DNA of 47,324 bases, from the IMG/VR virus record IMGVR_UViG_3300050821_009483, positions 1-47,324 of that record, one strand, 5' to 3'. The stretch is from a virus. The position numbers were made by a program, and so were the translations under genes. The notes below the pieces were generated by a model. It saw nothing but the letters and a program-made list of their open reading frames with translations. It was not told the DNA's origin and searched no databases. Each line of letters starts with the position of its first letter. The first letter of the stretch is position 1. Shown here in pieces: positions 1 to 47,324 of the stretch.

Positions 1-21
1 CCCTGCTGTCCTGACCTATCC
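1..21. repeat. terminal direct repeat, left copy
   Basis: These 21 bases are identical to 47304-47324. Because the terminase frame continues across the joined ends, this looks like the overlap left when a circular or circularly permuted genome is written out linearly, not a physical terminal repeat. Confidence 0.85.
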
Positions 22-1466
22 TCGACATTGCGATAGTAGACCTCATCATCAGACATGAAGGATTCTTCGTCCAGAAGGGGCATGGTGTCGAAACCCCGGG
101 ATAGGATAGCACTTGAGTCGAACTGGTCGTCCAGGACGGCTTCGCTATAGCCGGTGAATCGCAAGCATTCGTGTTCGTAGGGAGCGTACCATTCGGCTTC
201 CTTGTCGAAACGGCATGCACCAGCTTTCATGCGCTTCTGAAAGGAGCGGCCACGAGTGGCTTTGTCCTTCACGGAGGGGAGAGCCACACAATTGAGGAAC
301 ACATTCTTGGCCTTCATCTCAAGGTTGAGGATGGGCTCAATGGCCTTCCATATGACACCATCCTCAACAAAGAAGCATTCTGGCTCGAAACGCTCTTGGA
401 GAGCGATGAGGTTTTCAATAATCTCATCAGTGGCCCATCTTCCAACCCACTGGTGGAAGAAGTTGAGGATATTCTCGGCATCCTGACCAGCAGTGGTAAA
501 GCTGGACCTGTTAGCCTTATCTGATTTGCTGATAGCGAAGTCCACCCCCACACAAACGCGCATATCTCTGTCGAAGTCTTCATCTGACATTGCGAGGAAC
601 CAATCCTTCTTGAGGTACGTGTCAGTGTTGTCGTATGGGTCGTTGAGGTATTCCTGGCTGTAACCTGGAGCATCAAAGTCATCAATATAGCGTTGACGGA
701 TGCCTCGGAGGGCCTCTTCTGTGAACTGCTCAGGCCACAGGATATTGGAGAAGTCATCGAACCCCTTGTGCGCACTGTAGAAAAGAACCTTCCAAGCTCC
801 GGGTTGTTTCTTGAACCTGCTCAGCAGGCTGTCTTCATGAAGAATTGTACCGTGTACTCTAGCCTTGCCACCGCGTCGCAGTGCAGGCAACACTGCTCGA
901 TTGAACCAGCGTCGAAACTTATCACGCCGTTCCTTGTTTTCAACCTGTTCGTCATCCTCAAGGTCATCGCAGACAATAAGACCTGGTCGCATGCCCCGCC
1001 ATTTACGGCCACGCATTTTCTGGCCGGAGCCTCGGGCAAGGATACGAAACTGGTGCCCGTCTTTGAACTCGACAATGATTTCGGTCTTGGAGTTGGTGAC
1101 GAAACCTTTGATTTCGAAGTCATTGATTAGCTCCTCGTTCTCAATCAGCTCGCGTGTGATGTCACCCAAGTGCTCGATGGCAAGTTCTTCATTGGTGGAG
1201 ACAAGAATGACATAGCTTTCGTCTCTGAAAAGAACCGAAGCCAGTATAAATACGTGAGTGAAGGCTGAAGACTTAGCGTGGCCCCGAGGCGCAATGACAC
1301 TCGCTTGTAGAGCATCAGAGGCATATAAGGCCCATCCGTCTCTATGGAACTGTGGAGTCGGCTTGGCTTCATCGAATCCCTTGTACAAGTAATTGATAGC
1401 AAACGCCTCGATCAGGCGTGCTGTCAGGGGAGTTTTCTTGAGTTCAGTCTGCTGAGCGTTGGCCAA
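1..1466 (-). CDS. terL: terminase large subunit (TerL), main part; continues at 47303-47279
   Basis: ATPase-nuclease motor that packages DNA through the portal. The minus frame runs from a TTG start at 1464-1466 off the left edge and continues in frame at the right end to TAG at 47279-47281, giving 496 aa. An AGGTGA ribosome site lies 6 nt before the TTG; no ATG or GTG precedes the ATPase domain. Walker A is APRGHAKSS near residue 60 and Walker B is LIVCDDLEDDE. The C-terminal RNase H-like nuclease has VGVDFAISKSD, a FFVEDG segment and a late DQFDSSA motif. It overlaps the end of the upstream 66-aa gene and follows the two small-terminase-like genes. The family is certain; the start codon is less so. 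Confidence 0.93.
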   Translation of the reverse strand, partial: MANAQQTELKKTPLTARLIEAFAINYLYKGFDEAKPTPQFHRDGWALYASDALQASVIAPRGHAKSSAFTHVFILASVLFRDESYVILVSTNEELAIEHLGDITRELIENEELINDFEIKGFVTNSKTEIIVEFKDGHQFRILARGSGQKMRGRKWRGMRPGLIVCDDLEDDEQVENKERRDKFRRWFNRAVLPALRRGGKARVHGTILHEDSLLSRFKKQPGAWKVLFYSAHKGFDDFSNILWPEQFTEEALRGIRQRYIDDFDAPGYSQEYLNDPYDNTDTYLKKDWFLAMSDEDFDRDMRVCVGVDFAISKSDKANRSSFTTAGQDAENILNFFHQWVGRWATDEIIENLIALQERFEPECFFVEDGVIWKAIEPILNLEMKAKNVFLNCVALPSVKDKATRGRSFQKRMKAGACRFDKEAEWYAPYEHECLRFTGYSEAVLDDQFDSSAILSRGFDTMPLLDEESFMSDDEVYYRNVEDRSGQQ

Positions 1467-1644
1467 CTTCAGTCACCTCAACAGGAGGGATGATGAAATA
1501 GAAAACACCATAGTGATTAGCATTCGCATTCAAATCTCGACAAGCCATCACAGCAGCTTTTTCTGTTTTGTACTGACGGCCTACCCCACACCATCCAGAG
1601 AGTTGCCCATCTTTACGTCTGTATTTCCAAGCTACTCTCCACAT
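1444..1644 (-). CDS. small protein of the terminase operon, unknown function
   Basis: This 66-aa protein begins MWRVAWKYRRKDGQLSGW. It looks like a compact beta-rich domain with a helix holding KTEKAAVMACRDLNA, the style of short phage proteins that act as accessory or DNA-contacting factors. It overlaps the 3' end of the upstream small-terminase-like gene by 13 nt, and its own end overlaps the TTG start of terL. The four genes therefore form one tightly coupled minus-strand operon. I do not recognise the family. Confidence 0.7.
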   Translation of the reverse strand: MWRVAWKYRRKDGQLSGWCGVGRQYKTEKAAVMACRDLNANANHYGVFYFIIPPVEVTEVGQRSAD

Positions 1645-2195
1645 GACTTCACCTCAACAGTTTCCACGTCAACAGTCCGTGTGCGGTCGCGTGCGTCCAT
1701 AGCCTGCAAGAGCTTCTCTGCGATGGATTGGGAGGAGTTCTCCAATCGGGGAGCTTGGGGAGCCTCAGGGGCCTTCGCACCAAGACCAAGAGCTTTGATG
1801 CCTAACTCGGCGGCCTTCAGCACCACAAGATCCGACACTCCCTGCCCATTGAGCTTCTCTTGCAGCACCGTCGCGGCTCGAATTGCCAGTCCCTTGAACC
1901 TCTCCTCCATTGTCGCTGAAAGCGAGGGGTCAGCTACCTCATGGCGCCGCCCGTCGAGAGCCTGTTGAAAGGCATCGCTCGCCAGCACGGCGGAAGTCCA
2001 TGAAGGTAGCCGCCCAAAAGCTTTTGCCAGGTCGGCATGCGTGTAGTGAGGATGGTCGATCATCAATTGGACCATGCGCTCAGGGGTGTAGGGGACGGAG
2101 ACTGCAAGAGGGGCAGCAACAGCCGAGGGAGTCGTTGCCTCGCTATGTAACTGTTGTGCAAGCTCCCGCAGCTCCGTCGAATCCTTTTCGGTCAT
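1632..2195 (-). CDS. small terminase-like DNA-binding protein, copy A
   Basis: A 187-aa protein with a central helix-turn-helix region (YTPERMVQLMIDHPHYTHAD, then LAKAFGRLPSW) that aligns along its length with the protein encoded just upstream. Position directly before terL and the HTH fold suggest the terminase small subunit, which recognises packaging sites and forms an oligomeric ring. ATG 2195 is preceded by AAGG at 7 nt and overlaps the TGA of the upstream gene by one base; a GTG at 2198 is an alternative. The C-terminal third (Ala/Pro-rich, then SQSIAEKLLQAMDARD) is missing from the paralog and may be the TerL-contacting tail. HTH fold well supported, exact role inferred. Confidence 0.8.
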   Translation of the reverse strand: MTEKDSTELRELAQQLHSEATTPSAVAAPLAVSVPYTPERMVQLMIDHPHYTHADLAKAFGRLPSWTSAVLASDAFQQALDGRRHEVADPSLSATMEERFKGLAIRAATVLQEKLNGQGVSDLVVLKAAELGIKALGLGAKAPEAPQAPRLENSSQSIAEKLLQAMDARDRTRTVDVETVEVKSCGE

Positions 2196-2551
2196 CACTT
2201 GACCTTGTTCATTGCGCTCGTTGCTATCCCGAGCGCATCTAAAGCATACGCGGCACCCGCCTCCTCGCTCGACAGTTTCTCCGAGATAAGGTCAATTGCC
2301 TTGACAGTCACCCCACGCAAGCGCTCATTGAGAGAGCGTGCAATGACAGGATCGATAAGGGAAGCCTTCCTCTCGGCAAGCCGTGCCTTGAACGCATCAC
2401 TCCCCACAACCCGGCTAATCCAACCTTCCGAGAACCCAAAGATTGTCGCAAGCTCCTTATACGTAACAGTTGGCTCCTGCAGGATGAGGTCGACCATCGC
2501 CTCATGCGTGTACGTCAAAGTCTTGAGTGTGTTGCTGCCGTCTTGAGACAT
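2195..2551 (-). CDS. small terminase-like DNA-binding protein, copy B
   Basis: A 118-aa paralog of the next gene. Its YTHEAMVDLILQEPTVTYKE segment followed by LATIFGFSEGWISRVVGSDA matches the HTH of copy A, and the helix ending in SLNERLRGVTVKAIDLISEKL corresponds to the same helix there. The start at 2551 (MSQDGSN) has GAGG 5 nt upstream. A longer form is open to 2659, but its extra residues lack the family pattern. It is first in the terminase operon, about 130 bp downstream of a dispersed palindrome. It could be the true small terminase, a partner in a mixed ring, or a regulator. Confidence 0.78.
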   Translation of the reverse strand: MSQDGSNTLKTLTYTHEAMVDLILQEPTVTYKELATIFGFSEGWISRVVGSDAFKARLAERKASLIDPVIARSLNERLRGVTVKAIDLISEKLSSEEAGAAYALDALGIATSAMNKVK

Positions 2552-2684
2552 GTTGGCCTCGCGTGCGTGAGTAGATGGCTGCACTATACACCAACCAGCG
2601 TCTTTGAGGCGAGCACTCAGTCGACACATGAATAGGGTCGGATCGACTATGCTCAGCAATTTAAAATCGTAAAGGCAATTTTCG

Positions 2685-2728
2685 AATTATTGGTAGGAAG
2701 TAATCCACTTTAATTCCTATGAATAATT
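2685..2728. repeat. dispersed palindrome R1
   Basis: Half-sites TAGGAAGTAAT and TTTAATTCCTA around CCAC, with AATTATTGG/AATAATT flanks. It lies between the terminase operon and the early genes. A GGGAGGAGG ribosome site follows directly on the plus strand. Confidence 0.9.
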
Positions 2729-2738
2729 GGGAGGAGGC

Positions 2739-2789
2739 ATGTTGCAGCCTTTCTCGCTACGCTCGTTACTATCACATGAACTCAGCTAA
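2739..2789 (+). CDS. possible leader peptide, 16 aa
   Basis: A 16-codon ORF (MLQPFSLRSLLSHELS) begins right after palindrome R1 with a very strong ribosome site, GGGAGGAGG, immediately before the ATG. The same palindrome-then-GGAGG arrangement precedes the 4456 gene, which is the only reason to list it. There is no other evidence that it is translated. Confidence 0.25.
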   Translation: MLQPFSLRSLLSHELS

Positions 2790-2944
2790 CTCGCGGGTAA
2801 GTACTTTTAGCTGAAAAATAAAAATTTAAGAGGAAAACGAGGATGACGCAGAGTGATAGGAGAAGGAACCTGAGGAAAGGATGAAAAAAGTTGGCAAAAA
2901 GTAGGATGGTGCCTTACATCCAATTTACTCTGCCGAAAACTTTC

Positions 2945-2970
2945 CCCCCTCCCCCCCTCCCCCCTCCCCC
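2945..2970 (-). other. C/T tract with G-quadruplex potential on the minus strand
   Basis: An uninterrupted run of C blocks separated by single T residues. The minus strand therefore carries four runs of five or more G separated by single A, enough for an intramolecular G-quadruplex. It lies in the long divergent non-coding region. Confidence 0.6.
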
Positions 2971-3442
2971 GGCTGCCCATCGCGCTCGACGCTCGTTCTC
3001 GCGTGCTGACTAGGGCACATGCACGCTCAGCCCCGGTTGACATAATGTACGTTATCAACGCATTGGCATGAGCTATCGCACGCACGTAATCGATAGGGCT
3101 CTCCTAGTTGCTTACACTCACCATACGTATCCGGGTAGTGGCGATACTAGGATAACTACAACCATGCTAGGATCACACGGCGCGCATGGGAGCTGGTCAC
3201 GCGTCGCTGCATGGCATAGCCTATAATGAGGCTGCCTAACTCGGCCACGCATGCTCCCATGCCCTCTCTGTCCCCTACTAATATGTATTGCATGCCGTCG
3301 TAGCCTGCGAGCATGGGAAATTGCCGATTGTTCTTACCCGCGACAATTGCTGAGTTCGTTTGATAGGAACAATCAATGAGACATAGCTGCGAGGATGCTC
3401 TACAGTTGAGTCATGGCAACAACACAACCGGAGCAAACGAAC

Positions 3443-3604
3443 ATGACCTACCAATATCGAGTAATCGGCAATGACCACAATGTCTACACGGTTGTTAAGT
3501 ACTATGTGTCACCAACCATGGGCCAATGTCATGTCGGCTATCTCAAGGTCGCGGCAACGGATGAGGCGACGGCGTTGCGAGTAGCGAGAGAGGCAATGGA
3601 ATAA
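3443..3604 (+). CDS. small early protein, unknown
   Basis: A 53-aa protein starting MTYQYRVIGNDHNVYTVVKY and ending ATALRVAREAME. The start at 3443 has GGAG 9 nt upstream; a longer in-frame form from 3413 lacks a ribosome site. The pattern (beta strands, then a helix with DEATALRVAREA) resembles small phage proteins that process an input column and end in an amphipathic helix, but I cannot assign a family. It is the first rightward gene and is followed 3 nt after its stop by the hammerhead ribozyme. Confidence 0.6.
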   Translation: MTYQYRVIGNDHNVYTVVKYYVSPTMGQCHVGYLKVAATDEATALRVAREAME

Positions 3605-3606
3605 CA

Positions 3607-3658
3607 GGTCGAAACCCTCTCACGAGGGTCCACACGTTAGGCGTGTGCTGATGAGACC
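3607..3658 (+). ncRNA. hammerhead ribozyme, type II (stem II open)
   Basis: All core elements are present in order: stem II 3' strand GGTC (3607-3610); GAAA (3611-3614); stem III CCCTC/GAGGG with a TCAC loop (3615-3628), closed by the A3614-T3629 pair; GTC cleavage triplet ending at C3630; stem I CACACG/CGTGTG with a TTAGG loop (3631-3647); CTGATGA (3648-3654); stem II 5' strand GACC (3655-3658). Conserved CUGAUGAG, CGAAAC and GUC are exact. Cleavage after 3630 would split the message between the 3443 and 3676 genes, leaving the latter with a 5'-OH hairpin leader. Hammerheads of this topology are known in bacteria and phage-related DNA. Confidence 0.88.
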
Positions 3659-3675
3659 AACTAGGAGTAATGAAC

Positions 3676-3813
3676 ATGCGAACGTTTGAAATCTGGGACC
3701 GTTGGACGAAACTCGGAGAGGTTGACGCTTACAATCCCGATCACGCGATTCGCGAATTCAGCAAAGTTAATGGTGGCGGATGGATCAAAATGTTCGCCTA
3801 CGCAATTCAATAG
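3676..3813 (+). CDS. small early protein directly after the hammerhead, unknown
   Basis: A 45-aa protein, MRTFEIWDRWTKLGEVDAYN to the end FAYAIQ. AGGAG at 3663-3667 sits 8 nt before ATG 3676; an ATG at 3670 is in frame but too close to that site. The ribosome site lies only a few bases after the ribozyme's last stem strand, so folding or cleavage of the ribozyme would change the 5' context of this start. Loosely similar in design (strands, then a helix with DHAIREFSK) to the 3443 product. Family not recognised. Confidence 0.6.
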   Translation: MRTFEIWDRWTKLGEVDAYNPDHAIREFSKVNGGGWIKMFAYAIQ

Positions 3814-3824
3814 GAGTAACTAAC

Positions 3825-4055
3825 ATGAAACGAATCCTTCTTACCGCGTACATGCTCGCACTCGCATCCCACGCTCACGCAGCCAACACATCCGCCAATC
3901 ACGGCCATCACGGCGGTGGCAACAACGGTGCACTCGGCTCGGCTGCCCATGGCAACTCATCGGCTGCAGCGGGCGCGGCGCAATCCGGCTCCGAAGGTGG
4001 CAACACGGGTGATTGCGATATGGCTCACTATACGTTGTGCTCGAAGGGGAATTGA
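3825..4055 (+). CDS. small secreted Gly/Ala/Ser/His-rich protein
   Basis: A 76-aa protein with a clear Sec signal peptide: MKR, a hydrophobic core ILLTAYMLALAS, and a HAHA cleavage region. The mature part is low complexity, rich in Gly, Ala, Ser, Asn and His, and ends with two cysteines (GDCDMAHYTLC) that could form a disulfide in the periplasm. The start at 3825 has TAGGAG upstream, overlapping the stop of the previous gene. An early exported protein may act on the envelope, for example in superinfection exclusion, but this is inference. Confidence 0.65.
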   Translation: MKRILLTAYMLALASHAHAANTSANHGHHGGGNNGALGSAAHGNSSAAAGAAQSGSEGGNTGDCDMAHYTLCSKGN

Positions 4056-4056
4056 G

Positions 4057-4233
4057 ATGGAAATGCAATTCATGGGCGCGGATCAGTTTGAGGCGGTTGC
4101 AAACCTCACTCTAATGATTTATGCCAAAAAGGATGCCCTAACGATCGCTAAAACACTAGCAGAAAAGGTGGCCCTCAAAAAGGAAATTCAGCAATTGGTA
4201 GCTGAGCGCACACGTCTATCATTGGGAGACTGA
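4057..4233 (+). CDS. small helical protein, unknown
   Basis: A 58-aa protein, MEMQFMGADQFEAVANLTLM, then KKDALTIAKTLAEKVALKKE and QQLVAERTRLSLGD. The C-terminal two thirds is a charged amphipathic helix that could form a coiled coil. It starts one base after the stop of the secreted-protein gene, so translation is probably coupled. Family not recognised. Confidence 0.6.
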   Translation: MEMQFMGADQFEAVANLTLMIYAKKDALTIAKTLAEKVALKKEIQQLVAERTRLSLGD

Positions 4234-4236
4234 GCC

Positions 4237-4377
4237 ATGTTCTACGCCGAATTCGGGGTCATCATCTACCCCACTCACCACTCCACACACATTCGCATGC
4301 TGCCTCACCACTACGAGCAATGGTGCAATGTGCGGTTCATTCGGAGCGTGTCGTATGACCGGGTTGTGTGGTGCTGA
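4237..4377 (+). CDS. small protein, unknown
   Basis: A 46-aa ORF, MFYAEFGVIIYPTHHSTHIR to VSYDRVVWC, rich in aromatic and His residues, starting 3 nt after the preceding stop. No good Shine-Dalgarno is visible beyond the GGGAG near the end of the preceding gene. Kept because it fits the tight spacing of the cluster and ends shortly before palindrome R2. It may be a spurious frame. Confidence 0.45.
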   Translation: MFYAEFGVIIYPTHHSTHIRMLPHHYEQWCNVRFIRSVSYDRVVWC

Positions 4378-4393
4378 CCGCACACAAACATTG

Positions 4394-4437
4394 ATTTATT
4401 GGTAGGAATTAATGTACATTACTCTCTATGAGTAATT
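4394..4437. repeat. dispersed palindrome R2
   Basis: Half-sites TAGGAATTAAT and ATTACTCTCTA around GTAC. It separates the 4237 and 4456 genes; GGAGGCTCA follows it directly. Confidence 0.92.
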
Positions 4438-4455
4438 ACTAATCGGAGGCTCAGC

Positions 4456-4698
4456 ATGACAAACTATAACGGTTACCGTTCTTGGAATGAGTGGAATGTG
4501 TCGCTATGGATTCACAATGATGCAAGCCTGTATCGCATGGCTCTATTGTGGCTCACTCCGGGTTGCGGTCTGACGCGTCGCCAACAGATAGAGGGCATGC
4601 TGCACGAATTGACCCAACTCGGCATGACAAAAACGCCGGACGGTGCCCCCTACACGTTTAGCAGCCTTCAAACAGCTATGCGGGGCATGCTCAAATGA
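4456..4698 (+). CDS. phage NGYRSWNEWNVSLWI-type protein
   Basis: An 80-aa protein whose start (YNGYRSWNEWNVSLWIHND) matches a small family widespread in phages and plasmids, with an N-terminal NGY..W..W nearly invariant. I believe it falls in a domain of unknown function (the DUF7249 type), but cannot verify the number. The remaining part is helical with RRQQIEGMLHELTQLG. GGAGG 9 nt upstream of the ATG lies immediately after palindrome R2, so this is a clear case of the element sitting in the leader of a gene. Its stop overlaps the next start (ATGA). Confidence 0.75.
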   Translation: MTNYNGYRSWNEWNVSLWIHNDASLYRMALLWLTPGCGLTRRQQIEGMLHELTQLGMTKTPDGAPYTFSSLQTAMRGMLK

Positions 4699-4859
4699 AC
4701 CGCGAACCCGATCATTGGCGCAATGACTACTCCTACTCATGGCGCGAACAGGAACGCCGCGCCCGTCGTGAGTGGTGGATTGAAAACCTCACCATTGTTG
4801 GATGCTATCTGGCTGTGGTGGCGATAGCAACGTGTATGTTTATTAAACTTTCGGCGTAG
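4695..4859 (+). CDS. small single-pass membrane protein
   Basis: A 54-aa protein: a charged N-terminal half (HWRNDYSYSWREQERRARRE) followed by one transmembrane segment (LTIVGCYLAVVAIATCMFI) and a very short tail. The positive charges before the segment favour an N-in topology. The ATGA overlap with the 4456 gene indicates translational coupling. Could be a membrane-targeting, lysis-inhibition or exclusion factor; nothing specific is seen. Confidence 0.6.
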   Translation: MNREPDHWRNDYSYSWREQERRARREWWIENLTIVGCYLAVVAIATCMFIKLSA

Positions 4860-4867
4860 GAGCTATC

Positions 4868-4978
4868 ATGCGTATCGCACTCGGCCTTGCCTCTTTCATG
4901 TTGCTAGTGTTCCTCGGCATCCCTTTCTTTTTCATCCTCGTAGGATTGTTTGAAATTTGCCGCACCATGGCTCATTAG
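4868..4978 (+). CDS. very small membrane peptide, 36 aa
   Basis: Almost entirely hydrophobic: MRIALGLASFMLLVFLGIPF, FFILVGLFEI, then CRTMAH. One long or two short transmembrane segments. It starts 8 nt after the preceding membrane-protein gene (TAGGAGC ribosome site overlapping that stop). Together they look like a paired membrane-protein unit. Confidence 0.55.
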   Translation: MRIALGLASFMLLVFLGIPFFFILVGLFEICRTMAH

Positions 4979-4981
4979 AGC

Positions 4982-5010
4982 TTGCACAACCCAGCATCAT
5001 GTCCTAGTAT
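4982..5010 (+). promoter_or_regulatory. sigma-70-like promoter before the 5063 gene
   Basis: TTGCAC (4982-4987), a 17-bp spacer and TAGTAT (5005-5010), leaving about 45 nt of leader before ATG 5063. Similar promoters precede 7191, 8163 and 16224. Confidence 0.6.
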
Positions 5011-5062
5011 GTAGTCATGCGCCTAGGCAACCTGTCCGCGCTAACCAAATGAGGCTCAAATC

Positions 5063-5722
5063 ATGATTTCCAAGAAACAAGCAATGTCGGTAGACATTTT
5101 CGGCACCACCCTCACCGTGACATTCTCGAATGGCAAAGACCTTGCCGTTGACGTGAGCAAGCTCACCCCCGAAATTCAACGCATGGCCATGCTCCACGGC
5201 ATCAAGCAAAAGCTCGTTGACGCGGCTGCAATCGCTCGCAACACGGATACGGGGGGGAGTGCGGGTGTAGACACCAAGTACAAGGCTGTAGCCGAGGTGC
5301 ATGCCCGGTTGACGGCGGACAAACCGTCATGGAACAAGGAACGCGTGGCTGCAGGCACTCCCGCCAATGCCAACAATCTCCTCGTCCGCGCCCTCATGCA
5401 AATGACCGGGCGTGACAAGGCCCACGTTGACGATTTCCTCACACTGAAAACCAAGGACGAACGCGCCGCGCTCAAACGCAATCCGCGCGTGCTCGCCATC
5501 ATTGCGGAATTGTCGGCTGTCACGGTTAGCGGTGGAGTTGACACGGATGAGTTGCTGGAAGAACTCGGAGCCGATAGTAACGAGCGTAGCGAGCAAAACA
5601 CCAACGATGAATCAGACGAGCGTGTGGAAGAGCCCGAAATCCGCACGCAACCGTTGCTCATCACGCCCCAGCTCGCTATGCCGAAGCCATCGCGTGCCCG
5701 CAGGGCAAAGGTCGCAGCGTGA
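5063..5722 (+). CDS. conserved phage protein, paralog of 7191, unknown function
   Basis: A 219-aa protein. Residues about 20-175 align with the 7191 product: NGKDLAVDV / HGIKQKLVDAA, LLVRALMQMTGR (7191: VLARALIQVTGR), then a KTKDERAALKRN helix and the motif GVDTDELLEELG. A 50-residue Glu/Asn-rich then basic tail (ending SRARRAKVAA) follows the motif here but not in the paralog. GAGG 8 nt before the ATG and a promoter at 4982 support independent expression. The acidic VDTD-LLEELG motif recurs at the ends of two other early proteins, suggesting a shared partner. Probably an abundant early protein; function unknown. Confidence 0.8.
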   Translation: MISKKQAMSVDIFGTTLTVTFSNGKDLAVDVSKLTPEIQRMAMLHGIKQKLVDAAAIARNTDTGGSAGVDTKYKAVAEVHARLTADKPSWNKERVAAGTPANANNLLVRALMQMTGRDKAHVDDFLTLKTKDERAALKRNPRVLAIIAELSAVTVSGGVDTDELLEELGADSNERSEQNTNDESDERVEEPEIRTQPLLITPQLAMPKPSRARRAKVAA

Positions 5723-5731
5723 GCGTGACAG

Positions 5732-5770
5732 TTCGCATCCCGCCGTGTAGTGCTTGCGTGACGGGATGCT
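5732..5770 (+). other. strong hairpin after the 5063 gene
   Basis: Arms GCATCCCG and CGGGATGC, extended outward by ACAG/TGT, with an 18-nt loop. There is no downstream T run, so it is not a classical terminator; it may protect the mRNA 3' end or attenuate transcription. Confidence 0.4.
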
Positions 5771-5823
5771 GTCCGGCAGTTTAAGCTATCAATACCCGTG
5801 AGGGGAGGGTGTCGGAGGTAGTT

Positions 5824-5982
5824 ATGAGGAAACCATTGGCAGGGCGTGCTGCTTTTTATGCGATGGGGCAACGTGACAGGGCACGATTCGGTTTCATGTC
5901 GCTAGGATCGGTTGCCCTGAGGAAGAAGTATGATTGGCCGGGGTGGGCGTACACGGCCTATGTACGTGGGAGGAACGCATGA
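5824..5982 (+). CDS. small basic protein, unknown
   Basis: A 52-aa protein, MRKPLAGRAAFYAMGQRDRA, GFMSLGSVALRKKYDWPGWA, then YTAYVRGRNA. Strongly basic and aromatic. The ribosome site GGAGG (5814-5818) is excellent. Its TGA overlaps the next ATG (ATGA at 5979). Likely nucleic-acid or membrane-surface binding by charge, but no family is recognised. Confidence 0.6.
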   Translation: MRKPLAGRAAFYAMGQRDRARFGFMSLGSVALRKKYDWPGWAYTAYVRGRNA

Positions 5983-6131
5983 CCACTACCGAACAATATC
6001 TCCTCTACCTAGAGGAACGAGCACGGCACCTACGGACAGAGAGCTGGTTCTATAGCTATGCCGCGTGGCGTTGGGCAAGGGGGTATGCGGATTTTCATAC
6101 GACTAACATCGCGCATAGGACTCCCCTATGA
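5979..6131 (+). CDS. small protein, unknown
   Basis: A 50-aa protein, MTTTEQYLLYLEERARHLRT to HTTNIAHRTPL. An N-terminal helix (EQYLLYLEERARHL) precedes a Trp/Tyr-rich part (WFYSYAAWRWARGYADF). It is bounded on both sides by ATGA overlaps, so it is the middle of a three-gene coupled unit (5824-6196). Confidence 0.55.
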   Translation: MTTTEQYLLYLEERARHLRTESWFYSYAAWRWARGYADFHTTNIAHRTPL

Positions 6132-6196
6132 ATTATCTGTTGAAACTCGCATTCGCTCTGATCGGTTTCATTTGGCTTGTCCATCATTGGCACTAG
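6128..6196 (+). CDS. 22-aa membrane peptide
   Basis: MNYLLKLAFALIGFIWLVHH plus WH, a single hydrophobic segment ending in His/Trp. It starts inside the preceding stop (ATGA). Too short to judge by composition alone; listed because of the coupling and the other micro-membrane genes nearby (4868, 16002). Confidence 0.4.
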   Translation: MNYLLKLAFALIGFIWLVHHWH

Positions 6197-6274
6197 CCAA
6201 CAAACAACGAGCATCACGCATCATGCAATTCTTTGTAACGGGGGGCCTTCTAACCAATTGCAGTGGAGGCTCAC

Positions 6275-6478
6275 ATGTTCGAGTATCAAGTTATCGTATC
6301 GTTTCAAGGGTCAGTGTTGTTTCGCACGTGTTGGCATGCCGGAGCAACACAAGCCCGTGACCTCGCATGGTTGCTCGCATCGAAATTGAATGGTGGGTAT
6401 GAGGTCGGTGTAGCGACAAGAAAAGAGGAATTTGTCGCTACACCGTGGGAGCAATTCGGCTTGGAGCTCCCGTTGTGA
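6275..6478 (+). CDS. small protein, unknown
   Basis: A 67-aa protein, MFEYQVIVSFQGSVLFRTCW, HAGATQARDLAWLLASKLNG and GYEVGVATRKEEFVATPWEQ. A beta-strand start, one helix, then strands: a ferredoxin-like or dsRBD-like alpha/beta layout is possible. GGAGGCTCA precedes the ATG. The last base of the stop codon is the first base of palindrome R3. Confidence 0.6.
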   Translation: MFEYQVIVSFQGSVLFRTCWHAGATQARDLAWLLASKLNGGYEVGVATRKEEFVATPWEQFGLELPL

Positions 6479-6521
6479 ATTATTGGTAGGAATTAAAGTA
6501 CATTACTCCCTACCAATAATT
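6478..6521. repeat. dispersed palindrome R3, flanks perfect over 13 bp
   Basis: Outer arms AATTATTGGTAGG and CCTACCAATAATT are exact reverse complements, making this the most symmetric copy at its edges. Inner half-sites are TAGGAATTAAA and ATTACTCCCTA around GTAC. Confidence 0.93.
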
Positions 6522-6522
6522 C

Positions 6523-6611
6523 CGGATATCACCCAGCTATCGGAGCGCGTGTGCGGTCCATCTGTTTGGGTCGATATCCGACACCCACTCAACGAAACCC
6601 GCGTTAGCGGG
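6523..6611 (+). other. structured leader RNA upstream of the 6681 gene
   Basis: CGGATATC/GATATCCG (6523-6530 with 6573-6580) plus ACCCA/TGGGT (6531-6535 with 6567-6571) form a 13-bp stem with one bulged C, enclosing about 31 nt. A second hairpin, CCCGC-GTTA-GCGGG, follows at 6598-6611. Both lie between palindrome R3 and the 6681 start. Class unknown. Confidence 0.5.
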
Positions 6612-6680
6612 GCCCCAAACCGTCCATCCCACACCTATCCGGGGAAACAGGGGTAACATCCGTATTCACTAGGAGGAATC

Positions 6681-7091
6681 ATGCCCAGGACTACTTCCCT
6701 TAACAGATTCGGAGATGAGTATGAGCAAGCCCTTTTGCGAGCCGATCTTGTCTTGTCCAGCGGACAGTCAGAGTACTCCATCCAATTCGACACCCCCAAC
6801 ATCGCAATGTCGATGCGTGGACGTATGTATGCGTACTTCAAAGCGATTCGTCAATCTACCGACAGGCCAGACTTGGCAGGCCTCTGCTCACGAATGTCCC
6901 TTCGACGCGCGGGATGTGCCCTCGTATTTTTCCGTGAGGAGAATGCGCTAGACCGGGAACGGTTGAGGAAAGCCCTCGGACTCGCGCCCGGATTCAATGA
7001 CACGGGGGCGTCCACGGGAGTTGTGGCACCTCAATCCTCCCACACAGACGCACTCGAACAACTAAAACGCATCCGTTCGAACAAGAAGTAA
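6681..7091 (+). CDS. early protein, 136 aa, unknown
   Basis: Begins MPRTTSLNRFGDEYEQALLR and includes YSIQFDTPNIAMSMRGRMYA followed by YFKAIRQ. This central part (strands with polar edges, then a basic helix, then DLAGLCSRMSLRRAGCALVF) suggests a small alpha/beta domain; the C-terminus is flexible and ends in a basic helix (LEQLKRIRSNKK). AGGAGG 5 nt before the ATG is near-perfect. A 158-nt leader with two hairpins precedes it. Family not recognised. Confidence 0.65.
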   Translation: MPRTTSLNRFGDEYEQALLRADLVLSSGQSEYSIQFDTPNIAMSMRGRMYAYFKAIRQSTDRPDLAGLCSRMSLRRAGCALVFFREENALDRERLRKALGLAPGFNDTGASTGVVAPQSSHTDALEQLKRIRSNKK

Positions 7092-7100
7092 CAATTCTTC

Positions 7101-7130
7101 TTGCCCAGCTCCCTGACTCGTTGGTATAGT
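7101..7130 (+). promoter_or_regulatory. sigma-70-like promoter before the 7191 gene
   Basis: TTGCCC (7101-7106), an 18-bp spacer and TATAGT (7125-7130). The leader to ATG 7191 is about 55 nt. Confidence 0.6.
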
Positions 7131-7190
7131 TCTATCAACGGTGGCGACAAACTCCACCGCGAACCAGACAACCTCATGGAGTTTTCCCAA

Positions 7191-7754
7191 ATGACCGAAG
7201 CCGCAAAAGCCAAGACCGTGTACGAAACCATTGCAATGGACGATGGCACTGAAGTGAAGTTTCCCGGCAAGCGCCGCCTGCTCAAGGAATCCACGGTGTC
7301 CGCCGATGGCACGATTGTTACTCGCTTCGCGTTCCGCAACGGCGAGGTCCGCACGTTCACCCTCGCGCCGAGCGCCGACCTCCTGACCAAGTTCGCTGCC
7401 CACGGCATCGAGCAGAAGATCGGTGATGAAGTCGCAGGCTTGGAAGATGTCGAAGACATGATCCTTGCAATCGATGAAGTCATGGAACGCCTTGATTCGG
7501 GTTCGTGGACGGCTCAGCGTGAAAGCAATGGCATGGCCGGAACCAGCGTGCTCGCACGTGCGCTCATCCAGGTGACTGGCAGGACCCCGGCAGCCATCAA
7601 GGAATTCTTGAAGGGCAAGACGAATGCTGAGAAGCTGGCATTGCGTCAGAATGGCAAGATCGCTCCGGTGGTTGCAGAGCTCGAAGCCAACAAGAAGAAG
7701 AAAGAGAAGGCAACGGTTGACACGGACGGCATGCTGGAAGAACTAGACGCGTAA
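7191..7754 (+). CDS. conserved phage protein, paralog of 5063, unknown function
   Basis: A 187-aa protein: an N-terminal strand-rich part (GTEVKFPGKRRLLKES, FAFRNGEVRTFTLAPS), then AAHGIEQKIGDEVAG, SVLARALIQVTGRTPA and a KTNAEKLALRQNGKIAPVVA helix as in the 5063 product. After a Lys-rich linker it ends with VDTDGMLEELDA. ATG 7191 is chosen because GGAG lies 9 nt upstream; ATG 7176 is in frame but without a site. It has its own promoter and is followed by the tRNA. The duplication and strong local expression signals suggest abundant early products, perhaps host-takeover or DNA-binding proteins. Confidence 0.8.
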   Translation: MTEAAKAKTVYETIAMDDGTEVKFPGKRRLLKESTVSADGTIVTRFAFRNGEVRTFTLAPSADLLTKFAAHGIEQKIGDEVAGLEDVEDMILAIDEVMERLDSGSWTAQRESNGMAGTSVLARALIQVTGRTPAAIKEFLKGKTNAEKLALRQNGKIAPVVAELEANKKKKEKATVDTDGMLEELDA

Positions 7755-7867
7755 GTGTCGTGAAATCCTAGGAGTAGCCGCTGTTCGGATCGCGTATCGG
7801 GACGGCACGGAAACTAGGTTGCAGAAGAAGTGATACGGACACCGCATAAAGAAGAGTCCATCACCTT

Positions 7868-7943
7868 GGTTGGTTCGTCTAGAGGCCTAGGATTCGCGAC
7901 TGTCCATCGCGACACGTGGGTTCGAATCCCACACCAACCGCCA
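7868..7943 (+). tRNA. tRNA-Asp (GTC)
   Basis: A full cloverleaf with encoded CCA: acceptor GGTTGGT/ACCAACC, D arm GTCT/GGAT, anticodon stem CGCGA/TCGCG with loop CTGTCCA (anticodon GTC at 7902-7904), a 4-nt variable region, T arm GTGGG-TTCGAAT-CCCAC, discriminator G and CCA at 7941-7943. G73 and GUC fit aspartate identity, but the body resembles bacterial tRNA-Glu. Position 37 is C rather than the usual purine. The stem TCGCGA is repeated on both sides, a self-complementary arm. Confidence 0.9.
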
Positions 7944-7996
7944 ACACACCCGCAATAGACTCAGAATTGAGCCTCCTGAGTTGTGCCTTGCGGTAG

Positions 7997-8030
7997 CCCC
8001 GACAGTCCCCCGGCTGATCGGGGTTTTTCT
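7997..8030 (+). terminator. rho-independent terminator after the tRNA
   Basis: CCCCGA (7997-8002) pairs with TCGGGG (8018-8023), extended inward by CAG/CTG, followed by TTTTTCTTT. It ends the 5063-7943 transcription unit just before palindrome R4. Confidence 0.85.
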
Positions 8031-8031
8031 T

Positions 8032-8075
8032 TATTATTGGTAGAGAGTAATCTACATTAATTCCTACAAGTAATT
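8032..8075. repeat. dispersed palindrome R4
   Basis: Half-sites TAGAGAGTAAT and ATTAATTCCTA around CTAC, directly after the tRNA terminator and upstream of the 8163 gene. Confidence 0.9.
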
Positions 8076-8097
8076 CGAAAATACGCTCGCAGGTCCG

Positions 8098-8126
8098 TTG
8101 CAATTTCTCCTACTAATGGTAATAAT
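8098..8126 (+). promoter_or_regulatory. possible sigma-70 promoter before the 8163 gene
   Basis: TTGCAA, 16-17 bp, then TAATAA/AATAAT, about 37 nt before ATG 8163. The spacing resembles the promoters at 4982 and 7101. Confidence 0.45.
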
Positions 8127-8162
8127 GGAGTCGTAGTCAACCACATATGAGGCTCAACTCAA

Positions 8163-8735
8163 ATGACACACCTCCCCACGGACGACCTAGACCTCGACAG
8201 TCTCCTTGCTGACAGCATTGCAGCCAGACAAAAGAAGGCTTCCACGCCAAAACCCCCACGCACTCCCAAGCCCAAGGACATGTCCTCAGCCAATGCCCAC
8301 TGGCTGAATGCAAAGGAGACTTCCGACTATGAGCGGAAACTCGCCAACGCGGACCTTCGCGCTCTGTGGAAGCCCCAGACAGCTGTCGCAATGTTCTCCG
8401 TGCAAGTGTGTCTCCGCTGTGGTGCCCGTCACACCCACTTCGAGGGGTTCTTCCAGCAGCAGCGTCACGCCTCGCACCGCGACACGGAAAAGTGGGTTCC
8501 AGCAACCGACTCGACCATGCTGCAGAACCTCCCCAAGCACAAGAAAATCACCCTCCACGAAGCTGACGCATGCATTGATTGCATTGTCTCGTTGGATTAC
8601 ATCAACCCATCCCCAACCGATACGGAGCCTCCGATAAATGCGTGGACGCCCTCGAAACACCATTCAAAACTTGCAAATGAACATCTCGCTCCCCGAGGAT
8701 TTGGCAGGGAGAGTGAAACTCCATCTGTGGAGTGA
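8163..8735 (+). CDS. zinc-ribbon-like early protein, unknown
   Basis: A 190-aa protein. The N-terminus is acidic (DDLDLDSLLADSIAA) followed by a Lys/Pro-rich linker. Residues about 80-145 carry two Cys pairs, CLRCG and CIDC, about 60 residues apart, a likely zinc site. The first 15 residues, with DLDSLLAD, echo the LLEEL acidic motif of the neighbouring early proteins. GAGGCTCA lies before the ATG. Its last 98 nt overlap the 8638 gene in another frame, so the C-terminal part (after about residue 158) is under dual coding. Confidence 0.7.
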   Translation: MTHLPTDDLDLDSLLADSIAARQKKASTPKPPRTPKPKDMSSANAHWLNAKETSDYERKLANADLRALWKPQTAVAMFSVQVCLRCGARHTHFEGFFQQQRHASHRDTEKWVPATDSTMLQNLPKHKKITLHEADACIDCIVSLDYINPSPTDTEPPINAWTPSKHHSKLANEHLAPRGFGRESETPSVE

Positions 8736-8838
8736 GATGGAAGGCAAGATTCCCCATGGCGCGCAAGCAGCCTTCTTCGAACAACTTGTGAGGGATTTCT
8801 TCAATGAAAAAGACAAAGTGGTATCCGGCAGGGATTGA
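8638..8838 (+). CDS. small phage protein, ribbon-helix-helix-like
   Basis: A 66-aa protein: a basic start (MRGRPRNT), then LQMNISLPEDLAGRVKLHLW and a helix ending AAFFEQLVRDFFN. The strand-then-LPEDL-helix pattern resembles CopG/Arc-type RHH proteins, and close relatives with a PEDL segment and FF..R..FF helix are common in phages. It begins 98 nt inside the preceding gene and its end overlaps the next start by 35 nt. No strong ribosome site is visible at the ATG, so translation may depend on the upstream ORF. Confidence 0.65.
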   Translation: MRGRPRNTIQNLQMNISLPEDLAGRVKLHLWSEMEGKIPHGAQAAFFEQLVRDFFNEKDKVVSGRD

Positions 8839-9034
8839 TCCGGTTCTCGAAGGTTTTTACGAGAGGGATTGGTCAGCCGTTTTAGGAGATTCATTTGCAG
8901 CCGGAGAACCAGATTACTGGGACGGCCGGGGATGGTATTACGGAACTTCTAGTGGGACAATCTTTAAGGAATCCGGATATGTCTCTAATGATAAGCCCTG
9001 GCGTGGCCTCTCGGAGCCTCCTCATGCCGAATGA
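8804..9034 (+). CDS. small phage protein with WYP...GFYERDW motif
   Basis: A 76-aa protein, MKKTKWYPAGIDPVLEGFYE, RDWSAVLG, then EPDYWDGRGWYYGTSSGTIF. The W-Y-P, P-V-x-x-G-x-Y-E-R and Y-W-D-G-x-x-W pattern marks a common small family of phage proteins of unknown role. Overlaps the preceding gene by 35 nt and the following regulator by 11 nt. Confidence 0.7.
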   Translation: MKKTKWYPAGIDPVLEGFYERDWSAVLGDSFAAGEPDYWDGRGWYYGTSSGTIFKESGYVSNDKPWRGLSEPPHAE

Positions 9035-9254
9035 TTCCATTGGCGTGCGTTTGATGAAGGCTCAGCACCGTCTAGGCATGCGCAACATTGCAGTAGCCGA
9101 GCGTGCTGAAGTCAAACCGTCCAACTATTCACGATTCCTGTACGACCGCAACGTACCGTCAGTGCCAACATTGATTAAGCTGGCCGAGGCTTTGCATACG
9201 TCAACTGATTACTTGTGTGGTCTGACCAGCAATCCCAACCCGAGGAAGCCATGA
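9024..9254 (+). CDS. XRE-family (Cro/CI-type) HTH regulator
   Basis: A 76-aa DNA-binding protein: helix 1 SIGVRLMKAQHRLGM, HTH IAVAERAEVKPSNYSRFLYD, then VPSVPTLIKLAEALHTSTDY and LCGL, a classic single-domain Cro/CI layout ending just after helix 5. ATG 9024 has GGAG 9 nt upstream; longer in-frame starts at 8979 and 8988 would add residues without family character. It is the only clear sequence-specific repressor-type gene here and so a candidate reader of the 15 dispersed palindromes. No integrase accompanies it, so it need not be a lysogeny repressor. Confidence 0.85.
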   Translation: MPNDSIGVRLMKAQHRLGMRNIAVAERAEVKPSNYSRFLYDRNVPSVPTLIKLAEALHTSTDYLCGLTSNPNPRKP

Positions 9255-9670
9255 CAGACACACAGATTATAGACATGGCGAAGGCCCACTACGTAGATGC
9301 CACTCGCATTTCCACGGTATTGTCTTTCGCCCGCGCTCTGCTATCTGCAAGCAAACCTGCCGTGGCGCAGCACGAACGCGAGGCTTTCGAGCGCTGGTAT
9401 ACGCGTGGCACGATGAAGCCAATTACGGCCCACGATCGCGACGCGGTTACTGCTTGGGATTCGTGGCAAGCGCGCGCCATGCTCGCCGCGCCAGCGCAAT
9501 CGGGGGAGCCGGTCTATGCGTATATCTACGAGTACGAAACAGCATTCGGACTCCATCGTCAGCTTGAGCCGGGAACATACAACGGATCGAACCCGACGCG
9601 CGCCGTCAAGGTCTACGCGGCCCCGCAGCCAGCACAGACGGAGCGGGCGCTGACAGGGGAGCAGTCATGA
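9251..9670 (+). CDS. conserved phage hypothetical protein
   Basis: A 139-aa protein starting at an ATGA overlap with the regulator. The N-terminal helix (TDTQIIDMAKAHYVDATRIS), the AWDSWQARAMLAAPAQ segment and the late AVKVYAAPQPAQT are typical of a mosaic family in phages of Burkholderia-type hosts, built of short modules around Ala/Pro-rich linkers. Function unknown. Its stop overlaps the next start (ATGA). Confidence 0.65.
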   Translation: MTDTQIIDMAKAHYVDATRISTVLSFARALLSASKPAVAQHEREAFERWYTRGTMKPITAHDRDAVTAWDSWQARAMLAAPAQSGEPVYAYIYEYETAFGLHRQLEPGTYNGSNPTRAVKVYAAPQPAQTERALTGEQS

Positions 9671-10026
9671 CCCAAGTCTACATCAGCGGTCCAATCACAG
9701 GCCTCCCCGACCTCAATCGTGCAGCATTCGATCATGAGGAGAGGTTGCTGAGGGAAGTGGGGTATGAGACGTTCAATCCTCATTCGATCACACCACCAAG
9801 TGATGAAGTCTTGCAGGAGTGGGCGCACACACAGAAGGATCACGGGAAGGAGAATCTGTGGAGGCATTACATGAGAATCTGTGTAGGCCAAATCCCCCTT
9901 TGCGACAGCATGCGAATGCTTCCAGATTGGCAAAACAGCAAAGGGGCTGTGTGGGAGCATCGGATTGCGATGATGTTGGGGCTTGAGGTGACATACTGCC
10001 CTGTAGTGGAGGTGCCGAAATGGTAA
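9667..10026 (+). CDS. DUF4406-type nucleoside deoxyribosyltransferase-like protein
   Basis: A 119-aa protein with the hallmark start VYISGPITGLPDLNRAAFDH, a central FNPHSITPP, then MRICVGQIPLCDSMRMLPDW and NSKGAVWEHRIAMMLGLE. This is the DUF4406 family, related to nucleoside 2-deoxyribosyltransferases and common in phages. The conserved GPITG loop, the C-D-S-M...P-W-x-x-S-x-G-A-x-x-E segment and late helix are all present. Probably nucleotide metabolism or sensing; activity in this family is largely inferred. Confidence 0.85.
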   Translation: MTQVYISGPITGLPDLNRAAFDHEERLLREVGYETFNPHSITPPSDEVLQEWAHTQKDHGKENLWRHYMRICVGQIPLCDSMRMLPDWQNSKGAVWEHRIAMMLGLEVTYCPVVEVPKW

Positions 10027-10232
10027 AAAGCAAGGTTATCTACCATGGAAACTTATTCGGCGATTACACATTTGTGTTTGATGATTGCGAATGTGTAGGA
10101 TTTACAGGTCCGCGAGCCCCTTATTACACAACAACAGTCGAAGACTTTATCAAAGACTTGGAAGATGGAAAGTATGGAGGATTCGAGCACGATCCAATCG
10201 AACGATACCTAAGAACAATCACGTTCCGTTAA
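10020..10232 (+). CDS. small protein, unknown
   Basis: A 70-aa acidic protein, MVKSKVIYHGNLFGDYTFVF, DDCECVGFTGPRAPYYTTTV, EDFIKDLEDGKYGGFEHDPI. Strand-rich with a C-E-C pair. It overlaps the previous gene by 7 nt and continues the 9024-11604 unit. Base use is more AT-rich than its neighbours. Family not recognised. Confidence 0.6.
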   Translation: MVKSKVIYHGNLFGDYTFVFDDCECVGFTGPRAPYYTTTVEDFIKDLEDGKYGGFEHDPIERYLRTITFR

Positions 10233-10266
10233 CGCCAGCAGGCTGGCACAGTCAAAGAAGGCTCAT

Positions 10267-11604
10267 ATGACAGACAACACAATCCCGCCATGGGAATTCG
10301 AGGACAAAGCTCCTCTTGCAGGTTCGATTACCCCTACCCACCACCAGTCCGTGGAACTCAACCCCGAGCAAAAGATCGCAGTTCAGCGCCTCATCGACTT
10401 CATCGAAGACCCTGGCACATTCGACTGGTATTTTTGTTTCACAGGATTCGCGGGCACAGGCAAAACCTTCTGCATGCGCGAGGTGGTGGCACGATGCCGA
10501 ACAAGCGCCTCTTCCTTCGCCTACACCGCCCCCACCAACAAGGCCGCCAAGGTCCTCCGACAGGTAACCGGCAATGCATGCACTATTTATTCTTTGTTGG
10601 GCCTGCGTGTTGATAAGTCTGGCGAACTTAAACAAGTTGTCGCAGGCAAGAGTCCTGACCTATCTGATCTTGACGTTGTTGTTGTTGATGAAGCTTCAAT
10701 GGTCAACAGGAACCTGTTCGACATTCTTCGAGTGAGTGCGGAGAGGTGGCAATTCAAGGTTGTGTTCATGGGGGATCTGGCGCAATTGCCTCCGGTTGGG
10801 GAGCCGTCGTCAATGGCCCTCGGCGGCATGGTAGGGGCCAACCTCACCCGCGTCATGCGCCATGACAACCAAATCCTCACATTCGCCACGAGCGTGCGAG
10901 AGCAGATCAACAGCTTGGCGCCAAGTATCAAGATCAAGTCAGACAACGACACCCACCAGGGTGTGTGGAAGCTCTCACAACACGAATTCAAACAACGCAT
11001 TTTCGCGGCAGCCGCTGCAGGAGAATTCGCTGATGGAACCCAATCGAAGATCATATCCTGGCGCAACGTCAGGGTGGCTGAGTACAACAATATTGCTCGT
11101 GCAGCTCTTTTTGGGGCTGACGCTATTCCCGGCTTTTATCTCTCTGGTGACAGGGTTGTGGCTGCTGGTCCTTGCGTTAGGGGTGATGAGACTCTGCTTA
11201 ATACTGACGACGAAGCTATTGTGGAAGGTGTGGCGAATTGCGTTCATCCTTTAGAGCCGAAGTATCATGCACTGGAGCTGAAAAGTAGGAGCGAGGACAA
11301 TCGCGTGATTAGGCTGCTGGTTATCCACCCACAGAGTCGGCAGCAGTTCGAGAACGACAGTCAGGAGCTTGCGCACCAGGCGAGAGGGAATCCGAAGTTG
11401 TGGAAAAGGTTCTGGGAGCACAAAGAATTGTTCCATGACGTCAGGTATGCATACGCAATCACTGCCCACCGCTCACAGGGGTCAACCTATGAAACCGTTT
11501 TCGTTGATTATCAGGACATCCTGTACAACCGCAACCGTAAAGAAGCTTTTTCTTGCCTTTACGTAGCCTGCACAAGACCAACTACTAAATTGTTCCTTGC
11601 GTGA
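10267..11604 (+). CDS. SF1 DNA helicase, Dda/RecD-like
   Basis: A 445-aa ATP-dependent helicase of superfamily 1B, a size close to T4 Dda. Walker A GFAGTGKT (residues 60-67), motif Ia APTNKAA, Walker B VVVDEASMV, motif III FMGDLAQLPPVGE, and late motifs YAYAITAHRSQGSTY and LYVACTRP (UvrD C2 type). Likely drives fork restart or recombination with the Sak4-like ATPase and the RecB-like nuclease encoded downstream. The ribosome site before ATG 10267 is modest (AAGGCTCAT). Neighbours up to 12200 are plus strand, with an HNH gene inserted directly after it. Confidence 0.93.
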   Translation: MTDNTIPPWEFEDKAPLAGSITPTHHQSVELNPEQKIAVQRLIDFIEDPGTFDWYFCFTGFAGTGKTFCMREVVARCRTSASSFAYTAPTNKAAKVLRQVTGNACTIYSLLGLRVDKSGELKQVVAGKSPDLSDLDVVVVDEASMVNRNLFDILRVSAERWQFKVVFMGDLAQLPPVGEPSSMALGGMVGANLTRVMRHDNQILTFATSVREQINSLAPSIKIKSDNDTHQGVWKLSQHEFKQRIFAAAAAGEFADGTQSKIISWRNVRVAEYNNIARAALFGADAIPGFYLSGDRVVAAGPCVRGDETLLNTDDEAIVEGVANCVHPLEPKYHALELKSRSEDNRVIRLLVIHPQSRQQFENDSQELAHQARGNPKLWKRFWEHKELFHDVRYAYAITAHRSQGSTYETVFVDYQDILYNRNRKEAFSCLYVACTRPTTKLFLA

Positions 11605-11611
11605 GGATGCT

Positions 11612-12070
11612 ATGGGCGGAATCTGTAAAAAGCAAGAGGCACATAGGAGAGCTTACAACTGCTGGGTTAACATGAAGCAGCGTTGTAAGAATCCTAATCA
11701 TCCGAACTATGAATCCTATGGGGGTCGCGGTATTTCTTATCACCCTGATTGGGATATTTTTGAAAATTTCCTGGAAGACATGGGAGAACCGCCAGAAGGT
11801 CTTACCTTGGAAAGGGTCGATAATAATCAAGGGTATTCAAAAGGTAATTGTGAGTGGAAAACAATGGCGGAGCAAAATGCCAATAAACGACCCCAAAAAG
11901 TCCGCCATGATAATGGTACAGGTATCAAAGGTGTAGGCAGGCGTTCTGATGGGAGTTTTTTAGCACGAACAGATCAGAAAAGCGGCACGAAATTACTGTA
12001 CTATGGAAGATCCTTTGAGGATGCTGTAGCTGCTCGAAAAAAGTGGGAGGCCGAACATGGGAATAGTTGA
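11612..12070 (+). CDS. free-standing HNH endonuclease with C-terminal AP2-like DNA-binding domain
   Basis: A 152-aa protein of the phage HNH/AP2 homing endonuclease group. AYNCWVNMKQRCKNPNHPNY, then YGGRGI, DWDIFENFLEDMGEPPEG, LTLERVDNNQGYSKGNCEW and AEQNANKR make up the nuclease part; GTGIKGVGRRSDGSFLARTD and the helix EDAVAARKKWEAEHG the AP2-like part. ATG 11612 has GAGG 5 nt upstream, overlapping the helicase stop. It is visibly more AT-rich than its flanks, and without it the helicase stop would be next to the 12057 gene, so it is a likely mobile insertion. Confidence 0.85.
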   Translation: MGGICKKQEAHRRAYNCWVNMKQRCKNPNHPNYESYGGRGISYHPDWDIFENFLEDMGEPPEGLTLERVDNNQGYSKGNCEWKTMAEQNANKRPQKVRHDNGTGIKGVGRRSDGSFLARTDQKSGTKLLYYGRSFEDAVAARKKWEAEHGNS

Positions 12071-12200
12071 GGTGCCCCAGAAGCTGTGGGACGACATTCT
12101 CGACCTTCTCGGTGACTACGAAGTGTGTCGTTACATGGGAGGCAACGATCTCTTGCAACGTATTCGGCAGCATTTCGACGGAGCAGAGGAACTGGATTGA
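12057..12200 (+). CDS. small protein, 47 aa, unknown
   Basis: MGIVEVPQKLWDDILDLLGD, YEVCRYMGGNDLLQRIRQHF, DGAEELD: two helices with an acidic end. GGGAGG upstream is excellent, though it lies within the end of the HNH gene (14-nt overlap). Its stop is five bases before palindrome R5. Confidence 0.6.
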   Translation: MGIVEVPQKLWDDILDLLGDYEVCRYMGGNDLLQRIRQHFDGAEELD

Positions 12201-12204
12201 TATG

Positions 12205-12248
12205 AATTATTAGTAGGGAGTAATCTACATTAATTCCTACTAACAAAT
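12205..12248. repeat. dispersed palindrome R5
   Basis: Half-sites TAGGGAGTAAT and ATTAATTCCTA around CTAC, ending 29 nt before ATG 12278. Confidence 0.92.
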
Positions 12249-12277
12249 CGCAACACCAACCGTAAGAGAGGTTTGAT

Positions 12278-12724
12278 ATGGCATACGAAAAGAACATTGC
12301 AGCCCTGCTGCGTGAAGACTCCAAGACAATCCGCGTCACGTTCAATCCGAATCGCTATGAGACGGAATGGGCAAAGGGGCAGGAGCATGCGCAGGAGAAG
12401 TTGTACAACTACGTGACACATTTTGATGTTGCCGTTGGAGACAGTGTGTTGGTCGAAGCAGCTGGCCAGCTCAAGGTTGTCACCGTCGTCAACATCGATG
12501 ACGGGGTGAAGATTGAACCGGGCGCTGATTATGCCCTGCGTTGGGTCATCATGAAAATAGACCTCACCGAGCACAATGCCAACATGGCACGTAATGAGGA
12601 AATCGAAACAATGGTGAAGGAAGCCTATCAAAAGAATCTCCGCCGCTCGTTCGCTCAGCAAATCCTCTCCGGTGTTGATGACTCGGCACGCGACAATCTG
12701 CAAAAACTATTGGGAGCTTCGTGA
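12278..12724 (+). CDS. conserved phage protein, 148 aa
   Basis: Two parts: a beta-barrel-like N-terminal domain (YVTHFDVAVGDSVLVEAAGQ, LKVVTVVNIDDGVKIEPGAD, ALRWVIMKIDLTEHNANMAR) and a helical C-terminal part (EIETMVKEAYQKNLRRSFAQ). Proteins with the V-G-D...V-V-x-V-x-x-D-V-x-I-x-P-x-A-D pattern recur in podovirus early regions with no assigned function. It is the first gene after palindrome R5 and heads a run of coupled genes to 13632. Confidence 0.75.
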   Translation: MAYEKNIAALLREDSKTIRVTFNPNRYETEWAKGQEHAQEKLYNYVTHFDVAVGDSVLVEAAGQLKVVTVVNIDDGVKIEPGADYALRWVIMKIDLTEHNANMARNEEIETMVKEAYQKNLRRSFAQQILSGVDDSARDNLQKLLGAS

Positions 12725-12936
12725 TGCACCTGCGAAAACGAATGACATTCCACGGGGTTGAGTACCTGGTTGTGCCGGTGGAGTTGTGGGAGGAGGCGAA
12801 GGAAAATGTAATTGCTCTTATTGGATTTGCCGAACAGGAAGGGCAAACGCATGTAGAAGTGGGGGCAAGAGATTTCCACGCCAACATGCTGGCCTATGAA
12901 GGCTCAAACGAACCAGAGGAGTTGAATGATGAGTGA
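12724..12936 (+). CDS. small protein, unknown
   Basis: A 70-aa protein: strands (MTFHGVEYLVVPVELWEEAK) then a helix and an acidic tail (EGSNEPEELNDE). It starts at the last base of the preceding stop (TGATG), so it is coupled to the 12278 gene. Family not recognised. Confidence 0.65.
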   Translation: MHLRKRMTFHGVEYLVVPVELWEEAKENVIALIGFAEQEGQTHVEVGARDFHANMLAYEGSNEPEELNDE

Positions 12937-13111
12937 CATTGTCCGAGTCCTCCGCATTCTCGAATATGTCGGAGACCGTGAGTGGGTCGAAACCACTCTA
13001 ATGCGCACGGCAGTTCCTGCAAATGGGGAGCACAGAATCAATAATGTGTGTACGATCCGTTCTGCCATCATCGGCCAATACCCGGAAATCCTGGAGACTA
13101 AAAGTGAGTGA
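12929..13111 (+). CDS. small protein, possibly winged-helix
   Basis: A 60-aa protein, MSDIVRVLRILEYVGDREWV, TTLMRTAVPANGEHRINNVC, TIRSAIIGQYPEILETKSE. The layout (helix, loop, helix, N-G-turn) resembles a short HTH but without a clear family. ATG 12929 is preferred because AGAGGAG lies 7 nt upstream. Overlaps both neighbours by 8 nt. Confidence 0.6.
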   Translation: MSDIVRVLRILEYVGDREWVETTLMRTAVPANGEHRINNVCTIRSAIIGQYPEILETKSE

Positions 13112-13325
13112 TGTTATCGCCGAAAAGATCCAATACTGGCGTGCGAAAGCGGCCACTCCCGAAGGCCTCTCGCTTGATGAGATGCGGGAGGCCATTGCAG
13201 CAATCCGCAAGGAGCGCGTTCATGCGCAGGAAACTAGCACCAAATCCAAGGCTCGCAAGGCCACGGCAAAGGCTAAAGCCGAACCGGTGGATTCGGATGG
13301 TTTGTTAGGTGAACTTGGTTTGTAA
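13104..13325 (+). CDS. conserved phage IQYWRAKAA...EEMREAI-type protein
   Basis: A 73-aa protein with GTG start (GGAG 8 nt upstream). EKIQYWRAKAATPEGLSLDE then MREAIAAIRKERVHAQ is a helix-turn-helix-like hairpin shared by many podovirus early proteins; it is followed by an Ala/Lys-rich linker and the end VDSDGLLGELGL. That end matches the acidic C-terminal motifs of the 5063 and 7191 products, although the upstream domains differ. Likely small accessory protein of replication or transcription takeover, function unproven. Confidence 0.75.
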   Translation: MSDVIAEKIQYWRAKAATPEGLSLDEMREAIAAIRKERVHAQETSTKSKARKATAKAKAEPVDSDGLLGELGL

Positions 13326-13353
13326 TCAACAGCAGGATTATTGGAGGCTCAAA

Positions 13354-13632
13354 ATGAAGCAACAACAGCAAATGTGGGTGCGTGTGCAAGAGTCTTGGGA
13401 AAATCCTGGCAGTCTCATGTACTCCCTCTCGGACATGGATATGAGCAAGCATGGTTGGCTCATGCTGCCGGACACCATCACCGTCGAATTCGACATTCCC
13501 AATCATGTCGATGTTCGTGCGTTGAAATTGTCCCAGCTAGAAAAAACGAAGAAGGAGCTTCAGGCCGAGTTCACAGCCCGTGTGACGGAATTGCAATCAC
13601 AAATCAACGAATTGCTGGCGATTGAGGGTTGA
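13354..13632 (+). CDS. small coiled-coil protein
   Basis: A 92-aa protein: MKQQQQMWVRVQESWENPGS and SDMDMSKHGWLMLPDTITVE form a strand-rich start; LEKTKKELQAEFTARVTELQ and SQINELLAIEG form a long C-terminal coiled coil. GGAGGCTCA precedes the ATG. The IPNHVDVRALKLSQLEKTKK transition is typical of small phage proteins of unknown role. Confidence 0.65.
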   Translation: MKQQQQMWVRVQESWENPGSLMYSLSDMDMSKHGWLMLPDTITVEFDIPNHVDVRALKLSQLEKTKKELQAEFTARVTELQSQINELLAIEG

Positions 13633-13633
13633 C

Positions 13634-14671
13634 ATGGAACCTCAAACAAAGCCAATGTTTCCTCACACGATTGACAGCACAATCCTGTCAACCTTTCGCT
13701 CATGCCCACAGAAGTTCTTTTACCAATATGTGTCCCATTGGAAGCCCGTCAGCCAATCCGTCCACCTCGTCGCCGGAGGAGCGTTTGCAGCAGCTATTGA
13801 GCAAGCTAGAGTCGCCTTCTACGTTGAAGGGCGAACCTCTTCTGACGCAGAGGCTGCAGGACTTTCTGCCCTTATTGCACATTATGGCGACTTCAACTGT
13901 CCTGATGACTCTGCCAAATCCCTCGAACGAATGTGTGGGGCGTTTGAATTCTACCTGTTTAACTACCCTCTTGGAGCTGATGGGGCCAATCCCATTACGC
14001 TGTCGTCAGGCCGTAGAGGGATAGAATTTTCTTTTGCAGAACCGCTTGAAGTCAGACATCCTGTGACAGGTGATCCGATCCTGTACACAGGACGGAGTGA
14101 CATGATTGCGGAACGCTACGGCACAGGAGTGTGGATTTATGACGAGAAGACCACCTCTTCATTGGGAGCTACTTGGGGTCGTCAGTGGGAGATGCGGTCC
14201 CAATTCACTGGCTACTCTTGGGCTGCTCGGAGGCAGGGGATCAAAACGGCTGGAACTATTGTTCGTGGTGTATCCATCCTCAAAACGAAATACGATACTC
14301 TCGAAGTTCCTACTTATCGTAGCGATTACGAAATTGATCGTTGGGAGCAGCAGGTTAACCGAGACATTCTGCGAATGATCCGTTGCTGGGAGGAAGGTTA
14401 CTGGGACTGGTCCCTCGATGGCGCATGCACGGACTACGGCGGGTGCTCCTTCGTGTCGGTGTGCAAGTCGTCAAATCCTGAGGAGTGGCTGCCAGCAAAG
14501 TTCGAGCAGCGTGTTTGGGACCCACTTGCACGCAGGGAGTTGTCTGTAGCCGAGCATGAGGCATCGTGGGGTCATGTTCGTCACGAATCGTTGCCACCAG
14601 CGCCAGGCCTGAAGGGAGCCCCCACAGACGACGGACAATCTCTTGGCGACGAACTAGCAGGCATGCTCTAG
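13634..14671 (+). CDS. PD-(D/E)XK nuclease, RecB/Cas4-like
   Basis: A 345-aa exonuclease-type protein. STILSTFRSCPQKFFYQYV is the RecB/Cas4-type opening; GRSDMIAE and WIYDEKTTSS give the catalytic Asp (about residue 156) and D/ExK (about 169-171); QFTGYSWAAR is the QxxxY helix. The C-terminal half has CTDYGGCSFVSVC, which with the first Cys (CPQKF) gives the four cysteines of an AddB/Cas4-type [4Fe-4S] cluster. Starts 2 nt after the preceding stop. Expected role: 5' end resection for single-strand annealing with the Sak4-like ATPase (15032) and SSB-like protein (16224). Confidence 0.9.
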   Translation: MEPQTKPMFPHTIDSTILSTFRSCPQKFFYQYVSHWKPVSQSVHLVAGGAFAAAIEQARVAFYVEGRTSSDAEAAGLSALIAHYGDFNCPDDSAKSLERMCGAFEFYLFNYPLGADGANPITLSSGRRGIEFSFAEPLEVRHPVTGDPILYTGRSDMIAERYGTGVWIYDEKTTSSLGATWGRQWEMRSQFTGYSWAARRQGIKTAGTIVRGVSILKTKYDTLEVPTYRSDYEIDRWEQQVNRDILRMIRCWEEGYWDWSLDGACTDYGGCSFVSVCKSSNPEEWLPAKFEQRVWDPLARRELSVAEHEASWGHVRHESLPPAPGLKGAPTDDGQSLGDELAGML

Positions 14672-14673
14672 AC

Positions 14674-15039
14674 ATGTACGAACAACATTTCTATGTCGAA
14701 GGCACCTTCCTTGGAAGTGTTGTTCGGCCCGCGATGATCGTGCATGCCGAGAGGCAACCGCCTTATAGCTACGTGTATCTATGCCCGGATTGTGGGGAAG
14801 TATGGGCACGATGCCCTGTCAAACGAACTGACTATGACCCCCCAAGGGAAAGTAAATGGCAGGTTCAGGGAGGTTATTGCCGACAGCACCCTGGCCCTTC
14901 CCCATTCACCGTAGCTGGTAGCCTGCTCCTCAGCTGGGAACCGGAGTACTCGAACTTGCTTTTGAGTTGCCCTGATGTGGTCAAATGGGAGTTCGAGAGG
15001 CACATGGAATTCATTGAACGAAGGATTGCAAATGACTGA
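14674..15039 (+). CDS. small zinc-finger-like protein, unknown
   Basis: A 121-aa protein between the nuclease and the Sak4-like ATPase. LCPDCGEVWARCPVKR is a zinc-ribbon-type pattern, with a further Cys/His pair in GGYCRQHPG. The C-terminal part is helical (VKWEFERHMEFIERRIAND). It starts two bases after the nuclease stop and overlaps the next gene by 8 nt, so it is translated with the recombination genes. Possibly an adaptor for DNA or for the nuclease. Confidence 0.7.
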   Translation: MYEQHFYVEGTFLGSVVRPAMIVHAERQPPYSYVYLCPDCGEVWARCPVKRTDYDPPRESKWQVQGGYCRQHPGPSPFTVAGSLLLSWEPEYSNLLLSCPDVVKWEFERHMEFIERRIAND

Positions 15040-15871
15040 AGAAAAGAAATCCACCCTTCCCGGCACGAATGTGCTGTTGATGGGTCCAGCAGGAACCGGC
15101 AAAACCAGAGCCATTGGCACGTTGGTGGATGCTGGCCTTGAAGTCTTCTACCTCGGCCTCGAACCTGGCCTGGAATCCCTCCTCGGCTATTTCACCGATG
15201 CGGGAACGGAAATCCCCAAGAACCTTCACTGGCATCAGCTGGAAGCCCCCAAGGCATCCTTTACCGAATTTCTCGATGCCGCCAACAAGATCAACACACT
15301 GGCCTTGGACAGCCTAGCGAAAATGTCGGACCCCAACCGCTCCAAGCACAATCAGTTCATCAAAATGATTGAGGCGTTCAACAACTTCCCGGATGACCGC
15401 ACAGGGGAGAAGTTCGGCTGCGTGGACACATGGGGACCATCGCGGGCGCTCGTGATGGATGGCATGGCGGGGTTAGGGCGTGCGGCTATGGCTCTCGTAG
15501 TCGGTGGCAAACCCGTGCGCAACCAATCCGATTGGGGCATTGCAATGGACACCGTAGAGAAGATCCTGCGCATGCTCACGGATAACTGCAAATGCCATTT
15601 CGTTCTCATCGGGCATGTGGAGCGGGAGACGGACGCGGTGCTGGGCGGCGTGAAGATTAGTCTCTCAGCATTGGGCAACAAGCTCGGTCCGAAGATCAAT
15701 CCGATGTTTTCGGATGTTATCCTCACCGTTCGAGAAGGTGCGAAATGGACATGGGATACGGGATCGGCTCTGGCTGACGTCAAAACTCGCAACCTGCCGG
15801 TGGCTCAAGGGATTGCCCCGGACTTCCGGCAGATCATTTCGAAGTGGAAATCACGCGGAGGTGTATTGTGA
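15032..15871 (+). CDS. Sak4-like AAA ATPase (phage recombinase family)
   Basis: A 279-aa RecA-fold protein of the phage nucleotide-binding group (AAA_24/Sak4). Walker A LLMGPAGTGKT (residues 15-25), Walker B-type ALVMDGMAGL, a late FVLIGHVERETDAVLGGVKI and a closing SLSALGNKLGPKINPMFSDV. Sak4 proteins act with SSB in single-strand annealing and ssDNA handling. The gene order nuclease-ATPase-SSB supports a recombination module. Confidence 0.9.
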   Translation: MTEEKKSTLPGTNVLLMGPAGTGKTRAIGTLVDAGLEVFYLGLEPGLESLLGYFTDAGTEIPKNLHWHQLEAPKASFTEFLDAANKINTLALDSLAKMSDPNRSKHNQFIKMIEAFNNFPDDRTGEKFGCVDTWGPSRALVMDGMAGLGRAAMALVVGGKPVRNQSDWGIAMDTVEKILRMLTDNCKCHFVLIGHVERETDAVLGGVKISLSALGNKLGPKINPMFSDVILTVREGAKWTWDTGSALADVKTRNLPVAQGIAPDFRQIISKWKSRGGVL

Positions 15872-16005
15872 AAGCATTCCTGATTACAATTTGCATCCTG
15901 GAAGCTCTGGGTACTGTGCTTGCAAAGAGCACACTCGAAAGACTCATCACCATCGCCCTCCTCTTGTGGGGACTCTACCTTCTCTACCCGATGGTGTTTG
16001 TATGA
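15868..16005 (+). CDS. 45-aa membrane protein
   Basis: GTG start (GTGA overlap with the ATPase stop; GGAGG 6 nt upstream). MKAFLITICILEALGTVLAK then ERLITIALLLWGLYLLYPMV: two hydrophobic segments separated by a short charged turn. The next gene starts within its stop. Role unknown. Confidence 0.6.
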   Translation: MKAFLITICILEALGTVLAKSTLERLITIALLLWGLYLLYPMVFV

Positions 16006-16070
16006 GCGCTTACGCAGTCGTCATCATTCTTCTCTACATCGGTGCGTGTCTGTATTTTTCGTTTATTTAA
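16002..16070 (+). CDS. 22-aa membrane peptide
   Basis: MSAYAVVIILLYIGACLYFS plus FI: one transmembrane segment, ATGA overlap with the preceding membrane gene. It ends just before palindrome R6. Like the 4868 and 6128 peptides, identity rests on coupling and hydrophobicity only. Confidence 0.45.
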   Translation: MSAYAVVIILLYIGACLYFSFI

Positions 16071-16108
16071 CCATAGGAATTAATCTACTTTAATTCCTAC
16101 CAATAAAT
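16065..16108. repeat. dispersed palindrome R6
   Basis: Half-sites TAGGAATTAAT and TTTAATTCCTA around CTAC; the core is identical to R9. The left flank deviates (TTTAACCA). GGAGGC follows directly on the plus strand. Confidence 0.9.
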
Positions 16109-16161
16109 CGGAGGCATTGGTAAATAACTGGCTACCACCCTCATATCATACGACGTATCAT

Positions 16162-16191
16162 TTACCCATCGATGTGACCCATCGGTACAAT
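16162..16191 (+). promoter_or_regulatory. possible sigma-70 promoter before the SSB-like gene
   Basis: TTACCC, an 18-bp spacer and TACAAT (16186-16191), about 30 nt before ATG 16224. Confidence 0.45.
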
Positions 16192-16223
16192 TGCTCTAAG
16201 CCCAAAACCAAGGATACACAATC

Positions 16224-16679
16224 ATGTTTGATGCAGATTCCTTTCTTCAGTCCTCAGTTTCCGAAGCCAACTCTACTGCCCTCATTCCGTGCCCGATCGG
16301 CGAGTTTCAAGGCATTATCAGCAAGATTGCCCCCCGCCAATGGCAATCCAAAGACGGCACCCAATCCGGTGTTGCCCTCGACGTTTTCTGGCTCGTGGAA
16401 GATGCTGGCGTGAAGGCCACTTGCGGTCGCGAAGAAGTCGTGGTCAAACAAGGCCTCATGCTGGACACCAACCCGCAGGGTGGCCTCGACATGTCCGCAG
16501 GTAAGAATGTGGGCTTGGGACGACTGCGGGAGGCTGTAGGCAAGAACCAACCCGGTGAGGCGTTCTCGTTCGCTATGCTGCCAGGCCTCATGGCCAAGAT
16601 TAGCGTAACTCACAGAGAAGACAAGAACGACCCGAGCATCGTGTACGGCGAAGTGAAGATGGTCACAAAGCTGTCGTGA
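16224..16679 (+). CDS. SSB-like ssDNA-binding protein
   Basis: A 151-aa protein with an OB-fold-like layout: GEFQGIISKIAPRQWQSKDG, GVALDVFWLVEDAGVKATCG, then GKNVGLGRLREAVGKNQPGE, FSFAMLPGLMAKISVTHRED and SIVYGEVKMVTKLS. The L-R-E-A-x-G-x-N-x-P-G and HR.D..DPS-I-x-Y-x-E-V-K pattern identifies a family of short phage proteins usually placed as SSB equivalents next to Sak4 and RecB-like genes. It lacks the acidic C-terminal tip of bacterial SSB. It has its own promoter and terminator. Confidence 0.75.
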   Translation: MFDADSFLQSSVSEANSTALIPCPIGEFQGIISKIAPRQWQSKDGTQSGVALDVFWLVEDAGVKATCGREEVVVKQGLMLDTNPQGGLDMSAGKNVGLGRLREAVGKNQPGEAFSFAMLPGLMAKISVTHREDKNDPSIVYGEVKMVTKLS

Positions 16680-16703
16680 TGTGAGGGCGTAGTCCTAACC
16701 CGT

Positions 16704-16730
16704 CCGCCCTCTCGTCTGAGGGCGGTTTTA
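16704..16730 (+). terminator. rho-independent terminator after the SSB-like gene
   Basis: CCGCCCTC (16704-16711) and GAGGGCGG (16718-16725) form an 8-bp GC stem with a 6-nt loop, followed by TTTTA. Confidence 0.85.
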
Positions 16731-16743
16731 CTTGAACAAGGCC

Positions 16744-16998
16744 ATGACAAAGATAATCGAAATCGTAGATACCGATTACTATTCGAATAGTAATTCGCAT
16801 GTGGTGTTGGAAGATGGCGTCAGCATCAAGGATGAGTATGCTGTTTACCGGAAACTTCACTACACGGAGCAACGAACACCAATCTTCGTGGACGGAATTG
16901 AGCATGGCTACACATGCGACTTTGGGGCGTGGCTAATCCACCACGGAAAAGCCCACCCGCCTTCTGAAGATGAATTCGACACATTCCAAGAGGAATGA
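16744..16998 (+). CDS. small acidic protein, unknown
   Basis: An 84-aa protein, MTKIIEIVDTDYYSNSNSHV, LEDGVSIKDEYAVYRKLHYT, then GYTCDFGAWLIHHGKAHPPS and an acidic end. Two strand-rich parts; likely a compact domain. Only a weak AAGG-like site precedes the ATG, and a TTG at 16732 is in frame. It is the first gene after the SSB terminator. Family not recognised. Confidence 0.55.
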   Translation: MTKIIEIVDTDYYSNSNSHVVLEDGVSIKDEYAVYRKLHYTEQRTPIFVDGIEHGYTCDFGAWLIHHGKAHPPSEDEFDTFQEE

Positions 16999-17002
16999 TG
17001 CT

Positions 17003-18376
17003 ATGCAAACAATCCAAGAGAAAAAGCTAATCATCACAGAAGGTCGGCAACGGCAAGAATTCGATCCTATTGCCATGGCCGAGTTGTCGGAGGCCATCCT
17101 CGCACGCGGGCTCATGCATGCCGTGGTCGTGCGAGAGTCGCCCGAGGGATTGGTACTCGTCGCTGGCGAACGCCGTCTCCGGGCCATGAAAGACCTCTGG
17201 ATGCTGGGAGGTCAATTGAAGTTCAACGGGGAGATTGTTCCTGAAGGAGAGATTCCATATGTCACTCTCGGTCAACTTGCGCCCCTCGAAGCTGAGGAGG
17301 CGGAACTCTCTGAAAATTTGCATCGCAAGGACCTTACGTGGCAAGAAAACTCCGCCGCGATGGCAAAACTCCATTCTCTTCGCTCTCGCCAAGCACAGGC
17401 CGAGGGGAGGGTGCATACTGTGGCAGACACAGCCATGGAAACCAAGGGCCGTTCCGACGGCGGTTATCAGGCGGCTGTACGGAAGGACTTAGTTGTTGCT
17501 AAATTCCTCCACCTACCTGAAATCGCCAAAGCGAAGACTGCCGATGAGGCCTTCAAGATCTTAAAACGCCAGGAAGAATCCCAACGCAACGTCGCTCTCG
17601 CAGCCGAGGTCGGCAAAACCTTCACTCAATCAATCCATGAACTCCACAACACGAATTGTTTGTCTTGGATGCGTAGTGCGGAGGCAAACCAGTTTGATGT
17701 TATTCTCACGGACCCTCCGTACGGGATGGGAGCGGACTCATTCGGGGATGCCGCCGGAAAACTCGGGGGAATCGAGCATCACTATAAGGATGACTACGAT
17801 CACTGGAAGTCCCTCATGGACGAATGGTGCGGGCTTGCGTTTCGCGTTGCGAAGCCTCAAGCACACGCATATGTTTTCTGTGACCTCGACAACTTTCACG
17901 AACTGAAGCGAATGATGACCCAAGCTGGCTGGTGGGTCACACGTACACCATTCATTTGCACGAAACCAAACAGTGGTCGTGTGCCCCATCCGGAGCATGG
18001 GCCGAGAAGGCAATGGGAGATGATTCTGTATGCAATCAAGGGAAAGAAACCTACGACGGGCATATACCCAGATGTCATTACGACTATGGCCGACCCCAAC
18101 ATGTCCCACGGTGCGCAAAAGCCAGTCGCTCTTTATCTTGACCTGCTTAAGCGGAGCGTTAGAGCAGGAGACACAGTGCTGGACAGCTTTGCCGGTAGTG
18201 GGACGATTTTTCCTGCCGCTCATGCTTACAAGGTGAAGGCAGTGGGGATCGAGATGAATCCTGAATACTACTCACTCGCATTGCAACGGATGAAAGGATT
18301 GGATGAATCTGCAACTCTTTCACAAGCTCAAGGCAATGCCCTCGCCAATGAATTGCAGTCTCTTATGAGGAAGTGA
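17003..18376 (+). CDS. ParB-like / DNA methyltransferase fusion
   Basis: A 457-aa two-domain protein. Residues 1-about 190 are ParB/Srx-like: IAMAELSEAILARGLMHAVV, LVAGERRLRAMKDLW, AELSENLHRKDLTWQENSAA. Residues about 200-457 are an N4/N6-type adenine or cytosine methyltransferase of beta topology: DVILTDPPYGMG (about 237) before DTVLDSFAGSGTIFPAAHAY (about 395) and GIEMNPEYYSLALQRM. Such ParB-MTase fusions occur in phages and mobile elements and may protect phage DNA from host restriction or mark sites. AGGAA 7 nt before the ATG. The ParB half is a second candidate reader of the dispersed palindromes. Confidence 0.93.
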   Translation: MQTIQEKKLIITEGRQRQEFDPIAMAELSEAILARGLMHAVVVRESPEGLVLVAGERRLRAMKDLWMLGGQLKFNGEIVPEGEIPYVTLGQLAPLEAEEAELSENLHRKDLTWQENSAAMAKLHSLRSRQAQAEGRVHTVADTAMETKGRSDGGYQAAVRKDLVVAKFLHLPEIAKAKTADEAFKILKRQEESQRNVALAAEVGKTFTQSIHELHNTNCLSWMRSAEANQFDVILTDPPYGMGADSFGDAAGKLGGIEHHYKDDYDHWKSLMDEWCGLAFRVAKPQAHAYVFCDLDNFHELKRMMTQAGWWVTRTPFICTKPNSGRVPHPEHGPRRQWEMILYAIKGKKPTTGIYPDVITTMADPNMSHGAQKPVALYLDLLKRSVRAGDTVLDSFAGSGTIFPAAHAYKVKAVGIEMNPEYYSLALQRMKGLDESATLSQAQGNALANELQSLMRK

Positions 18377-18377
18377 C

Positions 18378-18536
18378 ATGAAAACATTTGATGTGTTGGT
18401 AAAGCTAGACCAATTCCCCCGGTCTGTCGTAATGTTTCAGGTCAATGCTAAAACCACAAAAGAGGCTTTTACTAAGGCACGTAAGGTTGCCTGTAAATGC
18501 CATTCGTCCCGCATTCGTGTGGAGCGTGTCGAATGA
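18378..18536 (+). CDS. small basic protein, unknown
   Basis: A 52-aa protein, MKTFDVLVKLDQFPRSVVMF, QVNAKTTKEAFTKARKVACK, CHSSRIRVERVE: strand, strand, then a Lys-rich helix with CKC. It starts two bases after the methyltransferase stop (GAGGAA upstream) and overlaps the next start (ATGA). Confidence 0.6.
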   Translation: MKTFDVLVKLDQFPRSVVMFQVNAKTTKEAFTKARKVACKCHSSRIRVERVE

Positions 18537-18715
18537 TCCCGCCTCGACTTCCTCGCACTCACCTCGGATGGCACCCTCTTATGGTTGTCGTCGGCCTCGC
18601 TATCCGAAAACCTGAGCACGCCCACGAGCATTTTCTCGTAAACTCAACTCGACAAGCCATTTCAAGAGCAATGGTTAGCTCGCGAATCGAACACAAACAA
18701 ACCAGAAAGGACTGA
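18533..18715 (+). CDS. small basic protein, unknown
   Basis: A 60-aa protein, MIPPRLPRTHLGWHPLMVVV, GLAIRKPEHAHEHFLVNSTR, then a basic end (SRAMVSSRIEHKQTRKD). It resembles the preceding gene's strand-helix pattern. Coupled by ATGA; the polymerase gene begins one base after its stop. Confidence 0.55.
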   Translation: MIPPRLPRTHLGWHPLMVVVGLAIRKPEHAHEHFLVNSTRQAISRAMVSSRIEHKQTRKD

Positions 18716-18716
18716 T

Positions 18717-21095
18717 ATGCCTATTCGCGGAACCGGCAAGCTAGATGCTAACGTACTGATTGTCGGGGAATTTCCACACGAAGCCGATCTACGCCGTGAA
18801 GAACCGTTCATCGGTGGGGCCGGATTCGAGGCTACTAAAATGTTGGCTGAGGCTGGATTGTCTAGAGACCAATGCTATTTGACCTATGTTTTTAAAGACA
18901 GGTGCCTAGGGATTTCCAGCCTAGTCGCAGAGAAAAAGAAGGGCATAACCTCCCGACATGTCTTGTACAAGGGAAAGTGGGTGATGCCGCAGCTAGTTGA
19001 CGCGGTGGAGGCGCTCCGCGAGGAGATTCGGAGAGTTGGCCCCAACGTCGTATGCACGACCGGCAACCTCGCGTTGTGGGCGCTCACGGGTGAATGGTCG
19101 TCATTCAATTGGCGATCCTCCGTCATGGAGTCCGACCTCATCCCCGGATTGAAGGTCATCCCCACATTGCCCTTCTCTATCGTGAACGTGCAGTGGAGCC
19201 AACGCCCGATTATTGTTCATGATTTGAAGCGGGTGAAACGGCATGAGGATAAACCGGGGGTGATGGATCGTGGGTACAAGTTCAACGCACAGCCGACCTA
19301 TGAGCAAGCACGTGACACACTCGAAAGCCTAATTAAACAGGCTCTAGACGCTCCCGAGCACGCACCCGTGAAAATGGGCGTAGACATTGAGACACGGGCA
19401 GGTCATATATCGTCAATTGCCTTTGCATGGTCGTCAACAGAGGCCATTTGTATCCCATTGATGAAAACAAACAATCCAGAAGGCTACTGGCCACTGGAGG
19501 AAGAAGCCTCTCTAGTCGAACGCATGTGTGCTCTCATGCGCGAGATTGTTGTCATCGGCCAAAACTGGAACTATGACGCTCAATACATCTACCGGCACTG
19601 GCATTTCATGTGCCCCAATGTCGTAGACACGATGATCCAGCAACACTCATGCTTTAGCAATTTGCCGAAGAATTTGGCCTTCCTCTCCTCGATGTATTGT
19701 GAGGATCACTTGTACTGGAAGGATGATCGAACCAATTGGGAGGAAGGTCAAGATGGAGAAGGAGAAATACAGTATTGGCGCTACAATTGCACTGACGCTG
19801 CTCGCACTCTTGCTATTCACCATGTTCTCTCTAACGTGTCTCGCGGTATGGGGTTGGATAGCGTCAATGAATTCCAACAGTCTCTGCGCCAACGTGTCCT
19901 CAACACGATGATTCGCGGCGTGCGCGTGGACCACAAGCTCCGCGCTCAACTCTCATTCGACCTCATGGCCGAAGTGGCCTCCCGCGAACAGTGGATGCAG
20001 GACGTCCTTGGGCAAACAATCAACATCAAGTCACCACCTCAAATGGCTGACTTCTTTTACAGGCAGATGGGCCAGCGGGAGATTAAAAATCGAAAAACAC
20101 AATCCGTCACATGCAATGATGAGGCACTTCACAAGATTGCTAGCCGTGAGCCGATCTTACTTCCAGTTACCAGAAAGATTGCCGAATTGCGCTCATTGGG
20201 GGTGTTCCACTCTACTTTTGTGCAGGCGGGACTCGATATTGACGGCCGCATGCGATGCACATTCAATGTCTGCGGAACGGAAACTTATCGTTTCGCCTCA
20301 TCAAAAAATGCGTTCAATACTGGAATGAATATGCAGAATATTCCGAAGGGTGGGGATACTGAGGACGATGGCCTCGAACTCCCCAACATTCGGAAACTGT
20401 TTATCCCGGACCAGGGCATGACAATGTTCGACATTGACCTCGACAGCGCCGACCTGCGAATTGTCACCTGGGAGTCCAATTGTCAATGGATGAAAGAGAA
20501 CTTCAAGGCCGGCCGCAAGCCCTATGTTGAAGTTATGAAGGAGTACTATCATGACCAAAGTATGTCGAAGAACTCGCACCCGCGCGAGTATGCGATGTTT
20601 AAGTCACTGTGTCATGGCACGAACTATCTTGGCACAGCTGACGGCATCGCACCCCGCATCGGCCTCCTTGTCCACGAGACTGAACGGATTCAAAAATGGT
20701 ACTTCTCGCTGTGCCCCGAGATTGCTAAATGGCAAGAGGATATCAAGAAACAAGTATCTGGTCGTCGCTATGTGGAGAATGCGTTCGGCTATCGAAATTA
20801 CTTCTTCGACCGGATCGAAGGGACGATCTTTAACCAGGCAGTGGCGTGGATACCCCAGTCAACCGTTGCGTGTTTGATTAACCGGGCGTGGGCAGCGATT
20901 GAAGATGGGATGCCGGAAGCGGAGATTCTGATTCAGGTGCATGATAGTCTCGTAGGGGCTGTGCCCAGTCACCGCAAGTCCGAGTTGTTACCTCGCATTG
21001 CCGAGCTAGCAACCGTGCCTATTCCATATGCAGACCCACTGTTGATTCCTGTGGGGTTTGTGTCAAGTGAGAAGTCGTGGGGCGATTGCGACTAG
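18717..21095 (+). CDS. polA: DNA polymerase I-family replicase with N-terminal UDG-like domain
   Basis: A 792-aa protein. Residues 1-about 175 resemble the uracil-DNA-glycosylase superfamily (NVLIVGEFPHEADLRREEPF then IGGAGFEATKMLAEAGL), with a weakened second motif (IPTLPFSIVNVQW), so activity is doubtful. Next come the 3'-5' exonuclease motifs (MGVDIETRAG, IGQNWNYDAQ, YNCTDAARTL) and a PolA palm: motif A FDIDLDSADLRIV, motif B REYAMFKSLCHGTNYLG, motif C QVHDSLVG. Motif C has HDS instead of HDE, and His (about residue 633) seems to replace the Phe/Tyr of E. coli position 762. It is the phage's replicative polymerase. AAGGA lies upstream of the ATG. Confidence 0.95.
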   Translation: MPIRGTGKLDANVLIVGEFPHEADLRREEPFIGGAGFEATKMLAEAGLSRDQCYLTYVFKDRCLGISSLVAEKKKGITSRHVLYKGKWVMPQLVDAVEALREEIRRVGPNVVCTTGNLALWALTGEWSSFNWRSSVMESDLIPGLKVIPTLPFSIVNVQWSQRPIIVHDLKRVKRHEDKPGVMDRGYKFNAQPTYEQARDTLESLIKQALDAPEHAPVKMGVDIETRAGHISSIAFAWSSTEAICIPLMKTNNPEGYWPLEEEASLVERMCALMREIVVIGQNWNYDAQYIYRHWHFMCPNVVDTMIQQHSCFSNLPKNLAFLSSMYCEDHLYWKDDRTNWEEGQDGEGEIQYWRYNCTDAARTLAIHHVLSNVSRGMGLDSVNEFQQSLRQRVLNTMIRGVRVDHKLRAQLSFDLMAEVASREQWMQDVLGQTINIKSPPQMADFFYRQMGQREIKNRKTQSVTCNDEALHKIASREPILLPVTRKIAELRSLGVFHSTFVQAGLDIDGRMRCTFNVCGTETYRFASSKNAFNTGMNMQNIPKGGDTEDDGLELPNIRKLFIPDQGMTMFDIDLDSADLRIVTWESNCQWMKENFKAGRKPYVEVMKEYYHDQSMSKNSHPREYAMFKSLCHGTNYLGTADGIAPRIGLLVHETERIQKWYFSLCPEIAKWQEDIKKQVSGRRYVENAFGYRNYFFDRIEGTIFNQAVAWIPQSTVACLINRAWAAIEDGMPEAEILIQVHDSLVGAVPSHRKSELLPRIAELATVPIPYADPLLIPVGFVSSEKSWGDCD

Positions 21096-21108
21096 CCTAG
21101 GAGGCTGT

Positions 21109-21390
21109 ATGCGGTCATACTTTTGTTACGTAAGAACAACTGACAACCAATTCTTCTCCTGCTCCATTGCAGTTGACAACATCGACTCCGCACCGCTAGC
21201 AGCCTTTCGCAGGTTCCGGGAAATGGGGAATCCTTTGCCAGCAAACCCAGCAATGATTGTGAGCATGCGATTCGTGGCGGATGATCGCAATCTCATGGAG
21301 GGCATGCCGGTTAGCGAGGTGGCGCATGGCGACCCGGATTCGTATGCGGTCTATAGTGAGTACGTCCGTGGGGAGACGGTCACACACTAG
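21109..21390 (+). CDS. small protein, last gene of the rightward arm
   Basis: A 93-aa protein, MRSYFCYVRTTDNQFFSCSI, AVDNIDSAPLAAFRRFREMG, then VSEVAHGDPDSYAVYSEYVR. TAGGAGG before the ATG is excellent. A strand-helix-strand layout with an acidic C-terminal half. It is followed by the bidirectional terminator. Family not recognised. Confidence 0.65.
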   Translation: MRSYFCYVRTTDNQFFSCSIAVDNIDSAPLAAFRRFREMGNPLPANPAMIVSMRFVADDRNLMEGMPVSEVAHGDPDSYAVYSEYVRGETVTH

Positions 21391-21405
21391 CCCACCTCCT
21401 TAAAA

Positions 21406-21442
21406 GAAAAAAGCCCACACCTTAATCGATGTGGGCTTTTTT
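21406..21442. terminator. bidirectional rho-independent terminator between the two arms
   Basis: AAGCCCACA pairs with TGTGGGCTT (about 21411-21439), with AAAAAA before and TTTTTT after, so it works on both strands. It separates the rightward early arm from the leftward late arm; palindrome R7 starts within its T run. Confidence 0.93.
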
Positions 21443-21479
21443 GGTAGGAATTAATCTACATTACTTCCTACTATTAATT
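21436..21479. repeat. dispersed palindrome R7
   Basis: Half-sites TAGGAATTAAT and ATTACTTCCTA around CTAC. The only copy between convergent genes, overlapping the 3' end of the DUF1353 gene and abutting the bidirectional terminator. Confidence 0.92.
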
Positions 21480-21842
21480 CCGCCAATGGCTGCCGCCAAA
21501 CACCCTCACCCCGGCCCACATCAGCCAAGCTCGCCAACGGGGGACACCCGTAGCCAATGAAGCTTCCTTCAGGACAGCATCGGCTTGTGCGCGAGTACAA
21601 AAATGTTGCGTGTAAGCCCAGTCATGCACCACAGAAGCTTCCGATGACGTATCCCCGCACAACTCATACACCACGGGAATTCTCGGCACACTAGCGAAGT
21701 CCGTCACAAACCCCGGAGGCACCATCACCAATGCCCCCAGCACTTCACTATAGTACGACAGCGTGCTCGTAAGCCGCCATTGCCCATCATCATATTCGCT
21801 CGCTGGTTCTACGATCAGCTTTGAGCGGAACTCGGCAGTCAT
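21474..21842 (-). CDS. DUF1353 family protein (lysis region)
   Basis: A 122-aa protein with the family hallmarks VPPGFVTDFASVPRIPVVYE and EASVVHDWAYTQHF, then WRAWLMWAGVRVFGG. DUF1353 proteins are common next to phage lysis and tail genes; function unknown. Last gene of the leftward late unit; its 3' end runs into palindrome R7. Four-nt overlap with the upstream gene. Confidence 0.85.
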   Translation of the reverse strand: MTAEFRSKLIVEPASEYDDGQWRLTSTLSYYSEVLGALVMVPPGFVTDFASVPRIPVVYELCGDTSSEASVVHDWAYTQHFCTRAQADAVLKEASLATGVPRWRAWLMWAGVRVFGGSHWRN

Positions 21843-22057
21843 TTCGCCAACGCCGCAGTGATCGATGCGACAAGGGCAGCCCGGGCATCATCATCGATCT
21901 TCTGAATCGTAGTCCATTGCTCCGGGGTGAATGTGGTGGTGCCTGCCGCATTGGCTTGTTGAATCATCGCGCTAATCTGCTGCGCGTTTGCGATTGCCGT
22001 TGCGGCAGCATTCGTTGCGGCCAACAACAGCGAGAGAGCTTCAGCTACTGAACCCAT
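21839..22057 (-). CDS. small Ala-rich helical protein
   Basis: A 72-aa protein, MGSVAEALSLLLAATNAAAT, AIANAQQISAMIQQANAAGT, TFTPEQWTTIQKIDDDARAA. Helical hairpin around a T-T-T-F-T-P turn. A family of similar short Ala/Gln-rich proteins lies beside phage lysis genes. Not a spanin, since it has no signal peptide or lipobox. Confidence 0.65.
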   Translation of the reverse strand: MGSVAEALSLLLAATNAAATAIANAQQISAMIQQANAAGTTTFTPEQWTTIQKIDDDARAALVASITAALAK

Positions 22058-22069
22058 GATATTGCTCCT

Positions 22070-22429
22070 TTACTTGAGGGGGGTGCCAGACAACTTCGGG
22101 AGGAGAGCTTGTGCTTCGGTCAACAACGAAGTGGCCGTTGAAAGATAGCCAGCAACCCCCGTGACATTCGTCGGATTCGAAACCACAACCATCTCACCAG
22201 CATCCAGCGAAGCACGAGCCTTGTCGGTGAGGTCAAGGATCTGCTGACCTTGCGAAGTCGACAACGTGCCTGCTGTGAGAGCTGCAGCCGCCGACGAACG
22301 CACCGCTGCCACCGTGCCATACGCATACGCCAGGCCTTGTGAGGGGCTTGTCGCCGGGGTCAGCCCCAAGCTTGAGCACGCCGACAGTACAACCAATGCC
22401 CCTACAGCAATCATGTTTCGAAGCTTCAT
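22070..22429 (-). CDS. phage lipoprotein (lysis region)
   Basis: A 119-aa protein with a lipoprotein signal: MKLRNMIAVGALVVLSAC, the final Cys being the lipidated residue after an L-S-A-C lipobox. The mature part is Ala/Ser/Thr-rich and helical (SQGLAYAYGTVAAVRSSAAA, then GQQILDLTDKARASLDAG). Position in the lysis block makes an outer-membrane spanin-like or envelope role possible, but it is longer than typical Rz1 and I see no Rz partner. Overlaps the upstream gene by 4 nt. Confidence 0.75.
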   Translation of the reverse strand: MKLRNMIAVGALVVLSACSSLGLTPATSPSQGLAYAYGTVAAVRSSAAAALTAGTLSTSQGQQILDLTDKARASLDAGEMVVVSNPTNVTGVAGYLSTATSLLTEAQALLPKLSGTPLK

Positions 22430-22713
22430 TTCAAATTCTCCGGGAGTTGTGGAAGATCAGGCAACTTCTTTGCATATCCAAGAGCATGCACCACCTTCAG
22501 CAAAGTGCGTGCAGCAGTATAGAGCCCAACAAGAGCAGCAACCAAAGGAACATAGTTGGCAGGAACGTGACCGCTGCCAATAGCAACAGCAGTCGCAACA
22601 GTGGCGGCAAACTCGCTGCTTTTGAAGCCGATTGCGGGGCCGACAGGGAGCGTAGGCGTTGTCGTCGGCGTTGAGCTTTTGTCATCCAATGGGACCTCCG
22701 TTTGGGGAATCAT
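22426..22713 (-). CDS. lysis-region membrane protein, possible second holin
   Basis: A 95-aa protein: a polar Pro/Thr-rich N-terminus (MIPQTEVPLDDKSSTPTTTP), one or two hydrophobic stretches (FAATVATAVAIGSGH, VPLVAALVGLYTAARTLLKV), then HALGYAKKLPDLPQLPENLK. The late YTAARTLLKVVHALGYAK segment is found in small phage proteins beside endolysins. Four-nt overlaps on both sides tie it to the lysis unit. Holin or antiholin activity is inferred from position. Confidence 0.65.
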   Translation of the reverse strand: MIPQTEVPLDDKSSTPTTTPTLPVGPAIGFKSSEFAATVATAVAIGSGHVPANYVPLVAALVGLYTAARTLLKVVHALGYAKKLPDLPQLPENLK

Positions 22714-23180
22714 GTAAGGGAACCTCCTGCAACCATGTTGTTAGCAATGCGATTCATCCTACCATCTGCATACTGCGGCTGCTTCAAGCCAGCCAGGTAC
22801 TGCAAACGCCGTGCGTTGAACTTGGCTACCACTTCCCAGGGATTAGCCATTGACAGGATCGTGCCGAGGTCCGAACCTGTGGCTGTGGTCTGGAAGATTG
22901 ACTGCAGCCATTGAAGCGGATGGCCACCATTGTAGGCTGTATCAAAAACTTGAAAGGCAACCGGTAACGGAAAGAATTCGCACCCGAAGGGGGACCAATA
23001 GTTGGCCATCGCAATCTCTTTGGCGGTGGCTTGCGGCAAATCCTTCATCGCCCCGACATACCCCCACCGACGAGCAACCGCTGCAGTCACGCCCCACATG
23101 GTCTCGCCACCATTATCCACGGTGTACTTCCCCTCATTCCCCAGCGTCAGCACCCAACACTTGTCAAATGCCTCACTCAT
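22710..23180 (-). CDS. endolysin, GH108 muramidase
   Basis: A 156-aa peptidoglycan hydrolase. The GH108 start is clear: LGNEGKYTVDNGGETMWGVT, with the catalytic Glu near residue 16. Then KEIAMANYWSPFGCEFFPLP, AFQVFDTAYNGG and a C-terminal peptidoglycan-binding part (VAKFNARRLQYLAGLKQPQY). No signal peptide or SAR anchor, so release depends on the holin encoded just upstream. Start taken at ATG 23180; a GTG at 23183 is possible. Confidence 0.9.
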   Translation of the reverse strand: MSEAFDKCWVLTLGNEGKYTVDNGGETMWGVTAAVARRWGYVGAMKDLPQATAKEIAMANYWSPFGCEFFPLPVAFQVFDTAYNGGHPLQWLQSIFQTTATGSDLGTILSMANPWEVVAKFNARRLQYLAGLKQPQYADGRMNRIANNMVAGGSLT

Positions 23181-23394
23181 CACCCTTCCCCTTCGGAGTG
23201 TACCGACCAGTCCAGATCAAATACTTCCCCACTACCAGAGCAGTGACCTGAACGATGATATAAACCAGCGTTGCGAGTTTAATCCAGTCGTCCAAGTGTG
23301 CCCCTAATGTTAGCCACATGCTCACCCCCGCAGGAGGTGCAACCTTGGCCACGCTGGAGGCAATCTCCTGCTTGAAGTTATCCATGTTCAGCAT
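23173..23394 (-). CDS. holin
   Basis: A 73-aa protein directly upstream of the endolysin (overlap 8 nt). A short polar helix (MDNFKQEIASSVAKVAPPAG), MWLTLGAHLDDWIKLATLVY, then IIVQVTALVVGKYLIWTG and a charged tail PKGKGDE. One or two membrane segments; size, position and charged end fit a small holin. The start is 16 nt inside of palindrome R8, so its leader contains that element. ATG 23394 or 23385 are both possible starts (dual start is common in holins). Confidence 0.8.
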   Translation of the reverse strand: MLNMDNFKQEIASSVAKVAPPAGVSMWLTLGAHLDDWIKLATLVYIIVQVTALVVGKYLIWTGRYTPKGKGDE

Positions 23395-23409
23395 CCATTG
23401 CCCCGTTTG

Positions 23410-23453
23410 ATTTATTGGTAGGAAGTAATAATTATTAATTTCTACTATAAATT
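23410..23453. repeat. dispersed palindrome R8
   Basis: Half-sites TAGGAAGTAAT and ATTAATTTCTA around AATT. It touches the stop codon of the tailspike gene and ends 16 bp before the holin start. Confidence 0.9.
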
Positions 23454-24780
23454 ACACAATCGTGTAAGAGAATTGAATTTCATATGAGTCCCCAGGCCCT
23501 GAACTCGCTGGAGACGCACCATTCACCACACCAGAAGTGTCCCGGAATAATCGAACCTGCTGGGCAGATGGAGTCACATCACACATTGCCGTGTAGGACG
23601 TTCCTGTTGACACCCGATTAAACCGAGCCCCCCCAGTTGTCTGATCATTTGCATTCAAGTTGGGAGCGCTCGGAGGAAGCCCAAACAGGATATCCCCAGA
23701 CCCAATAGCCGTAGTCGACCCAACAGTCATAGCAATATTCACCGTCACCACAATCCCCTGCCTGTTCCAGGTGCCTGTGATTGTTCCATTCCCAATGCTT
23801 GTCCCGCCGCCAGAAGAGGTGAAGCTCGGAGTGTAGGTAGCCGCCCCGTGATAAATTAAATTCGTCCCACTCCCACTGCCATCCAATACAGGAGGGTTAT
23901 TGTAGGTTCCAGGGCCAATAGTGACAGACTGCACACCAGACGCCAGCACCACTGTCGGGCCGATATCGCACCCTGTAATCGAGTGGTTCGCACCATTGAC
24001 GGTAATAGGGCTTCCACCAGCTACACGCGTGCCAGCGATGAGAATTCCCCGAGAGTTCACAGAGAAATTCAAATCCCCAAGATACCCACCATGAATATGG
24101 AAATCATTGCAATTTCCAAAAGCAATCGATGGTGAGCCGTTGGTCTCGCACCCAACCAACACGCGAGGCACCGCCAAAGTCTGTGGACTTGCGTTAAACA
24201 CAACCTGCAGCCCATACTTTCCCGAACCAATCGCCGCATTATACTGATTGTATTCTGTATTCCCCATGAAGAACTGGGACCCAGCAGTCGTTTGTGAGAA
24301 GTACACACACACATCATTAAAGTTAATAATGCGGCAATTGACAATACTCTGATGCCCATCATTAGCATTGATAGAGCCGATCACGACACCCTTCCCTACT
24401 CCCTGTGTTGCCCCTTGCCCGTCCAGCCACAGCTTTTCCAGAAACACCCCATCACCCAGCCAAAAAAGATCATTCGCGCCAACCTTGAAGATCTTTGTGG
24501 AAAACTTACCCTGCCCGATCAATGAAGTGTTGTTTGGAATGTTTACTGTGGCTGATAAGAGATAGTTGACGGCTGGGTCAGGCACATAAATAACCTTTCC
24601 TGAGTAGGCTGCAATGGCAGCTGCAAAAGCTGCGGTGTCATCAGTGACCCCGTCGCCCACCGCTCCAAAGTCTTTCACACTTGGCAAATCTTGCATCTTC
24701 GCTTGTGCCGACCTCGTAGGGGCCGACGAGAGCTGCACAAAAGAAACTTGCGAGGAGTCTTCGCTGTAGTACGTAGGCAT
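23452..24780 (-). CDS. tailspike / pectate-lyase-like receptor-binding protein
   Basis: A 442-aa protein. A short N-terminal part (SSQVSFVQLSSAPTRSAQAK) leads into the classical VKDFGAVGDGVTDDTAAFAA then AIAAYSGKVIYVPDP of the pectate-lyase-type right-handed beta-helix, followed by repeated strand rungs (GVGKGVVIGSINANDGHQSI and similar). The end (about residue 330 on: GNGTITGTWNRQGIVVTVNI) is a beta-rich trimerisation-type domain. Expected to bind or cleave host polysaccharide. The stop codon lies in palindrome R8. Confidence 0.88.
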   Translation of the reverse strand: MPTYYSEDSSQVSFVQLSSAPTRSAQAKMQDLPSVKDFGAVGDGVTDDTAAFAAAIAAYSGKVIYVPDPAVNYLLSATVNIPNNTSLIGQGKFSTKIFKVGANDLFWLGDGVFLEKLWLDGQGATQGVGKGVVIGSINANDGHQSIVNCRIINFNDVCVYFSQTTAGSQFFMGNTEYNQYNAAIGSGKYGLQVVFNASPQTLAVPRVLVGCETNGSPSIAFGNCNDFHIHGGYLGDLNFSVNSRGILIAGTRVAGGSPITVNGANHSITGCDIGPTVVLASGVQSVTIGPGTYNNPPVLDGSGSGTNLIYHGAATYTPSFTSSGGGTSIGNGTITGTWNRQGIVVTVNIAMTVGSTTAIGSGDILFGLPPSAPNLNANDQTTGGARFNRVSTGTSYTAMCDVTPSAQQVRLFRDTSGVVNGASPASSGPGDSYEIQFSYTIV

Positions 24781-24782
24781 AA

Positions 24783-25268
24783 TTACCCCAAAAAAAGCAC
24801 ACGAATTCGGAGGGAGTACTGAGGAGAACCAGCAGACCCCGCCACCGTCGTTGCGTAAGTGATTGCTTGCCCAGCGGGAACATATACAGTGTAGACCTGG
24901 CTGATCTCATTCCCTAGAGTAATCAAAGACATGTTCCCGGTCGATGCCAGAATTCCAGCACTGCCGTTGTTCCAGCCAACAGTAGTACTGACTGTCCCCC
25001 CAGTCCCCCCTGTTGTACAAAGCATATCCACAATAACTTGATAGAAACCAGAAGTAGCGGCTGTATAGATGGTTGTAGTGGAGATTGACGTTGTTTGAGT
25101 AATGGAGTTCAGCAAGGCATACTCAACCGGCACTCCATTAGCGACAGTGGCTACCCCTCCGTAAGAGATGACCGACCCATTAATCTGTAAATTGCTCACA
25201 GGGAATGTTTGAGCATGCCCAATGACATTCCACAGAAGCAGGAAAATCCCAATAAGAATCTTTTTCAC
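24783..25268 (-). CDS. tail-region protein with Sec signal peptide
   Basis: A 161-aa protein beginning MKKILIGIFLLLWNVIGHAQ, a textbook signal peptide with a HAQ cleavage site. The rest is a beta-sandwich-like domain: ISTTTIYTAATSGFYQVIVD, VSQ-type strands ending YVPAGQAITYATTVAG and YSLRIRVLFLG, similar in outline to the C-terminal part of the 25989 product. A phage structural protein made in the cytoplasm should not need export, so this may be exported (for example to decorate the cell or a lysis particle) or an N-terminal anchor reused. Function unknown. Confidence 0.75.
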   Translation of the reverse strand: MKKILIGIFLLLWNVIGHAQTFPVSNLQINGSVISYGGVATVANGVPVEYALLNSITQTTSISTTTIYTAATSGFYQVIVDMLCTTGGTGGTVSTTVGWNNGSAGILASTGNMSLITLGNEISQVYTVYVPAGQAITYATTVAGSAGSPQYSLRIRVLFLG

Positions 25269-25279
25269 AGCTGTCTCCT

Positions 25280-25681
25280 TTAATAAGGAAGAGCAAAAGT
25301 GCCGAATACAATCAAGCAGACTGTTGTAGGGTCTGTAGCCACTTGCAGGGTGTTCTCGAATTGCACAGTAACATTTGCAATAGATTCCGCTGTCACAGCA
25401 CTAAATCCCAGCAAATTACTAGTCAATTGATAGACATTTTGTGCCTGGGCTTGTGCCGTAGCATAAGTAATAGTGTAGTTTCCAGCACTATTTCTCACAA
25501 CGCCGCTCACACCCGAAGACTGCACAACAGCCCCGGTAGAACCGTTGAACCGCACCCAGGCTATTGGAGAGTTAACACTATTGTTGCCACTGGCCCCGTA
25601 AACGAATTTGTTAATGGCGTTCAGCCAGGCAGACGTTATGGGATTGTTCTGATTGTAATCCTGATAATTTACTGATGGCAT
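25280..25681 (-). CDS. tail fibre / tail-associated protein
   Basis: A 133-aa protein: MPSVNYQDYNQNNPITSAWL, NAINKFVYG, then WVRFNGSTGAVVQSSGVSGV, VRNSAGNYTITYATAQAQ and a strand-rich end. The F-N-G-S-T-G...S-G-V-x-x-V-x-R-x-x-x-G-N-Y-T-I module occurs in many phage tail proteins. Start chosen at 25681 since the longer form to 25711 has a Cys-rich prefix that overlaps the next gene. Confidence 0.75.
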   Translation of the reverse strand: MPSVNYQDYNQNNPITSAWLNAINKFVYGASGNNSVNSPIAWVRFNGSTGAVVQSSGVSGVVRNSAGNYTITYATAQAQAQNVYQLTSNLLGFSAVTAESIANVTVQFENTLQVATDPTTVCLIVFGTFALPY

Positions 25682-25953
25682 TATACTTGCACTCCCGCAG
25701 CATCTACCCAAATTGGTGTAGGGATTAACACTTTAGCCCACACCATGAAGCCTAGGGTGGTGTCGAAATAAGGCTGACCAGCAAAAGTCGGAATAGGCCT
25801 GGAAGATGTAGGCCCTGAGGTGGTGTTCGTCCCCACAAAAGCAGACAATAATCCCAAGGGAATGTCGGCAGTTTGTCCTGATACCACACCTGTAACAGTG
25901 TCCGTACTTGCCAGTACACGCCCATTCATGGGGTATGACCCTTGCTCTGCCAT
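25681..25953 (-). CDS. small tail accessory protein
   Basis: A 90-aa protein, MAEQGSYPMNGRVLASTDTV, then FAGQPYFDTTLGFMVWAKVL, IPTPIWVDAAGVQV. The G-Q-x-Y-F-D-T-x-L-G...W-V module is repeated in the 28229 product, so the two are likely related tail accessory or fibre-linker domains. Sits between the fibre genes. Confidence 0.7.
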   Translation of the reverse strand: MAEQGSYPMNGRVLASTDTVTGVVSGQTADIPLGLLSAFVGTNTTSGPTSSRPIPTFAGQPYFDTTLGFMVWAKVLIPTPIWVDAAGVQV

Positions 25954-25988
25954 AATCTAACCCCTCAGGTTAAGGAAGATTGTAACCG

Positions 25989-27668
25989 TTAACGAATTCG
26001 ACGTGCCCGGATAAACCCATTGCAAGTCATTGTACTGACTGTAAAAGTAGCATTACCTAGCAGATAAACAGTGGTTGTTGAGGCTATGCTTACCCGAACA
26101 GAAGAAACCTGTAAGATAGCCCCGCCAGGCAAAACAGCCGCTGATTGCGTAAACCCTGTGGATGCCCCGGTATTGGCTGCGGGAAATGTGACACTTGTTG
26201 TGCTTATCCCAGCATTGTAAGCACTTTCAGAAGTCGATCCTGCCGGGACAAATGTGACTGTACCGGAGACGTCCCAATCTCCCGCCGTAAGAGACACGCT
26301 CGTACAGTTAGAAGTAGCTCCTGTACTTAAAGAAGTTGCTGTAGCTGCATTGGTTAGGAGTTCCCCGACACTTCCGGCGTTGGCACTGTCATTGGTTGTC
26401 GTGCCAACAATGCCGCCGGTACTTTGTGGAGTAATAGCAGAGGTGAAGGTAAGTCCGGCAACCGACGTTCCGAATGCAGGATCTGCTCCAGTACTACCGA
26501 CGAGAACTTGTCCGGTCGTGCCTGCGGTCAGCTGGTTAATCGCACTTGTGCCTTCACCTACTAGTACTCCATGGGTCGTGAGGGTTGCACGACCCGTTCC
26601 CCCCTGAGCGACGGACAAAGCCGTAGACAGCCCCGACAATGAGGTGATGTTTGCATTAGCCCCGGAAGTAGCAATTGTGGAGTTGCAACCAAAACCACTG
26701 CCGTTCGTCCATTGAAGAGCTTGCGCGGCACCATTGCATCCAGTGACTGTGATTGCGGTGGGGCTGGCTGTTGATCCGGTGGCATTGCCCACAACCGTGT
26801 TGGCGGCTTGGGTTTGCAATGATGAGAGGGGGATGCTCCCGATAGCCGCAACACTCACCTCTGGCCACACATCGTTTTGACCGTCTGTGTAGAGAAGGAT
26901 GGAGGTGCTGTTGGCCGTGCCTTGTGGAAGGACAACCCCCGTTCCTGTGGAGCCGCCAGAACCGTTGCTCAATTTGACCGTAGTGGTGAATGCTCCGGTC
27001 GTGTTATTGGCAAATGCAATGCGACGCCCGCCCTGTAGGTAGGTTCCGGCAGGGATGATGATGAGCGCGTTGCTGGTGAGAGTGCCACTCAACAGGCCAG
27101 TTCGGGCTCCCGGGGGGAGGGGTATGCCTGAAAGTTGAAGACTCCCGACATAGCCAGTACCTCCATAGAGAATTGAGGCGGATGTGACCGCACCACCCGA
27201 TACCCCGGTGACTCGAAGAAGCGCATCCCCGTTCCCCCCTACCATGATGAGGCAGTCCCCTACCTGATACCCACCACTTCCCCCGGAAACCACTGTGATG
27301 ACACTGGAGATAGCTCCACCAGAAGTCAGGACAGCAAAACTGGCTCCAGTTCCAGTGGTGGCGAAGTTGTATGTACCGCCGGTGAAGTTGGTGATGGGGA
27401 TGGCAGCGGTGGCGGCAAGGATCGAGCGCTTGACGAAAAAGTCTGTCGCGAGGAGCGTGCTGTTATCGAGAAACCCCTGCGTGGTTGCGTTAGCACCACT
27501 GTTGATCGTGGGGATCGTGACCGGGCCAGTGAAAGTAGCACCAGCCAGGGGAGCATAGAGAGCGAATTGCGTGTTCAATTCGGCTGCTGTCAAGAGCTGC
27601 CCCGGCACGAATTGGGCATGCGTCGCTACCGACACACACAACAGCAGGAAAGCTAGAAGTTTTTTCAT
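25989..27668 (-). CDS. tail fibre-like protein with Sec signal peptide
   Basis: A 559-aa protein that starts with a signal peptide (MKKLLAFLLLCVSVATHAQ) and continues FVPGQLLTAAELNTQFALYA, PLAGATFTGPVTIPTINSGA, a classic phage fibre start. A Gly/Ser/Thr-rich beta repeat region follows (QAANTVVGNATGSTASPTAI, GLSTALSVAQGGTGRATLTT), and the end GNATFTVSTMTCNGFIRARR plus IR resembles jelly-roll fibre tips. The signal peptide on a fibre protein is unusual. Its start overlaps the upstream gene's stop. Confidence 0.85.
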   Translation of the reverse strand: MKKLLAFLLLCVSVATHAQFVPGQLLTAAELNTQFALYAPLAGATFTGPVTIPTINSGANATTQGFLDNSTLLATDFFVKRSILAATAAIPITNFTGGTYNFATTGTGASFAVLTSGGAISSVITVVSGGSGGYQVGDCLIMVGGNGDALLRVTGVSGGAVTSASILYGGTGYVGSLQLSGIPLPPGARTGLLSGTLTSNALIIIPAGTYLQGGRRIAFANNTTGAFTTTVKLSNGSGGSTGTGVVLPQGTANSTSILLYTDGQNDVWPEVSVAAIGSIPLSSLQTQAANTVVGNATGSTASPTAITVTGCNGAAQALQWTNGSGFGCNSTIATSGANANITSLSGLSTALSVAQGGTGRATLTTHGVLVGEGTSAINQLTAGTTGQVLVGSTGADPAFGTSVAGLTFTSAITPQSTGGIVGTTTNDSANAGSVGELLTNAATATSLSTGATSNCTSVSLTAGDWDVSGTVTFVPAGSTSESAYNAGISTTSVTFPAANTGASTGFTQSAAVLPGGAILQVSSVRVSIASTTTVYLLGNATFTVSTMTCNGFIRARRIR

Positions 27669-28177
27669 AGCAGGATCGAGACGTCCAGGTAAAAATCGAT
27701 ATCGAGTCGGCCACCATAGCCAGCAGGAGGTGGCGGATTTGTGGCTGATGGCGTGTGCGGGGGATAGATCGGTTGCCCGTTAGTGTCGAGGATCGGGCAA
27801 CCATAGGTGTCCTGAATTGCCCAACCACGATACTGGATAATGGAAGGATAGAAGGCAGTGTTCACGTAAGAAGGGATCGCACAACCGGGGAGGGCGAATC
27901 CAGGAATGGCGTTCTTTCCCTGCAACGTGCAGGACTGAGCAAACGGGAATTCGGTGGTGTCGCATAACGGAGGACGATAAGGACGAGTCCATGGAGTGGA
28001 TTGGTTGTCCCTCACACCTCTGAGGAAGTCCTGCGGATTCCGGATTTCTTTGTGGTGTTTGCAAACATACAAGCCGTTCCAAGTGAACATGGCTTGCCCC
28101 GACTTCTCTTTAGCACCACAGAGGTCGCAGGTAAAATTCCACTGCCCGTCCTTGAAGAAATCGGCTCTGCCCACCAC
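27665..28177 (-). CDS. tail-region protein with zinc-finger-like start
   Basis: A 170-aa protein. The N-terminus has FTCDLCGAKEKSGQAMFTWN then YVCKHHKEIRNPQDFL, a C-x2-C...C-x2-H type zinc site; the remainder is Pro/Tyr-rich (TPWTRPYRPPLCDTTEFPFA and a long P-rich end PHTPSATNPPPPAGYGGR). GTG start with GGGAG upstream; the leader abuts palindrome R9. It may be a tail tip or baseplate accessory protein. Confidence 0.7.
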   Translation of the reverse strand: MVGRADFFKDGQWNFTCDLCGAKEKSGQAMFTWNGLYVCKHHKEIRNPQDFLRGVRDNQSTPWTRPYRPPLCDTTEFPFAQSCTLQGKNAIPGFALPGCAIPSYVNTAFYPSIIQYRGWAIQDTYGCPILDTNGQPIYPPHTPSATNPPPPAGYGGRLDIDFYLDVSILL

Positions 28178-28185
28178 AAACTCCC

Positions 28186-28229
28186 ATTAATTAGTAGGAA
28201 TTAATCTACTTTAATTCCTATGAATAATT
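28186..28229. repeat. dispersed palindrome R9
   Basis: Half-sites TAGGAATTAAT and TTTAATTCCTA around CTAC; core identical to R6. Ends 9 bp before the 28177 start and touches the 28229 gene's end. Confidence 0.93.
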
Positions 28230-28456
28230 CACACAACGGTCCCACTGCCATTCACCCAAACCGTCGGATTCAAGCTCTTACACCAAATCGGCACCCCAAG
28301 ACTCGTGTCGAAATAGTGCTGACCGATCACAGGCTTCGGGGGCCGTTGCGCGGTCGTGGTCGTGCCCGCGTACGCATCATTCACCGTGGCCATGAGCGTG
28401 TTGTACCACCGCATATCGGGGCCATTGGCCGGAACCGGGGGGACTCGTTGGCTCAT
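28229..28456 (-). CDS. small tail accessory protein
   Basis: A 75-aa protein, MSQRVPPVPANGPDMRWYNT, LMATVNDAYAGTTTTAQRPP, KPVIGQHYFDTSLGVPIWCK, then NPTVWVNGSGTVV. The C-terminal half matches the 25681 product's G-Q-x-Y-F-D-T-x-L-G...W-V module. Its start directly follows the ATP-grasp gene's stop. Confidence 0.7.
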   Translation of the reverse strand: MSQRVPPVPANGPDMRWYNTLMATVNDAYAGTTTTAQRPPKPVIGQHYFDTSLGVPIWCKSLNPTVWVNGSGTVV

Positions 28457-29779
28457 TTACCACTCCCATGATTCGGCATAGCCATACTTCTGCAATTCGG
28501 GAAGCTGCTTCTCAAGACGGTTGCCGATGTCGGTGCGGAAGATCGGCGAGTTAGGAATCTCGAACTCCTTCAAGTTACTGTAGGCATGATCCTTGGCCTT
28601 CGAGATTGTCTTACCCGTGCCCGTGATGACAGCCAAGTAGTCCCCAGCCGACACCATCATGGGTTCGATCTTGCCGCTGTCACCGTAACTCTCCCCAAGC
28701 ATCAACTCGCATGGGTGGAAATTGTAGCGATTGTCGGCGGACAGCCCCCAGATCGGGAATCCTGTCACTTCTTTGCGGGTGAGCTTGCTGTAGGGGAAAT
28801 CGGGCATGGCCGTGACAATACCCAAGGCCACATCCTTATAAGGAGCAAACGTGTCACGGCCAGCTAGGGCCTCCCCCATCCAGGAGCAAATGTCAGGATG
28901 CAGGGCCTGCTGAATCTGGAACAATGGCCAGCCATGACGGCTCGTAAATTCAAGTGGATTCAACCTGCCCTTGCGCGCACCTTCTGTACCGACCATCACA
29001 GCCACATCGATGTAGCCAGTGTAACCCTCGCGGATCAATCGGGATTCAATAGGAAGGAGCAATTCCTGAGCAAGCCGGGACTCTTCAATCGTGACATACT
29101 TCATTACAGTTCCCATCTCGCCGGTGTTCACGCCGACTTCCCCTGGCATCAACTTTTTGAACTCGAAGTTTTCGAGGAAGTGGGAGAGGAAGCCATCGCG
29201 ACCCATCCAACCACCGACAGCCACTTCAATCCCGGGGCAGAACTCTTGAAAGATGAACGGAACCTTCTTCTTCTGGTTCTTCTCCCAATAGTCGAGCATG
29301 AAGCACATGTCCTGATAACCTTTGCTCACATAGGACAGGGCCTTGTCAACATCGGCAGAGGGCTTCGACACGTAGCGGATGCCCTTGTTTGTCATTTGAT
29401 GGGCATGGGCATCGCGGTAGTTCTTGAACTCAATGGTGGGGAGGCATTCGATGCCGCATTCTTCCATGACCTGTTGGCCACGAGCGCGGTCCAACTCCCA
29501 TGCTGTGACCTCGCAATTGGAAGTGAAGAGGGGGAAACCGCGATTGCGGTAGCCCTCCAACTCCACCATGTACTTGCAATTGTCACTGCAGAGAATGAGG
29601 TCGGCCCACTTCATCGAAGGGCGGAAGTCAGGAACCTTGGTGATGAGGCCATCACCGACAGGGTATCGGTCGCCGTGCTTGTCCGGACCCATGAACACAC
29701 GGACAGTGTGGCCTTGCGCTTCCGCGCGGAGGGCGAAGTCTAGGAACGAGGCCGTAGGATCGATGCAAAGGACATTCAT
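28457..29779 (-). CDS. PurD-like ATP-grasp ligase
   Basis: A 440-aa ATP-grasp enzyme of the phosphoribosylamine-glycine ligase (PurD) group. ATP-grasp features: IRYVSKPSADVDK (134-146), EFCPGIEVAVGG (179-190), VGVNTGEMGTVMKY (215-228; compare PurD N-T-G-G-M-G), YTGYIDVAVMVG and NPLEFTSRHGWPLFQ (274-288), and a C-terminal PurD-like part SAGDYLAVITGTGKTISKAK (377-396) with FRTDIG. The N-terminal G-x-G-G-R-E-H-A loop of PurD is absent (MNVLCIDPTASFLDFAL), so the amine substrate probably differs. A strong promoter and 360-nt leader precede it. May ligate an amine to a nucleotide, protein or DNA base precursor. Confidence 0.85.
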   Translation of the reverse strand: MNVLCIDPTASFLDFALRAEAQGHTVRVFMGPDKHGDRYPVGDGLITKVPDFRPSMKWADLILCSDNCKYMVELEGYRNRGFPLFTSNCEVTAWELDRARGQQVMEECGIECLPTIEFKNYRDAHAHQMTNKGIRYVSKPSADVDKALSYVSKGYQDMCFMLDYWEKNQKKKVPFIFQEFCPGIEVAVGGWMGRDGFLSHFLENFEFKKLMPGEVGVNTGEMGTVMKYVTIEESRLAQELLLPIESRLIREGYTGYIDVAVMVGTEGARKGRLNPLEFTSRHGWPLFQIQQALHPDICSWMGEALAGRDTFAPYKDVALGIVTAMPDFPYSKLTRKEVTGFPIWGLSADNRYNFHPCELMLGESYGDSGKIEPMMVSAGDYLAVITGTGKTISKAKDHAYSNLKEFEIPNSPIFRTDIGNRLEKQLPELQKYGYAESWEW

Positions 29780-29900
29780 TCTCGTGGACCTGAGGATGGG
29801 GGCGTGAACCGGCCCGCGCGTGCGCGCAATCCGCCGGAGGCGGTGCCCCCTCAAGTTAGCACATGCGCGCACGCAAGGCTCAGGGGGAGTTGTTCGTAGG

Positions 29901-29944
29901 AATTATTGGTAGGGAGTAATAATTATTAATTTCTACCAATTAAT
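29901..29944. repeat. dispersed palindrome R10
   Basis: Half-sites TAGGGAGTAAT and ATTAATTTCTA around AATT. In the leader of the ATP-grasp gene, 122 bp from its start. A partial extra GTAGGAATT lies just to its left. Confidence 0.92.
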
Positions 29945-30145
29945 CGGATGGGGAAAACTGCCACCTATCGCAATCCCGACTAGCCCATGGTTTTAAACCC
30001 TAAGCTAGAGCGCGTTGCGCTATGGAACCCCTATATACAAGCAAACCGGCCCATCCGGCCTACGGTTTTGAGTTTACACTATCGACGCACCTCCCATCAA
30101 GGGGTAAGTCAAGGTTTTTGTTCCACCTATGGAATTGTGAAAAAT

Positions 30146-30174
30146 ATCATAAGAGTGGTCACTCACATAGGCAA
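30146..30174 (-). promoter_or_regulatory. sigma-70 promoter for the ATP-grasp unit
   Basis: On the minus strand: TTGCCT (30174-30169), a 17-bp spacer and TATGAT (30151-30146), the best match to consensus in the leftward arm. It predicts a start about 30139 and a 360-nt leader. Confidence 0.65.
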
Positions 30175-30180
30175 AAACTA

Positions 30181-30555
30181 TCACGCCGGATACGGGCGTT
30201 TTGCCGCAAATTCCAGGAGCTGCGCAGCGTATTTGGGCATTTTCCGACGCGCAGCTTGCTCCAGGGGTTCCGACATATAGTTGGAGAGGGCGAATGGTTG
30301 CTGTAAAGAATGGGCTGCATGGTCCCCGCCGCCGTGGAGGAGTTCACGTGCAACGCGGGTTAGGATTTCCGCGTCATGGGAATTGAATCCCTTGCCATTT
30401 GCCTTGATGGTTTTGCGGCCTCTCTTCTCGTTAGGCGTCTGCATAGAGAATAGAGTGAGGATGCCCCGAGCGACCCACCTGTCGTCTTTTTCTAGTTTGT
30501 CTTTTACGAAAGCTAGGCGCTCATCATCGGTTTTGAGGTCGCTGAAGCGGGGCAT
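30181..30555 (-). CDS. conserved phage/plasmid protein, 124 aa
   Basis: MPRFSDLKTDDERLAFVKDK, then VARGILTLFSMQTPNEKRGR, NGKGFNSHDAEILTRVAREL and ARRKMPKYAAQLLEFAAKRP. The pattern (strand-rich basic start, A-I-L-T, then G-F-N-x-x-D-A-E-I-L, then R-K-M-P-K-Y) is shared with small plasmid and phage proteins of unknown role, probably nucleic-acid binding. Its start lies 14 nt from palindrome R11. Confidence 0.7.
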   Translation of the reverse strand: MPRFSDLKTDDERLAFVKDKLEKDDRWVARGILTLFSMQTPNEKRGRKTIKANGKGFNSHDAEILTRVARELLHGGGDHAAHSLQQPFALSNYMSEPLEQAARRKMPKYAAQLLEFAAKRPYPA

Positions 30556-30568
30556 GGTGAGGTGTCCT

Positions 30569-30612
30569 AATTATTGGTAGGAATTAAAGTAGATTAATTC
30601 CTACCATTTAAT
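30569..30612. repeat. dispersed palindrome R11
   Basis: Half-sites TAGGAATTAAA and ATTAATTCCTA around GTAG. It overlaps the stop codon of the 30612 gene and ends 14 bp before the 30555 start. Confidence 0.92.
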
Positions 30613-33059
30613 CAATATTGCGGCCCTGCGGCTGTGCCCAGAGCGGCGGCTATATGGCGTTGAATGAGAGTCATCTTATCCTTGCCCTTATAAGAGGACA
30701 AGAGGCGGTTAACATCTGCTTCGAGAACACGTAAACGGTCTTCAGGAAGCATCTTTCCATCCCTGAGCATCGGTCGGATTCTCTCTTGCCACTGCTGCCG
30801 GAGGTTCCCCTCCGTCATATTGCGCATAGTTTGTCGCACACTTGCTTCTAGCACCTCCTTGCCCCCAGGTTGGCTTGCAAGATGCTGTGCCGCCAGCCGT
30901 GTCTGCTCTGGTTTGCCGTTCAATAGGAGGTTGCGGATGGCTTCGGGGCTCTCACCACCTTTGAGGATGGTTTCCAATCCCTTGGCTGGTGCCTGTGCCT
31001 CCGCTTTAGCCGCCTCAACCCTCGCCGTGCCTTCCTTCAGGATGCGAGCTTGTTCTTTCGCAGAGGCTTCCATTGCATTGTTTACGCGCGCGGTTGTTCC
31101 TTGCTTGTAGGCTTCCCCTTCCTCAATGCCTTTTTCGCGGACTTTGGCGGCTGTTTTAGCCAAAGACTCTGCACGATCTTGCAAACCCTTGTTGATGCGC
31201 TCGATTTGCTCCAACTTGTTCGCGTAGGCAGTGGACCGTTCCGTCAAACCAGGGATTTCTCGTAACCAGTCTCGGTTCTCACGAACGTATTCCTTTGCTT
31301 GCTTGGATGACATGCCCTGCATCGACCGTGCGGCGTAGTCGGAGGCCTGACGATTGACAAGCTCGGGGTTGCCCGTGAGTTCCCGAAGGTCTCGGACCCC
31401 CTGCTGGCTGCTGAAGAATGCCTTCGGCAAAGCCTTGGGGTCGCCCGCGAATCGTTCGGGATCGACGCGGTCAAGGGCCGTCAGCTTCTTTCCCGCTTTG
31501 GAACCGAATTTGGTGAGGTTTGCTGATCCCTCGGCATAGTCCCGTTGCAGTGTCTTTTGGGCTTCCCCTGCAAACTCCTCCTGAGCCTTGCTGATTTGTG
31601 CATACATGCGTTGGGCAGCTTGCTTCCCAATGGCATCATAGCCTTCCACAGGGGCGTGGCCCGAGATAACATCGCCAAGTTTGCGCCGTACTTGGTCCAA
31701 TGCCTCAAACGAGGTCTTCCCCTTCTCAATAATTGGCTTGCCCGCAGCATCCAGCAATCCAGTATCGGCATCCCGTCGCGTGATGGCATCTTGGATTTGC
31801 TGATACCCTCGACGCACCCCCTGATCAGTGGTTTGCTCGAACCCTCGGACCTTGCCCAGGCGCGTAGCGAGGTCTTTCTTGAGAGCCCTGATGGAAGGGG
31901 TTTCGTCAATCGACTGGCCAGCCTTCTCTTTGGCAGCCACTGCGGCGTCGCGTTCCGCCACTGTTGCCTTGTAGGCTTCATTGCGTGCCTGTAGTTCAGC
32001 CCCTTGCTTTACAGTGGCAGCCTGTCTGATGGTGGTGCCAATGTCCGAGAGTTCGCTCACTTGGCCGACCTTTGCCAACTCCGGAGCCGCCTGGGCCAAC
32101 ACTTTTGCCGCAGTCTTGATCTTCCCATCACTTGCTTTTTCCAAGGCGGTGGCCTGTTTTGCGGCGTCGGCACGCATTTGAGCGGCACGAGCCTCACCCT
32201 CGGCAACCATCCGTGAGGCGGTGGCCGGATTCGATTGCGCGACCCGTGCGGCATCGGCATGGACTTGTGCCATCATCGCATCGGCGGCCTTCTCGGTCGC
32301 TTGGCGGTTCTCCTCCACCCCCTTTTGCAGCATCGCATGCATGGCCGTTTGCGGTTGGCCAGCTTCAGCCATCCGTGCCATGTTCTCACGGGCCGTTTCC
32401 ACTGCCTTAGGCACGCTAACTTCCGCCCCAGCCATCTTTTGCGCCATTGTCCAGGCTAGCTTTCCTGCCTTGGGTACAAACCCTGCAAGTGCACCCGCAC
32501 CTGGGGAGAGCAGGCCGCCAGCCAATCGGGCAGCTGCTGCTGTGCCTTTGGAAGCTCCAGAGGCTTCAGCGACCTGGCCAGCGGTTTCGGAGATTGCCCC
32601 GGAAAAGGCCCCTGCTGCTGCCATACCTTGTCGTAGGGGCTTGAGTGCTTGTCCAGTCTCGATAAGCGCCGGGCCGACAGCCTCTCCAATCCCAGGGATA
32701 AACGTTGCAGCCACTCCAAGACCTTGAATGATTTCTGGCGACAATGCCCCTGCCACACCGCCAAAAGCAGTAGAACCAGCCACGGCTTTGGCAGCCCCTG
32801 CGAGAGTAGGAGATGGAGAAGGCTCACCGGATGGTCCTAGTTTGTTGAGGGGGTTTTCAGATTGAAGGTTTGCAAGCGAATCCTTCACACGTTCGCTGGT
32901 GGTTTTGGGGGCCGCAGGTTGCTGTTGCTGATGAGGTTGCGCCGACGCTCCTGCAGTCTCCTGCCCGTGGATATAATCCGCAATCTGCTGTGCTGCCTTG
33001 TGATCCCCGGCAGCATCAGCATTCTTCAGAGCGTCGTAGTATTGCGACAAGTCTGCCAT
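30612..33059 (-). CDS. internal virion (ejection) protein, large
   Basis: An 815-aa Ala/Gln-rich protein. It begins YYDALKNADAAGDHKAAQQI then ADYIHGQE, a module typical of large podovirus internal virion proteins. Next is a hydrophobic Gly/Ala region (VAGALSPEIIQGLGVAATFI then PGIGEAVGPALIETGQAL, about residues 100-140) that could insert into membranes, and then long charged coiled coils. Expected to be ejected with DNA to form a channel. Overlaps the next gene upstream by one base. Confidence 0.8.
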   Translation of the reverse strand: MADLSQYYDALKNADAAGDHKAAQQIADYIHGQETAGASAQPHQQQQPAAPKTTSERVKDSLANLQSENPLNKLGPSGEPSPSPTLAGAAKAVAGSTAFGGVAGALSPEIIQGLGVAATFIPGIGEAVGPALIETGQALKPLRQGMAAAGAFSGAISETAGQVAEASGASKGTAAAARLAGGLLSPGAGALAGFVPKAGKLAWTMAQKMAGAEVSVPKAVETARENMARMAEAGQPQTAMHAMLQKGVEENRQATEKAADAMMAQVHADAARVAQSNPATASRMVAEGEARAAQMRADAAKQATALEKASDGKIKTAAKVLAQAAPELAKVGQVSELSDIGTTIRQAATVKQGAELQARNEAYKATVAERDAAVAAKEKAGQSIDETPSIRALKKDLATRLGKVRGFEQTTDQGVRRGYQQIQDAITRRDADTGLLDAAGKPIIEKGKTSFEALDQVRRKLGDVISGHAPVEGYDAIGKQAAQRMYAQISKAQEEFAGEAQKTLQRDYAEGSANLTKFGSKAGKKLTALDRVDPERFAGDPKALPKAFFSSQQGVRDLRELTGNPELVNRQASDYAARSMQGMSSKQAKEYVRENRDWLREIPGLTERSTAYANKLEQIERINKGLQDRAESLAKTAAKVREKGIEEGEAYKQGTTARVNNAMEASAKEQARILKEGTARVEAAKAEAQAPAKGLETILKGGESPEAIRNLLLNGKPEQTRLAAQHLASQPGGKEVLEASVRQTMRNMTEGNLRQQWQERIRPMLRDGKMLPEDRLRVLEADVNRLLSSYKGKDKMTLIQRHIAAALGTAAGPQY

Positions 33060-34585
33060 TACTTGCTCCGGTATTTGTCGACAAGGGACTGGATATCAGG
33101 AGGGGGAGTGTTACCACCACCTCCGGTTGCTCCAAGTAACGGCGCAGCTTCTGTGATGTTCTCTTTAGCCTTCTCCGAACTCATGATGAGGCCACGAATT
33201 TCAGCCTCCGCCTTCTTCGATTGCGGGTCTTTCTTCATTGCCTTAATGATATCGTCAGTCGAGAACGGAACAGAGTCTTCCAATTCCTTGATCTGAGATT
33301 TACCTTCCTCGGTGTTTTTGAAATTACCGGGGAGGTGCTTCAATGCGGTCAGGGTCAGTTCCTTGGCATTGGCAATCTTGTAGGCGGCGGTGTAACCAGA
33401 ATCACCGGGTTGCGGGACTGCCATATCTTGCAAGTGGGCCTGCTGCGTGCCAGCAGCCATCCGACCACCGAGAGAGGCTTCGAGGGAGGAGATTTGATTG
33501 CCCAAACCTGCGGCATTCACGTTCATGGACTGGAATTGAGCTGGAGTGAGTGCATTTGCTCCAACTTTGACCATGGCTTCCATCGGACTCTTGGCCCCAA
33601 GGTGGGCAAACGGTCCCGTGGTAGTACCCGGATCGAACTTGAGGGCAGTCCCGAGCGAGCGCGTGATTTCCGCAGCCGCGAACGAACCGCGAGAGACGCC
33701 TTGGATTTGCTGTGAAGTCAGCTTCTCTCCGAGTTTCACCCACGCTGGATCGGCAGTATCACGGGCACCTTCCAGTTTCTTAGAAGGGTCGTATTGATAG
33801 GTGGCGTTGCCAATAGTTTTGGTTGTCGGGGCCTTCTCTTCAGCCTTATCAGCTCGAGCTTGCCGAGAGTCTGCGAGTCGTTCGCGGTCGATTTGAATCA
33901 TAGACTCTCGCAACATCGCGGTTTCTCGGTTGTGGGATTGGACTTCCCTTTCTCTGATATTGAATTCGCGTTGTTTTTCCTGGCGGTCGTCGTTGGCTTT
34001 ATTAACTTCTCGCAAATAGTCAGCCTTTTGCGCGGAAGTTTTCCCTGCGAGAGTTTGCTGATTCTTCCAGGTTTCCCATTGCGGGGTGCCGGGTTGAGGG
34101 ATTTGGGACGGAGGAATGCCCGCATCCACAGCCTTGCGCATCAAATCCTTGGCACCGTCAGCCGTTGGGTTGGCACTGTAGTCTTCCGCAGCATTCGCCA
34201 AGGCTTCTTTCTTCACCTGCTGTTGCTGTGCAACCACCTGTGCCTGTTCCTTGGCCTCATTCAACTTGCCTTTTGCAAGCTCCTCCATGGTGTTTGCAGA
34301 GACGAAGTCGCCTTGCTGCAATGCCATGCCGGCAGCCTTTTGGTACAGCTGGGAGGCTTTGGCAGGATCGGTGACATTTGATTGGTCTTTGGCTGCCTCA
34401 GATGCAAGAAACCCTCCAACAGCTTGCTGGGTTTGCTGCTGACGCTGGGCTTGTTGCATAGCCATTTGACCCATCTGAACTTGCTGCTTTTCCAGTTCGA
34501 GATCAGCTTGCTTCTTCTGGAACTCTTGGCCGTAGAGGATATTGCGGCCCGCCGCGAGAGCTAGATTGCCTAGAAAGCCTGCCAT
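33059..34585 (-). CDS. internal virion (ejection) protein, Gln-rich coiled coil
   Basis: A 508-aa protein: MAGFLGNLALAAGRNILYGQ then an extremely Gln-rich coiled coil (QQVQMGQMAMQQAQRQQQTQ), followed by helices (KASQLYQKAAGMALQQGDFV) and a globular C-terminal third (GFAAAEITRSLGTALKFDPG-type text near residues 300-340 and a late KEL helix). Composition and order match the ejection proteins of P22-like and Bcep22-like phages. Three-base spacing to the next upstream gene. Confidence 0.78.
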   Translation of the reverse strand: MAGFLGNLALAAGRNILYGQEFQKKQADLELEKQQVQMGQMAMQQAQRQQQTQQAVGGFLASEAAKDQSNVTDPAKASQLYQKAAGMALQQGDFVSANTMEELAKGKLNEAKEQAQVVAQQQQVKKEALANAAEDYSANPTADGAKDLMRKAVDAGIPPSQIPQPGTPQWETWKNQQTLAGKTSAQKADYLREVNKANDDRQEKQREFNIREREVQSHNRETAMLRESMIQIDRERLADSRQARADKAEEKAPTTKTIGNATYQYDPSKKLEGARDTADPAWVKLGEKLTSQQIQGVSRGSFAAAEITRSLGTALKFDPGTTTGPFAHLGAKSPMEAMVKVGANALTPAQFQSMNVNAAGLGNQISSLEASLGGRMAAGTQQAHLQDMAVPQPGDSGYTAAYKIANAKELTLTALKHLPGNFKNTEEGKSQIKELEDSVPFSTDDIIKAMKKDPQSKKAEAEIRGLIMSSEKAKENITEAAPLLGATGGGGNTPPPDIQSLVDKYRSK

Positions 34586-34587
34586 GA

Positions 34588-35223
34588 TTAAGCTCCGAAT
34601 CCGTAGCCGACTCCAGATGAGGGATCAGACACCCCCGAGGTGAAGCCGTAGGTGTTGGCACCAGCGCCATAGCCGGAAGTGTCGGTTGCGAATGGGTTTC
34701 CTCCGCTGTAGCCGCCGCTGCTGCCGAAAAGGCCTCCCACACCCTGGCCAACTGCCCCGCCGATCTGATTGCCGAGGGCGCTGGCAGCCTGTTGGTTGGC
34801 AGCCTGCTGCCCGGCCATGATCTGGCCAGCGGTTCCGGGAGAGCCCACGTTAGCACCTGCCAATTGTGCGAGCAGCAACTCTTGGTTGGTCAACTGGCTT
34901 TGCGCGTAGTTCTGTCCGTAGGTTTGCAGTGAGGACAGTACATTCCCACTGTTGAGCATGCCATTGGCTGCTGCAGAGCCCTGCACAGACTTCAATCCTT
35001 GGTCCAGATTGAACTGATACCCTGGCTGACTCGTGATCGATGACGGATTATTGATAAGATCGGACAGCATGGTTTGATACTGCCCGCGTTGGCCAGCAAA
35101 GGGGTCAGCAGCACCGGCAGCACTCCCGCCCCCGCCACCTCCGGTCATGCTACCGATGGCAGCAGAGGCCCCGGCGCTGGCCACACCGCCAATCACGGCA
35201 CCAGCAATTGTTGAAAACGGCAT
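34588..35223 (-). CDS. internal virion / DNA-ejection protein, Gly-rich
   Basis: A 211-aa protein: MPFSTIAGAVIGGVASAGAS (Gly/Ala hydrophobic start), then GQRGQYQTMLSDLINNPSSI, GYQFNLDQGLKSVQGSAAAN, GMLNSGNVLSSLQTYGQNYA and Gly-rich ends (GVGGLFGSSGGYSGGNPFAT). The Q-P-G-Y-Q-F...G-x-L-N-S-G...Y-G-Q-N-Y pattern defines a recurring podovirus ejection-protein family. Start 35223 is used; four residues further out are possible. Confidence 0.8.
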   Translation of the reverse strand: MPFSTIAGAVIGGVASAGASAAIGSMTGGGGGGSAAGAADPFAGQRGQYQTMLSDLINNPSSITSQPGYQFNLDQGLKSVQGSAAANGMLNSGNVLSSLQTYGQNYAQSQLTNQELLLAQLAGANVGSPGTAGQIMAGQQAANQQAASALGNQIGGAVGQGVGGLFGSSGGYSGGNPFATDTSGYGAGANTYGFTSGVSDPSSGVGYGFGA

Positions 35224-35224
35224 G

Positions 35225-35776
35225 TCAGCCTCCAAAAGGTCGGTCGAGTTTCACGCACACGATGAGGGTGATGCGCTCAACAGGGGAATCGTTGATAACC
35301 CAATGCTCGGCTTGGTTGTTAAACCAGTACACGTCGCCAGGGGCTGTCACATGTTGGCCGTCACTGTAGCAGAAGGCTTGCTGCTGGTGGCTGGCAATCT
35401 GAAGTGCGAACTTGTCGTAGTTCAGGGCATGCCAACCCAAGTCCTTGTGGGGGAGGACTTGTCCACTCGGAGGGATGCGTGTGATCAGAATCCCACCAAG
35501 AGCGTCCCCACCGACGAGGTTCATGATAGCGCGGGAATGGGACTTGGCCTCAGGCAACACGGAGGCTGGTTCGAGCCACACGCTTTCATGAGGTTCCTGG
35601 GACTCCTCGTAGGAGGCTCCGCCATAGCGTACCCAAATATCATCAACCCCTTGATGGGGACTGTCCTCGCGCTCTGTCCGCTCCCGTCGCTGATTCCACA
35701 ATTGGGGATTGCGCCGGAGCTGGAGCGCGAGCGGCATCACGTTAACACCACGAGCGACTGTGAGAATATTTTCCAT
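35225..35776 (-). CDS. 2OG-Fe(II) oxygenase-like (aspartyl/asparaginyl beta-hydroxylase type) protein
   Basis: A 183-aa protein with a double-stranded beta-helix core: ILITRIPPSGQVLPHKDLGW, FALQIASHQQQAFCYSDG, VTAPGDVYWFNNQAEHWVIN and RITLIVCVKLD. The HxD metal pair (H110, D112), distal H158 and R168 (2-oxoglutarate contact) are all in the expected order. Such proteins hydroxylate Asp/Asn or related targets. Its ATG is the last base of palindrome R12, and no normal ribosome site is visible before the ATG. Neighbour of a cupin gene. Confidence 0.8.
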   Translation of the reverse strand: MENILTVARGVNVMPLALQLRRNPQLWNQRRERTEREDSPHQGVDDIWVRYGGASYEESQEPHESVWLEPASVLPEAKSHSRAIMNLVGGDALGGILITRIPPSGQVLPHKDLGWHALNYDKFALQIASHQQQAFCYSDGQHVTAPGDVYWFNNQAEHWVINDSPVERITLIVCVKLDRPFGG

Positions 35777-35818
35777 TTTCTAGTAGGAATTAATGTATAT
35801 TACTTTCTATGGATTAAT
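35775..35818. repeat. dispersed palindrome R12
   Basis: Half-sites TAGGAATTAAT and ATTACTTTCTA around GTAT; core identical to R14. It overlaps both the start of the hydroxylase-like gene and the stop of the cupin gene, filling the whole intergenic gap. Confidence 0.92.
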
Positions 35819-36134
35819 CGGAAATGAGCGTTTTCTCAATCATCTCTGTATCACGCAGGTCAGACGGGATAGCGTGAATACACAACCACACAACATCAGA
35901 GGTTAGTGCTGTAACACGGTGGGCTTTGCCTGCCTTGATGTTGATGCCGGTCGGTCCCGTGTAGATCGTAGGATGCTCGCCGTCAACCACAACCTCCACT
36001 TGGCCGACTGCGAGATAGCTCAGGTGATCGTAGTTGTGCGTGTGCTGTTGGATGGCCTCACCAACCCCTTCCGCCAGCCATTCTTTGGCATACACACCAC
36101 CAGCAATGTAGTGCTTCACAAGTTCGTTGCTCAT
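35814..36134 (-). CDS. cupin-domain protein
   Basis: A 106-aa protein with a cupin metal-binding outline: IQQHTHNYDHLSYLAVGQVE, VVDGEHPTIYTGPTGINIKA then GKAHRVTALTSDVVWLCIHA. The HxH...H...H residues needed for a metal site are present. It starts at an ATGA overlap with the gp10-like gene, and its stop lies inside palindrome R12. With the adjacent hydroxylase-like gene it forms a two-gene oxygenase-type pair in the tail region. Confidence 0.8.
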   Translation of the reverse strand: MSNELVKHYIAGGVYAKEWLAEGVGEAIQQHTHNYDHLSYLAVGQVEVVVDGEHPTIYTGPTGINIKAGKAHRVTALTSDVVWLCIHAIPSDLRDTEMIEKTLISD

Positions 36135-37567
36135 CGCGGGAGTCCTGTGGCTGAAACCTTCATGTCGTACAAGCGAAGGGGGGTGTTGTCGGAGTGGGTG
36201 AGTTTCCAGGCCCTGCGACGGCTGGAGCCGCAATTCCGGAGTTGCTTGCGCACCGTCGAAAGGTCAATCATCCGAGGTGCGTGGAACGTTTGATAGTCGT
36301 TGTCGCTAAAGCTCACACTGACTGTCGTTGTCACCGTGTCGGCTATCTGATTCATCACCCCAAACCGTTTCCAGTTCAGTGTACCCCAGTCGTAGTTCGG
36401 GCTCACGCAGGTCACATTGATATTGCCCACAGCATCCACGTAGGTTGTGGGGGAGAACTTCATCACACGGCCTGTTACTGTATCTTGCATGTAGTCCCCA
36501 GGACCACCATTGCCATTGTTGGCTGGATTGCTGATGTAGAACCGGGCAGCAAAGAATTGCTCCACACCGCTGACAACTGAGGACCACAACTGCCAAGTTT
36601 GCGTGGCCATGTCATAGACAAGGGTAATGTTGAGGTCAACAAGTGTGAGGACGTAGAAGCTATGCCCGTCCATCTTCACGCCAAAGGCCCACACAAAGGC
36701 CTGGGTCTCTTCCCACTGGATGGCAGGGCTGTTGAGGATCTTTTCAATGAAGGGAGTGCTGATTTGGGTCAGCGTGATACCGTCGATTTGCTGGACACTC
36801 TTGCCATAGGTTGCATTGTTGGAGACGAAGAAATTGGAGTCGCTCAATTCCACGATGGTGTAGGCATTGGCACAACCAGTGCGGAAGGTGCCACTACTCA
36901 CGAAACCGAGGGCCGTTCCCTGCCCATTGGGTGCCGAATTCGCATCATAGTACAGCTGAATGCCCTTGGCATAGTATGCAACAACATAGTTCAGATGCCG
37001 GGCCACGCTCACACCATGGCCGAGGGTCTGATCGGCTGCTACAAAGTCCAATGCGGGCCATGTGGTCGCGTCATTGATCGCGCTACCAAGCACCTTCCCA
37101 CTGAAGTCCATCACATAGTACACACCGTCAAGGAATGCAATGCCAGGCTGCACGTTGGGGCCATAGTTGGCATCCGTGACATGGGTGAACGTGCCGTTGA
37201 AGGTGTACAGACTGTTGGGGAATTGAACGAGCGCGGGGTAGACTGTGTTGTCAGAGGTTAGCGTTACAGCCGGTGTGCCTGCCGCTGGGGGGCTCGGAAT
37301 GGCTGTGCCGGTAATGCTGCCAAACGGGAAGGCCGTGTTTGCGTTGATCGAATAGAGCGTACCGTTGTAGCCAAAAAGGCCCTGCGGAAGCCCCGTCACC
37401 GCCCCCGTGTAGACAGTCCCAGGCCGCTTCACCGCAGCCTTTCCGTTCGGCGTGCCTTCGATGAAGCAATTGACCATTTTTGCGTCCGCCGCAAGCGTCC
37501 CATCCCGGGTCTCAATGGGATTGCACCACGATACTGCCTGTTCGCTGCCGTCATCACCTTGTGCCAT
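36131..37567 (-). CDS. P22 gp10-like tail-neck / DNA-stabilisation protein
   Basis: A 478-aa protein of the phage packaged-DNA-stabilisation (P22 gp10) family: SEQAVSWCNPIETRDGTLAA, MVNCFIEGTPNGKAAVKRPG, then beta-propeller-like repeats (GLFGYNGTLYSINANTAFPF, VQFPNSLYTFNGTF, QGIAFLDGVYYVMDF type rungs) and a late LVYDMATQTWQLWSSVV. Length is close to P22 gp10 (472). It closes the portal after packaging together with the gp4-like protein encoded next upstream. Confidence 0.88.
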   Translation of the reverse strand: MAQGDDGSEQAVSWCNPIETRDGTLAADAKMVNCFIEGTPNGKAAVKRPGTVYTGAVTGLPQGLFGYNGTLYSINANTAFPFGSITGTAIPSPPAAGTPAVTLTSDNTVYPALVQFPNSLYTFNGTFTHVTDANYGPNVQPGIAFLDGVYYVMDFSGKVLGSAINDATTWPALDFVAADQTLGHGVSVARHLNYVVAYYAKGIQLYYDANSAPNGQGTALGFVSSGTFRTGCANAYTIVELSDSNFFVSNNATYGKSVQQIDGITLTQISTPFIEKILNSPAIQWEETQAFVWAFGVKMDGHSFYVLTLVDLNITLVYDMATQTWQLWSSVVSGVEQFFAARFYISNPANNGNGGPGDYMQDTVTGRVMKFSPTTYVDAVGNINVTCVSPNYDWGTLNWKRFGVMNQIADTVTTTVSVSFSDNDYQTFHAPRMIDLSTVRKQLRNCGSSRRRAWKLTHSDNTPLRLYDMKVSATGLPR

Positions 37568-37572
37568 AGCAA

Positions 37573-38283
37573 TTACATCCGTGCGCGGTTGTCGGGGGTG
37601 AAGTAGATGCTCGACTGTTCTTGGCCGAACTCAGCGTTGAAGAACTTGTCCTTCAGGCCAGTGGCTTTTTGGTTGATTTCAAGTCGCTCGTTCGCAGGGG
37701 TGCGGTATTCGAGGGAGATTTCATCCGCCAAGCACCACTTGAGCATGCGGTAGGCTTCCTGAGGGAATGCAATGTTGTTCGTCAGTGAGCCCACATCCTG
37801 CATCTGCAATTGCACCACTACATGGATGGTGTGCGTGGCGTCGTTCGGCACGTCATACAAGGTGAGAGTGCCTCCAGCCAATTGTGGGTCATACCAGCAT
37901 TGATTGGGCACACCAGGTTGGAACTTCTGGCCAAGGGTGTCCCAATCGTAGCGGGAAGTCATCACTAGTGTAACGCTATTGCCAGTAGAACTGACAATGT
38001 ACTGGTCAAGCACGCGCAAAGGAAGAGTCGAGACGGTGATTGTGGACAGGTTGTAGGCAGCCTGCCCTACTGCAGTAGGAAACGACACATCCTTCACACA
38101 CCACAGCGGCAATCCCTCAAGAGCCATCTCTTTGCAGATGATTTCCAATGCCTGCAGACAGTTGGTTAAATCCTGTGCCGGAATGGTCTCATACTCATCA
38201 AATGCCCCCGTCAAACGAAGAGCAGCCGCCACAGTATCCTGGGCGGACATGAAAAAACTATATGTGCCGCTGTAAGTGGGCAT
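37573..38283 (-). CDS. P22 gp4-like head-tail adaptor
   Basis: A 236-aa protein: MSAQDTVAAALRLTGAFDEY, IPAQDLTNCLQALEIICKEM, then ALEGLPLWCVKDVSF and YRMLKWCLADEISLEYRTPA. The A-x-x-A-L-R-L-x-G...Q-x-A-L...K-x-M-x-x-E-G and late W-x-L-A-D-E-I-x-x-E-Y segments are typical of P22 tail accessory factor gp4, though it is longer. Sits next to the gp10-like gene as in P22-like phages. Confidence 0.82.
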   Translation of the reverse strand: MPTYSGTYSFFMSAQDTVAAALRLTGAFDEYETIPAQDLTNCLQALEIICKEMALEGLPLWCVKDVSFPTAVGQAAYNLSTITVSTLPLRVLDQYIVSSTGNSVTLVMTSRYDWDTLGQKFQPGVPNQCWYDPQLAGGTLTLYDVPNDATHTIHVVVQLQMQDVGSLTNNIAFPQEAYRMLKWCLADEISLEYRTPANERLEINQKATGLKDKFFNAEFGQEQSSIYFTPDNRARM

Positions 38284-38298
38284 TCCCTTCTCCAGGGG

Positions 38299-38484
38299 TT
38301 AGCGAAAGGTTGGCTTCTTGCAGGAGCGTACGCGGGAGTGCATCAACGAGCCCATCTTTGACGCGGCTGCTTTCGCGCTCATCGGAGTGGGCTGCTTCTT
38401 CGAAGGGGTATCAGGGATCTTTTTCCCGATGTTTGTCTGTCCCTTTGGTCCCTTGCGATTTGGTCCTGCCACTTTCTTAACCAT
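38299..38484 (-). CDS. small basic protein, unknown
   Basis: A 61-aa, very Lys/Pro-rich protein, MVKKVAGPNRKGPKGQTNIG then KKQPTPMSAKAAASKMGSLM and MHSRVRSCKKPTFR. Likely a nucleic-acid or capsid-contact protein; short basic proteins here are often virion cements. Upstream ribosome site GAGAA-type. Between the neck and head proteins. Confidence 0.6.
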   Translation of the reverse strand: MVKKVAGPNRKGPKGQTNIGKKIPDTPSKKQPTPMSAKAAASKMGSLMHSRVRSCKKPTFR

Positions 38485-38493
38485 TGCGTTCTC

Positions 38494-38907
38494 CTAGCTC
38501 TGGAACTTGTATCCAGGCAAGCCCTTCTTCGTCATTTCAAGAATGATGGTGTAGATGAGCTGCACAGAGCCCGAAGCCGCCCCACCAGTGGTTTGGAGGT
38601 CGATGTTGCCTGTGACCCCCGCCCCGGCATTGTTGGGAAGACCGCCGAAATCCACAAACGACATGCGCCCACGACCTGCAAGGGGCATGATTAGAACATC
38701 GGAGGTAGCATTCCACAGTAGTTGTACCTCAAGCCCGTCGCTGATGCTGTAATCGACATGCATGATGTTCAACAGCGGAGGGGCAAACGCCAACGCGGAC
38801 GCGTTGACAATCGTTGTCTGGGGCTGATCTGCAGCAGTCAAGGTTCCTACGATCTTGACCACTGCATTTCGCGTCCCATCCATGATGATTTGGGTTGCGA
38901 TTGTCAT
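38494..38907 (-). CDS. capsid accessory / structural protein
   Basis: A 137-aa beta-rich protein, MTIATQIIMDGTRNAVVKIV, TAADQPQTTIVNASALAFAP, MHVDYSISDGLEVQLLWNAT, DVLIMPLAGRGRMSFVDFGG. Likely an immunoglobulin- or decoration-type capsid protein. Function inferred from position next to the head genes. Confidence 0.65.
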   Translation of the reverse strand: MTIATQIIMDGTRNAVVKIVGTLTAADQPQTTIVNASALAFAPPLLNIMHVDYSISDGLEVQLLWNATSDVLIMPLAGRGRMSFVDFGGLPNNAGAGVTGNIDLQTTGGAASGSVQLIYTIILEMTKKGLPGYKFQS

Positions 38908-38913
38908 GATGGC

Positions 38914-39681
38914 TTACCGTTCCGTGGAGGCTACGAGGAAGTCGATGTTGACCGTTTGTGCCACAGCAGAGTTGTTGGTGTAGCCGACAATCGGGGCCAT
39001 GTTGACAGCGGGGAGTGTCGGAGCGGCTGCAACAGCCACACAACCGCGAGTCGTCACGGAACCAACAACACCACCATTCACCTGGTTATAGCCCGTCGTG
39101 GGGTTCCAGAATGCCAACACGTTACCCACAGCATCCACGGCGAAACCAAGTTCGATGAAGGTTGCAGCAGTCACCACACACGCAGCCGGAAAGGCAAACG
39201 TCGTGTGAGCACTGGCCACAATAATGTCGAGCACGATGGTGGCTGCGCCGGCGGCTTTGTACAGGACGATACCGTTGACGAGGGCAGATTCTGCCCCGGA
39301 GCCGATTGCCGCAAGGCCACAGTAGAAGGCGCCCGCCGCGCTCGACGGGGTGCCGCCGAACTTGAAGAACGTTTGCTTGTTGGCAGTGTTGACAGCAAAA
39401 GCAGCCGGAGTCTTCTGGAGGAAGGATGCGTCTGTCGCGCCTGCTGTGGTGGCGAGCTGGAGGATGCCGCCGTTGCCAGCCACGAGAGCGGCTGCAGGGG
39501 TGCCGGTGCCTGTCAACGACCAATCTGCCGCAACGTACTGATCGAAGTCTTGTGCGTAGGTGTGCGCCCACGTCGGGTCGGGAAGACCCGCCAGCCCCAT
39601 CGTTTGCCAAGTAGCCGCATTGGTGAGACCTTCGGGCATGCGAGTGGTAAGGCCCGCGCGATTCGTTCCTACAATAGCCAT
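38914..39681 (-). CDS. structural protein, concanavalin-like
   Basis: A 255-aa protein: MAIVGTNRAGLTTRMPEGLT, WAHTYAQDFDQYVAADWSLT, then YCGLAAIGSGAESALVNGIV and late VNMAPIVGYTNNSAVAQTVN. The D-W-S...F..L..G..A segments and jelly-roll-like strand pattern resemble concanavalin-type lectin domains found in phage capsids. Function inferred. Confidence 0.65.
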   Translation of the reverse strand: MAIVGTNRAGLTTRMPEGLTNAATWQTMGLAGLPDPTWAHTYAQDFDQYVAADWSLTGTGTPAAALVAGNGGILQLATTAGATDASFLQKTPAAFAVNTANKQTFFKFGGTPSSAAGAFYCGLAAIGSGAESALVNGIVLYKAAGAATIVLDIIVASAHTTFAFPAACVVTAATFIELGFAVDAVGNVLAFWNPTTGYNQVNGGVVGSVTTRGCVAVAAAPTLPAVNMAPIVGYTNNSAVAQTVNIDFLVASTER

Positions 39682-39713
39682 GGTGATTCTCCGTGAATTC
39701 AGTAAAAAGGGCG

Positions 39714-39757
39714 AATTATTAATAGGAAGTAATAATTATTAATTCCTACTAACAATC
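39714..39757. repeat. dispersed palindrome R13
   Basis: Half-sites TAGGAAGTAAT and ATTAATTCCTA around AATT. It lies between the small basic gene at 39782 and the structural gene starting at 39681. Confidence 0.92.
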
Positions 39758-39781
39758 CGCCCATGGGGCCTGAGCTTCCTC

Positions 39782-39955
39782 TTACCGGCCGATTCCGCTC
39801 TTCTTGCCGTGGTACGTGACCTTTGCCGAGTCCTTGCCAGTGATAGAGCCTTTGTGCGGCGACTTGTGATGGGAAGGGTGCGGAACCTTATGGGCTGACG
39901 ACACGGTTGAGTGCTTGTTGCCCTTGGACACGACGCGTTTGCCGATCATTGACAT
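39782..39955 (-). CDS. small basic Lys/His-rich protein
   Basis: A 57-aa protein, MSMIGKRVVSKGNKHSTVSS then AHKVPHPSHHKSPHKGSITG and TYHGKKSGIGR. Very basic and His-rich. AGAGGAA lies 7 nt before ATG 39955. Placed between capsid and HNH genes; similar short basic proteins act as capsid cements or DNA binders. Family not recognised. Confidence 0.6.
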   Translation of the reverse strand: MSMIGKRVVSKGNKHSTVSSAHKVPHPSHHKSPHKGSITGKDSAKVTYHGKKSGIGR

Positions 39956-39957
39956 AA

Positions 39958-40401
39958 TCAAATTCCTCTGGTTTTGAGTGCGTACCAAACTGTTCGACCG
40001 CTGACACCAAACATCTCTGCAACATCTTCCCTAGCCATTCCTGTGTTCAGAAGCCTGCGCATTTCATGGCATTGGGCATTTGTTAGTTTAGATTTCCCAT
40101 TTGCTTCGCCTACAGCTTTGCGACCTTTTGCGTCTCGATCAGCTGTATTTTCAGCATTTGTTCCGGGTTGTAGGTGCTCAGGGTTTACACACCAAGGATT
40201 ATCACATCGATGCATTATAACAAGGTGCCTAGGAAATTCTCCTACGTACATGAGATAAGCAATTCTATGCGCCTTATGAACATCTCCTTCATACTTGAAA
40301 TGTCCGTATCCTTGAGCATTCCTGCTACCTTCCCAAATCCAACAACCTGGAGTTACTCTAAACTTTTCTTCAAAACGCTTGATTTCGAATCGATCGAACA
40401 T
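39958..40401 (-). CDS. free-standing HNH endonuclease (HNH_3 type)
   Basis: A 147-aa protein: GCWIWEGSRNAQGYGHFKYE, VHKAHRIAYLMYVGEFPRHL, IMHRCDNPWCVNPEHLQPGT is the complete HNH_3 metal finger; the C-terminal part (NGKSKLTNAQCHEMRRLLNT, EDVAEMFGVSGRTVWYAL) is an HTH. It lies between the major capsid gene and the small basic gene, is AT-richer than its flanks, and looks like a homing-type insertion into the head operon. Confidence 0.88.
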   Translation of the reverse strand: MFDRFEIKRFEEKFRVTPGCWIWEGSRNAQGYGHFKYEGDVHKAHRIAYLMYVGEFPRHLVIMHRCDNPWCVNPEHLQPGTNAENTADRDAKGRKAVGEANGKSKLTNAQCHEMRRLLNTGMAREDVAEMFGVSGRTVWYALKTRGI

Positions 40402-40464
40402 GTAAACCTCGGAAGGGCTGGATGAGTCTCCATTATCCTCCGAGGATACGCAAATTACAAATCC

Positions 40465-41379
40465 TTAGGCGGCATTCGAACCGTAGAGACCTCTGGGATT
40501 ACCCCATAGGAACACATACCGTTCGTAAGCTCCTACTTTGTAATTTCTTGTGTCGGCATCGTTGTCTTCCCAAATCTCAAGCTCCTCACGCTCTTGCCAA
40601 ATCATACCATCTTGGCAACCCGTCGTGATAAACCACGGATCTGCAGCAGTCAGATACGGATTGTGGACAACACCACCTGACAGCAAACCTTCCACGTTGA
40701 TGGGGTTGATATCGTTGTTGTTGTTGCCCACTGCGCGCGGGGTCTTGATGATGCGGTCGGCATTGAACTTGTTGTTCGGGTGCACGATGAGCTTGTTACC
40801 AGCCAACGGCTCGATGTAGCCGCGATCGTCAGTGGCTTGCATCATCAGGATGAGCATGTCTTCGACAGCAGCCTGCGACAATTGAGCATCCACCGAGAGC
40901 TTGTTCTGCCACGTGCCTGCCGAGAAGTTCGGGTGCGCAGTATTCAACAACGAGACACCATCACCACCCGTGTACGTTGCATTGAATGCGCGGTTGAGGA
41001 TGTTGGTGCAGTTGATGTTCTTCGTTTCCGCGAACGCACGGCGAAGCTTCTCGACACGATTCTTCGTCAATTTGACGTAGAGGTTGTCTTTCAGCTCCTC
41101 ATGTGTCGTGATAACACCCAGACCGTATGCCACGTTGGTCCCACGAGTCACGAAGCCTTGTTGCATCGTGTCGTACGTGATCGGCTGGCCTTCCGGCTTG
41201 AACACAGCAAGGCCCAGGCCCACACTCTGAACATACTCTTCGTAGTTCTTCGTCGAGTCAACCTTGCCAAACATCAGCGGGGCATACTGCGGTGCATCCG
41301 CAGCTGCCGAATCCCACCAGCTCTTGACCCCTTCCCATAGTCCCTTGGGGTAGGAGCCTGTATTGATAGTACCTGTCAT
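40465..41379 (-). CDS. major capsid protein
   Basis: A 304-aa protein with the layout of HK97-fold coat proteins of the N4/Mu-like type: YPKGLWEGVKSWWDSAAADA, LMFGKVDSTKNYEEYVQSVG, VAYGLGVITTHEELKDNLYV, a long central helix VEKLRRAFAETKNINCTNIL, then GNKLIVHPNNKFNADRIIKT, INPINVEGLLSGGVVHNPYL and ITTGCQDGMIWQEREELEIW. It follows the decoration gene and scaffold in the usual head order. Exact fold assignment needs structure prediction. Confidence 0.85.
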   Translation of the reverse strand: MTGTINTGSYPKGLWEGVKSWWDSAAADAPQYAPLMFGKVDSTKNYEEYVQSVGLGLAVFKPEGQPITYDTMQQGFVTRGTNVAYGLGVITTHEELKDNLYVKLTKNRVEKLRRAFAETKNINCTNILNRAFNATYTGGDGVSLLNTAHPNFSAGTWQNKLSVDAQLSQAAVEDMLILMMQATDDRGYIEPLAGNKLIVHPNNKFNADRIIKTPRAVGNNNNDINPINVEGLLSGGVVHNPYLTAADPWFITTGCQDGMIWQEREELEIWEDNDADTRNYKVGAYERYVFLWGNPRGLYGSNAA

Positions 41380-41403
41380 GATTGTTCTCCTTACCTGTTA
41401 GGG

Positions 41404-42021
41404 TTAGATACCGGCCGTAGCGCCCTGGAATTCGTGCTGGTTCAGCACCACGTCCCAGGTTGCGAACGCGCCGAATGCGTTGTTGGGTTTTTGGGTCAGG
41501 CCGATGATCTTGACCGTGAGGCCTGCCGTGACGGCGAATGAGGACGACAACAGGACCGTGGCAGAGTTTTGCTGCGGTGCGGTCGGGTTCGTGACAGTGA
41601 AGGAGGCGTTCAAGCCCACGCTTGCCGCGACGAGGTTGGCGGTGGTAATGCCATCGTCCTGAATCTCGAACACAACAGCCGGATCGTCACACACGAGGAC
41701 GTAGTAGTCCTTCGTTTTGGTGGCCGGAATGTTCTGGACCGTGAGGTCGAGGTTCGTGCCAAGGAACGACACCACGTTGGGAGCAGCCACGAGACAGCCA
41801 ACGATCACACCCCGCACGACACCCGTGCCCGTAGTGTTCTTGACCACATCGGGGATACCGTTGGCATCCGCACCGGTTGCAGCAGTCAGAACCACATCAC
41901 CAGGATTGTACTGGTTCGTGTCCGCTGCGGGGATGTGATACATGTTTACAGCACCGTTCCACGCGGAGCCGTCGCGGTAGCGCGAAGGGACAAAGCCGCG
42001 AGGTGCCTTGAAGTTTGCCAT
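41404..42021 (-). CDS. capsid decoration or head-stabilising protein
   Basis: A 205-aa protein: MANFKAPRGFVPSRYRDGSA, WNGAVNMYHIPAADTNQYNP, DVVKNTTGTGVVRGVIVGCL, TKDYYVLVCDDPAVVFEIQD then ITGLTQKPNNAFGAFATWDV-type text near the end. Strand-rich, adjacent to the coat gene, typical of a decoration protein. Function inferred from position. Confidence 0.75.
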   Translation of the reverse strand: MANFKAPRGFVPSRYRDGSAWNGAVNMYHIPAADTNQYNPGDVVLTAATGADANGIPDVVKNTTGTGVVRGVIVGCLVAAPNVVSFLGTNLDLTVQNIPATKTKDYYVLVCDDPAVVFEIQDDGITTANLVAASVGLNASFTVTNPTAPQQNSATVLLSSSFAVTAGLTVKIIGLTQKPNNAFGAFATWDVVLNQHEFQGATAGI

Positions 42022-42081
42022 GATGGTTCCTTAAACTAAGGGGAGTTTGGAGTCCCACCATGGCCCGCCTACGGCGAAAGG

Positions 42082-42645
42082 TTAGAGGTTCTTGACCCCG
42101 TATTCCTTGCGATAGCCAGTGTCGATGGTGGTGTTAACACTATCCGGCTTGTAGAAACCGTCAGCCCGGTTCGGGTCTGTCGCTTTCCTGTGGATTTCCC
42201 TATCCCGCTTGTCCGCTGCAGCATGGCGCCGATCCTCGCGAACCTTCCACTGTTCTTCAGGGATCTTCATCAGGTAAGCCCGGAGCGCTTGACCGTCAGA
42301 ACGAGTTCCCTTCACGAACTTCGATACGCATGAGGAGATGTCAACATCAGGCACAACAACGGCCTTCTGGGTGTACAGCTCATCCTGGGTGACGAAATCG
42401 AATCCATCCATTAGCAGGCTCTCGACATACCCGTCCTCGTCATTGGCCCAATACAGGTGGTGGCCCGGAAGGTCGCCTTGCACGCTGAGTTGCAGGCGCA
42501 TACCGCCGAGGTCATTTTCCCGTTCGCGGGTGGCCGTATCGCGGGTTGCTGCTTGGCCATGACGCCGTGCCGCAATGAGTCGGCTACGGTCGGTTTCGGG
42601 GACGCTGGCAAAGGCTGCTGTTTTCTTTTGCTCTTGGGATGACAT
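42082..42645 (-). CDS. conserved phage structural-region protein
   Basis: A 187-aa protein. An N-terminal basic helix (DRSRLIAARRHGQAATRDTA), a strand-rich middle (GGMRLQLSVQGDLPGHHLYW, MDGFDFVTQDELYTQKAVVV) and a charged C-terminal helix (KVREDRRHAAADKRDREIHR) followed by DGFYKPDSVNTTIDTGYRKE. A common neighbour of scaffold and coat genes in such phages, usually unassigned. Confidence 0.7.
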   Translation of the reverse strand: MSSQEQKKTAAFASVPETDRSRLIAARRHGQAATRDTATRERENDLGGMRLQLSVQGDLPGHHLYWANDEDGYVESLLMDGFDFVTQDELYTQKAVVVPDVDISSCVSKFVKGTRSDGQALRAYLMKIPEEQWKVREDRRHAAADKRDREIHRKATDPNRADGFYKPDSVNTTIDTGYRKEYGVKNL

Positions 42646-42678
42646 GTTACCTCCAATAATAGTAAAGACGGGATGCTG

Positions 42679-43596
42679 TTAGCTGCGAGTCTTGTGAGTT
42701 TTCTTTTCACCTGAGAAATAGTTCTTCAGGAACTGGTCTTTCGTGAACCAATTGCGTTGGATACCTTCTTTCATCAGGGCCAAGTCCTCTGCAGGGAGGT
42801 CGTGGACGCTGTAGCCGCCAGAGCCTGTGCCGGAGCCAGCGTCAGCGGAGACCTGGTCAGCGCGGCGTTCGGTGGGTTGCTTCTTGCCGAAGCGACGGGG
42901 GAAGTCCTTACGTACGCGTTCGGCGACTTTGTCCAGCATCTCCCGACCCTGGGCAGGTTCGCCCAGACGGCGCATCTCGTTGCCAATATCGAGTGCGTAC
43001 TGGCGAAGCTCGGGGTCGTCATTGAACCACTCGTTGCCGTCCTGAACCCACTCCTTGACAACAAGGTTGGCAGCAGGGTCGGGTTGACGAATCGTCTGTT
43101 CTTCCTTGTTTACGTCTTTGACCTGTTGCTTGATTCCGGCTTGCTCTTGCTTGAGCAATTCGACACGTTCTGCAAGAGTTTCGGCAAGATCATCATCACC
43201 GTCACGTACGGCCTGGCGTTCGCGTTGTCGGGTCTCCTTGATGGCCTGAGCAATCTCGGAATCCTTCCGAGCCATGGCCTCTTCATGGAACTTGGCGAAG
43301 GCCTGGCCGGTCTTTTCGAGGTCAGCGTACTTGGAGCGGAGTTCAGCCAGTTCGCGTTGGGTGTTCTTTTCGAACCTGCGACCGGCTTCGAGGTAGACTG
43401 AAGCGGGTTTCCACTTGGTGGGGTCGCCTTTGAAGCGATCTTTGGGAACCCAGCCCTTGCGACCGGCTTCCTCTTCGGCTTCAGCCTCTGCCGGATCAGA
43501 TTGGATGACAACATCATCCCCGACTTCCCTCTTCACAAGAGCCGAATCAACTTCAGCCAGTTCTGCGGCAATGTCTGCTTCAGTACGCTCTGCCAT
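42679..43596 (-). CDS. scaffolding protein
   Basis: A 305-aa, highly charged protein. The acidic start (MAERTEADIAAELAEVDSAL then ESDPAEAEAEEEAGRKGWVP-type text), the KGWVPKDRFKGDPTKWKPAS module and a long coiled-coil (YLEAGRRFEKNTQRELAELR to LLKQEQAGIKQQVKDVNKEE) are typical of phage scaffolds; a Gly/Ser linker (SADAGSGTGSGGYSVHDLPA) precedes a basic C-terminal end that would bind the coat protein. Confidence 0.85.
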   Translation of the reverse strand: MAERTEADIAAELAEVDSALVKREVGDDVVIQSDPAEAEAEEEAGRKGWVPKDRFKGDPTKWKPASVYLEAGRRFEKNTQRELAELRSKYADLEKTGQAFAKFHEEAMARKDSEIAQAIKETRQRERQAVRDGDDDLAETLAERVELLKQEQAGIKQQVKDVNKEEQTIRQPDPAANLVVKEWVQDGNEWFNDDPELRQYALDIGNEMRRLGEPAQGREMLDKVAERVRKDFPRRFGKKQPTERRADQVSADAGSGTGSGGYSVHDLPAEDLALMKEGIQRNWFTKDQFLKNYFSGEKKTHKTRS

Positions 43597-43611
43597 CTGA
43601 CAACTCCAATA

Positions 43612-43655
43612 ATTAATTGGTAGGAATTAATGTATATTACTTTCTACTAATAAAT
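43612..43655. repeat. dispersed palindrome R14
   Basis: Half-sites TAGGAATTAAT and ATTACTTTCTA around GTAT; core identical to R12. It ends 16 bp before the scaffold gene start and nearly touches the stop of the 43657 gene. Confidence 0.92.
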
Positions 43656-43656
43656 A

Positions 43657-43836
43657 CTATTTGGTGAGATAAGTAACCTCACCCGAGGTCACACCCACTT
43701 GCTTGCCCTTGACGCCATTGGCTTCCACGATCTTTGTGGCAGCCTCTTGTAACTCTTGGGCAATCTTGGCTACGATTTCAGCTTCGTAGTAGGCACAATC
43801 GGGAATGAAGACGCGGAAGTTGACCTGGTAGCTCAC
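43657..43836 (-). CDS. small head-region protein, unknown
   Basis: A 59-aa protein with GTG start (GTGA overlap with the GroES-like gene's stop): MSYQVNFRVFIPDCAYYEAE, IVAKIAQELQEAATKIVEAN, GVKGKQVGVTSGEVTYLTK. A compact alpha/beta layout. It ends at the edge of palindrome R14. Family not recognised. Confidence 0.6.
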   Translation of the reverse strand: MSYQVNFRVFIPDCAYYEAEIVAKIAQELQEAATKIVEANGVKGKQVGVTSGEVTYLTK

Positions 43837-44501
43837 TTAGCATCCTTGGGCAATGGAGAGATAATGTCAGTGTCCATGACAAAGCGATACTCCTGCCCAT
43901 CAACAGGACTGGTGTGAAATTTTCCTGTGTAGGTGCCAATCAGGACACGATCACCGACCTCACAATAGTCAGTGGATTTGTCGCTCCAGCAATCATGGCC
44001 GATTTCGAGGACTGTACACATGACAGCCATGTTCTTTTCAGCAACCTGAGTTTTCTTGACTAGAACGATGCCTGATTCTGTGGTCTCTTCTACAATGTCG
44101 GGAGAGAGGAGCACACGATGACCTACAGCTCGAAAGCCGCTGGTGTTGGAGGCTTGCGGGCCTTTGGTGGCGCGCCAGCCAAGGGTCAGATAAGGATCTG
44201 CTTTTTCCTTGAATGGTTCGACTTGCAGGAGCATGGTAGACACGAACCCCATCGATTCCATATCCCGCTCGGTCCAAGTTTGCTGCTTTGTGACTATGCC
44301 ATCAGGATTGTTAGCGTACTCAACAAACTTCTTCTGCACGTCGTCAAGAGCTTGTTGCCCTGTCATCCCCCTGCCTTTGAGCGTCACTTCCTTTACGCGA
44401 AGATGGGGAGTTGTGGATTCCCCACTTGCCCACAAATCAGGATGGGGTTCCAAAACACCCTCTGCATATTGCTGTTTCAACCGTTCCACGTCGAATCCCA
44501 T
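43833..44501 (-). CDS. fusion with C-terminal GroES (Cpn10)-like domain
   Basis: A 222-aa protein. The N-terminal 125 residues are unique (FDVERLKQQYAEGVLEPHPD, then VQKKFVEYANNPDGIVTKQQ). The C-terminal part matches GroES: GHRVLLSPDIVEETTESGIV, LVKKTQVAEKNMAVMCTVLE and IGHDCW, then CEVGDRVLIGTYTGKFHTSP, DGQEYRFVMDTDIISPL. The conserved R-V-x-V, mobile-loop S-G-I-V-L, G-D-x-V and late D-I residues are kept. Phage-encoded co-chaperonins with this layout (T4 gp31, and virus-encoded GroES) help fold capsid proteins with host GroEL. Adjacent to head genes, it likely assists coat or portal folding. Confidence 0.82.
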   Translation of the reverse strand: MGFDVERLKQQYAEGVLEPHPDLWASGESTTPHLRVKEVTLKGRGMTGQQALDDVQKKFVEYANNPDGIVTKQQTWTERDMESMGFVSTMLLQVEPFKEKADPYLTLGWRATKGPQASNTSGFRAVGHRVLLSPDIVEETTESGIVLVKKTQVAEKNMAVMCTVLEIGHDCWSDKSTDYCEVGDRVLIGTYTGKFHTSPVDGQEYRFVMDTDIISPLPKDAK

Positions 44502-44502
44502 T

Positions 44503-44745
44503 TCAATCCACCTCTCTAGTTTGTGGTCGATTCTCTTCGACCAGTTCAATAACCTGGCCAAGCACGTCAATGCTGGCCAGGGCGTACAAGTTAAGACGGT
44601 CGCTACGGCGGGGGTCGGCCTCGTCAAAGTAGACTTGCTTGGCCCAGGATTCTTTGACCTCCTCGCGCTTCAAGGACAGGCCTTCAAGAAACCTTTGCGT
44701 GACGGGATCGCGGAACCACTCTTCCATCTCGTTGCGAGTAATCAT
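44503..44745 (-). CDS. small acidic protein, unknown
   Basis: An 80-aa helical protein: MITRNEMEEWFRDPVTQRFL, EGLSLKREEVKESWAKQVYF, RSDRLNLYALASIDVLGQVI, ELVEENRPQTREVD. Between portal and GroES-like genes; overlaps the portal stop by 4 nt. Family not recognised, but small acidic proteins between portal and scaffold are frequent. Confidence 0.7.
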   Translation of the reverse strand: MITRNEMEEWFRDPVTQRFLEGLSLKREEVKESWAKQVYFDEADPRRSDRLNLYALASIDVLGQVIELVEENRPQTREVD

Positions 44746-46994
44746 TTGCCTTCCCCTTCCTGTGCTGCAGCTTCCTTGCCACTCTTCTGCTGTGCCAACC
44801 GATCATGCACATCCATGATACGCTGGTGGTGGCCCTGCTCAAGCTCATTCTTGACCTGATGTGACTTCAACAGGAGGTCAGCTGCTGCCTTCAGGCTCTC
44901 ATTGTCGGCATGTGCGGCACCGATTTGCGCATTGAGGACTTGGATTGCCTGTTCTTTATCGACACCATCGGCCTTGGCAAGAGCAAGCTCGGCTTCAGCC
45001 TGCAACTTGGCAATCTTGCCCTCGTTAAGAGCAATCTCAGCCTTCAACTTGGCCACCGCGAGTTGCATGTTATCCTGATGCTCCTGCTGTTTCTGCTGCA
45101 TTTCAGCTTGCTTGATGCCAATCTTCGGGTCCATCGGAGGTTTGACAGCGCGCGGGCCGTTCGGATCGGGATACACAGCATCCACATCGTATTCATTGGC
45201 TTCCAGCCAATTGCGAGTCACATACTGCTTGTCCAATTGCATCCCCAAGGGACTCAAAGCGAACTGCGCGAGCTTGTCTGCCTTGTCTTTCCTCTGTTGC
45301 CCGCTGATCGTGCTTGAATCCGCAGCCGGGAACACCCTAAACCGTCCTGCTGTGTAGTCATCAGGTGCAATAATAGCATCCTCCCCTTCTGTCAGTTCCC
45401 AGAACTTCGGGGTTGTGTGCAGATAGAGGCGGTTGAGTTCATACAGCTTCTGAAGCTCCTCACGGAACGCACGATACATGCGGGCGTAGATGCCACTGAA
45501 GAGCATCATGCCCTGCTCGACGGTGTTGCGGGAGGTTTCGGCGGGGGTGTTTTGGCCCGGGCTAACGCCGGTCATGATGTCGGTGGCGGAACCGATCTTC
45601 TCGCCGTAGGTGATGAGGATGCCCAACAATTGGAAGAGGACCGACGAGGGGTCTTTCGTCGGTAGGGGCATGATGTTCTTGCGGAGGTCGTCGCCTGTGG
45701 AGTCTACAGGTTTCCATTCGAAGGGGGTGAAAGAAGTCGTGCCTCCCTTCAGCTTGACGCCGCGGCCTAGAAACCCGCCCGCTGTATTAGACATCGTACC
45801 AGCGTCGATGAGCTGGTTGATGAGGGTGTTGACGGATTCATTGACTGGGCCAAGAAGCGCTCCGAGGCCGAGTCCATAAGCACCTCCGTCGGGGCTTGGA
45901 ATAAATGTGTATTTTGTGAAATATTTAACAGGGTCGATTCTAACAACTCGATTGTTAGGTTCATCCTGTAGCTCCTGTGCTTTGCGTTCCCATTTGGACT
46001 TCTCTGTCAGGTCTTGTGCTTGGAGCGCGGCGTTGTCGGCTTGCCTCACCCCCAGATCGTTAACCCGATGAACACTGCCATCATCAAAATAACGAGCAAC
46101 AATGCGGTACAAGTGTCCAGTGTCTTCACGGACGCTAATGATATAAGGCTCAGCATACCCGTCGCCATCAAAATCAAACCAACAATGTTGTTCGAGAACA
46201 CGGAATTCCTCACTGCCCCCTTGATTCCAGAGGCCGCTGATTTCATCGGAGGCAACCTTCAGCAGGTTGGTAACAACCTCTGGGCCGGATGCCTGTGGAT
46301 TTTCCTCTTCAATAAACAGCCCACGTGCCACACGTTCCCGGATCTTGTTGCTGCTCATGTGAACAAGATGCGTGGCCCGAGTGCATGTATCGATGTGTTT
46401 GCAGTGATAGTCAAACACAAAATTTTGCGCGGGGACATATTCTGAGATGTTTGTCCCTTGAATTGGGTCGAAGTAGGACTTCTTGAAGGCGCAGCCAACA
46501 AGGGAGGCGGCAAACTTGGCCTGCTCATCGTTGTCGAGCCAGGCAATGTCCTCATCAACCAACTGGAGGCTGGTGTGCGTGCTAATACGCGACGCACGGG
46601 CCATCTTCTTGCCCTCTGGGTCCGCACCGATGTGCTCGTAGCGGGCAATTCGGCGGCCCTTGGTGAGGATGGAGATGCGAGCCAGGAATTGGAGAGCCGC
46701 AATGGTGACAAGAGGGAACTTGACATTCGAGGCTCCAGTCCAGGGGAAGGTCTTGTCTTCCTTATACTGCAGGGCGAGCTTGATAGCGTCCGCATTTCGC
46801 TGCACCCATTGAATACGGGAGCCCAGATCCTTCACGTAGCCACCGACAACCCACTGGCCGAAAGCGTTCCTCTCATCAGCATTCAGATGCCGTGCCAGAT
46901 TGGGATCTTCTACAATATCCTTGATCTTGAATCGCTTCTTAATCTCTGGCATCGGCGGCAAGGCCAGCGCCGTCTCTTGTGCGATCATTTCCAT
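44742..46994 (-). CDS. portal protein (P22-like)
   Basis: A 750-aa portal: TFPWTGASNVKFPLVTIAAL, then KGRRIARYEHIGADPEGKKM, ARASRISTHTSLQLVDEDIA, the strand/helix wing region, FTPFEWKPVDSTGDDLRKNI, and a long C-terminal coiled coil (KIGIKQAEMQQKQQEHQDNM onward) as in P22 gp1. Length is close to P22 gp1 (725). It forms the 12-subunit ring through which the terminase packages DNA. GAGGT 4 nt before the ATG. Confidence 0.92.
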   Translation of the reverse strand: MEMIAQETALALPPMPEIKKRFKIKDIVEDPNLARHLNADERNAFGQWVVGGYVKDLGSRIQWVQRNADAIKLALQYKEDKTFPWTGASNVKFPLVTIAALQFLARISILTKGRRIARYEHIGADPEGKKMARASRISTHTSLQLVDEDIAWLDNDEQAKFAASLVGCAFKKSYFDPIQGTNISEYVPAQNFVFDYHCKHIDTCTRATHLVHMSSNKIRERVARGLFIEEENPQASGPEVVTNLLKVASDEISGLWNQGGSEEFRVLEQHCWFDFDGDGYAEPYIISVREDTGHLYRIVARYFDDGSVHRVNDLGVRQADNAALQAQDLTEKSKWERKAQELQDEPNNRVVRIDPVKYFTKYTFIPSPDGGAYGLGLGALLGPVNESVNTLINQLIDAGTMSNTAGGFLGRGVKLKGGTTSFTPFEWKPVDSTGDDLRKNIMPLPTKDPSSVLFQLLGILITYGEKIGSATDIMTGVSPGQNTPAETSRNTVEQGMMLFSGIYARMYRAFREELQKLYELNRLYLHTTPKFWELTEGEDAIIAPDDYTAGRFRVFPAADSSTISGQQRKDKADKLAQFALSPLGMQLDKQYVTRNWLEANEYDVDAVYPDPNGPRAVKPPMDPKIGIKQAEMQQKQQEHQDNMQLAVAKLKAEIALNEGKIAKLQAEAELALAKADGVDKEQAIQVLNAQIGAAHADNESLKAAADLLLKSHQVKNELEQGHHQRIMDVHDRLAQQKSGKEAAAQEGEGK

Positions 46995-47001
46995 AACTAC
47001 C

Positions 47002-47229
47002 TCAATTCAGGAAGAAGGCAAAACCACCGTTCGAGGAGGTGACTAGGAAGGCTCGGGGGGTGAAGCGCTCACCCTTGCACCCAATCAAGTAACATTCATC
47101 TGTCTCGTGTGTGACAGGATGCCCTTCGTAAGTGAAGGACCATGGAACACCCCCTACCGAATGTGCGGCATTAGCCTTGCCGTATTCGACAAAATCCTTG
47201 AATGAGATTGCTTTGAGCTTGGGTAACAT
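47002..47229 (-). CDS. small protein of the portal operon, unknown
   Basis: A 75-aa protein: MLPKLKAISFKDFVEYGKAN, AAHSVGGVPWSFTYEGHPVT, ETDECYLIGCKGERFTPRAF, LVTSSNGGFAFFLN. The W-S-F-x-Y-x-G-H-x-V-T-H-E...C pattern is found in small phage proteins near structural and replication genes, of unknown role. Its start is 15 bp from palindrome R15, and it ends 7 nt before the portal gene. Confidence 0.7.
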   Translation of the reverse strand: MLPKLKAISFKDFVEYGKANAAHSVGGVPWSFTYEGHPVTHETDECYLIGCKGERFTPRAFLVTSSNGGFAFFLN

Positions 47230-47243
47230 TTTGGTTTTCCTAG

Positions 47244-47287
47244 AATTTCTAGTAGAAAGTAATGTACATTAATTCCTACTAATAACC
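47244..47287. repeat. dispersed palindrome R15
   Basis: Half-sites TAGAAAGTAAT and ATTAATTCCTA around GTAC. It overlaps the terL stop codon and ends 15 bp before the 47229 start. Confidence 0.92.
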
Positions 47288-47303
47288 GGTGATTGGCGAG
47301 CGC
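47279..47303 (-). CDS. terL: terminase large subunit, last 8 codons (continuation of 1-1466)
   Basis: Joined to position 1, this stretch continues the terminase frame as GRSPITGY and ends with TAG at 47279-47281, inside palindrome R15. This in-frame closure is the best evidence that the window is one circular genome. Confidence 0.85.
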
Positions 47304-47324
47304 CCCTGCTGTCCTGACCTATCC
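47304..47324. repeat. terminal direct repeat, right copy
   Basis: Identical to bases 1-21; see the left copy. Confidence 0.85.

Follow-up and report, generated by a model that had tools for sequence, protein, structure and literature searches.

Type II hammerhead ribozymes were described in bacteria, prophages and phages by Perreault et al. (2011, PMC3088659) and are represented in Rfam by RF02276. In that study, tandem prophage hammerheads cleaved 2-kb polycistronic transcripts in vitro, a set from Agrobacterium cleaved in E. coli, and a role in processing long phage transcripts had already been put forward. In the type II consensus reported there, loop I forms a pseudoknot with the 3′ tail, and many copies were noted to be without it. 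The job of phage hammerheads has been an open question since 2011, and the reason for their gene associations was still termed unknown in 2023 (PMC10085705). We analyzed here a type II hammerhead lying between two small open reading frames (ORFs) of a 47-kb virus record, the whole analyzed stretch of 47,324 nucleotides being referred to as the window. The features are listed below, and the lines from 3607 to 3658 give the complete direct reading of the motif.

3443–3604, plus strand: upstream small ORF with stop codon UAA at 3602–3604; 53 aa from AUG 3443 (GGAG 9 nt upstream), or 63 aa if it starts at AUG 3413
3606, plus strand: A(−1), 5′ of stem II, candidate partner of a tertiary contact; invariant (169/169) in class A, the subclass defined below
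3607–3658, plus strand: type II hammerhead ribozyme, whole motif (direct reading, motif scan, Rfam and our own covariance model)
3607–3610, plus strand: 5′ strand of stem II, GGUC, pairing with 3655–3658 (direct reading)
3611–3613, plus strand: core G12, A13 and A14, GAA (direct reading)
3614–3629, plus strand: stem-loop III, ACCCUC (3614–3619) and GAGGGU (3624–3629) around the loop UCAC, including A15.1-U16.1 (reading, fold, covariation of interior pairs)
3630, plus strand: C17, with predicted cleavage 3′ of this base (hammerhead consensus position, GUC^)
3631–3647, plus strand: stem-loop I, CACACGU (3631–3637) and GCGUGUG (3641–3647) around UAG, with the apex U-U-A-G-G at 3637–3641 (reading, fold, covariation)
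3648–3654, plus strand: core CUGAUGA, C3 to A9, with G8 at 3653 (direct reading)
3655–3658, plus strand: 3′ strand of stem II, GACC (direct reading)
3663–3667, plus strand: Shine-Dalgarno sequence (SD) AGGAG of the downstream gene, 8 nt from AUG 3676 (reading)
3676–3813, plus strand: downstream small ORF, 45 aa from AUG 3676, or 47 aa if it starts at AUG 3670

The hammerhead core was complete, consisting of C3-U4-G5-A6-N7-G8-A9, G12-A13-A14, the pair A15.1 (3614)-U16.1 (3629) and C3630 as H17. Stem II has 4 bp, stem III 5 bp in addition to A15.1-U16.1, and stem I 6 bp with a U3637·G3641 wobble; stem II is open and loops close stems I and III, which is the type II topology. The preliminary description of this DNA had reported a complete type II hammerhead at 3607–3658, and direct reading, the motif scan and the covariance model showed its coordinates and topology to be right. 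The core it had described (CUGAUGA, GAAA, A15.1-U16.1 and GUC) was present at all positions, the stems I, II and III were again 6, 4 and 5 bp plus the closing pair, and the cleavage site it had predicted after C3630 matched the C17 position of the hammerhead consensus. The isolated 56-mer was predicted to adopt the hammerhead fold at −21.8 kcal/mol (z −3.25). By chance, approximately 0.005 such motifs are expected per window on both strands (one motif in 400 windows simulated with matching dinucleotide content), and the motif scan and Rfam detected only one copy in the window. An intact type II hammerhead at 3607–3658 on the plus strand was thus confirmed at the level of sequence, and the ribozyme appears to be real and probably active, belonging to a known kind.

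The Rfam model RF02276 (Hammerhead_II) aligned end to end with the motif at 31.2 bits, with E-values of 1.8e-4 in a 501-nt search and 0.017 over the whole window. This score is below the gathering cut-off of 37 bits, a curation threshold rather than a mechanistic feature, and no Rfam match at gathering level was obtained. The consensus of RF02276 has a larger loop I than the window copy, and the cut-off was reached by only 4 of the approximately 29 copies tested from the subclass of the window copy (class A). A covariance model of our own, based on 47 other copies from phages and prophages with the window and its relatives excluded, gave the window copy 74.4 bits (E 3.3e-17 over 384 kb). The RF02276 search also missed real copies in related genomes, which were recovered by our own scan and model. 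As the class A model shows, most copies of a common hammerhead subclass escape standard annotation. Two weak RF02276 matches in the contigs G007 and G011 were confirmed by neither our scan nor our model and were discarded.

The relatives of the window's DNA polymerase showed 64–85% identity, and one of the contigs carrying them, G004, was informative for the ribozyme stretch. Its sole match there was to 3598–3672 (82.5%), covering the stop codon, the ribozyme and the SD; the flanking proteins on both sides differed from those of the window, and the fold was kept, an A-U pair of stem I being replaced by G-C. In G012 (L149) and L252, the ribozyme occurred at the matching place, upstream of the secreted-protein gene that also follows it in the window, and in L187 this gene block contained two strong copies plus a third, weaker match. 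The ribozyme was therefore found in the same gene block of four related phage contigs, with compensatory changes of stem I in the syntenic relatives even though the flanking ORFs were unrelated. The more distant relatives G010 and G011 gave no hammerhead match, and their gene content at the matching place differs. In the alignment of the 47 homologues, 99.6% of the base-pair cells were paired, compared with 77% after shuffling and at most 45% when the alignment was slid; both sides had changed in 9 of the 17 pairs, with 160 double-change cells against 44.5. Among 53 motifs collected by the core pattern only, 526 of the 530 unconstrained stem-interior cells were paired, compared with 313 after shuffling. 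Three helices around the core were thus maintained by compensatory change in both homologues and syntenic relatives, and the degree of pairing together with the 160 double changes supports the view that the window ribozyme is an RNA under selection.

The ribozyme is located in the plus-strand arm of the window, which encodes a Dda-like helicase, an exonuclease, a Sak4-like protein, a ParB-methyltransferase fusion and a DNA polymerase; the minus-strand arm encodes structural proteins (tail, head and portal). Judging from the gene content of the two arms, the genes flanking the ribozyme would be early ones. The ribozyme lies in the sense orientation between the stop codon and the SD of two co-directional small ORFans, in agreement with the intergenic position proposed previously: 2 nt separate the last base of UAA (3604) from stem II, and AGGAG starts 5 nt past this stem. 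AUG 3676 is the better-spaced start of the downstream ORF, as AUG 3670 follows the SD by just 2 nt. No PHROG match was obtained for the upstream small ORF, and no relatives of its 63-aa form were found in viral contigs. A sigma-70 promoter scan gave no hit near the operon start, and a DNA similarity search of the ribozyme region against phage records gave no match.

Several other elements were observed in the window. An imperfect palindrome of approximately 48 nt (about GAATTATTGGTAGGAATTAATCTACATTAATTCCTACTAATAATTC) occurs throughout the window in 15 copies spaced 0.7–5 kb apart, at 2684, 4393, 6477, 8031, 12204, 16064, 21435, 23409, 28185, 29900, 30568, 35774, 39713, 43611 and 47243. Some copies stand just upstream of gene starts, as at 4393 ahead of the ORF at 4456, and related contigs have the palindrome too; it looks like a genome-wide binding site for a repressor or for partition, or a promoter-operator. 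The protein encoded at 16970–18376 (plus strand) matched ParB-like families at residues 3–146 and DNA methyltransferase families at approximately 75–450, by which it is assigned as a ParB-methyltransferase fusion; the scattered palindromes occur in the same phage. Thr_leader matched both strands at 21407–21442 with scores below the cut-off, which suggests that a hairpin resembling a bidirectional terminator lies close to where the plus and minus gene arms meet.

Type II hammerheads were very common in viruses of bacteria. The core-only pattern was found in at least 120 viral contigs and the scan for the window's subclass gave at least 119 contigs; at least 338 distinct well-formed type II motifs were collected, with a maximum of 11 per contig among the matches listed. 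Type I motifs were also frequent (at least 111), and type III motifs were fewer (at least 16, counted without a type III-specific scan). A use in phages specific to type II was not supported, as type I was abundant too. Six contigs (L048, L055, L092, L097, L108 and L110) carried 4 to 9 type II hammerheads each within a few kb on a single strand. Serial type I hammerheads, 4 to 6 each, were seen in L286, L336, L347, L369 and L396, and many of these precede an SD and start codon like type II copies. Type II arrays between small genes were also present in the isolates L403, L406 (Streptomyces phage Amethyst) and L407 (Streptomyces phage Salutena). The cultured phage Salutena has 12 type II copies in a block of small genes of approximately 10 kb, all 12 in the sense orientation to their flanking genes; 10 lie wholly in gaps of the third-party annotation, and the other 2 overlap the start annotated for the following gene, which suggests that a few annotated gene starts overlapped by hammerheads are mis-called. 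As a named isolate with 12 copies, Salutena makes operon splitting directly testable.

The placement of the ribozyme relative to genes was evaluated with 298 scorable phage type II copies, a non-random sample picked by patterns blind to the flanks. The stop codon of an in-frame ORF of at least 50 aa was located −2 to 8 nt upstream of 73% of the copies (3% at random positions and 6% on the opposite strand), and an SD and start codon followed within 45 nt in 87% (23% and 15%, respectively). Both were found for 63% of the copies, compared with 1% at random positions as well as on the opposite strand, and for 26% of the type I copies. In addition, 85 of the 86 contigs with several copies had all their hammerheads on the same strand.

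The fold was also examined in the context of the transcript. The minimum-energy fold of a 201-nt region differed from the hammerhead, which had hinted at an anti-ribozyme switch in the upstream coding sequence. This candidate was rejected, as the native upstream 60 nt disrupted the ribozyme fold less than its shuffles in 223 of 330 cases (p 2e-7); in the window, the disturbance was 0.59 kcal/mol compared with 2.64 kcal/mol for the shuffles. The lower disturbance by the native sequence argues for constitutive cutting and not for a switch. In the window, the ribozyme fold cost less than 1.7 kcal/mol when no more than 40 nt of downstream sequence was included and 3.4–4.8 kcal/mol when 80 nt were, so cutting would be expected to occur during transcription or under ribosomes.

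The geometry found in 63% of the 298 copies and the lack of any sign of an evolved sequence holding the ribozyme off point to mRNA separation. Given the strict geometry, the conservation independent of the neighboring genes and the absent off-switch, operon splitting is clearly the hypothesis to consider first. We accordingly favor, with a probability of roughly 0.7, the reading that a constitutive type II hammerhead cuts a polycistronic mRNA after C3630 for intercistronic processing, leaving both new ends hairpinned. Fold, conservation, orientation and the placement between stop codon and SD are read from the sequences; cutting in the cell and an effect of end protection are what we infer from them. 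The cut would separate the first small gene from the remainder of the small-gene operon. The upstream mRNA would end in stem III with a 2′,3′-cyclic phosphate, 26 nt past the stop codon, and the downstream mRNA would begin with a 5′-OH and stem-loop I, approximately 32 nt ahead of the SD. With stem II being the open one, the cut would fall between two closed hairpins, and the hairpins and the end chemistry would make both ends poor substrates for exonucleases and for the 5′-monophosphate-dependent RNase E, so that the two messages could be translated and decay independently. Such end protection is established RNA biology, which we here extend to the window. Several points speak against the favored reading: type I copies, which are common too, leave no 5′ hairpin, the hammerhead is not the minimum-energy fold of the 201-nt region, and G010 and G011 gave no hammerhead match.

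The tight placement could also reflect gating by translation, in which stem II and the core are covered by a ribosome terminating at the upstream stop codon or initiating at the downstream SD, and cutting takes place only when translation of one of the genes stalls or ceases. With the stop codon 2 nt before and the SD 5 nt after stem II, a ribosome at either site would cover part of that stem, and this tightness is general among phage copies, so a gated version of cutting is conceivable; nothing requires gating, however. Compact phage gaps explain the tightness equally well (the gap minus the ribozyme had a median of 26 nt compared with 22 nt for ordinary gaps), and a competing upstream sequence was not favored, the opposite being seen. 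We therefore regard gating as unlikely. Quite unlikely, too, is a damper that separates a gene from its message, speeds decay and lowers the expression of that one gene. Unprotected 5′-OH or 3′ ends can indeed destabilize RNA, and hammerheads in eukaryotic constructs usually lower expression; however, the type II topology leaves a hairpin at each end, the downstream gene retains a full SD and start codon, and a silencer needs no intact SD behind the ribozyme, yet most phage copies have one. A remnant of a mobile or selfish RNA (a retrozyme or a producer of circular RNA) with no role in phage gene expression, as known for eukaryotic and satellite-RNA hammerheads (PMC6155905), is highly improbable in view of the synteny and compensatory change in relatives and the placement tied to stop codon and SD, and the single copy in the window means that no unit-length RNA could be released.

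The phage copies could be divided into class A, with a 17-nt stem-loop I like that of the window copy, and class B, with a larger loop I. When a pseudoknot was defined by loop I and the 3′ tail sharing at least 4 Watson-Crick pairs, it was found in 94 of 165 class B copies, compared with 33.9 expected by chance in a shuffle test. In class A, the pseudoknot was rejected (9 of 173 copies, with 8.9 expected by chance), and the window copy formed 3 Watson-Crick pairs at best, or 4 with G-U. Instead, class A has a U-N-A-N-G apex on stem I and a 4-bp stem II. Within stem-loop I, U at position 7 (U37 of the model) was invariant (169/169), and A at position 9 and G at position 11 were found in 143 and 161 of the 169 copies, respectively. 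These apex identities and A(−1) are not demanded by pairing alone, and in class A the apex of stem I is likely to make a non-Watson-Crick contact with the shoulder of stem II. Since the 2011 paper had already noted hammerheads lacking the pseudoknot, a pseudoknot-free class A represents a refinement. A broader proposal, put forward only tentatively and somewhat short of an even chance, is that class A is a widespread and mostly unannotated subclass in which this contact replaces the pseudoknot, serving as a standard operon-splitter module between stop codon and ribosome site, through which every small early gene would obtain a separate message capped by hairpins.

The kind of ribozyme and the idea of processing were both published in 2011 (PMC3088659); new here are the strict geometry, the subclass mostly missed by Rfam and the cultured phages for tests. 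The window ribozyme is well placed for a known yet unproven role. It shares with the published type II set (RF02276) the core, the open stem II and the intergenic phage context, in which several copies per operon often occur in that set, and differs in the absence of a Watson-Crick pseudoknot, in the 17-nt stem-loop I with its U-N-A-N-G apex and in the 4-bp stem II. Phage type I and type III hammerheads have the same core and often the same stop–ribozyme–SD placement, but their stem I or stem III is open and one of the new RNA ends would be single-stranded. HHphage of the haloviruses HF1 and HF2 (PMC3088659) is likewise a hammerhead of a lytic virus, located 13 nt upstream of a start codon; it is, however, a core variant in a high-salt archaeal virus, whereas the window copy has the consensus core.
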